From Merdibacter massiliensis (GTDB lineage: Bacteria; Bacillota_I; Bacilli_A; Erysipelotrichales; Erysipelotrichaceae): 64,000 nt of DNA. The DNA lies in the NCBI RefSeq assembly GCF_900155395.1, contig NZ_LT699727.1, positions 338,173 through 402,172 of the forward strand, given 5' to 3'. The translations under genes were made by a program, and so were the position numbers. This document shows, one piece after another, positions 1-64,000 of the stretch. Below the pieces are notes generated by a model. That model saw only the letters and a list, made by a program, of their open reading frames with translations. It did no database searches and was not told where the DNA came from. How positions within the stretch are numbered: position 1 is the stretch's first letter; every line of letters begins with the position of its first letter.

Positions 1-1
1 T

Positions 2-283
2 CAATGCAAGAAATACCATCTCCATTGGTGGCAGAAAAAAAGAAGTGAATTTCCCATATCTGCGGCGATAGATAAAAAAGAAATTGAGTACAGCTTGTTA
101 GCGGAGATACGCAAACTGCCTGGCAAGCAAAGCAATGCAATCTATTTCTATTATTATGAAGAAATGAGCATTAAAGAAATCGCCGGTATGCTTCATACAA
201 AAGAAGGCACGGTTGCTTCTTGGTTATCGCGCGGCAGAAAAAATTTAAAACAGCGTTTGGAGAAAGGAGGAAAGCTTGAATGA
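2..283 (+). CDS. ECF-type RNA polymerase sigma factor, C-terminal part (truncated by window start)
   Basis: The reading frame is open from base 2, so the gene begins outside the window and only about 93 residues are visible. The last 60 residues look like sigma-70 region 4: a helix-turn-helix around EEMSIKEIAGMLHTKEGTV followed by SWLSRGRKNLKQRL, which in this family contacts the -35 element. The preceding WWQKKRSEFP stretch resembles the basic end of region 2. The stop codon overlaps the start of the next gene (ATGA), a 4-base overlap suggesting translational coupling to a membrane partner, the usual sigma/anti-sigma arrangement. Target promoters cannot be inferred. Confidence 0.85.
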   Translation, partial: QCKKYHLHWWQKKRSEFPISAAIDKKEIEYSLLAEIRKLPGKQSNAIYFYYYEEMSIKEIAGMLHTKEGTVASWLSRGRKNLKQRLEKGGKLE

Positions 284-1425
284 TCGAACAATATAAAAAA
301 GAGGTATCTCAAATTGTTGCCAGTGAAACATTTCAACAGCAGCTGATCCATGCAATGGCAGAAAAGCAGCAAACAAAGCATGATGTAAATTGGAGACCGG
401 TCATTATTTATCTATGCATTTTCTTCTTATGTCTTTCATCCATCTTTCTATATCAATTTATTTATCCACATCCGGCACAGCTGCAAGTGCTCGATCTTAG
501 CCCTCCGACAAATGACACACCTGCTTTCTCCTATCCGCTCGGAGGATTTGGCACCATCGGTACATTAGGCAATGATCCAAATCTATTTCATCATAATCAT
601 CCATACCCAATCAAAGAAAATGAGACATTGCCTGTCTATGCAAACCTTTATGCAAACGATGACCCTTACCTTAGCAACTATCCAGATGATGAAATGCTTC
701 CTGTCTTAGAAGAGATGGCAAAACGTCTGCATATCCAGAATTACACGATTCAACACTTTGATGATCCAAATGTCAATCGTTTTTTAATAAATTCAAATGT
801 ATATCTGCAATGTGATCAAGGAAAACTGATCTTATTCACCAAAAATACTGCCTACTTCATGATTGATGAAGATATCAGTATCGATCTTGGAGGAGATACA
901 CAAGAAGAAGTTCTTGCAAAGGTCCAATCATTTTTGAAACAACAAGCTTTTATTCAGATTGAGGATCCATGGATCGACGTCACTTTATTGAATCAACTTG
1001 GAGAGGATAAACAATGGAATATCTATGTCAGTGAAAAGAAAAAGCAGGCAAAGGATACTTTTATTGAACAGCAGTTTCACAGCTTTGTTCTTACAACCGA
1101 TCATCAAGGCCGTTTGCAACATATCGCTTGTTATGATATTGATACATCTTCCCCTATCGGCTCATATCCAGTCAAAACAGAACAAGAAGCTATCAATGAT
1201 CTAAAGGCGGGGATGTACTACCCTTCTTATCAGCCTGAAGTAGAACAAAACGCAGCTATAGCCTATAGCGAGATCGTCTATGATACCATTGCCGGCAATG
1301 CCTATTATCTGCCCTATTACAAGTTTTATGTATTGCAGAACGCCGGTGATGAACAATATTATTCTGCCTACTATGTAATCGCCATTCAAAACAAATATAT
1401 CCAAACTACAAAAGCTGAAGGATGA
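280..1425 (+). CDS. Membrane-anchored protein coupled to ECF sigma factor (putative anti-sigma)
   Basis: A 381-residue protein starting with ATG inside the sigma factor stop, with the RBS AGAAAGGAGGAAAG upstream. Residues 1-40 are cytoplasmic and basic/glutamine-rich, one transmembrane helix lies at about 42-62 (IIYLCIFFLCLSSIFLYQF), and about 315 residues are predicted outside. The extracellular part is rich in Tyr, Asp and Asn and has no domain I recognise. One TM plus coupling to an ECF sigma gene is what anti-sigma factors look like, but no zinc-finger anti-sigma motif (HxxxCxxC) is visible in the N-terminus. The role is therefore inferred from context. A hairpin terminator begins at its 3' end. 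Confidence 0.7.
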   Translation: MIEQYKKEVSQIVASETFQQQLIHAMAEKQQTKHDVNWRPVIIYLCIFFLCLSSIFLYQFIYPHPAQLQVLDLSPPTNDTPAFSYPLGGFGTIGTLGNDPNLFHHNHPYPIKENETLPVYANLYANDDPYLSNYPDDEMLPVLEEMAKRLHIQNYTIQHFDDPNVNRFLINSNVYLQCDQGKLILFTKNTAYFMIDEDISIDLGGDTQEEVLAKVQSFLKQQAFIQIEDPWIDVTLLNQLGEDKQWNIYVSEKKKQAKDTFIEQQFHSFVLTTDHQGRLQHIACYDIDTSSPIGSYPVKTEQEAINDLKAGMYYPSYQPEVEQNAAIAYSEIVYDTIAGNAYYLPYYKFYVLQNAGDEQYYSAYYVIAIQNKYIQTTKAEG

Positions 1426-1439
1426 CCTCCAGCTTTTTT
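1410..1439. terminator. Bidirectional terminator between convergent genes
   Basis: AAAGCTG (1411-1417) pairs with CAGCTTT, extended inside by AGG/CCT around a short loop, and is followed by a T-run. It overlaps the last codons and stop of the upstream gene and lies just before the stop of the convergent P-type ATPase gene. Confidence 0.7.
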
Positions 1440-3720
1440 AATGTTTTTGAAAAGTTGCATGTGCAATCAATCGATACAATACAACACTGATCAATAATGC
1501 AAAAAGGAATGCCGACGGGAACTGGGAAGGTACCTGCGCCAATTGCGTAAGATGCAGCAAAGACGGGAACACGATGACGGCAAAGAAGAAGCCGGCAGCC
1601 ATGCAGATACAGACAAAGATACGTAATGGATTCATCGGGATCAGCGAACGGATGACCGCAAGCATCGATAAGACAGCCACCACAAAATAAAGTGTATTCT
1701 GCCAGTTATCTGCTCTATTTTGCACCATCAGCAGGAACAATGTACATACGACAGCAGCAGCAAACGGGAATGCACGTCGCATCACTGTTGACAAGAAGCG
1801 TCCATGTACTTTGTTTGGATCAGGTTCCAGCATCGTTAAGAAAGATGGAACTGCCTCAATCATCAAATCGATCAATGTAACCTGGATCGGAATGAATGGA
1901 AACGGCATATTCATCAAGACACAAATGATCGATACTGCAATGGAATACAATGTCTTGATGAAGAAGATGCCGGCAACACGCGTTACATTATTAACCACGC
2001 GTCTGCCCTCCAGCAATACAGAAGGCAGTTCGCCAAAATCAGATTCCAGCAAAACGACCTGCGACATCTGTTTGACGGCGTCGCTTCCTGCTGCAACCGC
2101 AATGGAACAATCTGCCTGCTGCAAAGCTAACATGTCATTGACACCGTCGCCGGTCATGGCAACCGTATGACCGCCTTTTTGCAACATGCTTACGATCTGT
2201 TTTTTCTGTTTTGGCGTCACTCTGCCGAATACAGAATGCCGGTTTACAAAGTCCTCGTTCAATTCTTCCTCTGTGACATTGCTCATATCTACACAGCGTT
2301 GATAATCGACAAAGCCTGCTTTTCTGGCAATAGCAGACACCGCTTTGACATGGTCACCGGAGATGATCTTGATGTCTACTCCTTCTTTGCGGAAATAATC
2401 CAAAGTCTTATTGACATCTTTACGCAGAACATCGCTTAAAACGAAAGCCATTAAAGGTGTTGCATGAACTTCCTGCTCTTTTGACGGCTTTTGATCACTC
2501 TTGGCCAAGATCAAGATACGGCTACCGGTTTCCATTTCTTGCTCTAATTCGGATGGCAACTCTTTCATCAGACGATCCGGCGCTCCTAAAAATAAAGTCC
2601 CATAGCCTTCAAAGTGCATCGCTCCCCACTTGCGAACCGAAGAAAAAGCAATTTTCTGCTGCGGACGATATGCAGCAGATGGAACAAACGCCCTGCACAG
2701 CGCCTGATAAGTTTCATTGTTATCATCACTATAATGCAAATAAGATGCAAAATAAGCTTGATCCTGCTCGGTAATTTCCCCTAAATCAAGGATCCGCTCC
2801 ACTTTCATCTTACCGGTCGTGATCGTACCGGTCTTATCCAAACAAAGGGTATCCACATAAGCAAGAGATTCCAAAGAGTACAGGTTTTGGATCAGTACTT
2901 TTCGTTTTGCTAATTTTGTTGTTCCGGCAGCTAAACTGACGCTGATCAGCAATACCAATCCTTTGGGCAGCATACCTAATAACCCGGCTGCACTTCCCAC
3001 GATCGCATTGTATAAATCATTATGGCGCAGCAGCAAAGCTTCAACAAATAACAAGATTCCTAACGGAATGATCATCAAAGTCGTCACTCTGGTAACTTTG
3101 CGCATCGCATCCAGCAATTGAGAATGCAATCCCTTTCCAGAGCGGATTTCCGCCGTGACCTTCGACACATAATTTTGAGCACCGACATGCTCTACACAAG
3201 CCAGACATTTTCCGCTGATGATGCTGCTGCCGGATAAAAGATGATCACCTGTCTGCTTATTAATCGGATCAGACTCTCCAGTTAACAAAGATTCATTTAC
3301 TTCACTTTCACCTTCAACGATAAGCGCATCACAGCAAATCTGCTGTCCGCTTTCCAACACCATCACATCATCCTGCACGACCTGTTCAATTGGTATCTGT
3401 ATTTCTTTTCCATCACGAATAACCGTTGCTTTGGGCACGATCAACAACGAGAGCTCATCCACCATCTTTTTCGCACGCAGCTCTTGTACGATACCGATGA
3501 TCAGATTTAACAAAATGATTGCTATAAAAACCATATTGGACCAAGCTCCAACAAAAGCCAAGGCAATTGCAATCAGAAAATTCAACAAATTGAACAATGT
3601 ACAAATATTTTCTCTGAATATCTGTGACGTTGTTTTCGAGGCAGAAGGCGGCAATGTATTTTGTTGTCCTTTGGCGATGCGCTCCTCTACTTGTTGTTTC
3701 GTCAACCCATATTGGCTCAT
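1438..3720 (-). CDS. Cation-translocating P-type ATPase (CtpE-like, HAD-IC family)
   Basis: A 760-residue pump that hydrolyses ATP to move a cation across the membrane. Visible family motifs: the actuator loop LLTGESDP, the phosphorylation site DKTGTITTGKM, and the hinge MTGDGVNDMLAL. There are hydrophobic pairs before the actuator and before the phosphorylation site, and about six more helices at the C-terminus. The CPC/SPC heavy-metal motif is absent, so this is not P1B; the organisation fits CtpE-like ATPases, for which calcium has been proposed. I start it at MSQYGLTK because GAAAGGAG lies just upstream; 14 further in-frame residues exist but lack an RBS. Monocistronic. The substrate is not decided by the sequence. 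Confidence 0.88.
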   Translation of the reverse strand: MSQYGLTKQQVEERIAKGQQNTLPPSASKTTSQIFRENICTLFNLLNFLIAIALAFVGAWSNMVFIAIILLNLIIGIVQELRAKKMVDELSLLIVPKATVIRDGKEIQIPIEQVVQDDVMVLESGQQICCDALIVEGESEVNESLLTGESDPINKQTGDHLLSGSSIISGKCLACVEHVGAQNYVSKVTAEIRSGKGLHSQLLDAMRKVTRVTTLMIIPLGILLFVEALLLRHNDLYNAIVGSAAGLLGMLPKGLVLLISVSLAAGTTKLAKRKVLIQNLYSLESLAYVDTLCLDKTGTITTGKMKVERILDLGEITEQDQAYFASYLHYSDDNNETYQALCRAFVPSAAYRPQQKIAFSSVRKWGAMHFEGYGTLFLGAPDRLMKELPSELEQEMETGSRILILAKSDQKPSKEQEVHATPLMAFVLSDVLRKDVNKTLDYFRKEGVDIKIISGDHVKAVSAIARKAGFVDYQRCVDMSNVTEEELNEDFVNRHSVFGRVTPKQKKQIVSMLQKGGHTVAMTGDGVNDMLALQQADCSIAVAAGSDAVKQMSQVVLLESDFGELPSVLLEGRRVVNNVTRVAGIFFIKTLYSIAVSIICVLMNMPFPFIPIQVTLIDLMIEAVPSFLTMLEPDPNKVHGRFLSTVMRRAFPFAAAVVCTLFLLMVQNRADNWQNTLYFVVAVLSMLAVIRSLIPMNPLRIFVCICMAAGFFFAVIVFPSLLHLTQLAQVPSQFPSAFLFALLISVVLYRLIAHATFQKH

Positions 3721-3887
3721 GGTTTCCGCTCCTTTCACAATCATTCTATCTATAACTTCCACACCTTATCATATCCGCTTTTAACAGTCAACAAACATCC
3801 CGTGAATTTATTTGATTTTCCTTCTTTTTCCCTTCTTTTTCCCGCAGCAGGCAATTTACGATATAATAAGAGAAACGAGGTGAAACA

Positions 3888-4646
3888 ATGAAACAAGTGA
3901 TTTTTCAGGAAAGCCATACATTTTGTACTGGCTGTACATTACGAGATCCTTCTTTACCGCTTGAGGGGTCGATGGCACTTCATACAACTACCCAAACAGA
4001 GATGATCTTGCAAAACAGAGCAGCATGCAGCAAAGCTCTTCATATACCAATGGAACATTGGTGCTTAGCACAACAGACACACAGTGCACATGCGCAAGAA
4101 GTTTTTGAAACAGATAAAGGAAAAGGGGCATATTCGATGCAGGATGCTTTCCCTTGCTGCGATGCCCTTTATACAAAAGAAAAGCAGATCCTTATTGGCG
4201 TATTTACTGCAGATTGTGTTCCCATCATCCTCTATGATCCATCCTCTCATTATATTGCAGCGATCCATAGCGGCTGGCCTGGCACTGTAAAACAAATCAC
4301 TGCCCATACGCTGAAGCAATTAATAAAAAAAGGACTGGACCCTAAAACTACCCGTGTCTGGATCGGACCTTGCATCCATCAGTCCTCTTTTCAAATACGG
4401 CAGGATGTTATCGAGCAAATACGATCGCTCCCTTTTGATACGACTCCCTATCTGCAATTCCAAGCGGATGGAAGCGCCTTGTGTGACAATGTCGGACTGA
4501 ATATCCATATGCTAAAATCCTTTCAAATCCCGCAAGAAAATATCTGGGTTTCTCCAACAGATACTTTTATCGAAAAAAACGATTGCTTTTCATATCGAAG
4601 AGATCATACGACCTGCCGCCATTTTTCTTATATTTATTTCAAATAA
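3888..4646 (+). CDS. pgeF: YfiH-family purine nucleoside phosphorylase/laccase-domain protein (PgeF)
   Basis: A 252-residue single-domain protein of the DUF152/YfiH family. Family metal-site features are visible: QTHSAHAQEV, FTADCVPIILYD, IHSGWPGT, and IGPCIHQSSFQI. In this family the His/Cys residues bind zinc. Members have been described as purine nucleoside phosphorylases/adenosine deaminases and, in E. coli, as the peptidoglycan editing factor PgeF, which removes misincorporated L-Ser. The RBS is GAGGTG, 5-6 bases before ATG. It is transcribed alone and converges on the metal ATPase, the two sharing a long hairpin. Confidence 0.88.
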   Translation: MKQVIFQESHTFCTGCTLRDPSLPLEGSMALHTTTQTEMILQNRAACSKALHIPMEHWCLAQQTHSAHAQEVFETDKGKGAYSMQDAFPCCDALYTKEKQILIGVFTADCVPIILYDPSSHYIAAIHSGWPGTVKQITAHTLKQLIKKGLDPKTTRVWIGPCIHQSSFQIRQDVIEQIRSLPFDTTPYLQFQADGSALCDNVGLNIHMLKSFQIPQENIWVSPTDTFIEKNDCFSYRRDHTTCRHFSYIYFK

Positions 4647-4647
4647 T

Positions 4648-4728
4648 AAAGTGAGCCGGATCTTTATGATAGATTGCCTTTTGCTGTTGTTCAGCCATAA
4701 CGGCATCTATCCGATCCTGCTCACTTTT
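4648..4728. terminator. Long bidirectional hairpin terminator
   Basis: AAAGTGAGC (4648-4656) pairs with GCTCACTTT (4719-4727), GGATC (4658-4662) with GATCC (4713-4717), and GATAGATTGCC (4668-4678) with GGCATCTATC (4702-4711). This gives an interrupted stem of about 24 bp with a loop of about 23 nt, followed by T-rich sequence on the + strand. It fills the whole gap between two convergent genes. Confidence 0.75.
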
Positions 4729-6719
4729 TATATATTTTTTACAAACAAGGCACGAATCGCATTCAATACGGCCAGGATCATGACCCCGACATCGGCAAAG
4801 ATGGCCAGCCACATATTAGCGATGCCGACTGCTCCCAGCAGCAAACAGATAACTTTGACACCGATGGCAAATATGATATTTTGATAAACGATTCGTAAAC
4901 ATTTACGCGATATTTTAATTGCTTTGACGATCTTTAACGGATCATCATCCATCAATACGACATCTGCTGCTTCAATAGCAGCATCAGAACCCATGGCTCC
5001 CATGGCAATGCCTATATCCGCACGTCCTAAGACAGGCGCGTCGTTGATTCCATCCCCTACAAAGGCTAGCTTCTCTTTTTCTGCCTTATTCTTTAATAAC
5101 TGTTCCACCTTTTGTACTTTATCACCAGGCAAGAGCTCGCTGTATACTTCATCGATTCCCAATTGTTTTCCTACCTGCTGTGCAACTTTGCCAGCATCGC
5201 CGGTCAGCATGACACTTTTTTTGATTCCACAGGCACGCAATCCTTGTATAGCTTTCTTAGCATTTGCCTTGATAACATCAGAAATGACAATATGTCCTGC
5301 ATATTCACCGTTGACTGCCATATGAATGATCGTACCGACATGATGACAAGGAATTGCTTTGATTCCTAAACGGGTCATCAATTTTTCATTGCCCGCAGCT
5401 ACTTGTATTCCATCTACTTTTGCAATTACTCCATTGCCGCTGATTTCCTGTACATCGCTGACACGTGTACGGTCAACTGTCTTTCCATAAGCTTTCTGCA
5501 AACTTTTGGAAATTGGATGTGAAGACGAACTTTCTGCATAAGCCGCATACTCGATCAACTGTTCATCAGAAATCGTACCATGATGCACTCCAATGACCTC
5601 AAAGACGCCTTGCGTCAATGTTCCTGTCTTATCAAAAACAACGATCTTAGTTTTTGATAAGGTTTCCAGATAGTTGCTGCCTTTGACAAGGACACCTGCA
5701 TTGCTTGCACCGCCGATGCCTGCAAAAAAGGTAAGCGGGATACTGATGACCAATGCGCATGGACAGCTGATGACCAGAAATGTTAAAGCACGATAGACCC
5801 AAACTTCCCATTGAGGTGCCATTTGCAAAAGCAAAGAGAACAGCGGCGGTAAAAATGCCAGCAGGATTGCAGCTATACAAACAACCGGTGTATAGATCCG
5901 CGCAAATTTAGATATGAAGTTTTCTGAATGTGATTTACGGGAACTTGCATTTTCCACCAGATCCAAAATTTTAGATACTGTAGATTCTCCAAATTCTTTT
6001 GTCGTTTGAATTTTCAATACTCCGCTCAAATTGATGCAGCCACTGATGATCTCATCATTCACTTGAACATCACGCGGCAGGCTCTCTCCGGTCAAAGCAC
6101 TTGTATTCAGACTGCTGTTTCCTTCTATAACAATTCCATCAATCGCCACTTTTTCACCAGGAAGGACCGTGATGATCGAACCGATTGCCACTTCATCCGG
6201 ATCCACTTTTTCCAATTTACCGCCTTTTTCCACGTTCGCATAATCCGGGCGGATATCCATCAATTCACTAATATTGCGGCGGCTTTTTCCTACTGCATAA
6301 CTTTGGAACCACTCCCCGATCTGATAGAACAACATAACCGCAATGGCCTCGGTATAATCACCACTTTGTTCATAAATGGCTAAAGCAAATGCCCCAACCG
6401 TAGCTATCGCCATCAAAAAGCTTTCATCAAAGACCTGATGATTGCGGATTCCCTTCCATGCTTTGATCAAGATGTCGGATCCAATGACTAGATAATCAAT
6501 CAGATAATAAAGAAAAAGCCCAACAGAACCGATATACTGTTCCATTTTCTCTCCCAACAGCTGACCGATAAGCAACAAGATCGATGCAGCCCAGATGCGA
6601 ACCAGCATTTTTCTTTGTTTTTTTGTCAAAGAACGTTTATTTGTCACACCTTTGCCCAAAAAATATGTTGCTAATAAAATGACAAGGATCAATAAACCAT
6701 CCACGATCCATTCTTGCAT
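4728..6719 (-). CDS. cadA: Heavy-metal translocating P1B-type ATPase (Zn2+/Cd2+/Pb2+ exporter)
   Basis: A 663-residue metal efflux ATPase of the ZntA/CadA type. Motifs: the membrane metal site CPC in VISCPCALVISIP, the phosphorylation site DKTGTLTQG, actuator ALTGES, HP motif SSSHPIS, and hinge VGDGINDAPVL. The C-terminal helix reads NMWLAIFADVGVM, the FADxG signature of the Zn/Cd/Pb subgroup. It lacks the usual N-terminal HMA (CxxC) domain; that function is supplied by the separate 72-residue HMA protein directly upstream, 20 bp away. It diverges from an ArsR/CadC repressor, so metal-induced derepression is expected. Zinc versus cadmium preference cannot be read from the sequence. Confidence 0.92.
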   Translation of the reverse strand: MQEWIVDGLLILVILLATYFLGKGVTNKRSLTKKQRKMLVRIWAASILLLIGQLLGEKMEQYIGSVGLFLYYLIDYLVIGSDILIKAWKGIRNHQVFDESFLMAIATVGAFALAIYEQSGDYTEAIAVMLFYQIGEWFQSYAVGKSRRNISELMDIRPDYANVEKGGKLEKVDPDEVAIGSIITVLPGEKVAIDGIVIEGNSSLNTSALTGESLPRDVQVNDEIISGCINLSGVLKIQTTKEFGESTVSKILDLVENASSRKSHSENFISKFARIYTPVVCIAAILLAFLPPLFSLLLQMAPQWEVWVYRALTFLVISCPCALVISIPLTFFAGIGGASNAGVLVKGSNYLETLSKTKIVVFDKTGTLTQGVFEVIGVHHGTISDEQLIEYAAYAESSSSHPISKSLQKAYGKTVDRTRVSDVQEISGNGVIAKVDGIQVAAGNEKLMTRLGIKAIPCHHVGTIIHMAVNGEYAGHIVISDVIKANAKKAIQGLRACGIKKSVMLTGDAGKVAQQVGKQLGIDEVYSELLPGDKVQKVEQLLKNKAEKEKLAFVGDGINDAPVLGRADIGIAMGAMGSDAAIEAADVVLMDDDPLKIVKAIKISRKCLRIVYQNIIFAIGVKVICLLLGAVGIANMWLAIFADVGVMILAVLNAIRALFVKNI

Positions 6720-6739
6720 AGAATTGCCCCCTTTTTATT

Positions 6740-6958
6740 TTATAGATAGATCTCGCATTCATCTTCTACTTTTTTACAATTTTTTAGAACTTCTTTCATG
6801 ACATCTTTTGCATTGACACCTTCTTCAAATTCCACATTCATCTTTAATGTCATGAAATTGACCACGGCATCTTTGACTCCGGCAGTATTCTTTGCTGCCT
6901 GCTCCATCTTGTTTGCACAATTTGCACAATCCACTTCGATCTGATAACTTTTTTTCAT
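6740..6958 (-). CDS. Heavy-metal-associated (HMA) domain chaperone
   Basis: A 72-residue single HMA ferredoxin-like domain with the metal-binding motif DCANCANKMEQAA (CxxC) at about residues 10-22. It is the first gene of the efflux operon and probably delivers metal to, or acts as the detached N-terminal domain of, the ATPase that follows. A strong RBS (TAGGAGGAG) precedes ATG. CANCA rather than CxGC resembles the metal loops of Zn/Cd-type pumps more than copper chaperones (inference). Confidence 0.9.
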   Translation of the reverse strand: MKKSYQIEVDCANCANKMEQAAKNTAGVKDAVVNFMTLKMNVEFEEGVNAKDVMKEVLKNCKKVEDECEIYL

Positions 6959-6979
6959 AAATTCTCCTCCTATAACGAT

Positions 6980-7001
6980 TTAACGATTACTTAATTGTTT
7001 A
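6980..7001. promoter_or_regulatory. Candidate ArsR/CadC operator and promoter of the metal-efflux module
   Basis: An imperfect 22-bp palindrome (TTAACGATTAC/TTAATTGTTTA; 8 of 11 half-site positions match) sits between the divergent HMA and ArsR genes. A TATAAT box for the + strand follows at 7009-7014, so the palindrome covers the -35 region. AT-rich 12-2-12-like repeats at this place are typical for SmtB/CadC repressors. The operator call rests on symmetry and position only. Confidence 0.55.
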
Positions 7002-7024
7002 CTTGTAGTATAATGGGAGAGTAG

Positions 7025-7055
7025 AAAACGGTCAACTATTTTACTACCGTTTTTT
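7025..7055 (+). terminator. Terminator-like hairpin in the arsR leader
   Basis: AAAACGGT (7025-7032) pairs with ACCGTTTT (7046-7053), with a T-run continuing to 7055. It lies just downstream of the TATAAT box and upstream of the ArsR RBS, so transcripts of arsR begin with it. It could be an attenuator; no alternative antiterminator was worked out. Confidence 0.5.
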
Positions 7056-7104
7056 CTAATTGGGACAAAACAATTTCCAAATGGACAAAAAGGAGGTATT
7101 TTTT

Positions 7105-7476
7105 ATGTTACATGCCCTTCCGCATGACCATGGACAATCCATAGAGCAGAATCTCGAACAAATGCCAAGCAGCGCAGATTTTGAAGTTGCTGCCGATATC
7201 TTCAAACAACTTTGCGACCCTAACCGCATCCGCATATTTTGGTTATTATGTCATTGTGAAGAATGCGTCATCAATATTGCGGCATTGGTCAATATGAGCT
7301 CTCCTGCAGTTTCCCATCATTTACGACAATTAAAAGCAAGCAATTTAATTGTCAGCCGCAGAGAAGGAAAAGAAGTGTATTATCGCTGTGCTGACAACAA
7401 GACTGCGCAAATGCTGCATCCGATCATTGAAAAAATTGTAGAAATCAATTGCCCTAATGAAGCGATCCGAGGTTGA
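7105..7476 (+). CDS. cadC: ArsR/SmtB-family metal-responsive repressor (CadC-like)
   Basis: A 123-residue winged-helix repressor. The recognition helix region is SSPAVSHHLRQLKASNLIVSRREGKEVYYR. The ArsR-type metal site before it reads CHCEECVINIA, giving cysteines near the alpha-3/N-terminal metal site used by CadC. The N-terminus is His-rich (LHALPHDHGQ). Start chosen at ATG 7105 because AAAAGGAGG is 6-7 bases upstream; an earlier in-frame TTG lacks an RBS. It diverges from the HMA/ATPase operon and is followed by an AraC-type gene with only one base between stop and start. It presumably represses both directions until Zn or Cd binds. Confidence 0.88.
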   Translation: MLHALPHDHGQSIEQNLEQMPSSADFEVAADIFKQLCDPNRIRIFWLLCHCEECVINIAALVNMSSPAVSHHLRQLKASNLIVSRREGKEVYYRCADNKTAQMLHPIIEKIVEINCPNEAIRG

Positions 7477-7477
7477 T

Positions 7478-8473
7478 ATGATGAAGAACAATGCGTATTC
7501 AAAAATAAAGGATGCATTGCAAAATGTAGCGGAAAATCAATTTTTCATACACGAATATGGAAAGGAACACGCCTCTTCTTTACATCCGCAACACGTTTCT
7601 GTTCCGATTTGCGGAAAAGGCAGCATTACGATCTATCCAATATTTCCAGGGATCGAGTTATCATTTCACCGTTACTTGACGCAACAAGCAAATTTTCACC
7701 ACTCTCCAAACGATCATATTTTAGAGATCAATTACTGCCATCAAGGGCGTATCGGCTGGGATATGAAAAACAATGCCAGCGTGTATTTAGGTGAAGGCGA
7801 TGTCTGCTTACACACTTTATCTAGTTGTGCAGATTCAACGATCAGCCTTCCATTAGGATATTATGAAGGGATTGCCTGCACATTTGATTTGCAGCGAATC
7901 CAAAAACAAGATTTGCCTCTATTAAAAAATATCGATTTTGATCCGCAAATGCTCTATACTCATTTCTGTGCAAAGAAAGAGGTACTCGGTATCTTAAGCA
8001 ATGATTGGACAAGATCTGTATTTTCTCAAATGTGGAACATTCCAACTTCCATTCAACTCACTTATTACAAACTGAAGGTAATCGAACTGCTGCTTTATCT
8101 TATGAAAATAGAAAATAATCAAAATCAGCCGTTAACTGCATACGAAAATACACAGATTGAACTCATAAGAGAAGTTCACAAATTTCTGATCACACACATC
8201 GAACAGCGTTTTACCATCGAAGAATTATCAAAACAATTTTTGATCAACACTTCCTCTTTGAAAGCAATTTTTAAAGCTGTCTATGGTCAGCCGATTGCTG
8301 CCTATATGAAGGAATACCGTCTGCAGTATGCTGCAAAACAATTAAAGGAAAGTGATCGATCCATTTTAGAAATTGCAAAAGAAATAGGATACGGTACACA
8401 AGGAAAGTTTAGCAAAGCTTTTAAAGAACATATGCAGCTGTCCCCTTCTCAATATCGTAAAACAAATAAATAG
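7478..8473 (+). CDS. AraC-family transcriptional regulator
   Basis: A 331-residue regulator. The C-terminal about 100 residues are a double helix-turn-helix AraC domain, FTIEELSKQFLINTSSLKAIF then ILEIAKEIGYGTQGKFSKAF, ending with the classic LSPSQYRK. The N-terminal 220 residues should form a ligand or cupin-like sensor (ILEINYCHQGRIGWDM, LGEGDVCLH), as in regulators of siderophore or metal uptake. GAGG lies 5 bases before ATG 7478; a second ATG follows directly. It is cotranscribed with the metal-sensing ArsR gene, which suggests a metal-related role, but no target is adjacent. Confidence 0.85.
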   Translation: MMKNNAYSKIKDALQNVAENQFFIHEYGKEHASSLHPQHVSVPICGKGSITIYPIFPGIELSFHRYLTQQANFHHSPNDHILEINYCHQGRIGWDMKNNASVYLGEGDVCLHTLSSCADSTISLPLGYYEGIACTFDLQRIQKQDLPLLKNIDFDPQMLYTHFCAKKEVLGILSNDWTRSVFSQMWNIPTSIQLTYYKLKVIELLLYLMKIENNQNQPLTAYENTQIELIREVHKFLITHIEQRFTIEELSKQFLINTSSLKAIFKAVYGQPIAAYMKEYRLQYAAKQLKESDRSILEIAKEIGYGTQGKFSKAFKEHMQLSPSQYRKTNK

Positions 8474-8497
8474 GCATCGATCAACGATGCCTATTTT
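8468..8497. terminator. Bidirectional terminator containing both stop codons
   Basis: ATAGGCATCG (8470-8479) pairs perfectly with CGATGCCTAT (8485-8494), loop about 5 nt, T-run after. The TAG of the AraC gene and the TAG of proA lie inside the two arms. Confidence 0.85.
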
Positions 8498-9732
8498 CGT
8501 ATGCTTCCTTTTCCATATACTTGATATTTATAAGTCGTCAATTCACGCAGGCCCATTGGTCCCCGTGCATGTAATTTCTGCGTAGAAATACCAATCTCTG
8601 CACCAAATCCAAACTCAAAGCCATCAGAGAAACGTGTAGAGGCGTTTGCATATACCACAGCCGCATCCACTTGGTTTAAAAATGTTTCAACAGCAACCGG
8701 GTCACTGCTCAAGATCGCATCCGAGTGCATTGTATGATGAGTATTGATATGCAGGATTGCTTCTTCCAGAGTGTCCACACATTTCACAGATATCGCATAA
8801 TCCAAATATTCTTTCGCATAATCTTCCTCTGTAGCCGGAATCACTTCCGGATCAAAGAGGCAAATCGTTTCATCACCATGAATCACAACACCATTTGCTT
8901 TTAATGCAGCAAGGATGGATGGCAACAGATCCAGGCGGTCGCGATGGATCAACAAACTTTCTGCAGCATTGCATACGCTCACCCGCTGACATTTGGCATT
9001 CAATATAATAGGAATGACTTCTTGTTCATCCACTTGTCGATCAACATATAAAATACAGTTGCCGCTGCCGGTCTCAATAATCGGAACGCTGGCATTCTCT
9101 ACACAATGTTTGATCAACCGTGCACTGCCGCGCGGAATAAGAAGATCCAGATACGTACGCATCTTCATAAAAGCATCTACTGCTGCATGTCCGCTTTCCT
9201 GCAGCAAAGCTATGCAGTTTTCATCAATATTACATTGTCGTAAAGCAGCCCGCATCCATTTACACAACATTTGATTACTGGCCATGGTTTCACTGCTGCC
9301 TCTTAAAAAGCAAACATTCCCGCTTTTCAGGCAAAGCGACGCGGCATCCACGCTGACATTGGGACGCGCTTCATAAATAATGCCGATTACGCCAAAAGGA
9401 ACACTGCGTTTGACCAAATGCAGTTCCCCGCGATCCCATTCTTCCAGAATATGTCCGCAAGGATCCGGTAAAGAAGCGACCTGGCGTACGCCTTCACAAA
9501 TAGCCGCCAAACGTTGTTCATCCAATGAGAGACGATCAATAAAAGATTCACTTCTTCCCGATAAACGGGCTGCCTCTACATCTTTTTTATTTGCTTCCAA
9601 AATACTTTCCCTTTTTTCCCAAAGCAAGCTTGCCATGCATTGTAAAGCTTCATTCTTTTTTTCTGTAGGCAATTGTGCTAATTGATAGCTTGCTTGTTTA
9701 CAAAGTCTTCCTTGTTCTTCCATTGTTACCAT
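8491..9732 (-). CDS. proA: Gamma-glutamyl phosphate reductase
   Basis: A 413-residue aldehyde-dehydrogenase-superfamily enzyme reducing gamma-glutamyl phosphate to glutamate semialdehyde in proline synthesis. Landmarks: IYEARPNVSVDAASLCLKSG, LRGSSE, and CQRVSVCNAAESLL holding the catalytic cysteine, with the C-terminal FGFGAEIGISTQKLHARGPM typical of ProA. Start placed at the ATG three codons into the frame because AAAAGG from the end of proB is correctly spaced; a GTG overlapping the proB stop is the alternative. Cotranscribed with proB. Confidence 0.95.
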   Translation of the reverse strand: MVTMEEQGRLCKQASYQLAQLPTEKKNEALQCMASLLWEKRESILEANKKDVEAARLSGRSESFIDRLSLDEQRLAAICEGVRQVASLPDPCGHILEEWDRGELHLVKRSVPFGVIGIIYEARPNVSVDAASLCLKSGNVCFLRGSSETMASNQMLCKWMRAALRQCNIDENCIALLQESGHAAVDAFMKMRTYLDLLIPRGSARLIKHCVENASVPIIETGSGNCILYVDRQVDEQEVIPIILNAKCQRVSVCNAAESLLIHRDRLDLLPSILAALKANGVVIHGDETICLFDPEVIPATEEDYAKEYLDYAISVKCVDTLEEAILHINTHHTMHSDAILSSDPVAVETFLNQVDAAVVYANASTRFSDGFEFGFGAEIGISTQKLHARGPMGLRELTTYKYQVYGKGSIRK

Positions 9733-9737
9733 ATCAT

Positions 9738-10514
9738 TCACCTTTTAGCGCAAAATAGCGTTCCTCTATTTTTTTCCTCAACTAAATCATATAAGATATT
9801 CGGATCTTCTCCATTTGCAATCACCATATTGCATCCTGCACTTGTTGCAATTTGTGCTGCGTGCAGCTTTGTGATCATACCGCCAGTTCCCACGTTTGAA
9901 TTGCTGTCTCCTGCCATGGCCAGCACATGCTCATCGATCGTGTCAACGACATCGATCTTTTTTGCATCTGGATTCTTAGAAGGATCTTGATCATACAATC
10001 CTTCGATATCGCTTAAAAGCACCAGTAAATCTGCTTGAATCAATTGTGCGGTAATGGCACTCAATGTATCATTGTCACCATAGACAATCTCTTCGGTAGC
10101 TATGCTGTCATTTTCATTGATGATAGGAATCGTTCCATAAGACAACAGCACCTGCAGTGTATTCAACGCATTTTCTTTCAGCTGTTCTTCTTCCAGATCA
10201 CGTTTGGTCAACAGCAACTGTGCCACTTTTCTGGAATACTGTGCAAACATCTGATCATAGATATACATCAATTCACATTGGCCAATTGCTGCCATCGCCT
10301 GTTTTTCTTTTAATTCTTTCGGACGATGATGCAGCTGCATCTTCCCACATCCTGCTGCAATAGCACCGCTGCTCACTAAAACCACTTCATGCCCGGCATT
10401 ATTGAGATCGCTTAATACTCTAGCCAATAAATCTAGCTTTCTTAAATTTAATCGTCCGCTTTCATGTGTGATCGTAGACGATCCCACTTTTACAACGATT
10501 CTTTTTTTCTTCAT
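9738..10514 (-). CDS. proB: Glutamate 5-kinase (without PUA domain)
   Basis: A 258-residue amino-acid kinase that phosphorylates glutamate, the first and feedback-regulated step of proline synthesis. Motifs: VVKVGSSTITHESGRLN, LVSSGAIAAGC, IPIINENDSIA, and GGMITKLHAAQIA. E. coli ProB is about 367 residues with a C-terminal PUA domain; this one ends after the kinase domain, a known short form. The RBS is CAGGAG. It is the promoter-proximal gene of the proBA operon. Confidence 0.95.
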   Translation of the reverse strand: MKKKRIVVKVGSSTITHESGRLNLRKLDLLARVLSDLNNAGHEVVLVSSGAIAAGCGKMQLHHRPKELKEKQAMAAIGQCELMYIYDQMFAQYSRKVAQLLLTKRDLEEEQLKENALNTLQVLLSYGTIPIINENDSIATEEIVYGDNDTLSAITAQLIQADLLVLLSDIEGLYDQDPSKNPDAKKIDVVDTIDEHVLAMAGDSNSNVGTGGMITKLHAAQIATSAGCNMVIANGEDPNILYDLVEEKNRGTLFCAKR

Positions 10515-10568
10515 AAACTGTCTCCTGATCTTTTTGTATAACTATAGCATAACCCTTTTGCAAATACA

Positions 10569-10592
10569 AAAAAAACCGGCAGCTGCCGGTTT
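10569..10592 (-). terminator. Terminator of the DtxR-family gene
   Basis: AAACCGGCAG/CTGCCGGTTT forms a perfect 10-bp stem with almost no loop. On the minus strand it is followed by eight T. It begins directly after the repressor's stop codon. Confidence 0.85.
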
Positions 10593-10964
10593 CTATTTCC
10601 CACGATGTTTTTCTATGAAAGCTTTTAACCGCTGATAGCTGGCTTCGCTGATCACATGTTCCATACGACAGGCATCATTTTCTGCGGTTTCCGCGTCAAC
10701 CCCTAATTCTTGCAAAAACTGCTGTAAGTATTGATGACGATCATAAATGGTCGAAGCGATCTTTTTTCCTTCTTCGGTCAACGTAATTTCTCTTTCTTCC
10801 ATCTCGATCAATCCGCGTTCTTTCAAAATACTCATTGCACGCGATACGCTTGGTTTAGAATAATTCAATTCTTTTGCGATATCAATGGAACGTACTTTTC
10901 CATGTTCTCCTTGTAATTTAAGGATCGTTTCCAAATAATCTTCCCCTGATTCATGAATCTGCAT
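10593..10964 (-). CDS. mntR: DtxR/MntR-family metal-dependent repressor
   Basis: A 123-residue protein with an N-terminal winged helix (SIDIAKELNYSKPSVSRAMSIL) and the DtxR dimerisation/metal domain. The end of the wing reads EEREITLTEEGKKIA and the metal-region helices carry HQYLQQFL, GVDAETAENDACRMEH and VISEASYQRLKAF. The DACRMEHVIS segment is the position of the Glu/His metal ligands in this family. It has no SH3-like C-terminal domain, so it is MntR-sized. Monocistronic. Manganese versus iron is not decided; no transporter target is adjacent. Confidence 0.88.
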   Translation of the reverse strand: MQIHESGEDYLETILKLQGEHGKVRSIDIAKELNYSKPSVSRAMSILKERGLIEMEEREITLTEEGKKIASTIYDRHQYLQQFLQELGVDAETAENDACRMEHVISEASYQRLKAFIEKHRGK

Positions 10965-11131
10965 GATTGTTCACTCCTAATTTTTTATAAATTCTAGTTT
11001 AAGTATAGCATAGGACAACAAAAGAAGCGAATAGAATGCGCAAAACCAACCCTTGTATCTCTGCAACCTGCACGATCATCAGCTATACAGAGAATAAAGG
11101 AGAATTATTTTTATTTTTTTTCATTTTTTTG

Positions 11132-11160
11132 TTGACATTATGTCTAGTTATTGGTAATAT
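11132..11160 (+). promoter_or_regulatory. Consensus promoter of tRNA-Asn
   Basis: TTGACA (11132-11137), exactly 17 bp, then TAATAT (11155-11160), 19 bp upstream of the tRNA 5' end. Confidence 0.8.
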
Positions 11161-11179
11161 AAATGAGCAATCACGAGTT

Positions 11180-11255
11180 GCCTGAATAGCTCAGTAGGTA
11201 GAGCATCCGGCTGTTAACCGGCAGGTCACAGGTTCGAGTCCTGTTTCAGGCGCCA
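11180..11255 (+). tRNA. tRNA-Asn(GTT)
   Basis: A 76-nt cloverleaf with CCA encoded. Acceptor GCCTGAA pairs with TTCAGGC (11245-11251). D arm GCTC/GAGC. Anticodon loop CTGTTAA with GTT at 11213-11215. T arm ACAGG-TTCGAGT-CCTGT. The outer pair of the anticodon stem (T/C) is imperfect. It has its own promoter and terminator and is monocistronic. Confidence 0.95.
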
Positions 11256-11265
11256 TTTATCAATG

Positions 11266-11313
11266 ACACTTTACAAATTTCCTTTATGAAAGGATATACG
11301 TAAAGTGTTTTTT
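11266..11313 (+). terminator. tRNA-Asn terminator
   Basis: ACACTTTAC (11266-11274) pairs with GTAAAGTGT (11300-11308), with inner complementarity CCTTT/AAAGG, followed by a T-run. Confidence 0.8.
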
Positions 11314-11326
11314 ATATATATATGGA

Positions 11327-11767
11327 TCAGATTGGTTCTTCCATATCCAATGCTGCTTGTGCAGCAATCTCCAGCAGAAGCAAAAACTGTTCTTTTTGTT
11401 CTTTTGTCATCTTTTGTGTCATTTGATCAAAACAGTGTTCCATCTGCTGTTTTAAAAAAGGGTATACTTCCCATGCTTTTTCTGTTGGAGAAATATCGTA
11501 CGTTCTTTTATCTTTTTTATTTGTCGTACGCTTCAAAAAATTCCGATGTACTAATTTTGTCACCGTTTTTGCTATTACGCTTTTATCCAGATTTAAGCGT
11601 TTTGTAATTTCATCCTGAGTCAGCATTTCATGATCACAAACGATCAAAAGGACCATTGCCTGCGGAGATGTCAAATCATGGCCGGCACAAACACCGTTCA
11701 TCCACATATGCGTCTTTCTGTAAATGATAGAAATGGCCTTAAAAGCGCCATTCTTTTTTTTCTGCAT
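11327..11767 (-). CDS. MarR-family transcriptional repressor
   Basis: A 146-residue winged-helix regulator. DNA-binding region: LTQDEITKRLNLDKSVIAKTVTKLVHRNFLKR, with the wing residues TNKKDKRTYDISPTEKA, both standard for MarR/SlyA proteins. Start at ATG 11767 with AAGGA about 10 bases upstream; the frame extends 17 codons further without a comparable RBS and into the promoter. It diverges from an MFS transporter with a CBS tail, and the shared intergenic region has a long palindrome, so it very probably represses the transporter and itself. The inducer is unknown. Confidence 0.88.
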   Translation of the reverse strand: MQKKKNGAFKAISIIYRKTHMWMNGVCAGHDLTSPQAMVLLIVCDHEMLTQDEITKRLNLDKSVIAKTVTKLVHRNFLKRTTNKKDKRTYDISPTEKAWEVYPFLKQQMEHCFDQMTQKMTKEQKEQFLLLLEIAAQAALDMEEPI

Positions 11768-11805
11768 AACATACACATCCTTTTCTTTTATCATAGCAAA
11801 AACAA

Positions 11806-11882
11806 GTGGCAACTGCAACCAGTTATTGACTGTGCAGCACAGCTGCGTTATAGTAATATAGTTGCAATTGCCACTATATTAC
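11806..11882. promoter_or_regulatory. Divergent MarR/MFS promoters with MarR-type operators
   Basis: Operator A at 11853-11882 is a 30-bp palindrome with two mismatched positions, core TAGTTGCAATTGCCACTA. Operator B (11806-11819, GTGGCAACTGCAAC) is the reverse complement of the A core with one mismatch. Plus-strand promoter: TTGACT (11826-11831), 17 bp, TATAGT (11849-11854), running into A. Minus-strand promoter: TTGCAG, 17 bp, TATGAT, with its -35 inside B. One repressor binding both sites would close both promoters. Confidence 0.7.
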
Positions 11883-11901
11883 AGTAAAGGAGCAAAGATA
11901 A

Positions 11902-13566
11902 ATGGAAACTGTCAAAAAAATATGGAACAAAAAATTCATTCTTCTTTTTATTACAAACTTGCTTGTACTGGCAGCTTTTTATGCCTCTATTCCCATCATC
12001 CCGGTATATTGTCAGGAAATTGGGATCACTGGTTCAAAGGTTGGCATCGTATTAACCGCAATGTCCATTGCTACCATTATATTTCGGCCAGTTGCCGGTT
12101 ACTTGCTGGATAATTTTAATCGTTATCGAGTATATTTGCTTTTTTTAGCCCTGTTTTGTCTTTCTTTTCCCAGTTTTATCTTATTCCCTATCTTCGGCGC
12201 ATTGATCTTGATTCGATTGTATATGGGTGCTGTCTACTCGGTATGCGGTTCTGCTACGATGACACTAGCAAGCGATGTGCTTCCATCCTCCAAGATTACA
12301 GAAGGTATCAGCCGTTTTGCCTTTACCATTTCTATCGGAATGGCGCTCGGTCCTTATGTGGGTATACAAGTTCAGAATCACATGAGTTCTAAAGCATCTT
12401 TTCTTACGATCTTTGCGATCACTCTCCTCGCATTGTTATGTGTTTCTCTTTGCAAGATCAAATACCCGAAGATCAAACGGAAGAAATTTGTATTAAAGGA
12501 AACAATTTACAGACCTTCCTTGCCATTTATGTGGAACATGATGTTTTTGATGATTCCTTATGGAGCTGTTATCGCTTATTCTTCTATTCTTGCGCAAGAG
12601 AAAAATCTAACTTCTGTCATTCCTTATTTCTATATTTTTCTCGTTGCCGGAATGCTCCTGTCTAAACTTTCTACGCAAAAATTGATCGATGCAGGAAAAC
12701 ATCGCATACTGGTTTACATCAGTTTGCTGATCTTGATTATCACAATGTTTAGTTACATGTTTTTATCCACCGGCATCCATCTTCTATTAGCTGGTTTCTT
12801 TTTCGGCATCGGTTATGGAATCTTGCAACCTTTATTTCAATCTTTTGTTACCGGTACGACACCAGCTCCTAAACGCGGCGTTGCAAATGCAACTTATTTA
12901 TTATCTTATGATATAGGTATCGGATTTGGCTCGCTACTTATGGGTTTTTTACAAGAGCCTTTAGGCCTTTCCAAGGGATTTGCTTTAACAGCACTTGCCT
13001 ATATCATTGGAGGAATTATGTATTGTATATACGTGGAACATTATTATCAAAAGAAAAAAGTATCTATGGAACAAGCTGTCTTATCTACAGACAATTTAGA
13101 AACCCATATGGAAAAAGAGGTTTACAGCGTTTCTTCTCACAATACCGTCAAAGAAACCATTACTTATTTTACTGAAAAACGCATCAGCAGCGCACCGATC
13201 ATTAATGAGGAGCACAAGGTCATTGGTTTTATCAGTGACGGTGACATCATGCGCTTTTTACGTGAAAAAGAACTGCCGGCTCCTGCCGATAGTTCACTGT
13301 TATTTTTAAATTATTTGTGGGATCCTGATTCTGAATTCGAACAGAAGTTAGATTCTATACTGGATCTCAACGTGCTGGAAGTCGGTACCACCAAACCAAT
13401 CACCATCTCCGTGCATTCATCATTAGAAACTGCTTGCAAATTGCTCAGTGATGCAGGCATCAAAAAAGTCCCAGTCATGAAAGAAGAAAAGATGATCGGT
13501 ATCCTGTCCCGATCTGCCATCACACATTATTTAATCAAGCGTTATCTTAAAAAAAGCAACAAATAG
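11902..13566 (+). CDS. MFS efflux transporter fused to a C-terminal CBS-domain pair
   Basis: A 554-residue protein. Residues about 1-385 form a 12-helix major facilitator with a drug-exporter look (FRPVAGYLLDNFNRYRVY for the loop 2-3 motif). Residues about 405-550 form two CBS motifs: VKETITYFTEKRISSAPII..KVIGFISDGDIMRFL and LETACKLLSDAGIKKVPVM..KMIGILSRSAIT. CBS pairs usually bind adenosine nucleotides, so transport may be gated by energy state or a nucleotide messenger (inference). MFS proteins with CBS tails exist but are uncommon. It is preceded by AAAGGAG and regulated with the divergent MarR gene. Confidence 0.88.
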   Translation: METVKKIWNKKFILLFITNLLVLAAFYASIPIIPVYCQEIGITGSKVGIVLTAMSIATIIFRPVAGYLLDNFNRYRVYLLFLALFCLSFPSFILFPIFGALILIRLYMGAVYSVCGSATMTLASDVLPSSKITEGISRFAFTISIGMALGPYVGIQVQNHMSSKASFLTIFAITLLALLCVSLCKIKYPKIKRKKFVLKETIYRPSLPFMWNMMFLMIPYGAVIAYSSILAQEKNLTSVIPYFYIFLVAGMLLSKLSTQKLIDAGKHRILVYISLLILIITMFSYMFLSTGIHLLLAGFFFGIGYGILQPLFQSFVTGTTPAPKRGVANATYLLSYDIGIGFGSLLMGFLQEPLGLSKGFALTALAYIIGGIMYCIYVEHYYQKKKVSMEQAVLSTDNLETHMEKEVYSVSSHNTVKETITYFTEKRISSAPIINEEHKVIGFISDGDIMRFLREKELPAPADSSLLFLNYLWDPDSEFEQKLDSILDLNVLEVGTTKPITISVHSSLETACKLLSDAGIKKVPVMKEEKMIGILSRSAITHYLIKRYLKKSNK

Positions 13567-13587
13567 ACAACCCTGTTTCTAAAAGCA

Positions 13588-13620
13588 GAAAAGCTGGCTC
13601 ATAAAAAGACCAGCTTTTTT
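13588..13620 (+). terminator. Terminator after MFS-CBS gene
   Basis: AAAAGCTGG pairs with CCAGCTTTT around a loop of about 12 nt, followed by T6. It lies between convergent genes. Confidence 0.8.
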
Positions 13621-13625
13621 GATTA

Positions 13626-14198
13626 CTATATCTGCACACGATCGCTTTCATTCACTTTACGAATAACTTTGCATGGATTTCCAGCAGCAACCACACCTTT
13701 CGGGATATCATGCAATACGACACTGCCTGCTCCGATCACGCTGCCAGCCCCAATCGTAACACCTCCACAAATAGTTGCATTTGCGCCGATCCATACATCA
13801 TCTTCTATCGTAATTGGTTTTGACAGCAGGATGCCTTGCGCACGCTGTAATGCATCAACAGGATGAGCTGCACAGGAAATACACACACCTGGCGCAATAA
13901 AAGCGTTTTTTCCGATCAGAACTTTCGAGGTATCTAATATCACACAATTGTAATTGATGATCGTCAATCCCTGCGTATGAATATTAAACCCGTAATCGCA
14001 ATGAAAGGACGGTTCAATAAAGGTAAGAGGATGACAATGACCAAATAATTTTTGTAAGATCTCTTTCCTCTCTTTTCCTTGTTCCGGGGATGTCTGATTA
14101 TATTTCCAACATAACATCTTTGCCTTCTGCTGCAGTTGCAAAGGCATCTCCTGGTTATTAGCAGCAAAACTTCCTTCCATTTTTTCTTTTTCGATCAT
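13626..14198 (-). CDS. Maltose/galactoside-type O-acetyltransferase (left-handed beta-helix)
   Basis: A 190-residue acetyl-CoA-dependent sugar acetyltransferase. The N-terminal helical segment is the maltose acetyltransferase type. It is followed by hexapeptide repeats (IGKNAFIAPGVCIS, VWIGANATICGGVTIG, GAGSVIGAGSVVLHDIPKG) and the catalytic His context SCAAHPVDALQRAQG. The C-terminal AAGNPCKVIRKV is typical of the LacA/Maa/NodL group. The RBS is AAAGGAG. It follows the kinase-like gene by 4 bp on the same strand and may share its transcript. The acceptor sugar is unknown. Confidence 0.9.
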   Translation of the reverse strand: MIEKEKMEGSFAANNQEMPLQLQQKAKMLCWKYNQTSPEQGKERKEILQKLFGHCHPLTFIEPSFHCDYGFNIHTQGLTIINYNCVILDTSKVLIGKNAFIAPGVCISCAAHPVDALQRAQGILLSKPITIEDDVWIGANATICGGVTIGAGSVIGAGSVVLHDIPKGVVAAGNPCKVIRKVNESDRVQI

Positions 14199-14202
14199 AT
14201 TG

Positions 14203-15168
14203 TTACTCCTTTTTCGATTCTATCAAATGTTGGATGCAAGCAGCCATTGTTTTTTCACCTATAGAAGCATCGATACACATATCGTAGTTGTCTGCACTGC
14301 CCCATATTTGCTTTGTATAATAATGATAATTTTCTTTACGCATATGATCCATCTTATGAATCAATGCAGAAGCTTCCTTTTCATTTAAATTTTCTCGTTT
14401 CTTGACTGTTTGCACTCGATAAGAAAGCGGAGCATGCAAAAATATTTTGATACATTTTTTCTTATCACGCAATACCCAATCTGAACAACGCCCTACAATT
14501 ACAGAATTTTCTTTTGCTAGAGAACGAATGACATCTGACTCTGCCTCAAAGATTGCGTCTTTCATCGGTTTGTATTCATCTGAATATGCATATCCCTCAT
14601 GCACAAGGTCATAAATCAAGGAACTGTTCATACGCTCTTCATGATCCATGATGTATTTTTGATCAAAACCAGTTGATTTTGCTGTCAGTGTGATAATTTG
14701 TTCATCATAGAACGCAAATTGCAGCTGCTGTGCCAACTGTTTGGCAAAATCATGTCCGCCACTGCCATATTCGCGACTGATGACAATACAAACTGAATCC
14801 TCCTGCAGCGGTGTCAGTTCTGTCTGTTCCTTGACAAATAGCCGTTCAGGAAGGAACGATAATCTTCTGGCGATCCAGCGGGCAATAGCCCCAACGAAAA
14901 AAGCCGCAATGATCGTACCTTCTCTCACCCCCTGTAATTGTGAGAAAAAGAAAAAAGAAAGTACGCCGGCAATGATCGTCATAGCCGCATCAAAGCATAC
15001 TTTTGTTATACCGAAATCTGTATGCCAGCGAAGAACGATGGATTTGACAAAGGATTCTCCCGGCAACATGATCACATCTGCCAAAACTTCCATATACACA
15101 CCAATTCCCAAAATCAGGCAGCCAATGAAAAGAAATAAGATTGCCTGCCAATATGCTTCAGGCTGCAC
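14203..15168 (-). CDS. YczE-like membrane / cytidylate-kinase-like protein, distal part after frameshift
   Basis: About 321 residues. The first about 95 continue a membrane protein (AILFLFIGCLILGIGVYMEV, AMTIIAGVLSFFFF, TIIAAFFVGAIARWIARRL). From about residue 125 a cytidylate-kinase-like domain begins, CIVISREYGSGGHDFAKQLA, with the later motif VIVGRCSDWVLRDKKKCIKIF. The G-rich loop is the variant SREYGSGG seen in cytidylate-kinase-like proteins of unknown substrate. The frame opens directly at a T9 run; with one T fewer it joins the upstream ORF in phase as one protein of about 420 residues. It has no RBS or plausible start of its own, so without slippage it would not be made. Confidence 0.75.
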   Translation of the reverse strand: MQPEAYWQAILFLFIGCLILGIGVYMEVLADVIMLPGESFVKSIVLRWHTDFGITKVCFDAAMTIIAGVLSFFFFSQLQGVREGTIIAAFFVGAIARWIARRLSFLPERLFVKEQTELTPLQEDSVCIVISREYGSGGHDFAKQLAQQLQFAFYDEQIITLTAKSTGFDQKYIMDHEERMNSSLIYDLVHEGYAYSDEYKPMKDAIFEAESDVIRSLAKENSVIVGRCSDWVLRDKKKCIKIFLHAPLSYRVQTVKKRENLNEKEASALIHKMDHMRKENYHYYTKQIWGSADNYDMCIDASIGEKTMAACIQHLIESKKE

Positions 15169-15472
15169 AAAAAAAAAGAAGCTGCATCGTTAAATCAATA
15201 AAATAGCCAAAAAAAACAGATACCGGAATCTGCCATAAATTATGCCATTGAAACTTTCGCCCAAGTATAAGCAGCTGCAAAAGTACTAATAAAATACTGA
15301 ATAAAATCGTAAATACCCCTAAAGAAAGCGGAAAATATAAGCTAAGGACATACGGGATCGATGAGATCGGTGAAGTACCCAGGCTTGCTTTCGTGATCAA
15401 GCTAACTCCTAATGAATTAACAAATAAGCCAATAAAAAAAATAAGATATCGTTTTACTTTTTCATGATGCAT
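15158..15472 (-). CDS. YczE/YitT-like membrane protein, proximal part before frameshift
   Basis: About 104 residues with three hydrophobic helices: YLIFFIGLFVNSLGVSLITK, VFTILFSILLVLLQLLIL and IPVSVFFGYFIDLTMQLLFF. The LGTSPISSIPYVLS loop is characteristic of YczE-like proteins. Start at ATG 15472 with GGGGG 7-8 bases upstream. The frame ends two codons after nine consecutive T (15169-15177 on the plus strand are A), just as the protein should cross into its fourth helix. It is controlled by an ideal promoter whose -35 lies inside a PadR-type operator. Confidence 0.78.
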   Translation of the reverse strand: MHHEKVKRYLIFFIGLFVNSLGVSLITKASLGTSPISSIPYVLSLYFPLSLGVFTILFSILLVLLQLLILGRKFQWHNLWQIPVSVFFGYFIDLTMQLLFFCAA

Positions 15473-15498
15473 GGACATACCCCCTTTTACCATAAAAA

Positions 15499-15540
15499 GT
15501 GTAGCATCCAACAAAAAACATGTCAATATTGACATGTTTA
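15499..15540 (-). promoter_or_regulatory. Promoter with PadR operator upstream of the YczE-like gene
   Basis: A perfect 24-bp palindrome (15517-15540; core ATGTCAATATTGACAT) contains the canonical PadR half-sites ATGT-N8-ACAT. On the minus strand TTGACA (plus 15522-15527) and TACACT (plus 15499-15504) are separated by 17 bp, so the operator covers the -35 box. It lies directly after the padR stop codon. Confidence 0.85.
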
Positions 15541-16080
15541 TTATCTTTCTTGCGCCATGACCATTGCCATACATTTTGTCAACCATTCACAAATTGCTTT
15601 TTCACGGTAAATAGCGCCTAATAAGACCATATAATCAGATAACTGCTCTTTATCGCTCGGCGGTACACATGCAAAACCTTGCATTTTATGCGTAAGTTCC
15701 TGCAAATATTGTTCATGATAACATTGTTGTTCTTTCAACAAATCAAACTGCTCCTCTTTTTTTAACAAATCGGAAAAGAATAATTGTAAACGAAACGCAT
15801 CTTTTGTAATCACTTTTTCAGGATGTGCCTGTTTTTCCCAAGCAAACCAAGCTTCTCTTCCACTCTCCGTAATACGATATTTTTTCTTCTCCAGCACATT
15901 TCCTGTAATTTCGATCGAATATTCGATCCATCCTTTTTCGGTCAAATTTTTTAATTCAGGATATATCTGGCTGTGTTTTGCAGGCCAAAATTCAAACAAA
16001 GTAGATTCAAACTGCTTTTTCAATTCATATCCTGTCATGCTCTGTCTTTCAAGCATGCCTAAGATTGCGTATTGTAACAC
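15541..16080 (-). CDS. PadR-family transcriptional repressor
   Basis: A 179-residue protein. The N-terminal winged helix has the family opening YAILGMLERQSMTGYELKKQFE, followed by SQIYPELKNLTEKGWIEY and a wing YRITESGREAW. The C-terminal half is a helical Vir-type dimerisation domain (LKKEEQFDLLKEQQCYHEQY), as in the longer PadR subfamily-1/2 members. It sits immediately upstream of the YczE-like/kinase-like gene, and an ATGT-N8-ACAT palindrome overlaps that gene's promoter, so that gene is its likely target. The inducer is unknown. Confidence 0.9.
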   Translation of the reverse strand: MLQYAILGMLERQSMTGYELKKQFESTLFEFWPAKHSQIYPELKNLTEKGWIEYSIEITGNVLEKKKYRITESGREAWFAWEKQAHPEKVITKDAFRLQLFFSDLLKKEEQFDLLKEQQCYHEQYLQELTHKMQGFACVPPSDKEQLSDYMVLLGAIYREKAICEWLTKCMAMVMAQER

Positions 16081-16257
16081 GCTTATCTCTCCTCCTGTTC
16101 ATTGTTTTTCGTATATTTTGGTACTGTCATATGGCAATATTTTTCTATCATCAGAATCGCTGCACATCATGTGCAAAAGAAAATATTTGATTCCAAATCT
16201 TTTTAAAACGTCCATGTGTTCATTATAAGAAGAAATTAATCTGCTTTCAATAGAACC

Positions 16258-16301
16258 AAGAAAAGATGATTTGCATAATAATCATGAAATCATCTTTTCT
16301 T
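16258..16301 (-). terminator. Hairpin terminator after the GH20 gene
   Basis: AAGAAAAGATGATTT (16258-16272) pairs perfectly over 15 bp with AAATCATCTTTTCTT (16287-16301), 24 bp after the GH20 stop codon. The downstream U-tract is short. Confidence 0.65.
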
Positions 16302-16324
16302 ATCTTAGCATTCGAAGAAAAGCT

Positions 16325-19300
16325 TTATTCTTCTTTGCGTTTACAGTAAACTGCCACAATTCCCCATAATGAAAGAAGACCCGTTGCTGCTAATGGTAAT
16401 GCAGCTGTCTGCACACTGCCTGTAGGAACAGATTCTTTGACAGGCTTTGTCGTCTTATCCTCTGAAGAAAGATTTGTTTCTGTTTTCTCTTTCACTTTCT
16501 CTAAATTCATTGCTGCTTTTTCAAGCGTGCTGTATGCGCTCATGATATCTTCTTTTGTCGCACTTTCATTTTGATATACAGCGCAGGCATCGTCATAAGC
16601 TTTCTTAAATGGCATCCAGCTTTCTTTTGTATGATCTTCGGCATGCAATCCATCATATCTATTCAGCAATGCATACAATTCACTCTTATCTTCCTTCACA
16701 GGTGCCTGTATTTCAACTAATGCATGAATTGCCTCATTCAGTGCGTCCGCTGCAGCATCAATTGCCTTTTGATCAACGGTATCCTCCTTTAACAAAGTTT
16801 CTGCAATCTTCAATTTTTCTTGCAAATTCGCCCAGCTGTCAGCTGTATAGTTTGACGCAGAATATGCATCGGCTTTCTCAATTGCGGCTTTAAGAGCATC
16901 CTTATGAATTGGCTGCGCATCATGTAAACGCAAGCGTGCCTTCATCAAATCCAGATCATAGATACATTGTGCTACCTTGTTTGCATCTGGATCACTTTGT
17001 TCGAGAAGTTCTTTGGCCTCCTCGATCTTCGCTGTATACGCCTGCCAACTTTCCTCTGTAAGATCGTCCTTATGTAAACGAGCCGCTAGTTTTTCTGCTT
17101 CAGCAACTGCCACATGCAATCCTTTTGTGTTTACCTCTATATTAGCCAGCTTTACTCGTATTTCTGCAGCAGATCCATTGTTATTCACTGCTTCCACATA
17201 TTCCAAGCGAATGTGTTTCGCCATCACTGCATCAAAAGAGATCGTTTTTACAGAGGCGTCATTTTTTAAAGAACCAGTTTTGATTTCTTTATAATCTTTT
17301 CCATTCTCGCTTATCAAAATGCGATATTTTGTCACATTGCCATTGCTCCCGCTTTGTCTAGGTGTATACAACAGTGCATTCACTTTTGCAGGCTTATCCA
17401 TCTCTAAATCAATCCAATGCGGCATCTTCTTTTGATTCCAGTCTGTATGCCAAATCGTATTGGTCTTGCCATCCAATACATTGGCAGGATCAGATCCATC
17501 TGCTTGATAACTGGAAGCAGTTGCTTTCATCGTAGCAGAATCAACATAATATAGATTGCTCAATGCTTTTGTCTGCAAGGCATCCATCGCTTTTACAAGT
17601 GCTGTTTCATAGGCATCCACGACATATTGTAATTTTTTCGGCAAATCGTAACGAATGCTGTCCAATGCCTTTTGTACAGCAGAAGCTGTTTCTTTTGTAA
17701 AAGAATCCAATTGATCGATCAGTGTCTTATATGTTTCAACACGATCATAATTTGCTTTCTGGTACTTGCTTTCTTTCATGGCCGCATTTATTTTTTCTGT
17801 CAACTGATCAATTGCTGCCGCATCAGGATCATATTGTGCAAGGATATCCCGTGCTTCTTTCATCAACGGATCTAAAACAGAACGATTCTCATCGTTGATA
17901 ATAGAAGATGCGTTCCATAATGCCTGATCCAGCGGCATCGTAGTGGCAAAATCAGCATTTTTACCAATACGGACATCATCCACGTAACCAATAAACGCCT
18001 GTGATTCACTTCCGATCTTTGCCATTGGGAACATCATCGTCGCTAACAACGGCCGTCCTTCAACTTTTTCATCGTCGCCAATGGTATCTGTCCATTTTCC
18101 ATTTACATACAGTTGGATCTTGTTTTGCTCATTTTTAAATTCTAACTCTACCCACTCATTTACAGGAAGTGTATAGTCAAAGGAATAATCACGTGATTCT
18201 CTAGAGAAGCCTACTTTCCCGGTCTCTTTTTGAACTGCTTTGATACTGCCATATGGACTTTCAAACAAAATCTGTTCATCTGTATTCTCTGTCGTTCGTT
18301 TTACTTTTACACGAAGATCACTGTTCAGACCTGCAGTTTCAAGTCCGGTTTGGATATAACTTTTCCCGCCTTCTAACCGTAACGCTTTTTTTCCATCGAC
18401 TTCCACGATTTCTGCCTTTTCACCTGGGCTGACAGCAAATGCATTTTCGGATGTATCTTTCAGCGCATCCATCGGCAGATGCATATAAACATCTGATTTT
18501 GAATGGACTTCATAACCGAAATTTGTTCTTGGAGCATCTCCTAACTGTTTCGACCTGGATTTTGCATCTGTTAAGGAAAGATCCTCTTTCCCCCATAATT
18601 TTGCGCCAAACAAAGGCATATTGCTGATACGATGATAGACATCATACTCCGTTACTCCGTTTTCTTTATAATCTGTCATATCATTCCATACCGCAAAAGC
18701 ACCGCCGACCATCTGATCGTCACCGGCAGGGATCGTCACACCACTAATCGTATTGATCGCAGTATTATACATCGTATTGTCACTTAAATAATCATAGTAA
18801 TAGCCGGCATTCGGTACAATATAATAATTTCCATCATTACAATTGATCAAATCAAAACCTTCATCATACATTTCATTCATTTTTGCATATCCGAAGTTCC
18901 ATAAATTAATCTGTACACCTTTTGCGTCGATATCTTCTCCCTTTGCACATTGCGTAAAGCTTCCCCACACACGTGCTTTTCTTCCGCTGCCTTCCACATA
19001 ATGCAGCATATCATTCACAAATTTGCGATATGCCTGTGAGGAAGCATTGTATTCATCCGCACCTATGTGTACGATCGTATCTTTATCAAATACCGGATCG
19101 TTTCCATTTAAATACTCAGAAAATATGGTCTGTACAAAAGCTACGCTCTGGTCATATGAATTCACCAGATCTAAATGGTCTGTAGCCCGGCCTGTCGTAC
19201 CATAGCGAAGCTGCGGCAATACTTTTGTTAAAGCCAAAGCATGTGCCGGCGTATCAATTTCAGGCACAATATTCACTCCCAAGGTCCGGGATTCTTTTAT

Positions 19301-21292
19301 AAATTTTCTAAATTCTTCCTTTGTATACCATACATCTGTACTTGTCAGATCTTGTTGATATCGTAATACCTGGTCACCTACTGTTAAAGGCTGTCCCTCT
19401 TTTCCCGTCAGCACATTGCCTTTTTTTACCAGATCACTTTCTAAGCGAAATGCCGAATAAGCGCTCATTGGATCTTGTTTATTCTCTAAGAAGATCAAAT
19501 TATCATTTAGATGCACTTGGAAGTCATTCAGCTTATACCATGACATTTCTTTTACGATCTGTTTTAAATAATCCATGGTAAATGTCTTTCTTCCAACATC
19601 CAGGATAAAACCGCGCACTTCATATAATGGATAATCCCGCGCGATACCTTGCGGAATACGCTCAAATGAATTTTGTTTGAGCGCCTGCAGGATCGTTCTT
19701 GTGCTCCAATACGCACCGGTAGTCGTTTCCGCATATACAGTGAGCTTATCAGTGATCTCCATTTGATAGCCTTCTTTCATCAATCCTAAAGAAGTATCGG
19801 AAGTGAGAGCAAAATAAAAATCTCCCGGATTTACATTTGCTTCGTCACCTTTCATCACTGTAATATCTTTTCCAGTCAAAGCTGTATAATCTGCTTTCAT
19901 CTCTTCAGCGACTGCTTTTAGATCATCACTGGCATATACGATCTTGCTGCTGTCCCGCAGAGTAAATTGTCCTGTCTTTCCTTTCCACTCCTGCAGTTGC
20001 GGCAATATAGCCGGTGCAGCATTATCTGACGAAGAAGTTTCATATTGGCCGGGGATCAAAACTGGAATTTCCTTAAACGCATACGCTTTTGTTTGATCAT
20101 TGACAATTTTAAATGATACATTGACCGTCTTATCTACAATAGGATGATAAATGGTCAGATCATCATCTACTACCTGTTCCAAGTCTGTTCCGTTATACGT
20201 AACTGTATATCCTTCCGCTTTTGGAAGATGAACGACAAGCTTATTTGCTTCTTTGGACGGTGCATCCACTGTGATGCTTTGCTTGATATCTTCCATGGAC
20301 ATAGCAGGCGTACCGCCATACACTTCCATTTCATAAAGTGAGATGGTGTTCCATGTAATATTGCTATCTGGATCCTTTGCATCAAGCGCATGAATATAAA
20401 TCCGTACATAACGAGCCTGTTTCACCTCATCCAAAGTGATCGTTTCTGTTTTGCTGGATGGACGTGATTTCATTTGTTTGACTGGTGTCCATTGTTCTTT
20501 ATTATCGCTGATTTCAATTTGATAATCCGTCGCTTTTCGTGTTTCCCAAAACAAACGAATCGTTTTTATATCTCGTTGTTCACCTAAATCCACATAAAGC
20601 CAATGCGGTGCATTTCCCACTTGACTGGACCATCGAGATTTTGAATTTGCCGTATCTCCGTCAAATGCTTTATCTGCATTCAGTTCCTTTGTTTCATCTG
20701 AGCTGGAATATCCTTTTTTATGCAACGCGACATTCTTGCCAGGATCTTGCGGCGTTACTTTTGAACCATCTGCATCATAAATTTCAAATTCGCGAAGCGA
20801 CACGCTTGGATAGCCGTCCACTGTGATCGTAATTTTCACATACCGGTAGTTTTGCTTATCAGGCAGCGTAACTTGTTCAAATGCATTTTCTATTTGCAGA
20901 TGATCTGGTGCTTTATACAGTTGAACAAATCCTTTATCCGGATCATTGCTGCCCTCGATCACATAGTCTTTTACAGTGACTTCTTTGGTATCTTCAAAGT
21001 AAATCTTAAACTGATTAAAATCGGTTGCTTTGCCCAAATCTACCATAAACGATGCCGTATGTTTTTGATCACCTTCAGATGCCCAACGTGTTTTTAGATC
21101 GCCGTCTACAGCATTTTTTGCTGCAAAAGTTGTTTCATTATACGAATGACTCGCCGTTGCTTTTTTATGCAACGCTAAATTATCTTCATTCGCATGCACC
21201 ACTTGTGCAAATCCACCATTTGGTAAACATGAAAAGGTCATAAATGCAGCCAACGCAACCTTAGGGGCTGCATTTCTTTTTCTCTTTTTCAC
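16325..21292 (-). CDS. Secreted, wall-anchored GH20 beta-N-acetylhexosaminidase with F5/8C, LamG-like and FIVAR modules
   Basis: A 1655-residue surface enzyme cleaving terminal beta-GlcNAc/GalNAc, probably from host mucin or glycans. Order: signal peptide about 1-34; F5/8-type C domains about 38-178 and 190-325 (carbohydrate binding); a linker; a GH20b domain about 430-555; a GH20 catalytic barrel about 560-905 with the acid pair in HIGADEYN (D746-E747); a LamG/concanavalin-like domain about 937-1110; a helical stretch; a third F5/8C domain about 1245-1388; three FIVAR-like helical repeats about 1390-1600; a TM helix; and a KRKEE tail. The tail carries VPTGS rather than LPXTG before the TM. 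Start is GTG at 21292 with GGGAGGG upstream. Monocistronic. Confidence 0.93.
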   Translation of the reverse strand: MKKRKRNAAPKVALAAFMTFSCLPNGGFAQVVHANEDNLALHKKATASHSYNETTFAAKNAVDGDLKTRWASEGDQKHTASFMVDLGKATDFNQFKIYFEDTKEVTVKDYVIEGSNDPDKGFVQLYKAPDHLQIENAFEQVTLPDKQNYRYVKITITVDGYPSVSLREFEIYDADGSKVTPQDPGKNVALHKKGYSSSDETKELNADKAFDGDTANSKSRWSSQVGNAPHWLYVDLGEQRDIKTIRLFWETRKATDYQIEISDNKEQWTPVKQMKSRPSSKTETITLDEVKQARYVRIYIHALDAKDPDSNITWNTISLYEMEVYGGTPAMSMEDIKQSITVDAPSKEANKLVVHLPKAEGYTVTYNGTDLEQVVDDDLTIYHPIVDKTVNVSFKIVNDQTKAYAFKEIPVLIPGQYETSSSDNAAPAILPQLQEWKGKTGQFTLRDSSKIVYASDDLKAVAEEMKADYTALTGKDITVMKGDEANVNPGDFYFALTSDTSLGLMKEGYQMEITDKLTVYAETTTGAYWSTRTILQALKQNSFERIPQGIARDYPLYEVRGFILDVGRKTFTMDYLKQIVKEMSWYKLNDFQVHLNDNLIFLENKQDPMSAYSAFRLESDLVKKGNVLTGKEGQPLTVGDQVLRYQQDLTSTDVWYTKEEFRKFIKESRTLGVNIVPEIDTPAHALALTKVLPQLRYGTTGRATDHLDLVNSYDQSVAFVQTIFSEYLNGNDPVFDKDTIVHIGADEYNASSQAYRKFVNDMLHYVEGSGRKARVWGSFTQCAKGEDIDAKGVQINLWNFGYAKMNEMYDEGFDLINCNDGNYYIVPNAGYYYDYLSDNTMYNTAINTISGVTIPAGDDQMVGGAFAVWNDMTDYKENGVTEYDVYHRISNMPLFGAKLWGKEDLSLTDAKSRSKQLGDAPRTNFGYEVHSKSDVYMHLPMDALKDTSENAFAVSPGEKAEIVEVDGKKALRLEGGKSYIQTGLETAGLNSDLRVKVKRTTENTDEQILFESPYGSIKAVQKETGKVGFSRESRDYSFDYTLPVNEWVELEFKNEQNKIQLYVNGKWTDTIGDDEKVEGRPLLATMMFPMAKIGSESQAFIGYVDDVRIGKNADFATTMPLDQALWNASSIINDENRSVLDPLMKEARDILAQYDPDAAAIDQLTEKINAAMKESKYQKANYDRVETYKTLIDQLDSFTKETASAVQKALDSIRYDLPKKLQYVVDAYETALVKAMDALQTKALSNLYYVDSATMKATASSYQADGSDPANVLDGKTNTIWHTDWNQKKMPHWIDLEMDKPAKVNALLYTPRQSGSNGNVTKYRILISENGKDYKEIKTGSLKNDASVKTISFDAVMAKHIRLEYVEAVNNNGSAAEIRVKLANIEVNTKGLHVAVAEAEKLAARLHKDDLTEESWQAYTAKIEEAKELLEQSDPDANKVAQCIYDLDLMKARLRLHDAQPIHKDALKAAIEKADAYSASNYTADSWANLQEKLKIAETLLKEDTVDQKAIDAAADALNEAIHALVEIQAPVKEDKSELYALLNRYDGLHAEDHTKESWMPFKKAYDDACAVYQNESATKEDIMSAYSTLEKAAMNLEKVKEKTETNLSSEDKTTKPVKESVPTGSVQTAALPLAATGLLSLWGIVAVYCKRKEE

Positions 21293-21744
21293 CTATTTCC
21301 CTCCCGGTATATCTATCTTCTCATTTACAGGAGAATACTATATATACCTTTTCCTTTCTATGTTCCTGCATGAATCAAAGATAAGCGTTCAAACCATTTA
21401 TCTTGGATGGAAAAATAAAAACCAACATGCATCAGTTTTTATTGAATACCTCCTTCATATTGCTGTTATCCGCATAATTTATGTAATGTTTTTATTTCAT
21501 GCACGCACATTATGCCATTGTGAATTTCAGTTTTGCAAGCGTTTTCAGTTTCGTTTTTTGCGATTGCTAATTAATACAAAGAAATTGCTAAAAAGTACAA
21601 AGCAATCTTATTGTTCGTTATGTAACCTCTTACATGTTGCTCTTTTTATCATTTTGTCCTTTGTCACCCTGTCCCTTGAACTTCTGGATCAGCATTATCT
21701 TCAATTTTTTGATCCTGTCTATTTTTTTTCTGAGTCTCCTTATC
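21293..21744. other. Non-coding gap upstream of the GH20 gene
   Basis: This holds the GH20 RBS (GGGAGGG) and presumably its promoter, which I could not place with confidence. An open frame on the plus strand (21360-21863) has poor composition, no RBS, and runs into the EFR1 gene. The rest is AT-rich with no recognised RNA. Confidence 0.5.
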
Positions 21745-21784
21745 AAAAAAGTGAAATACTTGTTCAAAAACAAATATTTCACTT
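21745..21784 (-). terminator. Terminator of the EFR1 gene
   Basis: AAGTGAAATA pairs with TATTTCACTT, then after one mismatch TTGTT with AACAA, loop about 4 nt. On the minus strand a T6 tract follows. Confidence 0.85.
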
Positions 21785-21832
21785 GATTGGATCAACCTAT
21801 ACTGCAGCTATTAAAATCTATGCTTTCTTCAA

Positions 21833-22567
21833 CTATCTTTTCAAATATTCTTCTAAGCGATAGCGTTTTCTGTCTTGTGTATGTTTGCCGTAATTGATTG
21901 CTGTTTGCGGACAGCCGTTTAAACAACGCAGGCATTGATAACAATGTTCATTCCAAGTCGGTTTACCATCCACCATTTGAATAGTAGCAGCCGGACAATG
22001 GGCGGCACACCATCCGCACCCATTACAACGGTCCAGATCAATTGTAAAGGGTCGAGTCGTTGTCGCAAATCTTTCAAACAGCGGATGGATCATCTTGGTC
22101 TTCATCCAGGGAAAAGAACCTTCATGAACATGCATGATCGTTCTATGTTCCAATATTTCTCTTGCCATATTTTCGATCTGTTGCTTTGCCGCAGCAATTT
22201 TTTTCTCGATTACATCTGCAGGTTCTAAATCTTCGCCGATGATGTAATTGCTGGGCATTTCGATACTATAACAACTGTCGATGCGATACACTTTTTTTAA
22301 TTCTTTCATTGCGTTCCCGCTGTCGGCTCCACATGTACAAATCGCAAAAGTAAAAGCAGAGGTCGGCGGCAATTGTTTTACAAATTCCATCATTGGCTTG
22401 CAAACACCCCAGGCATAAATAGGAAAGACAAATCCAATAAACTTTTCTTCTTGCAGATCATGCTGAGAGCTCTTTGGTATAATGTCACGCATCTGCTCGT
22501 TCATTTGCGCAGCCATCTGTTGAGCGACCCATTTAGAATTCCCTGTACCTGAAAAATAATAGATCAT
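21833..22567 (-). CDS. EFR1-family flavodoxin-ferredoxin protein
   Basis: A 244-residue electron-transfer protein. N-terminal flavodoxin fold with the FMN phosphate loop YYFSGTGNSKWVAQ and VFPIYAWGVC. The C-terminus is a bacterial two-[4Fe-4S] ferredoxin, CNGCGWCAAHCP and CYQCLRCLNGCP. EFR1 proteins are common in gut anaerobes and their redox partner is generally unknown. The strand matches the following glycerol-3-phosphate operon, but a terminator lies between them, so it is transcribed separately. Confidence 0.92.
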   Translation of the reverse strand: MIYYFSGTGNSKWVAQQMAAQMNEQMRDIIPKSSQHDLQEEKFIGFVFPIYAWGVCKPMMEFVKQLPPTSAFTFAICTCGADSGNAMKELKKVYRIDSCYSIEMPSNYIIGEDLEPADVIEKKIAAAKQQIENMAREILEHRTIMHVHEGSFPWMKTKMIHPLFERFATTTRPFTIDLDRCNGCGWCAAHCPAATIQMVDGKPTWNEHCYQCLRCLNGCPQTAINYGKHTQDRKRYRLEEYLKR

Positions 22568-22617
22568 CGATTCCTTCCTCCTTTATTTTCGTGTCTTATT
22601 ATACGCTATTTTCAGGC

Positions 22618-22643
22618 AAAAAAGAAAGGAGGCAATCCTTTCT
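22618..22643 (-). terminator. Terminator of the glp-type operon
   Basis: AGAAAGGA (22623-22630) pairs with TCCTTTCT (22636-22643), loop 5, followed by T6 on the minus strand. It starts right after the DUF1667 stop. Confidence 0.85.
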
Positions 22644-23018
22644 CTATTCTTTTTGCTGCTTTTCCATCGTTCGTGAAGCAAGTATACGAATTTTGGTATC
22701 AGCTACATCTTCCATGATCACATCATACATGTGTACCGGTGCCTGAACTTGTATTTCATTGAGTTCTTTCATTGCTGCTTGTATCTTGTCCTTTGAAATC
22801 GCCCTTTCGCTGATTACAGGCAGCAAAGGATGAATCGCTCCTTGAATACGTACAGTAGAAATTAACACTCTTTCTGGAGCTGTACATTCTTTTCGTGCAT
22901 ACACTTCTCCTCTAGGACAAGTATTCCCGTCTACCTGAACCACCATCTGTTGTTCATTCAATGTAACTTGCAAATGACAACTCATCGGGCAAACAATACA
23001 TACCATTTCTTTCTTCAT
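22644..23018 (-). CDS. DUF1667 domain protein (third subunit of GlpA-like dehydrogenase)
   Basis: A 124-residue protein with cysteine motifs CIVCPMSCHLQV and GNTCPRGEVYA that may hold an iron-sulfur cluster. In anaerobic Bacillota it is regularly encoded after the two FAD proteins of a glycerol-3-phosphate dehydrogenase operon, as here, where its start overlaps the end of the preceding gene by 4 bp. It is probably an electron-transfer subunit (inference from gene neighbourhood). Confidence 0.88.
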   Translation of the reverse strand: MKKEMVCIVCPMSCHLQVTLNEQQMVVQVDGNTCPRGEVYARKECTAPERVLISTVRIQGAIHPLLPVISERAISKDKIQAAMKELNEIQVQAPVHMYDVIMEDVADTKIRILASRTMEKQQKE

Positions 23019-24265
23019 AGATCCCTCACTCTGATTCTTACATTAGCATGAATTTTCTGCAGCTGTTCTGGACGCAATGTCAATCGCTGCATCTCTGCAG
23101 GCAAGGCATAGCGCATCTGTTGTGTACAGATCACTTCATCCTGGTCCAAACATTCGATTACACATCGTTTATGCGGCTGTCGTACGCGGAAAGAGAAAAC
23201 CACAGGTTCCCTGCTTTTTATATTCAGTCTCTGTGGAAGGACATATTGCAAGCCTTCTGCCGCGACGACCTTGATCATCTCCTGTTCACAGGATGTTTCT
23301 TGAAGATCTTGAGCCGCGAAACGACCAGCCTGCTTTGCTTCCAGCGTTACAAAATCCACCAGATCATGCACATGAAGTCCATTTCCACAAGCATAAATTC
23401 CTTTGACCGTTGTCTCTAAATGATCATTGACAATGGCTCCTTTTGTAAAAGGATCTATTTGAATGCCTGCACCTTTTGCCAAGTTTACATCTGGAATTAA
23501 ACCGACAGACAATAATACCGTATCAACTGCAAATGCTTTTTCTGTTCCTTTGATGACTTGTCGATCTGCATCCACTTTTGCAATGACTACTTTTTCAACC
23601 TGTTCTTTTCCTTGGATATCAATGATCGTATGCGACAAATATAGAGGAATGGAAAAATCTTCTAAACATTGCACGATATTACGCATCAAACCATTAGAAT
23701 AAGGCATGATTTCTGCCACTCCCAATACCTCTGCCCCTTCCAAGGTCATCCTTCTCGCCATGATCAAGCCGATATCTCCGCTTCCTAAGATAAATACCCG
23801 TTTTCCTACCAGCACATTTTCCATATTCAGATATCTTTGTGCAGTTCCAGCAGTATAAATTCCTTTTGGCCGTGTACCTGGTATGGAAATAGCCCCCCTG
23901 CTTCTTTCAAAACAGCCGCAGGCTAAAATAATTGCACGTGCCTGTATCGTCACATAACCTTCTTTGGGATTCACATAGGTCACTGTTTTATCAGCTCCAA
24001 TGGATAAAACGGTCGTCTGTAAACGATAAGCAATATCTTTGGCTTTCATTTCATCGATCAACCGCTGGGCAAAAGTCGGCCCGCTTAATTCTTCATGAAA
24101 AACCTGTAAACCAAATCCATTGTGAATACATTGCTGCAGAATACCGCCTAATTCCACATCCCGTTCTAACAGCAAGAGTGAATCGATTCCCTGTTCTTTT
24201 GCAGAAAGTGCAGCAGCCATTCCGGCACTGCCTCCTCCAATGACGATGATATCTACCGTTTGCAT
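23015..24265 (-). CDS. FAD-dependent NAD(P) oxidoreductase (GlpB-like partner)
   Basis: A 416-residue pyridine nucleotide-disulfide oxidoreductase-fold protein. It has an N-terminal FAD motif IIVIGGGSAGMAAALSAKEQ, the second dinucleotide motif VFILGSGDIGLIMARRM, and the C-terminal FAD motif GIYACGNGLHVHDLVDFV. It contains no CxxC redox disulfide, so it acts as an electron-transfer dehydrogenase. It starts inside the last codons of the upstream gene (13-bp overlap) and overlaps the DUF1667 gene by 4 bp, so the three are translationally coupled. It likely passes electrons between the glycerol-3-phosphate oxidising subunit and NAD(P). Confidence 0.88.
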   Translation of the reverse strand: MQTVDIIVIGGGSAGMAAALSAKEQGIDSLLLLERDVELGGILQQCIHNGFGLQVFHEELSGPTFAQRLIDEMKAKDIAYRLQTTVLSIGADKTVTYVNPKEGYVTIQARAIILACGCFERSRGAISIPGTRPKGIYTAGTAQRYLNMENVLVGKRVFILGSGDIGLIMARRMTLEGAEVLGVAEIMPYSNGLMRNIVQCLEDFSIPLYLSHTIIDIQGKEQVEKVVIAKVDADRQVIKGTEKAFAVDTVLLSVGLIPDVNLAKGAGIQIDPFTKGAIVNDHLETTVKGIYACGNGLHVHDLVDFVTLEAKQAGRFAAQDLQETSCEQEMIKVVAAEGLQYVLPQRLNIKSREPVVFSFRVRQPHKRCVIECLDQDEVICTQQMRYALPAEMQRLTLRPEQLQKIHANVRIRVRDL

Positions 24266-25683
24266 CGTTTTGCCTCCGTTCCTAATTCTGATCCAGGAGC
24301 ATCATAAAGCACATCAGCCAAAGGAATCTGTAATTCCTTAGCCAGTATCTTAGCGACGGCACTTTCACAAATGCCTCCCTGACATTTTCCCATCCCTGCC
24401 CTTACACGTTTTTTGACCGCTTTGATCGTTTTAGCTCCACAAGGTCCATGAATGGCATCCACAATTTCCTGATAAGAAATATTCTCACATTTACATATGA
24501 TCTGCCCATAGGCAGGGTTCTGCCGGATAAACCGATTTTTTTCTTCCACGCTGAGATGTTCCATCACGATTGGTGCTTTTCTTCGGACATAGGACATCTT
24601 TGGTTGCAATGGCAAAAGAGGCTGAACCATTTTCTGGATCACATATTCACTGATTGCCGGAGCACTTGCCAAACCGGGTGAATCGATACAGGCGACATGA
24701 AGCAAACGATCATATGTCTGAGAAGGTTGAATATAAAAATCCCCTTGATTGCCGCTTGGCCGAATACCGCTGTAACTGCGTATGATCTCCCCATAAGGAA
24801 CATTCTTCACGATATATGCCAAACGTTCCCGCACAGTATCCATTCCATTTTGAGTAGTGGACACATCTTCTGATTCACAAACCGTATTGTTTGGTCCTAA
24901 TAATATATTTCCATGTGTCGTCGGTACTGCCAAAACTCCTTTTCCCAGTTTAGAGGGAACTGGATAGATCACATGATGAACGAAATCTTTTGCTAATTTG
25001 GACAGCACAAAATATTCCCCTTTTTTATAGGTGATATGAAAGGACGGATCTTCGATCATAGCGGCAATCTTTTCACAGCCGCAGCCTGCCGCATTGATGA
25101 TGACCTTTGTCATGATTTCTCCTTGATCTGTATGCACAATAAAATAATCATCAAATGCATCGATACCAATCACTTCGCTGCCTAATTTTAAATGCACTCC
25201 GTTTAAAACGGCTTCCTCCATCAAAGCTGTTGCACATTGCCAGGGATTCACGACAGCCGTTTGCGGAATCTCCAAAGCCTGTATGATTTCATCTGCAACA
25301 TTGGGTTCTTGTGCAAGAAGTTCTTTTGAACTCACAAAGCGCGCATCGATTCCTCTTTCATCAGCTCGCTTTTTTAGATCTTTTAAAATTTGAATCTCAT
25401 CTTCATCATGCGCAACGACATAGGCGCCGCATATCTGGTACTCCACTTGCAGATCATGGCAGATTTGAGGATACATTCTTGCTCCTCTTTGATTGAGCAC
25501 TGCTTTCAGTGTTCCCTCTTTGGGATCATGTCCCGCATGGATGATTGCACTGTTTGCCATCGTTGTCGCATTCGCCACATCATTTTCTTTATCAAACACT
25601 GTGATTTTCAACTGATACTTTGACAGATCATGAGCTAAAAAACAGCCAGTGATCCCTGCACCTATGATAACGATATCCTGCAT
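24253..25683 (-). CDS. glpA: Glycerol-3-phosphate dehydrogenase-like FAD enzyme with BFD [2Fe-2S] domain (GlpA-like)
   Basis: A 476-residue protein. N-terminal DAO-type FAD domain, DIVIIGAGITGCFLAHDLSK, with the substrate-side motif YSGIRPSGNQGDF. The C-terminal about 60 residues are a BFD-like [2Fe-2S] domain, CKCENISYQEIVDAI and GMGKCQGGIC. It probably oxidises glycerol 3-phosphate to dihydroxyacetone phosphate and hands electrons to the next two gene products. Start at ATG 25683 directly after CAGGAGGTTTTGATC; a longer frame upstream lacks an RBS. First gene of the three-gene operon. Confidence 0.9.
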   Translation of the reverse strand: MQDIVIIGAGITGCFLAHDLSKYQLKITVFDKENDVANATTMANSAIIHAGHDPKEGTLKAVLNQRGARMYPQICHDLQVEYQICGAYVVAHDEDEIQILKDLKKRADERGIDARFVSSKELLAQEPNVADEIIQALEIPQTAVVNPWQCATALMEEAVLNGVHLKLGSEVIGIDAFDDYFIVHTDQGEIMTKVIINAAGCGCEKIAAMIEDPSFHITYKKGEYFVLSKLAKDFVHHVIYPVPSKLGKGVLAVPTTHGNILLGPNNTVCESEDVSTTQNGMDTVRERLAYIVKNVPYGEIIRSYSGIRPSGNQGDFYIQPSQTYDRLLHVACIDSPGLASAPAISEYVIQKMVQPLLPLQPKMSYVRRKAPIVMEHLSVEEKNRFIRQNPAYGQIICKCENISYQEIVDAIHGPCGAKTIKAVKKRVRAGMGKCQGGICESAVAKILAKELQIPLADVLYDAPGSELGTEAKRCKR

Positions 25684-25773
25684 GATCAAAACCTCCTGTT
25701 TATCTATTTTTATCATACGTCTTTTCATAGCAGAACACAAACAGTGAATCGTAAAAAAAATGTAAAACCCACA

Positions 25774-25812
25774 TCTAACAAAAAAAAGCAAACCAGCGTC
25801 TGCTTCTTTTAT
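25774..25812 (-). terminator. Probable deoC terminator
   Basis: Directly after the deoC stop, AAGCA and TGCTT pair around a GC-containing loop and are followed by T7 on the minus strand. The stem is short. Confidence 0.5.
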
Positions 25813-26451
25813 TTATTTCATCAATTTTGGCCCTGCACTTGTTCCAATACGATCGGCGCCTGCTGCGATCATTGCCTCCATATCCTGTGCACTTCGAATA
25901 CCGCCTGCAGCTTTCACTTTGCAATGCCCCTGCACGCTTTCTTTCATCAAACGTACGTCTTCTACCGTGGCGCCCGATGTCGAAAATCCCGTAGAAGTTT
26001 TTACAAAATCTGCTTTTGCCTGCACACACAATTGACATGCGCGAATGATTTCTTCCTTTGTCAACAAACAGTTTTCCAAGATCACTTTCACACAAGCGCC
26101 CTGTGCTGCTTCCACTACCGCTTGAATATCTTCTAAAACAGCCTGGTCATGACCTGCTTTCAATTCTCCGACATTGATGACCATATCAATTTCCTGAGCC
26201 CCGTCTGCACGAGCCTGCTTTGTTTCAAACGCTTTTGCTTTGGTACTCATTGCTCCTAAAGGAAAGCCTACCACGCAACAAACGTTTACATCGCTGCCTT
26301 CTAACAGCTTTGTACACAATGGTACCCAGTACGTATTCACGCAAACACTGGCAAAATGATATTGTTTTGCTTCTGTACAAAGCGTTTCAATATCGCTTTG
26401 TTTTGCATCTGCTTTCAATAAAGTATGATCGATATATTTGTTTTTTTCCAT
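25813..26451 (-). CDS. deoC: Deoxyribose-phosphate aldolase
   Basis: A 212-residue class I aldolase cleaving 2-deoxyribose 5-phosphate to glyceraldehyde 3-phosphate and acetaldehyde. Signature: the Schiff-base lysine in [11 protein letters not shown], the second lysine in VKAAGGIRS, the acidic residue in [12 protein letters not shown], and the start [11 protein letters not shown]. The length is normal. A promoter lies in the 56-bp upstream gap: TTGCAT, 17 bp, TATGCT. No other deo gene is adjacent. Confidence 0.96.
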
Positions 26452-26507
26452 CCATGTTTCCTTCTTTCTCTACAAAAAAGCATAGCACAGTTTGTTTCTC
26501 CATGCAA

Positions 26508-27113
26508 TCACTGCTTGTCTTCTATTTCCACCGGGATATCACGCATCGAAAAAAAGCGGGGACTTTCCACATGCAAATGGGCAAATGCCGCTTCGATCTT
26601 TGTATAAAGCTTGGGATACGCATGCTCTATCCCCTCTTGTATCCATTGCTGGGTCCAATCACTTAGCGCTTTTTCCTGTTCATATAACATCCGTAATATT
26701 TTTTTATTTTCCTTCTTCTTTGCTCTGCTCGCCCCCGCCTGCCATAAACAGGAAATTTCATCTGCCTGCTGTTTGATTTTTGAAAGGCATGCATTCCTAT
26801 TCTGCATATAGCCGATATTATAAAAATTGTTTTTTATCCCCTCTATCCTGTCTTGGTCATTTCTGATCTCACCCTGCATTTCCTGCAAGCATAAGACAAA
26901 TTGTTCGCTGATTGTCAATTGATACATCGCCATTTTCAAAAGAAGTGTCCGCATCTGAAGATCATGACTTTCCCATGCATACTGTATCAGCTGCATGGAA
27001 AAAAGCAATTGCGTACAAATGCTGAAAGACTGTTTTTCGAACCAGCATCCAATTTTTTCTTCTTTGACTCCTTTGGGCACGGAAGAATCCTTACTTTCAC
27101 TATAATTGAACAT
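26508..27113 (-). CDS. Uncharacterised mostly helical cytoplasmic protein
   Basis: A 201-residue protein I do not recognise. It has no signal peptide or TM helix and is rich in Gln, Glu, Lys and Met. Helices look amphipathic, for example LLKMAMYQLTISEQFVLCLQ and KKKENKKILRMLYEQEKAL. Start at ATG 27113 (GGAG 9 bases upstream); 14 earlier in-frame codons lack an RBS. It diverges from the thioesterase-like gene, and codon use matches the neighbours, so it is probably a real chromosomal gene. Confidence 0.65.
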   Translation of the reverse strand: MFNYSESKDSSVPKGVKEEKIGCWFEKQSFSICTQLLFSMQLIQYAWESHDLQMRTLLLKMAMYQLTISEQFVLCLQEMQGEIRNDQDRIEGIKNNFYNIGYMQNRNACLSKIKQQADEISCLWQAGASRAKKKENKKILRMLYEQEKALSDWTQQWIQEGIEHAYPKLYTKIEAAFAHLHVESPRFFSMRDIPVEIEDKQ

Positions 27114-27202
27114 TTTTCTCACTCCGATCATCATTAGTGTGGTAGGAAAAAACAATTCTATGCTATAATGGACACAGGTTTAAATGAATGAGAGGGAATG
27201 AC

Positions 27203-27598
27203 ATGAAAGATATCAAACTGCATGCTTCTTTGACAAAAGAATGCACAGTCACAAAAGAGCTGCTTGCCAGCAGCGTTGGTAGCGGCATCGTAAATGTTTA
27301 TGCAACACCTATGATGATTGCCCTGATGGAAAATACTGCTGCTACTTTATTATCACAATTTTTAGACGAAGGTGAAACAAGCGTAGGTGTTTCCATTCAG
27401 GCTAGCCATGATGCAGCTACGCCGGAGGGAATGAAGGTTTGGGCAACAGCAGAAATCATCGATGTTGACCGAAAAAAAGTAACTTTCCATATCGAAGCTA
27501 AAGATGAAAAAGATCGTATCTCTGAAGCAACACATGCACGTTTCATCGTCAATAAAGAGAAATTTGAAGCAAAAGCACAGCAAAAGAAAGAAAGCTAG
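27203..27598 (+). CDS. Hot-dog-fold thioesterase (FlK-like)
   Basis: A 131-residue single hot-dog domain of the fluoroacetyl-CoA thioesterase-like family. The hallmark is the Thr/Glu/His context: YATPMMIALMENTAATLL with catalytic-region Glu, then GVSIQASHDAATPEGMKVWA. Members hydrolyse small acyl-CoAs or related thioesters; fluoroacetate itself is unlikely here. Start at ATG 27203 (GAGAGGGAATGAC upstream). A TATAAT box lies in the short divergent intergenic region. The GNAT gene follows 12 bp later, probably in the same operon. Confidence 0.85.
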   Translation: MKDIKLHASLTKECTVTKELLASSVGSGIVNVYATPMMIALMENTAATLLSQFLDEGETSVGVSIQASHDAATPEGMKVWATAEIIDVDRKKVTFHIEAKDEKDRISEATHARFIVNKEKFEAKAQQKKES

Positions 27599-27610
27599 GG
27601 GAAGAGTCTT

Positions 27611-28054
27611 ATGATCATTCGTAAAGCAACTAAAGAAGAAAATGGTACGATCGCCGATATTTGGCTGATGAGCATGCGCAGTGCGCATTATGGTTTTAAA
27701 GAAACATATTGGACAAAACAGTATAAAAGCATTCATCTCAAATATTCAGATATCCGTTCCGATATATATGTTTGTGAAGACGGCGGAGTCATCTTAGGAT
27801 TTGGCGCTTATGTACGGGATTCCAATGGTCTGCGTATCTTTGTATTCCCAGGATATCAGCGTAAAGGAATCGGAACCGCATTATTACATTTTTTTGAAGA
27901 AAATTATGATGGCTTTTATTGCCGCTGTTATCGTCAAAATAAACCAGGTATCCAGTTCTTGTTAAATCGCGGCTATGAAATTACGGAAAAAAGAAAAAAT
28001 GTCGATTCCGGCATCGAAGAATATGTTTTCCACAAACAAAAAGCAGAATCATAG
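27611..28054 (+). CDS. GNAT-family N-acetyltransferase
   Basis: A 147-residue GNAT enzyme. The acetyl-CoA pyrophosphate loop is VFPGYQRKGIGTALLHF; the start MIIRKATKEENGTIADIW is typical. NKPGIQFLLNRGYEITEKR is the usual beta6-alpha4 end. The substrate is unknown. Operonic with the thioesterase-like gene, with AGGGGAAG as RBS, and followed by a strong terminator. Confidence 0.88.
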   Translation: MIIRKATKEENGTIADIWLMSMRSAHYGFKETYWTKQYKSIHLKYSDIRSDIYVCEDGGVILGFGAYVRDSNGLRIFVFPGYQRKGIGTALLHFFEENYDGFYCRCYRQNKPGIQFLLNRGYEITEKRKNVDSGIEEYVFHKQKAES

Positions 28055-28075
28055 AGACCATGAAACAACCTCTTT

Positions 28076-28098
28076 GAGGCCTCCCGGCCTCTTTTTTT
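28076..28098 (+). terminator. Terminator of the thioesterase-GNAT operon
   Basis: GAGGCC-TCCC-GGCCTC followed by T7. Confidence 0.9.
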
Positions 28099-28169
28099 AA
28101 TATGCTTTCTGCATCTTTCTTATCAGTTTTGCCGCTTAAAGAGAAAGCGCATGCAGAAATATCTATTAG

Positions 28170-28205
28170 AAAAAAAGGATATCAACCGTCAATCGTTTGA
28201 TATCC
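28170..28205 (-). terminator. lgt terminator
   Basis: GGATATCAA (28177-28185) pairs with TTGATATCC (28197-28205); on the minus strand T7 follows. Confidence 0.88.
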
Positions 28206-28230
28206 TCGATAGTATCTCCATTCTTTTATA

Positions 28231-29040
28231 TTATGCTTCAGTTTTGCGATCCCGTATCCGATGAATGAAACGCAGGAACAATCGACTATCCACCAGCATC
28301 CAGATACCAATCGGAACCAGAATCAGCGATACCCATTGTGATGTCGATAATAACCATACCCCACGGGCAGCATCGCCGCGAAACCATTCCGCGATAAAGC
28401 GGAAAACCCCGTACGCTGTTAAATAAAAGCCAAGCTGAAAGATACCATTTCGTCTGCGAAAGACCAATAATAGTAAACAGACAAATAAAAGCAAGTTGAA
28501 ACCAGCTTCATATAACTGGATAGGCAAGCGATTTACCAGTACTTCCGGATTGGCCTGTGTAAAAACAGGGACAGCCAAAATCGAACTACTTGTTTCCCCA
28601 TAACAGCATCCTGCAAGAAAGCAGCCGATCCTGCCAAAGAAATGAAACAACGGAATTGCCGGCATACAAAAAGCCAAGTATTCTTCCAGTGCAAAAGCCA
28701 GATGTCGATAAAAATAGAAGAAAACAGCAGCGAATACTCCGATGAGCCCTCCATAGAAAACAAAGCCGCCAGATAAATATCTTAGAAAAGCAAGCGGATC
28801 TGAAAAAAGCAAAGGCAGCTGCTCACTTAACCAAGAAAGATCGACAAGCAGATAGAGCACTTTCCCGCCAATGAATGCACCGATACCTGCATAGATCAAG
28901 ACATCCAGCATTTCATCCGCATCATAACCTTGTTTTCGTATCGTATGCGTACAATAAAAGATGGCTGCGATTGCACCCAACAAGACCATGATCCCGTAAC
29001 TTTGAACATGTATATTTCCTATTGATATCTCTGGAAGCAT
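28231..29040 (-). CDS. lgt: Prolipoprotein diacylglyceryl transferase
   Basis: A 269-residue seven-helix membrane enzyme that attaches diacylglycerol from phosphatidylglycerol to the lipobox cysteine of prolipoproteins. The Lgt signature region is FHFFGRIGCFLAGCCYGE, with PIQLYEAG and FRFIAEWFRGD downstream, and the H/Y-containing start SIGNIHVQSYGIMVLLG. The GRxGNFxN consensus is changed to GRIGCFLAG, a form seen in some Bacillota paralogs, so a diverged lgt-type acyltransferase is possible. It follows a small membrane protein gene on the same strand after about 30 bp. Confidence 0.9.
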   Translation of the reverse strand: MLPEISIGNIHVQSYGIMVLLGAIAAIFYCTHTIRKQGYDADEMLDVLIYAGIGAFIGGKVLYLLVDLSWLSEQLPLLFSDPLAFLRYLSGGFVFYGGLIGVFAAVFFYFYRHLAFALEEYLAFCMPAIPLFHFFGRIGCFLAGCCYGETSSSILAVPVFTQANPEVLVNRLPIQLYEAGFNLLLFVCLLLLVFRRRNGIFQLGFYLTAYGVFRFIAEWFRGDAARGVWLLSTSQWVSLILVPIGIWMLVDSRLFLRFIHRIRDRKTEA

Positions 29041-29070
29041 CCTATCCCTCCTTGTGATTTATTATATTCT

Positions 29071-29361
29071 TTACGACCACCAATAATGGGAGGAATACGT
29101 ATGATTAAAATAAATTGCATATCCGCTGCATCCCACAAACAATAATCCGCATAAAGAAGTACCAATGATACCGCAGACAAGTCCAGCAGTAGCTAACGGT
29201 GTTTTTGCCTCCTTGCGCGCTTTCTGTCCAAAAATAATGGCAAGGATGCCGAAGACCACACCAAAGAAACTCGTATAAAAAAAGCCAAAGGCACATACGA
29301 TAGATATAATGCCTAATGATAAAGAGGCGACTGCTTTTTTATAGCTGACCGGCTGTTCCAT
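29071..29361 (-). CDS. Small DUF4190-like membrane protein
   Basis: A 96-residue protein with two or three TM helices (ASLSLGIISIVCAFGFF, FGVVFGILAIIFG, GLVCGIIGTSLCGLLFVGC) joined by the short basic loop QKARKEAKTPLATAG. This GxxxG-rich layout with a conserved K-R-rich turn is that of DUF4190 proteins. Start at ATG 29361 after GGAGGAGAAACA. Function unknown; probably cotranscribed with lgt. Confidence 0.75.
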   Translation of the reverse strand: MEQPVSYKKAVASLSLGIISIVCAFGFFYTSFFGVVFGILAIIFGQKARKEAKTPLATAGLVCGIIGTSLCGLLFVGCSGYAIYFNHTYSSHYWWS

Positions 29362-29432
29362 TGTTTCTCCTCCATTCAAGCTCTGCACTTATCTTATGGA
29401 AAAAAAGATATTTTGTCAAGCGAGGAAAGGCA

Positions 29433-29461
29433 TTGACATAGTCACTGATCCGCATTACGAT
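29433..29461 (+). promoter_or_regulatory. Promoter of the MATE gene
   Basis: TTGACA (29433-29438), 17 bp, TACGAT (29456-29461), about 50 bp upstream of the start codon. An AT-rich partly symmetric stretch (GTTAATTATAATATTAC) follows and could bind a regulator. Confidence 0.65.
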
Positions 29462-29510
29462 AGAATTACGAATGTTAATTATAATATTACAAAATGAAAG
29501 AAGTGATACA

Positions 29511-30872
29511 ATGCAAAGGGATTTGACAAAGGGGAAGATCTTGTCAACATTGCTGTTTTTTTCCATCCCTATGATCTTGGGAGATCTCTTACAGCAGTGT
29601 TACAATATCGCCGATACGATCATCGTTGGCCGTTTTTTAGGTGAACAGGCCCTTGCAGCGGTAGGATCTGCTTTTTCTTTGATGACTTTGCTGACATCGA
29701 TCTTATTGGGGTTTGCGATGGGAAGCGGTACGATCTTCTCGATCTGTGTCGGACAAAAGAATCACCTGCGCTTAAAACAAACGATCCTCTCTTCTTTCTT
29801 ACTGCTTTTATTCATCACCCTCCTGTTGAATCTTCTGATTTATATAGGGATGAATGAAATCTTGTCTTTTTTGAACATTCCTTTGGAATTATATTCCATG
29901 ATGCAAGCTTATCTCCAGTATGTGTTTGCTGGTTTATTTGCGATCTTTCTTTATAATTTCTTTGCATCCTTGCTGCGTTCGCTAGGCAATTCTACTGCCC
30001 CGCTCATTTTTTTGGCCCTTGCTTCGCTTTTAAATATACTATTGGATATATGGTTCATTGCCGGATTGCAGATGGGTGTAGAAGGTGCAGCGATCGCTAC
30101 GATGATAGCCCAGTATGTTTCCGGTTTTGGCATTGCATGGTACAGCTGGCGGCACTATCCTGCCTTATTCCGTTATGAACCAGGCATGCATGTGCGATTC
30201 TCCATGATCCAGCAAATCTTTCAGTTTTCCTTTCTTACCTGTCTGCAGCAATCCATCATGAATTTAGGGATCGTGCTTGTGCAAGGTGTTGTCAACCGCT
30301 TTGGAACAACGATCATGGCTGCTTTTGCCGCAGGTGTCAAGATCGATGCATTTGCTTATTTACCTGTACAGGATTTTGGCAATGCCTTTTCGATCTTTGT
30401 TGCACAAAATTATGGTGCACAGCAAGAAGAACGCATAAAAAAAGGAATCAAAATAGCCTTTATCTCTTCAATCAGCTTTGCTACCCTGATTTCTTTCCTC
30501 GTTTATGTGTTTGCCCAACCGTTGATGTCATTATTTATTGATGCCTCGTCTTTCGCTGTTATTCAACAAGGCATGCTGTATCTTCGAATCGAAGGCGCTT
30601 TCTATTGTCTGATTGCACTCCTGTTCCTGTTATATGGGTTTTACCGGGCCATTCAGCATCCGGGCATCTCTTTGATCTTGACCATTCTTTCCTTAGGCAC
30701 ACGTGTTTTGCTTTCTTATGCCGCCGCTGCTGTTCCATCGATCGGCGTCATTGGAATTTGGTGGTCTATCGTCATCGGATGGTTATTAGCTGATTCGCTG
30801 GGAATTGGTTTGTATTGGAAACGAAAAGCAAAATGGTTTCTCATAGATTCATCAACGCGATCGATAAGATGA
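29511..30872 (+). CDS. MATE-family multidrug efflux transporter
   Basis: A 453-residue 12-helix transporter of the MATE/NorM-DinF superfamily. The family opening KILSTLLFFSIPMILGDLLQQCYNIADTIIVGRFLG is easily recognised, and the pseudo-repeat appears in the second half as FLTCLQQSIMNLGIVLVQGVVN. It exports cationic compounds with Na+ or H+ antiport. Start at ATG 29511 (AAAGAAGTGATACA upstream). The last 32 bp overlap the 3' end of the convergent DMT transporter gene. Confidence 0.92.
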   Translation: MQRDLTKGKILSTLLFFSIPMILGDLLQQCYNIADTIIVGRFLGEQALAAVGSAFSLMTLLTSILLGFAMGSGTIFSICVGQKNHLRLKQTILSSFLLLLFITLLLNLLIYIGMNEILSFLNIPLELYSMMQAYLQYVFAGLFAIFLYNFFASLLRSLGNSTAPLIFLALASLLNILLDIWFIAGLQMGVEGAAIATMIAQYVSGFGIAWYSWRHYPALFRYEPGMHVRFSMIQQIFQFSFLTCLQQSIMNLGIVLVQGVVNRFGTTIMAAFAAGVKIDAFAYLPVQDFGNAFSIFVAQNYGAQQEERIKKGIKIAFISSISFATLISFLVYVFAQPLMSLFIDASSFAVIQQGMLYLRIEGAFYCLIALLFLLYGFYRAIQHPGISLILTILSLGTRVLLSYAAAAVPSIGVIGIWWSIVIGWLLADSLGIGLYWKRKAKWFLIDSSTRSIR

Positions 30873-31656
30873 TACCTGTCATCCCATATAAAGTCTGTCT
30901 GGTCAGACGTTCTTTCCAGATCAGCCAACCAAACAAAGTAATGACGATAATAGTAAACACGCTGTAAGTTGGATATGCGATCACTGCCTCTACTTCTTGT
31001 AAAGCATATAATAGAAAACGGGCAGAAAAATAATTAGGAATACCTACAAGCAGGCCGAAGAAAAGCTCCTTTCCCTGGATCTTTTCTTTTTTTATGGTCA
31101 ATAGTACAAAAGCAAATACCATGGCACAGACAAATGCAATCAACAAGAACTGGCTGTTATAGACTGGATCACCTACAACTTCAAACACTTTGTTCATCGC
31201 ATCACAACTGCCGTTAGCAATCAGCAAGATCAATAAAGAAAGACCAAATGTAACAGTTTGCTGCTTCTGATGGCTGAAATATAAAATAGAAACGATTGCA
31301 AAACCGATGCCGATCGCCTGTGTCCAGGTAGGCAGCTCTTGAAAAAACAAAATAGAAAATAAGATCGGCACGATGACCCCCAATCGTGTATAGAGCGATG
31401 AAACGATGACACCATGACGGTGGATATTATATTGTAACAGGGCAAGACCTGCAACCAATAAAACTCCCATGATGCCGCCGCATAAAAAGCTGGCAGAATC
31501 GATGGCAAATGTATGACAAAAACAAAATGCACATAAGCTGCAAGTTAGATAGTTAATGACCAATAGTCCCATGCTGTTGCTCACATGCCCCTCGCTCCAC
31601 CGCATGGCAATGGATACACAGGCGCTGCAAGCAATTGCCGCCAATAAATAAAACAT
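30841..31656 (-). CDS. EamA/DMT-superfamily transporter
   Basis: A 271-residue protein with ten hydrophobic helices in two five-helix repeats, the DMT/EamA architecture (GIGFAIVSILYF, TYSVFTIIVITLFGWLIWKERLTRQTLYGMTG). The second-repeat ending WKERLTRQTLYG is the usual EamA boundary. The exported metabolite is unknown. The 3' end overlaps the MATE gene by 32 bp tail to tail, with no terminator between them. Confidence 0.88.
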   Translation of the reverse strand: MFYLLAAIACSACVSIAMRWSEGHVSNSMGLLVINYLTCSLCAFCFCHTFAIDSASFLCGGIMGVLLVAGLALLQYNIHRHGVIVSSLYTRLGVIVPILFSILFFQELPTWTQAIGIGFAIVSILYFSHQKQQTVTFGLSLLILLIANGSCDAMNKVFEVVGDPVYNSQFLLIAFVCAMVFAFVLLTIKKEKIQGKELFFGLLVGIPNYFSARFLLYALQEVEAVIAYPTYSVFTIIVITLFGWLIWKERLTRQTLYGMTGIILSIALMNL

Positions 31657-31672
31657 ACATCTTCCCCCTTAT

Positions 31673-34426
31673 TTATGACCAGATCATCTTTACATGGCTG
31701 TTTCCCTGTGCATCCTTTTGCACAAATAACTGCTGTTCGATCTGTTCCTTTAGCTCTGCCACATGCGAGATGATACCGATCTGCCGATTCCCCTGTGTCA
31801 AAGAATGCAATACGCGCATAGCTAATTGTAAAGATTCCTCATCCAATGTTCCAAATCCCTCATCCACGAACATTGAACCAATGGATATACCGCCGCTGCT
31901 GTTAGTAATCTCATCTGATAATCCCAGTGCCAAAGCTAATGAAGCTAAAAAGCTTTCACCGCCGGACAAGGTACGGACATTGCGCGTCGACGCACTATGA
32001 TGATCCAAAATGCAAAGATCCAGACCGCTGCGTGAACGTTTAGAGCCTTTTTCTTCCCTGCGCAGCTCATACTGTCCCTGACTCATTTGCAACAAGCGGA
32101 TATTCGCATAACGCAAGATGCGTTCAAATGTGCTTTGCTGCACAAAGGCTTCTAAAGTGATTCGATCTTTTTGCGGTATCGTTCCATTTAATGTATCGCT
32201 CAATGTTTGTATCTGCTGGATCTTTTTCAAATTTTTCTGCCATTCTTCCTGTAACTGTCGCAGCTGCTGCTGCGCCTTCTTATTTCCTCTTAAACACAGA
32301 TCCTGATTACGTTCTTCCTGCTGTGACTGTTCTAATAATGAATGCTTGTTCTCTGTTTCTGCTTTTAAAGCTTGGCGATCCCCCTTCGCTAATTTTTCTT
32401 TTTCACTTTGCAAAGCCTCCATGTAGCCTTGCAGTTTTTCCCGCTGGGCATCATTATTCTGCATTTTTTCCTGCAACTGCTGTTTCTTTTTCGCAAATGC
32501 AGCTACCGCTGTCTCTAATTCAAAAAGCTGCTTACGCAATGATTCCTGTTCAAGAAAATGCAATTGTGTTTTCTGTTTTTCCAGCTGCAGAGATTTCGTT
32601 TCACAGCTGCTTTGCAACTGCACATATGCGGTTTGCCATTGCTGCAGCTGCTCTTGCAGCTTTTGCAATATATCCGTCAACTGCTGCTTGCGCTTTTCCC
32701 GCTGTTGCAAACGCGATAGTGTTTCTTTCCATTGTTTCCACTTATCTGCCTGTTGCTTCTTTTCTTCCTCAAACTGCTGTATTTTTGTCTGCAATGCTTC
32801 CAAGAGCTTTTCACGATCTTCTACTGCAAATGCGCTAAGAAGTACTTGCATCTGTTCCTCATGACTGCTTTTTAATTTGGTGATCGTCAATGCCCTTTCT
32901 TGCATTTTTTGCTGCTGCTTTTCATAGATCCGTTTTTGTTTCATCAACCGGCTTTTATCTATATCGCTGTCTTTCCATGCAGCCGGTGCAGGATGCTGCA
33001 GAGAACCGCAGACCGGACATGGTTTGCCTTCCTCTAGATTTCTTGCTAAAAGGCCTGCCTGTCCATCATAAAACTGTAATTCCATTTGTTGGTAAAGGGT
33101 CTGTTCTTTTACAAACTGGTCTCTTTCTTTTTCATACACTAACTGCTCTTGCTGGATTTCTGCTTGCAAATCCTGTTGTCTTTTCCATTGTTCTTGCCAA
33201 GTCTGCAACTGTTCTTCTTGTTGTGCAAGCTGCTGGTCCAACAACTGCAGATGACTCTCTTTTGCCTGCCATCCTTCGAGTGTGAACGTCTCTTTTTGCA
33301 GTGCAAGCAGCTGCTGTTGCCCCTGATTATACTCTTCTTTTTTTTGCTCCATCTTTTTCTGCAATTGCACTAACTGTTTTTGTTCCTGCTGTAACTTTTG
33401 CGTTTCCAAAAGCCATGTCTGTAAAATTTCCTGCTCCTGACGCAGACGGATCACTTCTTCCTGCTTTTTTTCCATCTCTTTTTCTCTTGCCAGGCACGCA
33501 CTTTTTTCTTTTAAAATTGCATCATAGTCCAGTTTGAATTGTGCAAGCTGTTTTTCTCCCTCTTGTAACTGCACAAGGATCGTTTCTCTTCGCATTGCTT
33601 CTTCAAACGCTTTTTTTGTTTTCTCATAGGCACTCTGCAATCGGTCGATCTCGCCTTTCTTTTGTTTCAATTCGATTTCCTGCTGCTGGATCATTTCATC
33701 AACAAAAGAAAGGATTTCATTTTCATTTCCATATCCCTGCTGTTCTATATACTTGTTTAAACGCTCTGCTTTTAATCCTTCACATTGTATGCTGCGTAAT
33801 GCAGCCAATTGTTGATTGCGATGCTGACGCAAAATTTCTTCATTCTCTAACTGCATCTGCTTCAATCGTTCCTGCAAAACTGCATAGCGCTGTGTATGAA
33901 ATAATTGTCGAAAGATCTTTTCTCTTTCTTTCGTAGAAGCAAATAACATTCTTTGAAAATCCCCTTGTGCCAGCAAAGCGATCTGGCGATATTGATCTCC
34001 GTCCAGACCGATCAACTGCGTAACGGCTTTGCTGACTTCTTCATACCCGTTAGCAATGATAGCATCTCCGCGTCTGAATACGGCATCCGCTTTTTCCATC
34101 GTAACTCCATTTCCACGCAAAGCGGCACGCTCATAAGCAGGATTTCGGCGTATCGTATATTGCACTTGTTGAAATTCAAATAACAATTCTACATAGGTAG
34201 GATCTTGCAAAGATACATACAAAGAGCGAAACATAGAGGCATTGCGCTGTGTCCCGCTAGCTTCTCCATACAGTGCAAATACGATGGCATCAAAGATCGT
34301 TGTTTTCCCGGCTCCGGTATGACCACTGATCAAATACAAAGAGCCTTGTGAAAATGCAGTAAAATCAATATCTGTTTGTGATGCATATGGTCCAAAGCCG
34401 CACATGGTTAAACGCAAGACTCTCAT
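31673..34426 (-). CDS. sbcC: Exonuclease SbcC, ATPase subunit of SbcCD
   Basis: A 917-residue SMC-like ATPase. Walker A GHTGAGKTTIFDAIVF at about 35-50; long Gln/Glu/Lys coiled coils; a zinc hook CPVCGSLQHP at about 468-478; and at the C-terminus the signature TLSGGESFLASLALALG and Walker B/D-loop SMFVDEGFGTLDEES. With SbcD it forms the Mre11-Rad50-type nuclease that opens DNA hairpins and processes blocked ends. Its start overlaps the end of sbcD by 4 bp. The coiled-coil region is unusually Gln-rich, which produces many spurious antisense frames. Confidence 0.96.
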   Translation of the reverse strand: MRVLRLTMCGFGPYASQTDIDFTAFSQGSLYLISGHTGAGKTTIFDAIVFALYGEASGTQRNASMFRSLYVSLQDPTYVELLFEFQQVQYTIRRNPAYERAALRGNGVTMEKADAVFRRGDAIIANGYEEVSKAVTQLIGLDGDQYRQIALLAQGDFQRMLFASTKEREKIFRQLFHTQRYAVLQERLKQMQLENEEILRQHRNQQLAALRSIQCEGLKAERLNKYIEQQGYGNENEILSFVDEMIQQQEIELKQKKGEIDRLQSAYEKTKKAFEEAMRRETILVQLQEGEKQLAQFKLDYDAILKEKSACLAREKEMEKKQEEVIRLRQEQEILQTWLLETQKLQQEQKQLVQLQKKMEQKKEEYNQGQQQLLALQKETFTLEGWQAKESHLQLLDQQLAQQEEQLQTWQEQWKRQQDLQAEIQQEQLVYEKERDQFVKEQTLYQQMELQFYDGQAGLLARNLEEGKPCPVCGSLQHPAPAAWKDSDIDKSRLMKQKRIYEKQQQKMQERALTITKLKSSHEEQMQVLLSAFAVEDREKLLEALQTKIQQFEEEKKQQADKWKQWKETLSRLQQREKRKQQLTDILQKLQEQLQQWQTAYVQLQSSCETKSLQLEKQKTQLHFLEQESLRKQLFELETAVAAFAKKKQQLQEKMQNNDAQREKLQGYMEALQSEKEKLAKGDRQALKAETENKHSLLEQSQQEERNQDLCLRGNKKAQQQLRQLQEEWQKNLKKIQQIQTLSDTLNGTIPQKDRITLEAFVQQSTFERILRYANIRLLQMSQGQYELRREEKGSKRSRSGLDLCILDHHSASTRNVRTLSGGESFLASLALALGLSDEITNSSGGISIGSMFVDEGFGTLDEESLQLAMRVLHSLTQGNRQIGIISHVAELKEQIEQQLFVQKDAQGNSHVKMIWS

Positions 34427-35550
34427 AGTTCCTCCTTGATCTTTTCCAGCAACTCATTTAATAAAATTTTCTGTTCTTCTTCCAATGGCTGATTATTTTG
34501 CAATGTATACAGCTCTTCGATCAATTCCAAATCACTATGTACCTCCAATGATCGTTTCAATTCCTGCTGATATGCAAAACGTAAATTCTCATAACGCAAT
34601 TCCATGATATGCGGATATACTGTCTGCAAACGCGCCTTGGCATCCGGGACCATATGTTCATCCAATAAAGTAATATGTACATAGTCCTCTTTCTGCAGAT
34701 CTATTGTTGCTTCCTGCATCAAAGCATCATACGTTCCCTTGATTTCCCGCAGATCATGCAATGGACGAAATGGAATCTGATTCAATGTCATGTTCCCTTT
34801 CTCTTTTATTTCCACAAGGACCATTGCTTTTTTCTGATGTGCTTCCGAAAGTGAATACTTCAATAACGACCCGCTGTAACGCACACTTTCTCTCCCCATA
34901 GCCTGCGGAGAGTGCAAATGTCCCAAAGCAACATAATCAAAGCCTTCAAAACAAGAGGAAGGAATTGCATCCAAGCCTCCCACACTGCTGATGGCACTCT
35001 CTGAATCACAGGTATCTGCCCCCAAAACAAATTGATGTGCAAGCAATACATTTCTTTTATTTAGATCGATATGCATCTCTTGGATCATCATCTGTACTGC
35101 TTCAGGATACCCATCGATCTCCTGATTTAAGAAATTACGGACATAAACCGGCTTCACAAACGGCAGTAAATAAAAATACACATCACCGATTGCATCCGAC
35201 AACACAACTGGCCGGCATGCTTCCTGCAGTGAGCCGACGATATACACACCATCTTTTCGAAAAGATCGACGGCCAAACTGCAGACGTATTCGACTATCAT
35301 GATTCCCAGCAATCAGCAAAACCTTAATATTTTCCTGTGCAAGCGCACTAAGAAAATCATCCAGCAATGCGACAGCTTCTTCACTTGGAAAATGCTTATC
35401 ATACACATCTCCCGCGATGAGCAATGCATCGATCTGCTCTTGTTTTGCCGTATCGATCACCTGTTGCAGGACATACCGCTGATCCTCCAACATAGAAAAG
35501 CCGCGCACGATCTTCCCTAAATGCAGATCTGCCAAATGCATGAATTTCAT
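34423..35550 (-). CDS. sbcD: Exonuclease SbcD, nuclease subunit
   Basis: A 375-residue calcineurin-like phosphoesterase. All five metal motifs are visible: MHLADLHLGK, LLIAGDVYDKH, LLIAGNHDSR, LLAHQF and YVALGHLHSPQ. Followed by the SbcD C-terminal capping domain. Start at ATG 35550 (TAAGGAG 8 bases upstream); 20 further upstream codons lack an RBS. First gene of the sbcDC operon; translational coupling with sbcC by the ATGA-type overlap. Confidence 0.96.
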   Translation of the reverse strand: MKFMHLADLHLGKIVRGFSMLEDQRYVLQQVIDTAKQEQIDALLIAGDVYDKHFPSEEAVALLDDFLSALAQENIKVLLIAGNHDSRIRLQFGRRSFRKDGVYIVGSLQEACRPVVLSDAIGDVYFYLLPFVKPVYVRNFLNQEIDGYPEAVQMMIQEMHIDLNKRNVLLAHQFVLGADTCDSESAISSVGGLDAIPSSCFEGFDYVALGHLHSPQAMGRESVRYSGSLLKYSLSEAHQKKAMVLVEIKEKGNMTLNQIPFRPLHDLREIKGTYDALMQEATIDLQKEDYVHITLLDEHMVPDAKARLQTVYPHIMELRYENLRFAYQQELKRSLEVHSDLELIEELYTLQNNQPLEEEQKILLNELLEKIKEEL

Positions 35551-35593
35551 CTCATCACTCCTTACCGTACTATTGTACCATACATCTTGCAAC

Positions 35594-35632
35594 AAAAAAG
35601 ATGTGTTCATCAGGAATAGACAAACACATCTT
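35594..35632 (-). terminator. Terminator of the surface-protein gene
   Basis: AAGATGTGTT pairs with AACACATCTT around a 15-nt loop; T6 follows on the minus strand. It separates this gene from sbcDC. Confidence 0.85.
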
Positions 35633-35641
35633 CCACATCTA

Positions 35642-37663
35642 TTATTCTTTCTCTTTTACTTTATATGTGCAGATGACCATGCATAAAGCGCTCAATAACA
35701 ACAGCGTCCACTGTCCTTGCATATTGAGGATGCCGGTTGCTGGTTTATCTTCTTCTGCCACTTTGTTTTCATTGATTGCAAAAGCAGTATCAACGCTGCC
35801 CGCATCTGTAATGATTGAAAGTTGATGCGTTCCCTTTGATAATGTTTCTAAATAAGAAGGCTTTAAGGTTACGATCGTACTTCCAGATTTCACCTCATAA
35901 TTCGATGGATCCAGCTCTTTCCCATCCACCAGCACTCGTTCAAATGCATTTATATCTGAATCTATTACAAAAGTTAGGCCTATCTTGCTTCCCTTCGTCC
36001 ATACTTGATCTGCACCTTCCAGCAGTTTTGGAAGTTTGGCAATAATCGTATCTTCCAAGGAAATCTCATGTTCCCCATTTTCATCGCTGAAGTATTTGTC
36101 ACAGATCTCGCAATGCCAGTAAGTGATGTTTCCTGGTGCATCGACTGTTGGATCAAGAGATTCTATTTTATTCAGTTTATGTCCGGTTGACAAGATGACC
36201 GTATCCTCTAGGCTGATTTCCTTCATTCCTTCAGCATCACTAAAATATTTTTTGCAGGTATTGCAAGTCCAGTACTCCTTATTTCCATCTTCATTGCAGG
36301 TAGGTGCTTTCGCTTCCGTCTTAACGAGCTCATGTGCAAGGAAGTCTCCATATTCTTTTCCGCAAATATCACATTCTGCTTTTGAAGTACAGGTTGCCGT
36401 ACCGCCGACGTGATTATCACAAACAATCGTACCGCCGTTATTTTCGATGGAACCACCGAGAAGTTCGATCTGTCCATGATTGGTAAATGTTATACCATTC
36501 GGTACTATAATGGATGAATCGGTTGGAATGGACAGTTTCATGTCTTTACCAACTGTTACATTACCCGGAAGCGTGAGTGAACCACTTACAGAACCTTCAT
36601 TGTTTAAGAAGATGGCACTATCAGAACTGTTTAATTCTGGACTGACATCGTCACCGAAAGCTTCAATCCAGCTGCCAGTGATTGTGGTACCGCCGTTATC
36701 TCCACGGATTGCCGGCCATTCATTGCTGGCGGTTACATGAGCGATAGAATCTTGAATTGTGATAGATCCGTATGGTGACCAAATTCCAATAGATCCAGCG
36801 CTATTAACTGTTACATAGGAATGATTAGTGATGTCAACATTATTTCCGCTAAGCGCGGTATATAAATTGGTTTGCGATGTGATGGTTGCTGATACTTCTG
36901 AGTTGTTTATGGAAACAGTTCCTCCAGCAGAAATAGCGCTTGCTTCTTCTCCATTTGCCGTAGCGGTTACCGCACTATTCACAATAGATATGTTGAAATA
37001 ACTAGAAATTACGGACGTGGGCCACCCTTGCTGGTTACTACGCGCAGTAGCTTTTACGGTACTGTCCTTTATGACAAGCTCATTTTCTCCCATCATAGTA
37101 TTTTCAAAACTGTTGATGCTAACATTTGCGCCATTTTGTATAGTAAAGATGACAAATTCCCCTGTATTGTATTTACCCAAACATATCATTCCACCATAAT
37201 TTGATGAGGTGATATCGATGTTACATCCATCAATAGTTAAGTTACCGCCTTCTACCTGTAATCCATCAGAATCTGTGTTAATGATTAGCGAATCATTTTT
37301 GGTGCCTTGAATCGTATATTGACCAGACGTTAGATATATAGGCCTTTGTGTTGTTGATGTAATTGTGTTTTCCCCAATCAAGATAATCATCAAATCTCCA
37401 TTATCTGCTCTTAGAACCGGTGTTCCTGGACGAGCAGATGCATCTTGATTTATAGTTGCATTATCCAGCGTAAGAGTCCCACTTTTTTCGTCCAAAACAA
37501 CTGTTCCATTTCCTAACTGCAATGGCTCTCCGTCTATTAATGCCTGACCGTTGATGGTTACCGTTGCAGTATCTGCTGCCGATACTGTCGTAGGAAACAT
37601 CACAAACATAAGTGAAAAAATCAATAATACTGCTAATGTACAATTGCATAATTTATTTTTCAT
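35642..37663 (-). CDS. Secreted beta-helix-like surface protein with CxxC repeats and C-terminal anchor
   Basis: A 673-residue exported protein. Signal peptide about 1-29 ending TTVSAAD. Residues about 35-390 consist of short Asn/Thr/Ser-rich repeats (LTIDGCNIDITSS, VSINNSEVSATI), which suggests a right-handed beta-helix; similar proteins bind carbohydrate. Next come one partial and two full cysteine repeats (GNKEYWTCNTCKKYFSDAEG and ITYWHCEICDKYFSDENG), zinc-ribbon-like units common in Bacillota surface proteins, then an all-beta segment, a KPATG motif, one TM helix and KVKEKE. The ending looks like a noncanonical sortase signal. No enzyme motif is visible. Monocistronic. Confidence 0.82.
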   Translation of the reverse strand: MKNKLCNCTLAVLLIFSLMFVMFPTTVSAADTATVTINGQALIDGEPLQLGNGTVVLDEKSGTLTLDNATINQDASARPGTPVLRADNGDLMIILIGENTITSTTQRPIYLTSGQYTIQGTKNDSLIINTDSDGLQVEGGNLTIDGCNIDITSSNYGGMICLGKYNTGEFVIFTIQNGANVSINSFENTMMGENELVIKDSTVKATARSNQQGWPTSVISSYFNISIVNSAVTATANGEEASAISAGGTVSINNSEVSATITSQTNLYTALSGNNVDITNHSYVTVNSAGSIGIWSPYGSITIQDSIAHVTASNEWPAIRGDNGGTTITGSWIEAFGDDVSPELNSSDSAIFLNNEGSVSGSLTLPGNVTVGKDMKLSIPTDSSIIVPNGITFTNHGQIELLGGSIENNGGTIVCDNHVGGTATCTSKAECDICGKEYGDFLAHELVKTEAKAPTCNEDGNKEYWTCNTCKKYFSDAEGMKEISLEDTVILSTGHKLNKIESLDPTVDAPGNITYWHCEICDKYFSDENGEHEISLEDTIIAKLPKLLEGADQVWTKGSKIGLTFVIDSDINAFERVLVDGKELDPSNYEVKSGSTIVTLKPSYLETLSKGTHQLSIITDAGSVDTAFAINENKVAEEDKPATGILNMQGQWTLLLLSALCMVICTYKVKEKE

Positions 37664-38040
37664 AGATTTACCTCCTTAGCTAAGTATGTGTTACTGAGAA
37701 AATATTTTATATGATCTTTTTTATGACGATTCCTTCTAAACTACATTTACCTCTATACAATTTTTTATCAGCACAAGCAGGTATAATTGAGTTGGATTTC
37801 AGGAAGAAGACGTAGGAAACACAGACCATGCTTGACATTGCATCATCTACCATGCCAAGTTTGATTTAAGCATCCTATACGGATAAAGGATAGAACACCC
37901 ATTCCCCATAAAATATGAAAACAACAATCCTAAAAACAAGTAAACTTCTCTTCATTTAAACATTCATCCCATAAAACGAAAAACATACGCCCCTAATTAA
38001 ATTCATGGTTCTGCCTTTCATCAAAGGTACTTTTTGCTTC
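37664..38040. other. Non-coding gap between surface-protein gene and tetR
   Basis: The left end carries the RBS TAAGGAGGTAAATC for the surface protein. The rest is AT-rich, with no frame that has a credible start and no clear terminator or structured RNA. The length suggests a long leader or regulatory region, but I see no defined motif. Confidence 0.5.
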
Positions 38041-38616
38041 TCAATCCTCCTTTCTTATTTTAGTAGTGATAAATGCTCGTAGGGAAAAGCGTATCGCATT
38101 GAGCTGCAACTGAAGATATTCTTCATCTTCAAACAATGCATAATGTACACAGGCTCGGACGAAGATATAGATCATTCCTTGGATATAATCGACGGGCATG
38201 ACCAGTTTCTTGGAAAGTTGCTCGGCGTATTCGTGATAGCGAACATTCACTCCTTTAAAAAATTCTTTTCCGTATTCCAAATATTTCGGACTGGAGTAGA
38301 CCTGATACATGAACCGGTATTTCTTTCCATGCAGCTTGGCGGTCAGATAAGGCATCTCTTTTAAGAAGCGTTCGATATCTTCGAAGTTCTTTGGAGCCTT
38401 TGCCATAAAATCATCTTCCACCTTGGCCATGCAATGAGCTGTAGCTTCTATTACGATCTGGTCTTTTGTCTGAAAGTAATAGATCAAAGCTCCATTTGAT
38501 ACTTGACAGGCTTCTGCTAATTTCTGTAAGCTCGTATTTTCTAATCCATATTGGCAAAATGTTTCAAAACAAAGCTCTAACAATTGATTTTTTCGTTCTA
38601 TATTCTTGTCGACCAT
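38041..38616 (-). CDS. TetR-family transcriptional regulator
   Basis: A 191-residue regulator. The N-terminal TetR helix-turn-helix is ENTSLQKLAEACQVSNGALIYYFQTKDQIV, and the C-terminal ligand domain is helical with no recognisable effector motif. Start at ATG 38616 with AAGGAG 7 bases upstream. Target unknown: it may be autoregulated through the GTTTACTAAAC palindrome upstream, or act on the downstream surface-protein gene. Confidence 0.88.
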   Translation of the reverse strand: MVDKNIERKNQLLELCFETFCQYGLENTSLQKLAEACQVSNGALIYYFQTKDQIVIEATAHCMAKVEDDFMAKAPKNFEDIERFLKEMPYLTAKLHGKKYRFMYQVYSSPKYLEYGKEFFKGVNVRYHEYAEQLSKKLVMPVDYIQGMIYIFVRACVHYALFEDEEYLQLQLNAIRFSLRAFITTKIRKED

Positions 38617-38666
38617 GATTTTCTCCTTAACTGCTGCTAATTCAATCAAGCGATATAGTTCCTATG

Positions 38667-38710
38667 AAAAAAGGCGTATCTCTTCATGATTAACAAGAGA
38701 AATACACCTT
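38667..38710 (-). terminator. Terminator of the bcp/yaaA transcript
   Basis: A stem of about 14 bp with two mismatches (AAGGCGTATCTCTT against AAGAGAAATACACCTT), followed on the minus strand by T6. Confidence 0.75.
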
Positions 38711-38767
38711 ATTCGATTCGATAAAAATGATCACTTGCCTTGCTTCTTTCTCCTGTTTATACTTTCA

Positions 38768-38778
38768 GTTTACTAAAC
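38768..38778. promoter_or_regulatory. Possible TetR operator
   Basis: GTTTACTAAAC is an 11-bp palindrome about an odd centre. On the minus strand it lies between TTGACT and AAGTAT, which could be the tetR promoter. Palindromes of this kind overlapping a tetR promoter usually serve autoregulation. The hairpin terminator at 38667-38710 lies between this site and tetR, which weakens the case. Confidence 0.35.
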
Positions 38779-38839
38779 AGTCAGTCAATATACAAGCGTT
38801 TACAGAATAATTTTGAAAATACATTCTGTTTGAAATGTC

Positions 38840-39301
38840 CTACTCTCCTTTTAAATAAGAAAGGATCTCAGCAGCATTCGTATCTGGTTTTGCCTTTTCA
38901 AATACTTTTTCGATGATGCCTTCTTCGTTGATCACATAAGTGCTGCGAACAACACCCATGCTGACTTTGCCGTAAAGTTTCTTTTCTTTCCATACATCAT
39001 ATGCTTCAATGGCTTGACGATCCGGATCGGACAATAAGATGAATGGCAGATCATACTTTTTGATAAAATTTGCATGTGCACGCTGGGAATCTTTGCTGAT
39101 ACCGATGACCACGACATCTAACTGCTTGAATTCCTCATAGGCAGCCGCAAATGCGCAAGCTTGTCTCGTACATCCCGGCGTATTATCTTTTGGATAAAAA
39201 TAAACAACGACTTTCTTTCCTTTGTAATCACTTAATGAATGACTGTTTCCCTTTTCATCCATCAATGTAAAGGATGGTGCTTTCATTCCCTCTTTTAACA
39301 T
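38840..39301 (-). CDS. bcp: Thioredoxin-dependent peroxiredoxin (BCP type)
   Basis: A 153-residue peroxiredoxin that reduces H2O2 and organic hydroperoxides. Catalytic segment YFYPKDNTPGCTRQACAF contains the peroxidatic Cys (PGCT) and a second Cys five residues later, as in BCP/PrxQ. Later SKDSQRAHANFIKKYDLPF and the Arg in VVRSTYVI complete the active site. Start at ATG 39301 (AAAGGAG upstream), 13 bp after the yaaA stop. The genes probably form one transcript. Confidence 0.95.
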   Translation of the reverse strand: MLKEGMKAPSFTLMDEKGNSHSLSDYKGKKVVVYFYPKDNTPGCTRQACAFAAAYEEFKQLDVVVIGISKDSQRAHANFIKKYDLPFILLSDPDRQAIEAYDVWKEKKLYGKVSMGVVRSTYVINEEGIIEKVFEKAKPDTNAAEILSYLKGE

Positions 39302-39314
39302 CTTCTTCACTCCT

Positions 39315-40058
39315 TTATCGTACAAAAACATATATATGTGCATTTGATCTCTGCGGATCAAAATGATAATGCAGACGATCAAAATCTTTGATCCTCTCCG
39401 GATCTTCTATCTGCTTTTCACATAAATAACGAACCATTTCACCGCGGGCCATTTTTGCATAGACCCCTTTTTCTTTGATAGAACCATCTGGTTGTTCTTC
39501 GCCAAATATGATCTTGATCATCTGCAGCGGTTCTTTGCAGTAACGAGAAATACATTTACTATATTCTTCACTGGCAAGATCAACGATACAAGTTTCCTGT
39601 TTACTGATTTCTTTATATAAGTCATCTTTCCAGAAATCGTAAAGATTTTTACAAAAATCACTTTTCAGCTTTGCCTGCATTTCCAAGCGATAAGGGACGA
39701 TGCCATCCAACGGACGCAAGATGCCGTAAAACCCGGAAAGGATGCGCACATGTTCTTGCGCATATGCAATTTGTTCTTCATCCAGCACGTTGACAGCCAT
39801 GTATTGATACTGGATCCCGTCATACATCCACAAAGCTGGTTCTCCTTTGCTTTGAAGATCCATCTGTTGAAAACGATCATAATTTAATGTTGCCAAAGCA
39901 TCGTTGCATGCCAATAATTTTTTTAACTCAGCCAATGGCAATGTCCTTAAATAGGTTAACAATTGTTTCGTCTTTTCTGTATATACAGGCCGTGTGCTAG
40001 CAGAGATCCCATCCACTTCGCTGCGCATCTTTTTTGCTGGAGAAATAATGATTTTCAT
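39315..40058 (-). CDS. yaaA: Peroxide stress protein YaaA (DUF328)
   Basis: A 247-residue protein with the family start MKIIISPAKKM and the conserved segments YDGIQYQYM, ILSGFYGILRPLDGIVPYRLEM, VDLASEEYSK and FGEEQPDGS. E. coli YaaA lowers intracellular free iron during peroxide stress and binds DNA through an HhH-like motif. Directly upstream of bcp and downstream of the flavorubredoxin-like gene, which supports an oxidative-stress unit. No PerR box was recognised. Confidence 0.94.
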   Translation of the reverse strand: MKIIISPAKKMRSEVDGISASTRPVYTEKTKQLLTYLRTLPLAELKKLLACNDALATLNYDRFQQMDLQSKGEPALWMYDGIQYQYMAVNVLDEEQIAYAQEHVRILSGFYGILRPLDGIVPYRLEMQAKLKSDFCKNLYDFWKDDLYKEISKQETCIVDLASEEYSKCISRYCKEPLQMIKIIFGEEQPDGSIKEKGVYAKMARGEMVRYLCEKQIEDPERIKDFDRLHYHFDPQRSNAHIYVFVR

Positions 40059-40088
40059 AATTGACCTGCCCTTCTTTCATCAAAGTAC

Positions 40089-40769
40089 TTACGCGATGAT
40101 CTTTTCAAACATCTCTGCGCCTACCCCGCAGATCGGACATTTAAAATCAGCTGGCAGCGGATCACCCTCGTACACATAACCGCAGATACGGCATTTATAT
40201 GTGATCGTCGATTTTTTCTCTTCTTGTTCCGGTTGATAAGTCGGTGCATTTTTAGGACTCTTTCCTTTAATGACATTGTGATAATATGCATATGTCATCG
40301 CCGTACCTGCTTCTAATGCTTTTGCATCCAGCACTTCGCCCAGGAAGACCGTATGTGTCGATGTTTCCATCGTATCGATGACCCGGCAGACGATTGCCCC
40401 TTTTGTTTTTGTTATGATCGGGGCGCCTTGCAGGATCTCATAAGCTACATCTTTAAATTTATCTACATCCTTGCTGCTTTGAAAGCCAAAAGTACCGATC
40501 AAAGAAGGATCGCTGTCTTCTGCCAAGATCGATACAGCAAACAGACCACTTTCCTTAATGCAGCCATTTGTATAGTTATCATGATTGACACTGACCGCAA
40601 GTGTCATAGGTGCAGATGTGATCTGCATCACTGAATTCGTCACACAGCCTACTGGGCGATCTTTATCCATCGTCGTCGTAAGATATACGCCGTAAGAAAG
40701 GTCATATAATACTTTATTTTCCATATTTTTTTCTTGTATGATACAAATGTACCTTGTCGTAGCATTCAT
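40089..40769 (-). CDS. Flavin reductase-rubredoxin fusion (high-molecular-weight rubredoxin, Hrb-like)
   Basis: About 226 residues. N-terminal FMN-binding flavin reductase domain (LSYGVYLTTTMDKDRPVGCVTNS, LAVSVNHDNYTN, SILAEDS, GAIVCRVID, FLGEVLDA). C-terminal rubredoxin about residues 180-220 with the iron ligands in CRICGYVYEG and CPICGVG. In acetogens and other anaerobes Hrb transfers electrons from NAD(P)H to flavodiiron proteins that remove O2 or NO. Start ambiguous: ATG 40769 has AAAGGA 8-9 bases upstream; ATG 40724 gives the usual family N-terminus but a weaker RBS. Precedes yaaA and bcp on the same strand. Confidence 0.9.
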   Translation of the reverse strand: MNATTRYICIIQEKNMENKVLYDLSYGVYLTTTMDKDRPVGCVTNSVMQITSAPMTLAVSVNHDNYTNGCIKESGLFAVSILAEDSDPSLIGTFGFQSSKDVDKFKDVAYEILQGAPIITKTKGAIVCRVIDTMETSTHTVFLGEVLDAKALEAGTAMTYAYYHNVIKGKSPKNAPTYQPEQEEKKSTITYKCRICGYVYEGDPLPADFKCPICGVGAEMFEKIIA

Positions 40770-40936
40770 ATCACTTTTCCTTTCCAACCTTTTATATAAT
40801 GTAGATAGAACCTTAGTACTCTTATATATTTATGTGGTTTATCTACTCAAAGGAGAGTGAATCTATAGGATCTTATTACATCTGTTTATAGCTGGATAGG
40901 TTTTGATATCTTCATGTCACGCAAGTTTACACTAGT

Positions 40937-40980
40937 AAGACCACTATAGAATGACAAGGTTCTAGAAAGGTGGTCTTTTT
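40937..40980 (+). terminator. Hairpin sequestering the IS110 transposase SD
   Basis: AAGACCAC (40937-40944) pairs with GTGGTCTT (40970-40977), inner stem TAGAA/TTCTA, and a T-run touches the ATG at 40981. The SD (AAAGG, 40966-40970) lies at the start of the 3' arm. Read-through transcripts would be terminated or untranslatable. Confidence 0.65.
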
Positions 40981-42150
40981 ATGTCTAAACTGTTTTGTGG
41001 TATCGACGTTGCTAAATTTGAACACGTCGCAAGTATCTATGATCCTTCTACTGGTGAAATGATTCTTGATTCACTTCATTTTGATAATAACGATAAAGGT
41101 TTTAAAACATTATTATCTTCTCTTTCTAAATTGAACAAACGTTGCGAAATACTGATTGGTTTTGAATCAACCGGTCACTATCATCAGGTCTTATTCAATT
41201 TTCTAACTTCCAAGAAATATAAGTGTTTTTTAATCAACCCTTATATGACCAGTAAGTTTAGATCTATTTCTTTGCGTGATGCCAAGAATGACGATATCGA
41301 TTCCAGAGCCATCGCAAAGTTCTTATCGTTTGAATATAAATCTTTGATTGAACAAGAATTCTTAAGCAGCGAATTGAAAGAGCTGGTTAATCAAAGACAT
41401 TTCTTAATAATCGAGTCTTCAAAAATGAAAATCAAGCTAAAATCATATCTCGATAGAACATTTCCTGAACTTGAATCCATTGTTGATATCAACACAGCTG
41501 CTATTCGAGCTATTTTAAAGGAGTATCCAACCGCTAATTCTATATCTGAAGCTAGAATAGATAAACTAAAGAATCTAGCTAAAAAGGCTTCTAAAGGTAA
41601 ATATTCTCTATCAAAAGTTGAAGCTGTTAAAGAAGCAGCTAAGACTTCAATCGGAATTCACTCTTTAAGCATTGGTTTGAATATCATTCAATGTATTGAA
41701 ACTTTAGAACTAAAAGAAAGGCAGATTGATAGAATCGAAAAAGAAATCAAAGAACATCCTACTGTGCTTGATTCTCCTTTACATCAGTTAATTGGGATTA
41801 ACGATATAGAAATCGGTTATATCATGTCTGCCATTATTAGTATAACTCGTTTTAGCTCTCCAGAAAAGATAGTAGCTTATGCAGGTTTAGATCCAAAGGT
41901 TAGACAATCCGGTACATGGAAGGCAAATACGACTAGAATGTCCAAAAGAGGAAACAAACTATTAAGATATGCTTTGATATGGACAGCTTTCAATATGACC
42001 AGAAGACCTGGACCTATGAAAAACTATTTTGCGCTAAAGAAGTCTCAAGGAAAGTCTCACTACAACGCCTTAGGACACTGTGCAACAAAACTTTGTCGTT
42101 ACATTTTCTGGATACTTAATCATCCTGATTCAAACTTTGAATACCAATAA
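40981..42150 (+). CDS. IS110-family transposase (element 1)
   Basis: A 389-residue DEDD transposase. RuvC-like N-terminal domain: CGIDVAKFEHVAS (first Asp), FESTGHYHQVL (Glu), DAKNDDIDSRAIAKF (Asp pair). C-terminal Tnp_20 domain: HQLIGINDIEIGYIMSAI, then AYAGLDPKVRQSGTWKANTT and MSKRGNKLLRYALIWTA, including the conserved serine region. IS110 elements have no inverted repeats and are guided by a bridge RNA encoded next to the transposase. The frame is intact, so the element may be active. Exact element ends could not be placed; the 200-bp leader lies between it and the Hrb-like gene. Confidence 0.95.
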   Translation: MSKLFCGIDVAKFEHVASIYDPSTGEMILDSLHFDNNDKGFKTLLSSLSKLNKRCEILIGFESTGHYHQVLFNFLTSKKYKCFLINPYMTSKFRSISLRDAKNDDIDSRAIAKFLSFEYKSLIEQEFLSSELKELVNQRHFLIIESSKMKIKLKSYLDRTFPELESIVDINTAAIRAILKEYPTANSISEARIDKLKNLAKKASKGKYSLSKVEAVKEAAKTSIGIHSLSIGLNIIQCIETLELKERQIDRIEKEIKEHPTVLDSPLHQLIGINDIEIGYIMSAIISITRFSSPEKIVAYAGLDPKVRQSGTWKANTTRMSKRGNKLLRYALIWTAFNMTRRPGPMKNYFALKKSQGKSHYNALGHCATKLCRYIFWILNHPDSNFEYQ

Positions 42151-42322
42151 TTTCAAACAATATTTTCATAAAACAAACTTTTTTATATAAATATATCATT
42201 TATAGCTATTCGTTATTTAAGACTACTTATATAACTGAGCTTTCGTATACCCTAAATATACTTTATTGAATTTTGACAATTCTTATCTTTTTTTACTTGA
42301 CAGATTCATAGCTGGTCTCCTT

Positions 42323-43066
42323 TTAGCACATTGTTGCGCCATCTACTGCCAAGATCGCTCCTGTTATATAGGAAGCCAGATCGCTCGCTAAAAACAAGAA
42401 TGCATTCGCCACATCCTGCGGTTCCCCTACTCTGCGCAAAGGAATGGTATTGATGATTGGCTGGATCACTTCTTTTGGCAATACTTTCACCATATCTGTA
42501 TTCGTAACGCCCGGAGCAACCGCATTGACTCGAATCTGAACCGGACCTAATTCTCTGGCTAAAGATTTTGTCATCCCGTTAATAGCAAACTTGCTCATCG
42601 GATAGGCAACACCTGCCGGCTGTCCATACTGTGATACCATGGAGCTCGTATTCAAGATGACGCCACCGCCTTGTTTTTTCATATAAGGCACAACTGCCCT
42701 GCTGCAAACGTAGGCAGCTTTCACATTCAGATCCATGATCTGGTCAAATAGTGCTTCATTATATTGTTCAAATGGATGACTATCGCTCATCCCTGCATTA
42801 TTGACCAAAATATCGATTCTTCCATACTTTTCAACGATCTTTTTCATTGTTTCTTCGATTTCTTTTTCATTCTTCAGATCAGGATACATTCCCTCAAAAA
42901 CTGCATCAAAGAAATGCTCTTGTAAAGAAGCCATTGCTTGATCTACGCTTTCCTTTCGAGAGCCGAAAAAGATCACGGTTGCGCCATTTTCTAAATAGGT
43001 TTCTACGACTGCGCGACCAATGCCGCGTGTCCCTCCCGTTACGACCGCAATTTTTCCACTTAACAT
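42323..43066 (-). CDS. SDR-family oxidoreductase (FabG-like)
   Basis: A 247-residue short-chain dehydrogenase. NAD(P) loop VVTGGTRGIGRAVVET, NNAG motif in DILVNNAGMSD, catalytic Ser-Tyr-Lys in NTSSMVSQYGQPAGVAYPMSKFA, and the ending ITGAILAVDGATMC. The length and sequence resemble 3-oxoacyl-ACP reductases and other sugar/alcohol SDRs; FabG would be expected in a fab cluster, which is not here, so the substrate is open. Start at ATG 43066 with ATGGAGGTG 5-6 bases upstream. Diverges from birA. Confidence 0.9.
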   Translation of the reverse strand: MLSGKIAVVTGGTRGIGRAVVETYLENGATVIFFGSRKESVDQAMASLQEHFFDAVFEGMYPDLKNEKEIEETMKKIVEKYGRIDILVNNAGMSDSHPFEQYNEALFDQIMDLNVKAAYVCSRAVVPYMKKQGGGVILNTSSMVSQYGQPAGVAYPMSKFAINGMTKSLARELGPVQIRVNAVAPGVTNTDMVKVLPKEVIQPIINTIPLRRVGEPQDVANAFLFLASDLASYITGAILAVDGATMC

Positions 43067-43226
43067 AGAAACACCTCCATTTTTATATTCCTTCTTTATC
43101 ATCAGTATGCCCTATTTTTTATTATTTGTCGAGCTGACTGCTCTGAAAGAAAAATAATTTTCATGTTCTTGCTTTTCTTCATGTTTTGCTATACTTTTGT
43201 TGATGAGAGAAGAAAGGAAGATGGAC

Positions 43227-43973
43227 ATGCAGACGATGACAAAATGGGAAGGATTTTCCATTCTTCCGATACAGGAAACGATTTCCTCGACAAACACATG
43301 GCTCAAGGAACATGCTGCCGTGTATCCCGACCGCACGGTATTGATTGCAAAAGAACAAACCAACGGAAGAGGCAGAAATGAAAGAACATTTTATTCGGCA
43401 AAAGGAAAAGGGCTGTATCTGTCAATTTTATTAAAGGCGCACATGCAGGATCTGCCTTTCACGAAATTGACTGCTTGCAGTGCATTAGCCTTGCAGCGGG
43501 CCATTTTTGAAAACTGCCAGCTGCAGACACAGATCAAATGGGTCAATGACATCGTATACCAAGGGCATAAATTAGCCGGTATCTTATGCGAGACCCTGTA
43601 TGAAGGCAATGCACCTACTGCCTTTATCATCGGCTTTGGCGTCAATGTATTTTCCCAAGTATTTCCAAAGATGGAAAACACTCCCGGTGCACTTGCCGAT
43701 TTTGCACCAAATATGCCGTGCATGGATACATTGATCCTCTCCTTATTGCATCATTTTGCCCTCTGTCTCAAAGAAATTCATGATCCGGCAATCATGGAAG
43801 CATATCGGCAGTGTTCCTGTGTCTTGCAAAAGGAGATCCTCGTCAAAGAAAGAGGAAACAGTTATCCGGCCATCGCTTATGCAATTGACGATAACGGAGC
43901 CTTGCTCATTCAAACAAAGGAAAACAAAAAGATCTTGCAAAGTGGAGAAGTGAGCATTCGCATCCAAAAATAA
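43227..43973 (+). CDS. birA: Biotin--[acetyl-CoA-carboxylase] ligase
   Basis: A 248-residue biotin protein ligase that makes biotinyl-AMP and biotinylates carboxylase carrier proteins. Motifs: ETISSTNTWLKE, EQTNGRGRNERTFYSAKGKGLYLSILL (biotin/ATP loop), KWVNDIVYQGHKLAGIL (catalytic Lys), and GFGVNVF. It lacks the N-terminal helix-turn-helix of bifunctional BirA, so it is probably not a repressor. Start at ATG 43227 with AAAGGA 8 bases upstream; an ATG two codons earlier is too near the SD. Followed by gltX after about 90 bp. Confidence 0.93.
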   Translation: MQTMTKWEGFSILPIQETISSTNTWLKEHAAVYPDRTVLIAKEQTNGRGRNERTFYSAKGKGLYLSILLKAHMQDLPFTKLTACSALALQRAIFENCQLQTQIKWVNDIVYQGHKLAGILCETLYEGNAPTAFIIGFGVNVFSQVFPKMENTPGALADFAPNMPCMDTLILSLLHHFALCLKEIHDPAIMEAYRQCSCVLQKEILVKERGNSYPAIAYAIDDNGALLIQTKENKKILQSGEVSIRIQK

Positions 43974-44063
43974 GCCTTTTATCACTTGTTTTTCGCTTTC
44001 TCTTCTTGCATGGACCTTTTCTTTATTATATGATTATGGGAGTAAGCGGAAAGGATGTAATCT

Positions 44064-45530
44064 ATGGCAAAAAGAGTAAGAACACGTTTTGCGCCGAGTC
44101 CAACTGGTTATATGCACATTGGAAATCTGCGCACAGCATTATTTGAATATTTAATCGCAAAGCATGAAGGCGGCGACTTTATCTTGCGTATCGAAGATAC
44201 CGACCAGGGACGTTTGGTAGAAGGGGCAACAGATATTATTTATGACACATTGAAAACAGTCGGTCTCCAGCATGATGAAGGACCGGATATCGGCGGCGAC
44301 CATGGTCCATACGTACAGTCACAACGTTTGCCAATGTATAAAAAGTATGCTGAAGAATTGGTAGAGCTCGGCGGAGCACATTATTGTTTCTGCAGCGAGG
44401 AAGAAATTGAACGCCAGCGCAAAGAGGCTGACAGCTTAGGTATTTCATTTAAATATGACGATCCTTGCAAACATATCTCTTTAGAAGAAGCAAAAGCCAG
44501 AGTAGCTGCAGGCGAACCTTATGTTATCCGTCAGACCATCAAAGGGGATGGAGAAACGTATTTTGATGATGAGGTTTATGGCCGTATTGAAGTGGATAAA
44601 GATGTTTTGGATGAACAGATCCTGATCAAATCAGACGGTTTCCCAACATATAACTTTGCAAATATCATCGATGATCATCAAATGGAGATCACGCATGTCG
44701 TACGTGGAAATGAATATTTATCTTCCACGCCGAAATATAATTTGATCTATCAGGCTTATGGCTGGGACATCCCTACTTATGTGCATGTACCTCCGGTAAT
44801 GAAAGATGAGCATCATAAATTAAGCAAACGCAATGGCGATGCCAGCTTCCAGGATCTTGTCGCAAAAGGATATTTGCCGCAAGCAATCTTGAACTATATC
44901 GCGCTGCTGGGATGGTCTCCGGAAACAGAACAAGAAATCTATACGCTGGATGAATTGATCAAAGAGTTCAAGATTTCACGTATCTCCAAAAGTCCGGCAA
45001 TTTTCGATATTGATAAACTGACTTGGATGAATGGCGTATATTTACGCAATATGAGCCTGGAAGAATTCTATGACCTGATCAAAGATATCTTGAAAGACAG
45101 CATTCATCGCGAAGTAGATTTACTTACGGTCGCTAAGATCCTGCAGCCGCGCATCGATACATTGGCACAGATCAAGGAAAGTGTAGACTTCATTGATACA
45201 TTGCCGGAATATGATACTGCCATGTATGTTCATAAAAAGATGAAGACCACTCCAGAAATCGCATTAAAAGCATTACAGGCCGCAAGAAGCGCATTGGCGG
45301 ATCTGCAGGACTGGTCGAGTGAAGAAAGTGTTCATGAACTGCTGATGGCTTTGCCAAAACAACTAGAGATGAAGAACGGTCAGCTATTATGGCCAGTTCG
45401 TACAGCTATCACCGGTAAACAATTCACACCAGGCGGGGCTATTGAAATTGCTTATATCTTAGGAAAAGAAGAAACACTTGCCCGCATCGACAAAGGAATT
45501 GAAAAATTAGAAGCAGAACTAAATCAATAA
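44064..45530 (+). CDS. gltX: Glutamate--tRNA ligase
   Basis: A 488-residue class I aminoacyl-tRNA synthetase. HIGH motif in SPTGYMHIGNLRTALFEY, KMSKS variant in HHKLSKRNGDASF, and catalytic-core LRIEDTDQGRLVEGA. Normal length. The anticodon-binding domain ends in FTPGGAIEIAYILGKEETL. The RBS is GGAAAGGATG. The stop is 4 bp from the left end of an IS1182-like element, whose terminal hairpin may now terminate the transcript. Confidence 0.96.
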   Translation: MAKRVRTRFAPSPTGYMHIGNLRTALFEYLIAKHEGGDFILRIEDTDQGRLVEGATDIIYDTLKTVGLQHDEGPDIGGDHGPYVQSQRLPMYKKYAEELVELGGAHYCFCSEEEIERQRKEADSLGISFKYDDPCKHISLEEAKARVAAGEPYVIRQTIKGDGETYFDDEVYGRIEVDKDVLDEQILIKSDGFPTYNFANIIDDHQMEITHVVRGNEYLSSTPKYNLIYQAYGWDIPTYVHVPPVMKDEHHKLSKRNGDASFQDLVAKGYLPQAILNYIALLGWSPETEQEIYTLDELIKEFKISRISKSPAIFDIDKLTWMNGVYLRNMSLEEFYDLIKDILKDSIHREVDLLTVAKILQPRIDTLAQIKESVDFIDTLPEYDTAMYVHKKMKTTPEIALKALQAARSALADLQDWSSEESVHELLMALPKQLEMKNGQLLWPVRTAITGKQFTPGGAIEIAYILGKEETLARIDKGIEKLEAELNQ

Positions 45531-45534
45531 GAAG

Positions 45535-45602
45535 AAAGAGGCCGTAACGAAATAGAAGATTATAATTAAACGAATCTGTCTATTGAGGTTACGACCTCTT
45601 TT
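45535..45602 (+). terminator. Terminator-like hairpin at the IS1182-like left end
   Basis: AAAGAGGCCGTAAC (45535-45548) pairs with GTTACGACCTCTTT (45588-45601; one mismatch), loop about 39 nt, followed by T-rich sequence. It lies 5 bp after gltX, in position to act as its terminator. Confidence 0.6.
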
Positions 45603-45698
45603 TTCTTTTCTTTACTTTGAAATTGTTTCAATTCTCCCAATTATCCCTGTTTTTTGGCATTATGAAAACACCTATTGTGGAAAACCTATCAACATTAT

Positions 45699-47282
45699 TT
45701 ATGCTTGTGCTTTTTTTCTTATTTTTTTGTTATGATATTTCATCAGATTAAAGCCTACGCACACCAACAGGAACTCCATTTCTACATTTTTGATGCTTCT
45801 CCTATGTAATCTGTCATAAGCATAATCTTCTTTTATCACTCCAAATGCTCCTTCGCTTTGTATGGATCTTTGCACTCGATGGCGGATTCCTTCTTCGCTG
45901 TTTAGCTTTTCTCTCGCTGTTCTTTCAAACTCCTCAAGTATCGGATTCACGCTTATCGTTCGATCTCCCTTGGCTTTCGTACATTGAGATTTGAGTGGGC
46001 AATCCGTGCATTTGCCACAACTGTGCGTTTGATTGATTCGATAATATTTGCTTCTCTTATCAACCGTTTCATTGATACAGCCAAATTCATGTCCTGCCGG
46101 GCAGATATATCTTCCATTTCCATTTCTGTTCCAGTTTGATTTGATGAATGTTTTTTTCTTGTAGCTCGTTTCTTTTTCTTTTGAATACATCATATATTTG
46201 ATATAGGCTTCCATATCATTTTCTAAACAGAAGAAATAATTATCATAGGATCCATATCCTGCATCCGCTGCTACTGTTTTAGGCATCCTGTTATAAAGTG
46301 CTCTGAATGTTTCAAGAAATTTGATAAATGTCTTTTGATCGGTTCTATCCTGATAGATACAAGCCAATTGGATATATTCACTGCTTACTGCTATCTGTGC
46401 ATTGTATCCTGCCTTGAAGATTCCTGTCTTCATATAATGGTCCTCTTTCATGTGCATCATCGTTGCATCGTGGTCTGTTTTCGAACAGCTGTTTCTGTCA
46501 GGACCGCATAGTTCAATTCTTTCCAAACAGTTTTGCAGTGTTTCTTTGTATTTCATCAATTCATCATAATAACGCTGAATCTGGCTTTTTCGCTTACCTT
46601 TTCCATAAATGAAAGTGATTCCCTCTTGTTCAACGATATGAAAAATTTGGTTAGCCATATTTTCTATGTCTTTTATTGTCCACTCCTCTTTTTGAGATGC
46701 TTCAATACGATCACCCAGTTTCCTGACCCATTCGTTTAATCGAGTGAATATTTTATCTCTTGTTTTGATTGCAGTCTTTTTCCAGATGAAAGTAAACTTG
46801 TTGGCATTGGCCTCAAGCTTGGTTCCATCAATATAAACCGTATCATGATCAATTGACGGATCTAATATCTCAATTGATTCAAATATATCTCTAAAAATGA
46901 ATTGGATGTCATATTTTAAATACTTTTGGATGAAACGATGAAATGCCATGTGACTTGGCGTTTCCTCCTGCATCAAGAACATGAAACGGATGTCTTTTCT
47001 ACAGCTTTTTTCAATATCTCTTAGACTATAAATATGATTCATGAACGCAAACAGGATGACTTTGATCATCTTGAAGGGATTATATTCTTCACGCCCTCTG
47101 TGAGCAGGGTGATCAAGATATTTGTTCCAGTTGACTCCTTCCATCACTTCAAGAAAACTGTACACCGGATCAGAAGAATCGATCTTTTTTTCACAATCCA
47201 GTGGTAAAATCATCTGAAATGCGGTATAATTCCTATTGCTCAAATAGGAATGATTTAGCTCTAACACTTCGATGTTTTTCAT
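45699..47282 (-). CDS. IS1182-family transposase
   Basis: A 527-residue DDE transposase. N-terminal DUF772-type domain (FLEVMEGVNWNKYLDHPAHRGREEYNPFKM), first catalytic Asp in DTVYIDGTKLEANANKFTF, second in VAADAGYGSYDNYFFC, and the final Glu region in SEGAFGVIKEDYAYDRLHRRS. A four-Cys element HSCGKCTDCPLKSQCTKAKG lies between them. Start at the ATG giving MKNIEVLELNH; 17 earlier in-frame codons lie in the terminal region. The frame is intact. Confidence 0.92.
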   Translation of the reverse strand: MKNIEVLELNHSYLSNRNYTAFQMILPLDCEKKIDSSDPVYSFLEVMEGVNWNKYLDHPAHRGREEYNPFKMIKVILFAFMNHIYSLRDIEKSCRKDIRFMFLMQEETPSHMAFHRFIQKYLKYDIQFIFRDIFESIEILDPSIDHDTVYIDGTKLEANANKFTFIWKKTAIKTRDKIFTRLNEWVRKLGDRIEASQKEEWTIKDIENMANQIFHIVEQEGITFIYGKGKRKSQIQRYYDELMKYKETLQNCLERIELCGPDRNSCSKTDHDATMMHMKEDHYMKTGIFKAGYNAQIAVSSEYIQLACIYQDRTDQKTFIKFLETFRALYNRMPKTVAADAGYGSYDNYFFCLENDMEAYIKYMMYSKEKETSYKKKTFIKSNWNRNGNGRYICPAGHEFGCINETVDKRSKYYRINQTHSCGKCTDCPLKSQCTKAKGDRTISVNPILEEFERTAREKLNSEEGIRHRVQRSIQSEGAFGVIKEDYAYDRLHRRSIKNVEMEFLLVCVGFNLMKYHNKKIRKKAQA

Positions 47283-47441
47283 AGCTAAATTATACCAAAA
47301 AATGCATCCTTTCTCTTTCGAGATTAGATGCATTTTTTATTTTTGGCTATTCCTTATTCGTTACAGCCTCTTTTCCATAGTTGATTCTTTTTATGCTTTT
47401 CGTTAGAATGATAGTGTTATGTTCCCAATCAGGAGGTCATC

Positions 47442-48092
47442 ATGAATTTATTGACTTATGCAGAAAGAGAAGAGAATGATCTTTTGCAGCAATGCGATCC
47501 ACAATATCATCCCATGATCCGATCCATTTACATGCAATTAAAAAAAGCAAACTTGCCGAAATCCAGACGATTGGCATTTCTTTTTGACATTGTCGAGCAG
47601 TGCCGTTCACATACGATCAATGAAGAAAAAAGTATCACAAATTGTCAGATCTATATACAGGAAGAAAAAAAGAAATTGTCTCTGCTGCAGAGATTCCTTC
47701 TTTCTTTTTCAGATTTTCCGATTATCTTATTTTTATATACAGGCATTTATGAAGTCGCATTGGATGCTTTGGTAGAACCGCTCTTGAATCAATCTCCTAT
47801 GCAGTACTCCTTCCCTTTGACTTTGTCTTTACTGGCCAATACCATGATCTTATATGTGATCACAAAAATATTGATGAGCCTGCTGCTGCGCTCTTCCAGT
47901 ACCACTTCCTTTTATTACTGGCTCGTCATTCTTGGATGCTTCTGTGCTTTCTTAGGCCTGACCTATTTATCCCGGACATATTTAACTTATACGATCTTTC
48001 ATTTTCCTACCATCCTGTTTCTGATCCTAACTGCAGCTCTTGCATGGGGATCTTTGATGTTACAGCGAAAGATCGATCATGATAAAAAATAA
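47442..48092 (+). CDS. Uncharacterised membrane protein
   Basis: A 216-residue protein. A soluble N-terminal about 75 residues (YAEREENDLLQQCDPQYHP) is followed by four or five TM helices (FPIILFLYTGIYEVALD, FPLTLSLLANTMILYVITK, YWLVILGCFCAFLGLTYL, TIFHFPTILFLILTAALAW). The layout resembles DUF1129-type proteins of Bacillota, but I cannot confirm the family. AGGAGG is 6 bases before ATG. Monocistronic, ending in a strong terminator shared with the patatin gene. Confidence 0.75.
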   Translation: MNLLTYAEREENDLLQQCDPQYHPMIRSIYMQLKKANLPKSRRLAFLFDIVEQCRSHTINEEKSITNCQIYIQEEKKKLSLLQRFLLSFSDFPIILFLYTGIYEVALDALVEPLLNQSPMQYSFPLTLSLLANTMILYVITKILMSLLLRSSSTTSFYYWLVILGCFCAFLGLTYLSRTYLTYTIFHFPTILFLILTAALAWGSLMLQRKIDHDKK

Positions 48093-48139
48093 AAAGATAG
48101 GTTTGCTGATGTAATTTACATCCGCCCCTATCTTTTTTT
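48091..48139. terminator. Bidirectional terminator between convergent genes
   Basis: AAAAAGATAGG pairs with CCTATCTTTTT, with inner GATGTAA/TTACATC. T-runs on both strands. Confidence 0.9.
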
Positions 48140-48143
48140 ATGC

Positions 48144-49010
48144 CTATTTATTTTCTATTCCTACAAAAGCTCGAATTTCATCTATGCGTTCCATCGTTTC
48201 ATCATATCCCAGCTGAAACCAAGGTTCCAGCAATGTACGATCCGTCGTATAACGGGTAATTCCAAGGTCCTTCTTTGGCCGAAGGATCAGCGCCTTGCCT
48301 TCTTTTTCTAATTGTTTGACCTTTCCCCATTGTTCTTCATAGCGAATATGACGCTTTTTTAAATTTTCTGTCACTTCTTTATTTCCCGGGTAAACGAGTT
48401 TTGCCAAACGAAGCTGCCAGTTAGGTGCCGGTTTACGAACGTAGTTTTCTTCTTTTGTAGAAATGAAAATATGTTTTTCATTTCCTTTCCGAATGCTTTG
48501 TTCGATCGGTATCATATCGATCAATCCGGCATCCATATATTTATGTCCTAAGAATTGATATGGACGCGTCAAAAGAAATAATGCGCAAGCAGCTTTTACC
48601 AATGTCTGCTCTTTCGGATCAAAGTAGCTTTTGTCAAAATATTCAATCTGATTCGTATCCATATTATACAGACCGATATCTAACTGTGTTTCACTTTTGA
48701 AAAAGGTTTCTACATCCAGCGGAGCATGTTTCTCAATAAAATCACAGGTCGACTGGATACCAAATAAACCACGCTCATGAATCAATGGGCGTATGCCTAC
48801 CGCACTTTTTTGAGAAGCAGACAGCACTCCAGTCACAAATAAACGGTCCCGCTGGCGAGACACATAAGCCAACAGGATCTCGGCTCCTGCACTGATGCCT
48901 GCCGCATAAGGAAGATATATCTTACAATCAAGAAGGCACTGCAAAGCACCAGCTGAATATGCTGCCTTTGTTCCTCCGCCTTCACAGATCAAACCTACAT
49001 TTTTTACCAT
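48144..49010 (-). CDS. Patatin-like phospholipase (RssA/YjjU type)
   Basis: A 288-residue serine hydrolase. Oxyanion hole CEGGGTKAAYSAGALQ, nucleophile elbow AAGISAGAEILLAY (GISAG), and the catalytic Asp in YMDAGLIDMIP, which is DAG rather than DGG. The family hydrolyses acyl esters of lipids with a Ser-Asp dyad. Start at ATG 49010 after GAGGTGTCGAAG; a GTG three codons upstream overlaps the SD. Monocistronic, with no signal peptide. Confidence 0.9.
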   Translation of the reverse strand: MVKNVGLICEGGGTKAAYSAGALQCLLDCKIYLPYAAGISAGAEILLAYVSRQRDRLFVTGVLSASQKSAVGIRPLIHERGLFGIQSTCDFIEKHAPLDVETFFKSETQLDIGLYNMDTNQIEYFDKSYFDPKEQTLVKAACALFLLTRPYQFLGHKYMDAGLIDMIPIEQSIRKGNEKHIFISTKEENYVRKPAPNWQLRLAKLVYPGNKEVTENLKKRHIRYEEQWGKVKQLEKEGKALILRPKKDLGITRYTTDRTLLEPWFQLGYDETMERIDEIRAFVGIENK

Positions 49011-49134
49011 CTTCGACACCTCAATCTTACTTATTATAACCTACGTTGTATCATACGTAAAGAAAAAGAGATAGAAATACAATGATAAAGAAGATGTGTA
49101 AAAAGCTTTTATTTTCAAAGGTTTTTATACTTTC

Positions 49135-49896
49135 CTACTTTTTCCCATCGTTTGCATGACGCTGGCGATAGCGCCGCATAAAGCCTTCGTAATCCTCCAC
49201 CACTTGTTGAGCAGGACCATACTCTTTTACGACACCGTCATGAATCCATAACACATCCTCACACAGCTCTAAGATACTGGCATTGCTGTGGGAAACGATC
49301 ATGACTGTCTTATTATGATCGGATATGATCTCTTTCATCTTGGCATAGCTCTTTTCCCGAAAGTTGATATCCCCTACGCTCAACACCTCATCGATCAAGA
49401 TGATCTCCGTATCCAAAATAGCCGTAATAGAGAAGGCAAGTTTTGAATACATTCCGCTGGAATAAGAACTTACAGGTTTATATATAAAATCCCCTAATTC
49501 GGAAAAGGCAATGATCTCGGGCAAACGCTGCCGGATTTCTTTTTCACTAAACCCTAATAACAATCCTGATAAAAAGATATTTTCCAGCCCGCTCAAGTTT
49601 GCCTGAAAACCAATACCGATTGCTAGCAACGATAAACGGTTTCCAAAGGTGTTGATCTCTCCTTGATCGGGAGAAAACACACCGGCAATCGTCTTCAGCA
49701 ATGTACTTTTTCCACTCCCATTCTTGCCGATGATGCCGATGATCTTACCTTTGGGAACAGTGAAAGAGACCCCCTTTAAAGCCTCATAACAATCTCTGCG
49801 CTGACGGATCTGCCCTAAGCTCTTTCGCACAGAGAAAGATTTCATGCTGCGATAGATCACATGTACATCTTTTACTTCAATTGCGATTTCATCCAT
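49135..49896 (-). CDS. tagH: ABC transporter ATPase for wall polymer export (TagH-like)
   Basis: A 253-residue nucleotide-binding subunit. Walker [20 protein letters not shown], signature [13 protein letters not shown] (a noncanonical LSGGQ typical of polysaccharide exporters), and Walker [15 protein letters not shown]. It lacks the C-terminal extension of B. subtilis TagH, so export is probably independent of a specific glycan-binding domain. The permease gene is 3 bp upstream. The pair should move an undecaprenyl-linked polymer across the membrane. Confidence 0.93.
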
Positions 49897-49899
49897 TGA

Positions 49900-50703
49900 T
49901 CACACCACCTTTACATAACTGTTTTCGTGACGATACATTAGATGCAGTCCAATGAACAATAAAACGAAGGACAATATGGTCCAGTACAGAAACATTTTCA
50001 AATTCATCCATTCGCCATAAATGATGATCGAACGCAATTCATCGATCAAATAAGCAATTGGATTACCATGCGTCATCAGCCAATTTAAATTCAGCCCCAG
50101 AAACATCCGCTCTCCCAAACGGTCGCCAATATCGTAAAATACCCCTGAAAGATAAAACATGAAACGCAGGATGACCTGCACGATATTATAGAGATCATTC
50201 ACATAGACTCCAAAATGGGCAACGATGATGCAGATAGAAAGCGTCAAGACAAATAACAGCACGATGATCGGTATGCAGCAGATCAACTGGATACGAAAGG
50301 GAATGTGATATGCCAGCATGAAGCCGATCACGATGCCGAAAGAAATGAGCATCTTAAAAAAATTCACATACATCTTTTCCAATATCAACATATATTTTGG
50401 TATATAGATCTTGGACACGATGCCTTTAAAGGTATTCACGATACGCACACTGATGGAAACATTCTTATTAAAGAAATTCCATACCGTTAGACCGATGATG
50501 ACAACGACCGGCAAATATTCGCCGCTGGAACGAAATACGACAACAGTGATAAACACATATACCAGCATGAACAAAACCGGATCCAAGATCCACCAGATCC
50601 AAGTCAAATAAGAGGAAGAAACTTCCCCTTTCAACTCTGATTTTGCGGCATAGACAGAATAAGGGTTATAACGTTTGATATGGTTCACGATCTTTGACAA
50701 CAA
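49900..50703 (-). CDS. tagG: ABC transporter permease for wall polymer export (TagG-like)
   Basis: A 267-residue ABC-2 permease with six TM helices. The N-terminal amphipathic start HIKRYNPYSVYAAKSELKGEVSSSYLTWIWWILDP and the ending LHLMYRHENSYVKVV match the TagG/Wzm family, including the helix FMFYLSGVFYDIGDR. Directly precedes the ATPase gene, and is 15 bp after the small hypothetical gene in the same operon. Confidence 0.92.
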   Translation of the reverse strand: MLSKIVNHIKRYNPYSVYAAKSELKGEVSSSYLTWIWWILDPVLFMLVYVFITVVVFRSSGEYLPVVVIIGLTVWNFFNKNVSISVRIVNTFKGIVSKIYIPKYMLILEKMYVNFFKMLISFGIVIGFMLAYHIPFRIQLICCIPIIVLLFVLTLSICIIVAHFGVYVNDLYNIVQVILRFMFYLSGVFYDIGDRLGERMFLGLNLNWLMTHGNPIAYLIDELRSIIIYGEWMNLKMFLYWTILSFVLLFIGLHLMYRHENSYVKVV

Positions 50704-50718
50704 ATCGATCCCTCCCTA

Positions 50719-51096
50719 CTAAATAAATTCTAAAATGGACGGAGCTTCCTGATGCACATCCAGTAAAATAAAATTGCGTACCCGTAACTTTTGATGATAA
50801 CGGGCATAATAATCAACAGATAGAAAGTACGTCGAAGGATGTTCCCGCATCAAACGATGCAGCAGCAGCGGTTCTCCTTCCCAAAAAATCAATAAACGTG
50901 TATTGTCTTTTTTTATTTGCGCATAATGGGCAAATATCGCTGACAGTTGCTGTTCTTCTTTTGCCCTGTACGCAATGACATAATCATAATTTTGATAAAG
51001 TGTAGGTGCTGCCGGCCGAACGCTGCGATAAAAACGTTTCGCCATTCGATAAAGCAGTTCATTTTTTTTAGCGATACGAATGATATATTTTTTCAT
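50719..51096 (-). CDS. Uncharacterised protein in wall-polymer operon
   Basis: A 125-residue soluble protein with a basic N-terminus (KKYIIRIAKKNELLYRMAKRFYRSV) and an alternating beta/alpha appearance (NYDYVIAYRAKEEQQL, RLLIFWEGEPLLLHRLM, VRNFILLDVHQEAPSIL). I do not recognise it; it could be a truncated nucleotide- or sugar-binding domain. ATG 51096 overlaps the TGA of the upstream glycosyltransferase gene, and GGAGG is 5 bases upstream, so the two are coupled. Confidence 0.6.
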   Translation of the reverse strand: MKKYIIRIAKKNELLYRMAKRFYRSVRPAAPTLYQNYDYVIAYRAKEEQQLSAIFAHYAQIKKDNTRLLIFWEGEPLLLHRLMREHPSTYFLSVDYYARYHQKLRVRNFILLDVHQEAPSILEFI

Positions 51097-53207
51097 CATG
51101 CCCTCCCGTTTAACAACAAGTGCAAAATGGATTGCCAAATGATCGGCCGATCATAATTGTCCTGTACAAACTGTGCACCTGCTTTCACATCTTCCTGATA
51201 GACCTGCGGATGCGTTTGATAAAAGAGGATCCGCTGTGCAATCGCAGATAAAGATGGAAGCACGCACACTTTTGGATATAGATATTCAATACCCTCCCAA
51301 GGCAAGCATAAAGCCATTGCATGGGACGCCAATCCTTCAAAGGGCGTTATATGAAAACTCTCTGGATATTTGGCATCACTCAAAGAAAGCACATAGCCGA
51401 TCTGTTGCAAGAAATCCGGTACATGGACCCAGCCCTCATAAATTACACTGTCACTCAGATCATGTTCTTTTATATAACGATCCACATCCTCGTAGTATTG
51501 GCGTTCCTGCGACACGTTCCATGTATTTGCAAATTCTTGCGGACGTTTGCCGGGCACATGCAGGCAATAACGAGAATCGCTTTGTTTCAGTATCGATAAT
51601 AATTCAACTGCCCGCTTCAAGCCTTTTCGTTTCGGTAAAGAACCGATCAATGCCAAATGAAACTGAGCATCTTCTTTTTTCTTTGTCGGATAAGCAGCTA
51701 CATCAATAAAATTGTTGATGACGCAGCACTTCTCCATAGGGATCTGGAAACGGCGCATAAATTCTTCCATATAGTAATAAGAAACGCAGATCAGCTGATC
51801 CAAATGAAGCAAATCGATGTGTCTGCCAAATCCGCGCATCACTTCAAAACGATGTCCGCGAATAAATAAAGACTGATGCGGGTAGCGATGCTGTGAATAC
51901 CATTGTGCACTTGTCAATAACCATTCACACCAAATGATATCTGCCTGATCACGCAAGCGTTTTGCCTCTCGTTTTGAAAAATCACTGTATTCCTGCTGTT
52001 CCTGTACGGTAAGAGCAAATGTTTCCTGCATCAAAGGAAACAATGGTTTGATAAATTTCAGATCATGTCCCGCTACTAGAAGGCGGGTCTTGCGGTCCGG
52101 ATAACAAGATAATGCTGCTTTTACTGTTTTTGCAATCGTCAGATAATGAAATCGTTTACTGCAAGTATGTAAATATGCGCGCAAAGGTTCTAAATTTTCC
52201 TGTTGAAATACATACAGCAGTTTCTCCAAACACTCTTGTTCACTATCCGCAAACAGTGGATAGTCTTTGCCCAAGATTTCTTCATGCATCGGTGTACGGC
52301 GCAGCACCATCGGTATCTGGGCTTGACAATACTCCAGCAATTTGACTGAAACTTCTAAAGAACCTGGATGATCGATCCGTGTACTACGATACGCATACCC
52401 GATTTCACAGCGGCTCATGACATTTTGTAATTCTTCTCTGGACAATGAACCATAAAAGCGGATATTTGCTGCTTCATTGAGTTCTTGCAGGATCTTCTCT
52501 TTTTGATCCGCCATATCTGAATTGAATTTATCACCGACAAAATGCAAGGTGATGGATGGATCGATTACTTGTATCTTATGCATCATTTGCAATAATTCTG
52601 TTATCTTCCAGTCTTTGGCGATCTTTCCGGCATAAATCAATGACTTCGGATATCTTTCCTGTTTTGGAAAAGGAAAAACGATCGGATAGAGAATGTGAAA
52701 CTTCTCGCCGTCTACATGCAATACACGCATCAAGTAGCGTTTCATGGCTGCAGTTTGTACGAAATAACATCGTACTTTGCGATACAGCTCAGAAAGAAAT
52801 GCCACTTCTTCCAAAGCAATCTTCGTCTCATCATGACAAAAATCAGTTAAGTACGGTACCAGGCGGTCAATGAACGGAGCATGCAGCATGGATCTGACAA
52901 CAGCGCTTCCCCGGACAATGATGCAGCTATAATCCGCCAGCTTATCAATGCGTTGGATCACTTTGACTGCATTATGCGCATGCACTTCTGTTACGGTATC
53001 GATATATTCTTTTGCATACAGCAAATGGACACGATAACTAGTTTGCAGCTGCGAAACCAGGATACTGCGGCGGATCCGTTTTTTTAAAAGAATATCCACA
53101 ATTATATTTTCATCCATGCTCAAAAGTCTGGCTAAATTGACCAGCCAGACACTCGAACCATCGATGATATTGAGATCAACATCTCCATAGATCAGAATTC
53201 TTTTCAC
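51096..53207 (-). CDS. Tandem GT-B glycosyltransferase (two GT4-like modules)
   Basis: 703 residues, about twice a normal GT4 enzyme. The first half (about 1-365) has a GT-B layout with the C-terminal donor site around YPKSLIYAGKIAKDWKI and MSRCEIGYAYRSTRIDHPGS. The second half (about 370-700) repeats it: RLLVAGHDLKFIKPL, then FHLALIGSLPKRKGLKRAVE and YVLSLSDAKYPESFHITPFE. It may add two different sugars in the polymer. The first module's N-terminal half is less typical. Start is GTG 53207, which overlaps the wecC stop (GTGA) and has TGGAGG 7-8 bases upstream. Part of the tagA-to-tagH operon. Confidence 0.82.
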   Translation of the reverse strand: MKRILIYGDVDLNIIDGSSVWLVNLARLLSMDENIIVDILLKKRIRRSILVSQLQTSYRVHLLYAKEYIDTVTEVHAHNAVKVIQRIDKLADYSCIIVRGSAVVRSMLHAPFIDRLVPYLTDFCHDETKIALEEVAFLSELYRKVRCYFVQTAAMKRYLMRVLHVDGEKFHILYPIVFPFPKQERYPKSLIYAGKIAKDWKITELLQMMHKIQVIDPSITLHFVGDKFNSDMADQKEKILQELNEAANIRFYGSLSREELQNVMSRCEIGYAYRSTRIDHPGSLEVSVKLLEYCQAQIPMVLRRTPMHEEILGKDYPLFADSEQECLEKLLYVFQQENLEPLRAYLHTCSKRFHYLTIAKTVKAALSCYPDRKTRLLVAGHDLKFIKPLFPLMQETFALTVQEQQEYSDFSKREAKRLRDQADIIWCEWLLTSAQWYSQHRYPHQSLFIRGHRFEVMRGFGRHIDLLHLDQLICVSYYYMEEFMRRFQIPMEKCCVINNFIDVAAYPTKKKEDAQFHLALIGSLPKRKGLKRAVELLSILKQSDSRYCLHVPGKRPQEFANTWNVSQERQYYEDVDRYIKEHDLSDSVIYEGWVHVPDFLQQIGYVLSLSDAKYPESFHITPFEGLASHAMALCLPWEGIEYLYPKVCVLPSLSAIAQRILFYQTHPQVYQEDVKAGAQFVQDNYDRPIIWQSILHLLLNGRA

Positions 53208-54439
53208 TCGTGTGCCTCCATCTGTGCAAAACCGATACAATCAAAATGCGGATGACGCAATATCTCTGCTTTTGCTTGTTCCTCTAAGAATGGATGATGC
53301 GCCAATGCAATGATCAGATAATCACTTTGCTCGATACATTCTTGCAAAGAAGCTAACGGAATTCCCTCTAATTCTTTTGCATCTGTATTCGGCTCGCATC
53401 CCATCACTGTATATCCTCTCTTGATGAGTGCATGTGCCAAATGCAGCGACGGGCTTTCCCGCATATCATCAATATTGGGTTTATATGCCATTCCTAAGAC
53501 TGCAATTTTTTTATTTGTATCATTTTGTAAATCCTCAACGACTTTCTTTAATACCCAGTTTGGCTTTTCATCGTTGATGATGCGTGCTTCATGAATCAAG
53601 GATGCATCTTCTTTGAAACGCTCTACCAAAAACCATGGATCTACTGCTAAACAATGTCCTCCCACTCCTAAACCAGGCTGCAGGATATTCACACGCGGAT
53701 GACGATTTGCCAAGGAGATCAATTGATAGACATCGATGCCTGCTTGATCACAAATTTCACTTAGTTGATTGGCAAATGCGATATTGATATCCCGATACGT
53801 ATTTTCAACTAATTTGCACATTTCTGCTGTAACATCATCACACACCAAGCAATGCCCTTCTTTTACAAAACTTTCATACAAGTCTTTTGTCATAGCGGCT
53901 GCCAGCGGATTTTGAGAGCCGATGATCCGATCATTGTGACGAAGCTCATACAAGATACGTCCCGGCAATACCCGCTCCGGACAATGTGCCGTATAAAACT
54001 GGTCTTGACGCAAACCGCTGCCTTGCGCTAATATTTCGCTCATCATTTGGGTTGTATAAGGTGGAACAGTCGATTCCAAGATGACCAAATCGCCTTCTTT
54101 CAACACCCCTGCCACCAGCTGCGCCGCACTGCGGACATAGCTGAGATCTGCTTTCTTTTCTTCTCCATCTAAAAACGGAGTAGGCACACAGAGAATATAA
54201 ACATCGGATACTTCCAGCGTCTCGCTGATCGTTAAAGCACCTGATCGAAATACATTACTGAATGCTTCCTGCAACTGATTCTCTACGATATGAATATGAC
54301 CGCCTGCCAAATGTTCACGAACTTCTTTTTTTACATCATATCCTTTTACATGATGTCCCGCTTGTGCAAGCACAACTGCTGTCGGCAAACCTATATAACC
54401 TAATCCAACTACACTAATTTCTCTCTTCTGTGATTTCAT
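53204..54439 (-). CDS. wecC: UDP-N-acetyl-D-mannosamine dehydrogenase
   Basis: A 411-residue UDP-sugar 6-dehydrogenase. NAD motif VVGLGYIGLPTAVVLAQAG; middle-domain signature AEMCKLVENTYRDINIAFANQL; catalytic Cys in GLGVGGHCLAVDPWFL; C-terminal UDP domain GMAYKPNIDDMRESPSLHL. It makes UDP-ManNAcA from UDP-ManNAc with two NAD+. The partner epimerase gene wecB is present in the same cluster, which supports ManNAc as the substrate. Its start overlaps tagA by 26 bp. Confidence 0.92.
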   Translation of the reverse strand: MKSQKREISVVGLGYIGLPTAVVLAQAGHHVKGYDVKKEVREHLAGGHIHIVENQLQEAFSNVFRSGALTISETLEVSDVYILCVPTPFLDGEEKKADLSYVRSAAQLVAGVLKEGDLVILESTVPPYTTQMMSEILAQGSGLRQDQFYTAHCPERVLPGRILYELRHNDRIIGSQNPLAAAMTKDLYESFVKEGHCLVCDDVTAEMCKLVENTYRDINIAFANQLSEICDQAGIDVYQLISLANRHPRVNILQPGLGVGGHCLAVDPWFLVERFKEDASLIHEARIINDEKPNWVLKKVVEDLQNDTNKKIAVLGMAYKPNIDDMRESPSLHLAHALIKRGYTVMGCEPNTDAKELEGIPLASLQECIEQSDYLIIALAHHPFLEEQAKAEILRHPHFDCIGFAQMEAHE

Positions 54440-55154
54440 GTTTTTTTACCTGCCTTTTCTTTTTATCTTTCATCACTGCTCTTTGAAAACGTATCAGTTC
54501 CGGTAATTGAGCAAATCGTCTTGGTTCCAAGATCATTCGAAACAGCCATTCCAGGCCCAATCGCTGGATCCATTTCGGTGCCCGGCGCAGTGCATTGCTC
54601 CAAATATCCAAGGCACCGCCTACCCCTAAAAACACATTGGCACAAACCTCATTCTTATGCTGTGCGATCCAGTATTCCTGAGCGGGCGTACCTTTTGCGA
54701 CAAACACGATGTTGGCTCTGCTTTGATTGATGGCATCAATCACTCCGTCATCTGCATAACCATCCATGCTGCCAACGATCTGCAGATAAGGAAATTTCGT
54801 TTTCAATGCTTGCTGCGCCTGTTCGTTATGTTCTCTGCTTGATCCATACAGAAAGATGCGAAGCGATAATGCTTGCGCATATGCACATAGATATTCCATC
54901 AGATCCACACCGGTGATTCGTTCAACCGGCTGATCGACTGCCTTTACGATAGATGCCCCATCAGCTAAGAATATATCAAATGTTTCTAACAAGGCCGCTA
55001 TGCGAGGATCTTCTTTTGCACGGATCACTTTCCGAGCATTGATCGCAACAAAAGTCAGTTTTCCCCCTTCATCGACACATTGTCTGACCAGTAACAAAAT
55101 TTCTTTTTTGGTTATCACACTTACTTTTATGCCAAGGACTGTCGTTTCTTTCAT
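54414..55154 (-). CDS. tagA: WecG/TagA/CpsF-family glycosyltransferase
   Basis: A 246-residue GT26 enzyme. Family segments: LTFVAINARKVIRAKEDPRI, DIFLADGASIVKAV, RITGVDLMEYL, IFLYGSSREHNEQAQ, and IVFVAKGTPAQEYWIAQHK. TagA adds ManNAc to undecaprenyl-PP-GlcNAc in wall teichoic acid linkage units; WecG adds ManNAcA in enterobacterial common antigen. Since wecC follows in the same operon, either donor is possible. First gene of the operon, diverging from wecB. Confidence 0.9.
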   Translation of the reverse strand: MKETTVLGIKVSVITKKEILLLVRQCVDEGGKLTFVAINARKVIRAKEDPRIAALLETFDIFLADGASIVKAVDQPVERITGVDLMEYLCAYAQALSLRIFLYGSSREHNEQAQQALKTKFPYLQIVGSMDGYADDGVIDAINQSRANIVFVAKGTPAQEYWIAQHKNEVCANVFLGVGGALDIWSNALRRAPKWIQRLGLEWLFRMILEPRRFAQLPELIRFQRAVMKDKKKRQVKKHEITEERN

Positions 55155-55208
55155 CTTTTCACCAACCTCATCTAGTAAAATATAACAAGCTTTCTTTTTC
55201 TTTTTTCT

Positions 55209-55240
55209 ACGCTCTGTGAAAAAAGTGTTAATTTTCCGTT
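55209..55240. promoter_or_regulatory. Symmetric site in tagA/wecB intergenic region
   Basis: GTTAATTTTCCGTTAAC carries 5-bp arms GTTAA/TTAAC seven bases apart in the divergent region. It could bind a regulator of the wall-polymer cluster. Symmetry only; no promoter was placed with confidence. Confidence 0.25.
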
Positions 55241-55364
55241 AACATTCTACCCATCTATCCGCTCTTTAACAGATTTTTTACTGTATCTTACAAGAACTGC
55301 GATGTTTCTCCTTCTCGTTCTCTTTACTATTAAGAAGAACAGTGAGAGAAAGGATGAATTCATT

Positions 55365-56468
55365 ATGATTAAGATCATGAGCATATTTGGAACAAGACCA
55401 GAAGCCATCAAGATGGCGCCGATCATCGCTGCAGCAAAAAAGGACCCTGCTCTGACCAGCCTGGTCTGTGTCAGTGCCCAGCATAGAGAAATGTTAGACA
55501 GTGTCTTACAGACATTTTCCATTCAGCCTGACTACGATCTCAATATCATGAAACATGGACAGACCTTACAAAGCATCACATCTGCGATCTTAGAAAAATT
55601 AACTCCCGTGTTGGAAAAAGAGCATCCGGACATGGTTCTGGTCCATGGTGATACGACAACGACATTTGCAGCCGCATTATGTGCATTTTACTTACAGATC
55701 CCCGTAGCACACGTGGAAGCAGGATTACGTACTTATCAGCGTTATTCTCCTTTCCCGGAAGAACTGAATCGCCAGATGGTCTCTCGTATCGCCAGCCTGC
55801 ACTTTGCCCCCACACAAATCAGTGCGCAAAATTTATTAAACGAAGGCATTGACGAACATAGCATCTTTGTCACAGGCAATACCGCAATTGACGCCTTGCA
55901 ATTGACTGTCCGCAAAGATTATGAGCACCCTGCTCTGACATGGGCAGGCGGCAACCGCATTCTTTTACTGACAGCCCATCGAAGAGAAAATCAACATGGC
56001 GGATTAGAACATATCTTTACTGCTGTCAAAAAGCTCTGCAAACAATTCCCGGATATTCGTGTCATCTATCCTTGTCATAAAAATCCGATGATACAGAAAT
56101 TGGCCCACGAAATGTTAGATGACTGCAAACAAGTGCTGATCATCGAACCATTAGAAGTTTTTGACTTTCACAATATGATCCGTCACTCTTATCTGATCCT
56201 GACAGACAGCGGAGGAATCCAGGAAGAAGCACCTAGTTTAGGAAAACCGGTGCTTGTTTTGCGGGATACCACAGAACGGCCGGAAGGAATAAAAGCAGGC
56301 ACTTTAAAGTTAGTAGGTACTTCTGAAGAAAAAATCATTCAGGAGACGAGACACTTATTGACAGACCCGCAGGCGTATGCCCAAATGAGCAATGCAGCCA
56401 ACCCTTATGGGGATGGCAAAGCCAGCCGGCGCATCCTGCAAGCCTTACATACCTATTTCAAAGAATAA
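55365..56468 (+). CDS. wecB: UDP-N-acetylglucosamine 2-epimerase (non-hydrolysing)
   Basis: A 367-residue GT-B-fold epimerase interconverting UDP-GlcNAc and UDP-ManNAc. Motifs: FGTRPEAIKMAPII, VHGDTTTTFAAAL, AHVEAGLRTYQRYSPFPEE, LLTAHRRENQHG, and LTDSGGIQEEAPSLGKPVL. It supplies the precursor for both tagA and wecC. Start at ATG 55365; AAAGGA lies about 11 bases upstream. Divergent from the operon that uses its product. Confidence 0.95.
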   Translation: MIKIMSIFGTRPEAIKMAPIIAAAKKDPALTSLVCVSAQHREMLDSVLQTFSIQPDYDLNIMKHGQTLQSITSAILEKLTPVLEKEHPDMVLVHGDTTTTFAAALCAFYLQIPVAHVEAGLRTYQRYSPFPEELNRQMVSRIASLHFAPTQISAQNLLNEGIDEHSIFVTGNTAIDALQLTVRKDYEHPALTWAGGNRILLLTAHRRENQHGGLEHIFTAVKKLCKQFPDIRVIYPCHKNPMIQKLAHEMLDDCKQVLIIEPLEVFDFHNMIRHSYLILTDSGGIQEEAPSLGKPVLVLRDTTERPEGIKAGTLKLVGTSEEKIIQETRHLLTDPQAYAQMSNAANPYGDGKASRRILQALHTYFKE

Positions 56469-56516
56469 AAAAAGAGGTTTAACGATTGATGCGTGTACAT
56501 CAGCCGTTAAACCTCC
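56467..56516 (-). terminator. Terminator between wecB and a small membrane protein gene
   Basis: GAGGTTTAACG (56474-56484) pairs perfectly with CGTTAAACCTC (56505-56515), with an inner TGATG/CATCA stem. The T7 tract is on the minus strand, so it chiefly serves the minus-strand gene. Confidence 0.85.
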
Positions 56517-56518
56517 AA

Positions 56519-56923
56519 CTATTTTTCATCAGTTGTCTCTTCTATTTTGATTTCCTGCAATACAGGATCATTTCCCCCTGCATTCTGTGGTTGTACATCT
56601 GCCGCCAAATCAACATCCTGTTCTTCTATTTCTTTTGGATGTAAATATTCTCTTGGTAAATAATCGTGCAGATCATTCAGTTTTTGAAGCAATAGACCAA
56701 GAACGTAAAAAATGATCGATGTAGAAGTATAAGTATAAGACTGTGAAATCATGTATTGAACAGCTTCTCCTAAATTTGATGTGATATCCGTTCCCTGATA
56801 ATCATAATAAGAAGAAACATATGCATATGCCTGATATGACATATATGCACCATAACATAATAAAAGGACAGCTAATACATATAATACGATCGTCCCCGCT
56901 TTGATTTTTCTTTTTTTAAACAT
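56519..56923 (-). CDS. Small membrane protein of unknown function
   Basis: A 134-residue protein with a basic start, two TM helices (TIVLYVLAVLLLCYGAYMSY and TSIIFYVLGLLLQKLN), a Tyr-rich loop, and an acidic 45-residue cytoplasmic tail (EIEEQDVDLAADVQ). AGGAGGAAGAC precedes ATG. Similar small proteins are common in Erysipelotrichia-like genomes, but I cannot name a family. Monocistronic. Confidence 0.72.
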   Translation of the reverse strand: MFKKRKIKAGTIVLYVLAVLLLCYGAYMSYQAYAYVSSYYDYQGTDITSNLGEAVQYMISQSYTYTSTSIIFYVLGLLLQKLNDLHDYLPREYLHPKEIEEQDVDLAADVQPQNAGGNDPVLQEIKIEETTDEK

Positions 56924-56995
56924 GTCTTCCTCCTTTGACTTGATTCAGTATAGCATACTATATGCAGACAAATGTGTTGCTTTTCTGATTATTTA

Positions 56996-57023
56996 TAAAA
57001 AAAAACGCAATATCTGCGTTTTC
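56996..57023 (-). terminator. tRNA-Leu(GAG) terminator
   Basis: AAACGCA (57003-57009) pairs with TGCGTTT (57015-57021); on the minus strand a long T-run follows. Confidence 0.8.
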
Positions 57024-57031
57024 TTTTCTTA

Positions 57032-57115
57032 TGGTGATGCCGATGAGACTTGAACTCACACGGGTTGCCCCACTACCCCCTCAAAGTAGCGTGTCTGCCA
57101 TTCCACCACGGCATC
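57032..57115 (-). tRNA. tRNA-Leu(GAG)
   Basis: 84 nt with encoded CCA. Acceptor GATGCCG/CGGCATC, class II extra arm, anticodon loop TTGAGGG giving GAG, T loop TTCAAGT. The anticodon stem ends in a G-T pair. Confidence 0.93.
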
Positions 57116-57190
57116 ATTGTGGTATTCATTATACTATATTCCTAAAGCAAATACTAGTACGATGAAAGAATTTAAGAATCCTTTTGAAAT

Positions 57191-57212
57191 AAAAAAGCCT
57201 TGAAAGGCTTTA
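57191..57212 (-). terminator. tRNA-Leu(CAG) terminator
   Basis: AAAGCCTT and AAGGCTTT form the stem; T-run on the minus strand. It lies between the two tRNA genes, so they are transcribed separately. Confidence 0.75.
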
Positions 57213-57221
57213 TCACATCAC

Positions 57222-57306
57222 TGGTGCGGAGGAAGGGATTTGAACCCTCACGCCTTGTGGGCACTGCCGCCTGAAGACAGCGTGTCTGCCGTTTCACCAC
57301 CTCCGC
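57222..57306 (-). tRNA. tRNA-Leu(CAG)
   Basis: 85 nt with encoded CCA. Acceptor GCGGAGG/CCTCCGC, class II extra arm, anticodon loop TTCAGGC giving CAG, T loop TTCAAAT. Confidence 0.93.
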
Positions 57307-57351
57307 GTCTGCCTAAACAATATACACTATTTTTTTTATTTTGTCCAGTCC

Positions 57352-57378
57352 CTTTTTTTATCATAAAACCAGAAAAAG
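57352..57378 (+). repeat. 27-bp target-site duplication, left copy
   Basis: Begins CTTTTTTTATCATAAAACC and ends AGAAAAAG. Identical over 27 bp to 58480-58506 and directly abuts the left end of the insertion sequence. Confidence 0.9.
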
Positions 57379-58479
57379 TGTTGGTTTACAATTGATGTGT
57401 TACAAAAAGGATAAACAAAAAGCAAGAGGTTCGCTATACTTAAGTTACCACACCACAGAAAGGAGCCTCTTGCATGAATAGTATAACTCAAGACATGCGT
57501 TTTCGTCTATCTGTTGTTCTCTCTTATTACCGTGTCGGTGCTACCAAAACCGCCATCCGTTACAAAGTTACTCGCCAATTCGTTTATTTCTGGGTAATAT
57601 TGTCAATCTATATTTTACCAAAAGGGGTTACTTTAAGATTAGCAGTATTACTGGGTTCGTCGTTATCATAATGATGATATCCATACCCTGGCCGATCGTT
57701 CTCATCGTCCTCTTCATCATCCCAAGCAGCATTGTGATCAGGAATTGAAATGGATCAAGGATCTCAGACGCAGAAATCCGGATATGGGACTGATTGACTT
57801 CTGGCTGCGTATGAAACAGCTTCATGACTACTCCAGAAGCGTTTCTTCCCTTTATCGTCTCATGCGTTCTCTCGGTATGTTCAAAAACAAGAAAAAACGA
57901 AACAAGCGAGTAAATAAGCCTTATAAAACACCATCTGTTCCCGGTGAGAAAGTACAGATCGATGTCAAATATGTGCCTTCTGCTTGTTTAGTTGGCAAAT
58001 GAAAAGGTAAAAAACTGTATCAGTATACAGCGATCGATGAAGCAACCAGACTGCGTTATCTCTCCTTTTATGAGGAGCATTCTACATTTTCTTCGACAAG
58101 GTTTCTTATGGAATGCATCCAATTCTTTCCATTTCACATTCAATGTGTACAGAGTGACAACGGGACCGAATTTACCAATCGATTGAGGAGCGAAAAGAAA
58201 ACCTTGTTTGAAGAGACATTGCAGCTCAATAAGATTGCATATCATCCCATACGTCCTGCAACACCAAGGCATAACGGCAAGGTAGAGAGGAGCCATAGAG
58301 AAGATCAAAAACGGTTTTATAACAAGATAACGTTTTATTCCATAGACGATGCACAGATACAATTAAAGAAATACCTGAAAAGATCCAATAACAGACCAAT
58401 GCGACCTCTTGGTTATTTATCTCCAAATGATGCAATCGTTAAGTTATCAAATGTGTAATACATCATTTACAAACCTACA
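57379..58479 (+). mobile_element. Decayed IS1202-like insertion sequence
   Basis: 1101 bp bounded by imperfect inverted repeats, TGTTGGTTTACAATTGATGT on the left and TGTAGGTTTGTAAATGATGT on the right read inward (21 of 26 positions match including the following six bases). It is flanked by a perfect 27-bp direct repeat. Very long target duplications are a hallmark of IS1202-family elements, and the transposase is of the integrase-core type expected. The transposase is broken, so the copy is not autonomous. Confidence 0.85.
57474..58458 (+). pseudogene. Broken DDE transposase of the IS1202-like element
   Basis: Starts MNSITQDMRFRLSVV with an N-terminal helix-turn-helix (RVGATKTAIRYKVTRQFVYFW). 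Frame is lost at about 57590-57650, where about 58 bases appear inserted: the text before (FVYFWV) and after (YYWVRRYHNDD) are similar. The second part runs in another frame (LADRSHRPLHHPKQHC... to VGK) until a TGA at 58000-58002, then continues in phase KGKKLYQYTAIDEATRLRYL. DDE residues are readable: QIDVKYV, QSDNGTEFTN and PRHNGKVERSHRED. Two lesions make it a pseudogene. The strand is + and AAAGGAG precedes the start. Confidence 0.9.
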
Positions 58480-58506
58480 CTTTTTTTATCATAAAACCAG
58501 AAAAAG
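58480..58506 (+). repeat. 27-bp target-site duplication, right copy
   Basis: Perfect copy of 57352-57378 at the right end of the insertion sequence. Confidence 0.9.
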
Positions 58507-58688
58507 AAATATGCCTTTGTATAGACATATCTTTGCTTATGGCATCAATGTTTGCAATCCAGCAATCCCTTACTGTCAATGATCAAAAATAGAATATAAA
58601 TAATGAATAATTTACATAGTTTCATATTCATTATGGTAAATTTCTAAAAAAATTCGGCATATCTTACGTCCTTTATATAAACAACATT

Positions 58689-58712
58689 AAAAAAAGCCTT
58701 TAAATAAAGGAT
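58689..58712 (-). terminator. Terminator of the small accessory gene
   Basis: CCTTTA/TAAAGG stem with a T7 tract on the minus strand. It overlaps the 3' end of the 80-residue gene. Confidence 0.6.
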
Positions 58713-58942
58713 TTCAATCTATATGTTCCAGTACCTTTTTTTTTCCGGATGTATGCGCCTTTCCCAAGAGCTTCCTCTACCCATGTCATTGGAATGACAT
58801 TCTCAGATGGAAGCAAACAATCCCCATGCATCTCTTTAATTTTTTTGAGCAACTGCAGCGCCTTTGGGTAACCAATGTGTCCATCCGGATTTGCTTCATT
58901 GAATAAGCGCTGAAACTCTTTACCGTTTACGAAACGTTCCAT
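58700..58942 (-). CDS. Small hypothetical protein in accessory region
   Basis: About 80 residues: FVNGKEFQRLFNEANPDG, GYPKALQLLKKIKEMHGDCL, then PMTWVEEALGKGAYIRKKKG. Basic and mostly helical, possibly DNA-binding, but I do not recognise a family. Start at ATG 58942, with GGAGG 5 bases upstream; the frame continues 18 codons further upstream without an RBS. It lies between two mobile elements and may be a remnant of a larger element. Confidence 0.5.
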   Translation of the reverse strand: MERFVNGKEFQRLFNEANPDGHIGYPKALQLLKKIKEMHGDCLLPSENVIPMTWVEEALGKGAYIRKKKGTGTYRLKSFI

Positions 58943-59035
58943 ATATTCCTCCATTTCCCCGCGCCTAAGGTCGCGCGGACACAAATATTTCATCAATAAA
59001 TCTCACACGTCTCATTTTTTCGTGTTACCATATAA

Positions 59036-59219
59036 GAGAGGTGGTACACTACAGAGCACGTGGAGGTGAGTAGGAATTCTACTCAATTGAATATCCTGTA
59101 TATATATAAGTTGCCGTCATCATCTCAAGCACAAATAAGTAGGACTTTGAGCCTGGACACTTATGATTGTTCAATCAACTGTTGTCGATTCGCTTTGATG
59201 ACAGTCAATGCCACCTCTC
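59036..59219 (+). ncRNA. Candidate IS110 bridge RNA
   Basis: About 184 nt between long-range complements GAGAGGTGG (59036-59044) and CCACCTCTC (59211-59219). Inside are local stems: TGAGTAG-GAATT-CTACTCA, GTCATCA paired with TGATGAC, and GATTG-TT-CAATC. Size, position upstream of the transposase, and multi-loop folding fit the IS110 bridge RNAs described for IS621. Target and donor loops were not matched to flanks, because the element ends are unknown. Confidence 0.5.
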
Positions 59220-59243
59220 CTTTTGCATGAAAGGAGTTTTTTT
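59217..59243 (+). terminator. Hairpin sequestering the IS110-2 transposase SD
   Basis: CTCCTTT (59217-59223) pairs with AAAGGAG (59230-59236), followed by T7 and then ATG at 59244. AAAGGAG is the SD itself, so the hairpin should both terminate incoming transcription and hide the SD. Confidence 0.7.
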
Positions 59244-60500
59244 ATGGTAATGAAAATCGTTCGTTTCAACTGTTGTGGCATGGATGTTCACAAAAACCTG
59301 GTTGTCGCTACTATTGGGATCACCGATAGAAAGACCAACATTACAGAATACTTCCAACGATCCTTCTCCACTTTAAACTCCGACCTATACCGTTTAAAGG
59401 ATTGGCTGCGATCTCATCACTGTTCTGATGTCTGTATGGAGTCTACCGGTAAATACTGGATCCCGATCTTTAACATTCTTGAAGATGAGACCAATGTCCA
59501 TTTAACTCACCCCAAGTATGTCAAAGCCATCAAAGGCAAGAAGACAGATAAGAAAGATTCCAAATGGATCTGTGATCTCTTCAAACATGATCTGATCAAG
59601 TTTTCGTTTATCCCTCCCAAAGAAATTCGGGAGATGCGTGAGATCGCACGTTACAGATACAAACTGGTCTGCATGCGTTCTTCAGAACGGAATCGTTATC
59701 AAAACTGTATGACCATTTCTAATGTCGGTCTGGCTTCTGTTGTTTCAGATCCTTTTGGCAAGACGGCTTCCAACATTATGAAAGAAGTCATGAAATCCAA
59801 TGTGATCGATGATGACAAGATCCTAAAGCTCGTTCACAAAAACTGTAAGAACAAAGATAAGATACTGGACTCTCTTCATGGCTATCACATTGAATCGGAT
59901 CAACGATTCAAGATGGAAAAATCTTTGGATCATGTGGAATATTTAGATCAGCTCATTGATTCATGCGAAGTGGAATTGATTAAGCGTGCGTATCCTTTTC
60001 GCAGATCTTTTCAGCACATCACACAAATAAAAGGAATCAGTGCTTTATCTGCTATTCTTATCATCTCTGAAATAGGAATTGATATGTCTCAGTTCGAATC
60101 CGACAAACAGCTTGTCAGTTGGGCCGGACTTTCTCCTGCCAACAACGAGAGTGCCGGCAAGAAAAAGTCAGTCCGTATCTCAAAAGCTGGACAGTATCTC
60201 AAACCTCTGCTTGTCCAATGTGCTTTATCGGCCATCAAAGATAAGACATCTTATTTTGGAAGAAAGTATTCCAATATCAAGAAACGACGAGGTCATAAGA
60301 AAGCAATCATTGCGATCGCACGCATGATGCTGGTCAGCATCTACCACATGATCCTTACAGGAGAAGAATTTAATCCATGTGACCATGAATCCTTTATGGA
60401 TCCAAAACCAAACGCCAATCCTTCACTTACAGTTGAAAAAGCATTGAACTTTTTAAAACAATCTGGCATTGATATTTCTTCTATTCCAGTCAACTTATAA
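59244..60500 (+). CDS. IS110-family transposase (element 2)
   Basis: 418 residues. DEDD domain: CGMDVHKNLVVATIGI (Asp), CMESTGKYWIPIFN (Glu), KGKKTDKKDSKWICDL (Asp pair). Tnp_20 domain: HITQIKGISALSAILIISEI, SWAGLSPANNESAGKKKSVR (serine region), ISKAGQYLKPLLVQCA. Start at ATG 59244 with AAAGGAG upstream; 12 earlier codons overlap the leader hairpins. Intact frame. It differs clearly from element 1 (40981-42150), including the HK motif after GMDV. Confidence 0.95.
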   Translation: MVMKIVRFNCCGMDVHKNLVVATIGITDRKTNITEYFQRSFSTLNSDLYRLKDWLRSHHCSDVCMESTGKYWIPIFNILEDETNVHLTHPKYVKAIKGKKTDKKDSKWICDLFKHDLIKFSFIPPKEIREMREIARYRYKLVCMRSSERNRYQNCMTISNVGLASVVSDPFGKTASNIMKEVMKSNVIDDDKILKLVHKNCKNKDKILDSLHGYHIESDQRFKMEKSLDHVEYLDQLIDSCEVELIKRAYPFRRSFQHITQIKGISALSAILIISEIGIDMSQFESDKQLVSWAGLSPANNESAGKKKSVRISKAGQYLKPLLVQCALSAIKDKTSYFGRKYSNIKKRRGHKKAIIAIARMMLVSIYHMILTGEEFNPCDHESFMDPKPNANPSLTVEKALNFLKQSGIDISSIPVNL

Positions 60501-60633
60501 ATTTTTTCGATATCTTTTACCTCCTGTTTTTAAGTCGGCCCTTTTTGCGCATTTTTATTCACACTTTCACCTCCTTTAAATCTTAATACCATCTTTTTAT
60601 GATATAATTTGCTATATAGAAAGAAGTGTTATC

Positions 60634-61335
60634 ATGCCTAAAAGTTTTACATGTCCTTACTGCGATAGTGTTTTCCCATTAGTAGAGGGCACCACAATAA
60701 AGGAGTATCATCCAAGCTTTGATAATGTGCGTTCCAAGAAGGAACTTGGCGTACATATGATTGATGAAAAAAATCCTAGTTTTGAGAGTGAAGTTGCAAT
60801 TTCTTTTCTTAAATGTCCTCAATGTGGAGAATATTCAATTAAAGTTCATGGAGTTGGTAATAAAGTTAAATCGATAAATACCTCCATAAAGCCTATTTCT
60901 TTAGCACAACAATTTCCAGAATATGTACCAAAGGCTATACGCAATGATTATGAAGAAGCCTATGCCATTCTAAATTTAAGTCCTAAATCATCTGCCACAC
61001 TTGCAAGAAGATGTTTACAGGGAATGATTCATGATTTTTGGGACATTCATGAGAAAAATCTAAATGCTGAAATCACATCCCTTAGGGATAAAGTATCTCC
61101 AACTTTATGGAGAGTCCTTGATGGCATTAGAAGCATCGGTAATATTGGAGCCCATATGGAACACGATATTGATAAAATTATTGATATTGAACCGGATGAA
61201 GCAGTAAAACTAATTAAACTAATTGAATTTCTGATTAAAGAATGGTATATCAATCGATATGAACAAGAGCAACTTTTTTCCGATATAATTGGCATAGCAG
61301 AAACTAAAGCATCAGAACGAAAGGGTAATAAATAA
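60634..61335 (+). CDS. DUF4145-domain protein with N-terminal zinc ribbon
   Basis: 233 residues. The N-terminus has two CxxC pairs (FTCPYCDSVF and KCPQCGEYS) forming a zinc ribbon. From about 108 to 205 comes a DUF4145-type helical domain with NLSPKSSATLARRCLQGMIHDFW and SIGNIGAHMEHD. DUF4145 often occurs near or fused to restriction enzymes and other defence genes, function unknown. The promoter has TATAAT (60601-60606 region) and the RBS is AGAAAG. Lower GC than the core genes. It ends adjacent to a convergent small gene. Confidence 0.82.
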   Translation: MPKSFTCPYCDSVFPLVEGTTIKEYHPSFDNVRSKKELGVHMIDEKNPSFESEVAISFLKCPQCGEYSIKVHGVGNKVKSINTSIKPISLAQQFPEYVPKAIRNDYEEAYAILNLSPKSSATLARRCLQGMIHDFWDIHEKNLNAEITSLRDKVSPTLWRVLDGIRSIGNIGAHMEHDIDKIIDIEPDEAVKLIKLIEFLIKEWYINRYEQEQLFSDIIGIAETKASERKGNK

Positions 61336-61506
61336 TTACTCTTTTTCTTTTTCACATGGATTAATTTCAAACAAAAAATTCCCATCCATATCCCAATACT
61401 GTTTTACTGGCCTGCACATATCATCTTCGGTTCCTTCTCCACGAATGATCCTAACAACAATAACTTTATTAATTTCTAACCCATCCAATCTAAAACAATC
61501 AAACAT
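61336..61506 (-). CDS. 56-residue acidic small protein in the HTH operon
   Basis: An ATG at 61504-61506 with TAGGAGGTGGAG upstream opens a 56-codon frame (FDCFRLDGLEINKVIVVRII..., ending CEKEKE) that stops one base after the convergent DUF4145 gene. The RBS overlaps the stop of the 64-residue HTH gene, so the two are coupled. No family recognised. Confidence 0.6.
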   Translation of the reverse strand: MFDCFRLDGLEINKVIVVRIIRGEGTEDDMCRPVKQYWDMDGNFLFEINPCEKEKE

Positions 61507-61517
61507 TTCTCCACCTC

Positions 61518-61712
61518 CTACTCATCAATAAACTTGTTTGGTTTGACGCCTAAGGCCTTGCAAATAGCAATATATTCATTGACTTCGCATTTTCTATTTC
61601 CTAACAGTATTTTGCTAAAGGCTGTATCATCAATTCCCGATTTAGCTGCAATTGCCTTTTGCTTAAACCCTTGTTCTTCTATGTATCTTTGTAACGCTTC
61701 CCTATTAAACAT
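61518..61712 (-). CDS. Small HTH (XRE/Cro-like) regulator
   Basis: A 64-residue protein consisting of one helix-turn-helix: YIEEQGFKQKAIAAKSGIDDTAFSKILLGNRKCEVNEY. Size and opposite orientation to the S24 repressor make it the Cro-like partner. The promoter TTGACA (plus 61777-61782), 17 bp, TATATT (plus 61754-61759) is overlapped by operators at 61762-61774. The RBS is GGAGGTGA. Cotranscribed with the 56-residue gene. Confidence 0.85.
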   Translation of the reverse strand: MFNREALQRYIEEQGFKQKAIAAKSGIDDTAFSKILLGNRKCEVNEYIAICKALGVKPNKFIDE

Positions 61713-61731
61713 GAAATATCACCTCCATTCT

Positions 61732-61804
61732 TCGAGAATCTCGATATACTTTTAATATACTTCGTATTTATCGATGTGTCAACAACACATTTCGAGATAA
61801 TCGA
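61732..61804. promoter_or_regulatory. Three-operator regulatory region of a divergent repressor switch
   Basis: Three 13-bp sites with 30-bp centre spacing: TCGAGAATCTCGA (61732-61744, perfect about an odd centre), TCGTATTTATCGA (61762-61774), and TCGAGATAATCGA (61792-61804). Half-site consensus TCGA(G/T)A. The minus promoter (-10 at 61754-61759, -35 at 61777-61782) lies among them. The plus promoter TTGCTA (61813-61818), 17 bp, TATACT (61836-61841) starts just beyond the third site. Confidence 0.75.
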
Positions 61805-61861
61805 AAATATTATTGCTATTTCATAAAGTGGGATATATACTTTAATCGTAGGAGGAGCTAT

Positions 61862-62587
61862 ATGAATAGATACTTAATCGATATGTTAAAAAAAGGACGT
61901 AGCAAATCAGGTTACACTCAAGCACAAGTTGCAGAAATGCTCGGAATAAAAGGAAATACTCTAAGCGGTTATGAAACTGGAGCAAGTGAGCCAGATATTG
62001 ATACTTATCTTCAACTTTGCAAAATATATGACATGGATTACGTAAGCATTTTAGAGAAAGCGTATAATTTGAAACCAATGGATGAAATTGCCCTTTCAAT
62101 CGATGAACAAGATCACATAAAAAAATACCGCTCTCTTGATCCACTGGATAAAAAAGCGATAGATGGATTATTGGATACATTGTCTCATAGACAAGAACAA
62201 GCGAAGGAGTTCATCGAATTTGAACCACCTATGCTGCTTCCGTTCTATGGACACATTGTTTCTGCTGGAACTGGCCAATTCGTATTTGATGATATACCAC
62301 CTGAAATGATTGAAGTTGGACATAACCACATTAATATGCAGGCGAATTTTGCTGTTGGTGTAAATGGCGATAGCATGGAACCGACATATTCCGACGGTGA
62401 TGTGCTGTTGATCAAGAAGCAGCCTTCAGTAAATGTTGGAGAAATTGGAATCTTTATGATCAATGGAGAAGCATTTGTTAAAGAATTTGCAGGCAGTGTT
62501 TTAAAATCTCACAATGACAAATATGAGGATATTCCTATAACTGACCAGACAATTTGTTTGGGGAAAGTAATAGGTAAACACATCTAA
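61862..62587 (+). CDS. CI/LexA-like repressor with S24 peptidase domain
   Basis: 241 residues. N-terminal XRE helix-turn-helix: YTQAQVAEMLGIKGNTLSGYETGASEPDIDT. C-terminal S24 peptidase: nucleophile Ser in VNGDSMEPTYSDGDVLLI and general-base Lys in GEAFVKEFAG. A likely self-cleavage site is the Ala-Gly in HIVSAGTGQF. Such repressors are inactivated by RecA filaments in DNA damage. The RBS is TAGGAGGAG. Divergent from the Cro-like gene and 27 bp before the ParB-like gene. The pair forms a lambda-like switch, normally belonging to a prophage or integrative element. Confidence 0.92.
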   Translation: MNRYLIDMLKKGRSKSGYTQAQVAEMLGIKGNTLSGYETGASEPDIDTYLQLCKIYDMDYVSILEKAYNLKPMDEIALSIDEQDHIKKYRSLDPLDKKAIDGLLDTLSHRQEQAKEFIEFEPPMLLPFYGHIVSAGTGQFVFDDIPPEMIEVGHNHINMQANFAVGVNGDSMEPTYSDGDVLLIKKQPSVNVGEIGIFMINGEAFVKEFAGSVLKSHNDKYEDIPITDQTICLGKVIGKHI

Positions 62588-62614
62588 TATGTTTTACATA
62601 AGGAGGAATGAAGA

Positions 62615-63784
62615 ATGGCAGAAAAAGGGGTTAGATTTAATATTGAGGATATTAAGATAAATAAAGAGAACTTTAGACATTCACCCTTAGGAAGTGAAAA
62701 AGAAGCTATTTGTTATCTTATTGAAGAAGACTATGATTCATATTTAGAATTAGCCAAAAGAATGGAAAAAGATTGTAGAACTTTTCCTGTCCTTTTGTTA
62801 AAAAGGAATGAAACTTATATACTCATGGATGGTAATAGGAGAACTTCAGTTATAAAAATCTTTAAACATCCTGAGCTAATTCCTAATAATCCACGCTATG
62901 AAGAGCTTAGGAATTTGTGTAGATCTAGAGGTCCCATTGAAATAAATGAACTATATGCTGATGTTTATGATGATCAAAGTGAAGATGATCGTGAAAACTT
63001 AATGAATGCTTTAAATGAATTACATATACATGAAAATAAAACTAAGAAGGATTGGAATGCTTTATCACAATATCGTGCTAGTTTATTTATTGGATCAGCG
63101 ATCAAACACCCTTGGATAAAAACATTGGAATATTACAATTATTCTGATCAAGATATAATTAAAATGACAAATAGAAAAACTGATATTTTTAATCGAATTT
63201 TAAGAAAAAATCAACTAAGAATTTTAGAAAATGGAAAAATAGATTTGAACAATGATACGGCTATAATACAAGAAATTTGTAAAATTGTTAAACAAAAATC
63301 CTATTATATTGACGGTCATGTAGAAGAAGTTAATACACGTACAGAAAATTATATTTTTAAAGCAATCATTGAAGATTTAATTAAAAAATATTCTATTGGA
63401 CAACCCGCATTAACTTTTAACGAAAAAAAAGAATTAAATGCAGAAATCGAACAACTTTCAAAAGCAGAACAAAGGCCGCTAGAAATTGTTATTCCTAACG
63501 AAAACTCTTCTGATCAACCACACGCCCATGCTGTTCCAATTGTTAAAGAATGTAAAGCCATATCAAATCCTATAACTCCTATTAAAAAAATGAACAATAA
63601 TCGAAAGACTACCATTTCGGAAGAACAATTTGTAGAATTATCTAAAACTAATAACATGATGGTTGACCAAATTGCATATGAACTAAAATCATTACCATTA
63701 AAAGATTTTCCTATTTCATCTGCTATTATTCTACGATCGTTTCTACAATATTCGTTTGAATGGTATGCCGAAAAAATGGAATAA
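62615..63784 (+). CDS. ParB/Srx N-terminal-domain protein, frameshifted near 3' end
   Basis: 389 residues to a TAA at 63782-63784. The N-terminal about 100 residues are ParB-like: KRMEKDCRTFPVLLLKRNETYILMDGNRRTSVIKI, with the GNRRTS box that in the ParB family binds nucleotide. The rest is helical and unrecognised. The frame ends SFEWYAEKME and stops, but the -1 frame continues at once with NGINIGKNNLSGN to the window end. One extra A in the A6 run at 63771-63776 would fuse them. Low GC, operon with the S24 repressor, strong RBS AAGGAGGAATGAAG. Not an obvious plasmid ParB. Confidence 0.75.
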   Translation: MAEKGVRFNIEDIKINKENFRHSPLGSEKEAICYLIEEDYDSYLELAKRMEKDCRTFPVLLLKRNETYILMDGNRRTSVIKIFKHPELIPNNPRYEELRNLCRSRGPIEINELYADVYDDQSEDDRENLMNALNELHIHENKTKKDWNALSQYRASLFIGSAIKHPWIKTLEYYNYSDQDIIKMTNRKTDIFNRILRKNQLRILENGKIDLNNDTAIIQEICKIVKQKSYYIDGHVEEVNTRTENYIFKAIIEDLIKKYSIGQPALTFNEKKELNAEIEQLSKAEQRPLEIVIPNENSSDQPHAHAVPIVKECKAISNPITPIKKMNNNRKTTISEEQFVELSKTNNMMVDQIAYELKSLPLKDFPISSAIILRSFLQYSFEWYAEKME

Positions 63785-63999
63785 ACATCGGAAAAAACAA
63801 CCTATCTGGCAATATTATGATAGTCGTAAACACATCAGCCGAAAACAACCTGATCAACAAAGAAGAAAAGGCCAGAATTAAAGCAATGATAAAATCTAAT
63901 GATGTTATTAACTTATTAAATGACGCAACTCATAACTATCGAATGCCGCCATTACAATCAACAATCATCTCTGATTTATATGATGCATTACATCCAATG
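63784..63999 (+). CDS. Continuation of the ParB-like protein in the -1 frame (open at window end)
   Basis: Open for about 72 codons from the frameshift point to the window end: NIGKNNLSGNIMIVVNTSAE, NKEEKARIKAMIKSNDVI, and LNDATHNYRMPPLQSTIISD. Composition matches the upstream part, and there is no RBS or good start codon, so it is most likely the C-terminal part of the same gene. Incomplete. Confidence 0.55.
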
Positions 64000-64000
64000 A

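Follow-up and report, generated by a model that had tools for sequence, protein, structure and literature searches.

What kind of switch do three short, evenly spaced palindromic sites between two divergent genes represent, which protein reads them, and what does the switch still control? The question is raised by a 149-bp intergenic region near the end of the window (by which we mean the whole stretch of 64,000 nucleotides analysed here). The sites, termed O1, O2 and O3, lie in this region between the gene of a 241-aa HTH+S24 repressor and that of a 64-aa Cro-like protein (Table 1). The first-pass annotation had described the locus as an S24/Cro-like switch, and this description is borne out by the combination of a repressor with HTH_3 and Peptidase_S24 domains, a divergent 64-aa HTH gene and an operator array lying on the promoters. 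Our analysis supports reading the sites as predicted operators for the repressor of a lysogeny switch of the S24/Cro type, with the divergent promoters as the anchor of the array.

Table 1. Positions of the operators, promoters and genes at the switch (window coordinates unless prefixed with L043).
Feature	Position	Strand	Description
DUF4145 protein	60634-61335		PD-T7-4 defence family match (PADLOC E 2.6e-19); phrog_1305
56-aa ORF	61336-61506	-	phrog_14088 (phage family); follows cro; final recognisable gene on the lytic side
64-aa Cro-like HTH protein	61518-61712	-	own promoter (11/12); divergent to repressor gene
O1	61732-61744		TCGAGAATCTCGA; perfect 13-bp palindrome with central A; centre 61738
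cro promoter (predicted)	61754-61782	-	TTGACA (61782-61777), 17 bp, TATATT (61759-61754); 11/12 consensus
O2	61762-61774		TCGTATTTATCGA; centre 61768
O3	61792-61804		TCGAGATAATCGA; centre 61798
Probable repressor promoter	61813-61841	+	TTGCTA, 17 bp, TATACT; 9/12, weak
241-aa repressor	61862-62587	+	HTH_3 (residues 9-58), Peptidase_S24 (residues 127-237); Pfam, above cut-offs
PD-Lambda-5_A-like gene	62615-63784	+	27 bp after repressor gene
PD-Lambda-5_A-like tail, other frame	63760-64041 (past window end; L043:2933-3214)		apparent frameshift near 3' end
PD-Lambda-5_B adenine methyltransferase	L043:3250-4059		after PD-Lambda-5_A-like gene
Tyrosine integrase pseudogene	L043:4080-5198		in-frame stop and frameshift; SHOCT-like C-terminus

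Results

Placement of the operators on the divergent promoters

All three sites share the pattern TCG-N7-CGA and follow one another in steps of exactly 30 bp. Both promoters were called as consensus matches, and several copies of one operator are spread over them, which is the arrangement expected of an S24/Cro switch. The sites had been thought to overlap or border two good divergent promoters; only the cro promoter is good (11/12), whereas the repressor promoter is weak, its 9/12 score being at chance level in the AT-rich DNA here. O1 is centred at about +8 of the predicted cro promoter and covers its start region, and O2 lies wholly within the spacer between its -35 and -10 elements, with its centre at about -22. 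O3 is located between both promoters, its centre being about -52 from the cro start and about -50 from the repressor start. It merely borders the repressor promoter, ending 8 bp upstream of the -35 element without overlapping it.

The repressor and its cleavage motifs

The repressor matched Peptidase_S24 (9e-21) and the phrog_4 family of transcriptional repressors (3e-33). The Ser/Lys dyad and Ala-Gly cleavage site attributed to it earlier are intact: A135-G136, S171 and K207 are all invariant in the 13 aligned repressors. Steps of 35 and 36 residues separate A-G from Ser and Ser from Lys, which approximates the spacing of these motifs in LexA. With the cleavage motifs intact, SOS sensitivity of the repressor is plausible. 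The AlphaFold2 model (mean pLDDT 82) matched lambda CI, and it matched LexA with its C-terminal half and ImmR of Bacillus subtilis with its HTH; its pTM is 0.44 and confidence is low for residues 115-121 and 133-139, which makes the domain arrangement and the cleavage loop uncertain.

A promoter-anchored geometry in related switches

Repressors sharing the S24 domain are present both in genomes of the family Erysipelotrichaceae and among viral contigs, with a wide variety of HTH domains and operator sequences. When residues 1-72 of the repressor, which cover the HTH, were used as the query, the viral contigs returned no relative with the same HTH, and among 316 genomes of the order this HTH was confined to the genome studied here, where it is found in the switch and in a decayed paralogue on contig C23. 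The paralogue, together with part of its operator region, lies at G000:C23:24369-25019 (L045 ~9344-10016) and runs into a 298-aa ORF. Parts of its repressor gene align with that of the switch at 77-78% identity; O1 is kept there with two changes, and the array is lost past the first bases of O2. The pattern for the 30-bp array had no match in any other genome of the family. The bare triple of TCG-N7-CGA in 30-bp steps occurred in at least 120 stretches of the viral contigs. Two of the listed stretches have matches below 45% GC, both repeat-like, and among the listed triples one other contig carries a weak relative of the repressor; these hits look like chance matches. The proposed search for the same triple array in relatives with the same repressor thus yielded no intact array, only the decayed C23 paralogue, while the layout recurs with other sequences. 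A half-site consensus that is lost in close homologues had been named earlier as a refutation; this is a poor test, since relatives exchange the HTH domain and the operator together.

Relatives of the repressor have operator arrays at the same place, with differing sequences. The operator finder covered 63 of 80 viral loci, near-duplicates and partial matches being omitted, and several genome loci; its bias is towards short palindromes whose halves are six bases long. In locus L019, the divergent ORF encodes a small membrane-like protein, not Cro, and the recognition helices of L001 and L019 are near-identical. The 25 loci with arrays at p <= 0.05 contributed 47 spacings, 25 of which were 28-34 bp (12% in the null from shuffles) and eight 40-44 bp (null 6%); a binomial p-value for these counts is too optimistic because some of the 25 loci are closely related. 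When one locus was taken per distinct half-site word, 15 of 20 loci had an operator whose centre falls between the -35 and -10 elements of the divergent promoter (shuffled mean 6.5, p < 0.0004). The operator centres cluster near +6 to +17, -24 to -19, -54 to -49, -66 to -61 and -84 to -79 of the divergent promoter. The +8/-22/-52 of the window fits this grid and is close to the centres in L065 (+8/-22/-50) and L082 (+11/-21/-52). These comparisons suggest that S24 switches conserve operator geometry rather than operator sequence. The principle itself is not new, because lactococcal and streptococcal switches have already been described as sharing a topology while differing in operator sequence (PMC7250872).

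Which protein reads the sites

Operator similarity between loci was flat until the HTH identity exceeded about 0.5, and reached 0.82-0.95 where the two HTH domains were 0.67-0.86 identical (Mantel p 0.04). L001 and L019, whose HTH domains are 67% identical, share the operator TACAAG-N3-CTTGTA, and their divergent genes differ. Since operator similarity tracks HTH identity, and since these two loci share the operator and not the divergent gene, our data point to the repressor as the main reader of the operators. It is improbable that the main reader is the 64-aa Cro-like protein, or a complex of repressor and Cro of the TP901-1 kind, with the S24 repressor in a minor role. A Cro-like HTH is indeed present and divergent, Cro of phi11 binds only O3 while CI binds O1 and O2 cooperatively among the three operators of that phage (PMC3991615), and the CI:MOR complex of TP901-1 binds around OR (PMC7250872). 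However, the operator follows the repressor HTH from about 65% identity upwards even where the divergent gene is a different one, and O1 and O2 are positioned to block the cro promoter itself. The Cro-like protein had no match in the viral contigs; it matched nine of 273 genomes of the family, including its own, the other matches being weak, and in G090 and G142 homologues adjoin the repressor.

The array against chance and against a role in RNA

The centres and 30-bp steps assigned to the sites in the first-pass annotation were exact, and the first site is the perfect palindrome it was said to be. The triple was absent from all shuffles: three TCG-N7-CGA sites within 100 bp appeared in 0 of 300 shuffles of the whole window, and shuffling the 149-bp intergenic region 20,000 times never gave three such sites. 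When the half-site could be any 3-letter word not made up wholly of A/T, with a spacer of 1-11, a three-member family arose in 8 of 1000 shuffles and an equally spaced one in 0 of 1000. A palindrome finder that was not supplied with the motif returned O1-O3 as its best family (p ~0.01), narrowly exceeding the best of 100 shuffles. Genome-wide, TCGAGANTCTCGA with at most two mismatches was found at 44 sites, as compared to 35 for the reversed control, indicating no clear regulon outside the switch.

O1 is very unlikely to be a transcription terminator or RNA hairpin next to two incidental sites: a terminator scan lists it for a 5-bp stem with a T-rich stretch behind it on the plus strand, but a stem of just five pairs is short, no plus-strand gene runs into O1, the three equally spaced copies would go unexplained, and relatives of the same layout have unrelated sequences. 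It is hardly credible either that TCG...CGA words recur here by chance in AT-rich DNA, for although the 13-bp pattern alone is common (13 occurrences in the window against 8.6 expected), no shuffle reproduced the triple.

State of the element and the genes behind the switch

On the lytic side, no lytic operon follows cro, and no structural or replication genes were seen beside the switch. The gene for the DUF4145 protein stands past the 56-aa ORF, between an IS110 element and the switch, and is convergent. On the other side, the PD-Lambda-5_A-like gene is probably on the same transcript as the repressor gene, so that repressor transcription would run into the PD-Lambda-5-like defence genes. 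Beyond the integrase pseudogene lie IS elements and then a tRNA-Thr gene (L043:8607-8680). A direct repeat of the tRNA-Thr end of at least 14 bp was not found, which leaves the attachment sites undefined. The intact integrase and the lytic genes after cro that characterise a complete inducible prophage are both missing. With its integrase pseudogene, its flanking IS elements and no lytic operon after cro, the element looks like a decayed, defective prophage.

Discussion

We consider the locus, with a probability of roughly 0.9, to be the lysogeny control region of a defective Erysipelotrichaceae prophage, with the S24 repressor putatively acting at O1, O2 and O3. Repressor dimers most likely bind the three operators via the N-terminal HTH. 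Occupation of O2 in the promoter spacer and of O1 at the start region would shut off the leftward cro promoter, and O3 probably tunes the weak rightward promoter, from which the repressor and the downstream defence genes would be expressed. With steps of nearly three helical turns, neighbouring dimers could come into contact and bind cooperatively. The repressor is probably opposed by the Cro-like protein, for which O3 is the most likely site. Against this model, no relative with the same HTH has an intact operator region in the searched sets, and the half-sites of O2 (TCGTAT/TCGATA) match O1 weakly; in phi11, O3 is reported to bind Cro only, and not the repressor (PMC3991615).

Activated RecA may cause the repressor to cleave itself at A135-G136, which would open the cro promoter. 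The RecA-dependent induction that was expected for this switch can therefore be retained only in part: cleavage may occur, but productive induction is not expected from an element with an integrase pseudogene and only cro and the 56-aa ORF on the lytic side. Cleavage should not lead to lysis in an element that lacks both the lytic operon and a functional integrase.

A wider proposal, which we offer tentatively and regard as possible rather than likely, is that S24-type Firmicute phage switches keep a promoter-anchored grid (about +10, -22, -52 or -62, and -82, in steps of about three or four helical turns) while HTH domains and operators are swapped, and that the switch studied here, severed from its lytic genes, survives as a regulator that is sensitive to SOS and controls a PD-Lambda-5-like defence operon. 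What the locus contributes is one clear switch whose operator sequence is new, from a gut family that has received little study. Its layout is found again in many related phages, and the window holds an ordinary example of a known switch type. The quantified grid could aid in finding repressor operators in uncharacterised prophages.

The closest studied case is Staphylococcus phage phi11 (NC_004615), which has an S24-type CI of 239 aa, divergent cI and cro genes and three 15-bp operators between them; we measured a spacing of 33 bp between its O1 and O2. RecA triggers the SOS-dependent cleavage of its CI, and ClpX acts on the resulting N-terminal fragment (PMC10584840). Unlike the element in the window, phi11 is an intact inducible phage with a different HTH and an unrelated operator, TACACG-N3-CGTGTA. 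The CI/MOR switches of the lactococcal phage TP901-1 and the staphylococcal phage phi13 likewise combine a divergent repressor and small HTH gene with three palindromic CI operators, a topology common across phages with differing operator sequences (PMC7250872, PMC8516035). In contrast to the repressor described here, CI of TP901-1 (180 aa) has no S24 domain, and the third operator of that phage, OD, lies inside mor (PMC7250872). The arrays of S24 prophages in viral contigs (for example L065, L082, L092 and L119) share with the window three operators about 29-33 bp apart, one of them in the spacer of the divergent promoter; their C-terminal S24 domain is common to that of the window, whereas their operator and HTH sequences differ.

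Lambda OR1-OR3 resembles the window in its three operators, which lie between the divergent promoters of repressor and Cro, and in the C-terminal fold of CI. The lambda sites are 17 bp long with centres about 23-24 bp apart, and one of them abuts PRM for activation; the window has neither this site length nor this spacing, but a 13-bp core, 30-bp steps and an O3 that ends 8 bp from a weak -35 element. The suggestion that the sites lie close to the same helix face as in lambda is not supported or is overstated, as 30 bp corresponds to 2.86 helical turns, which makes the lambda comparison a loose one. The Gram-positive S24 switches, in which spacings of 28-34 bp are common, would provide a better comparison than lambda.
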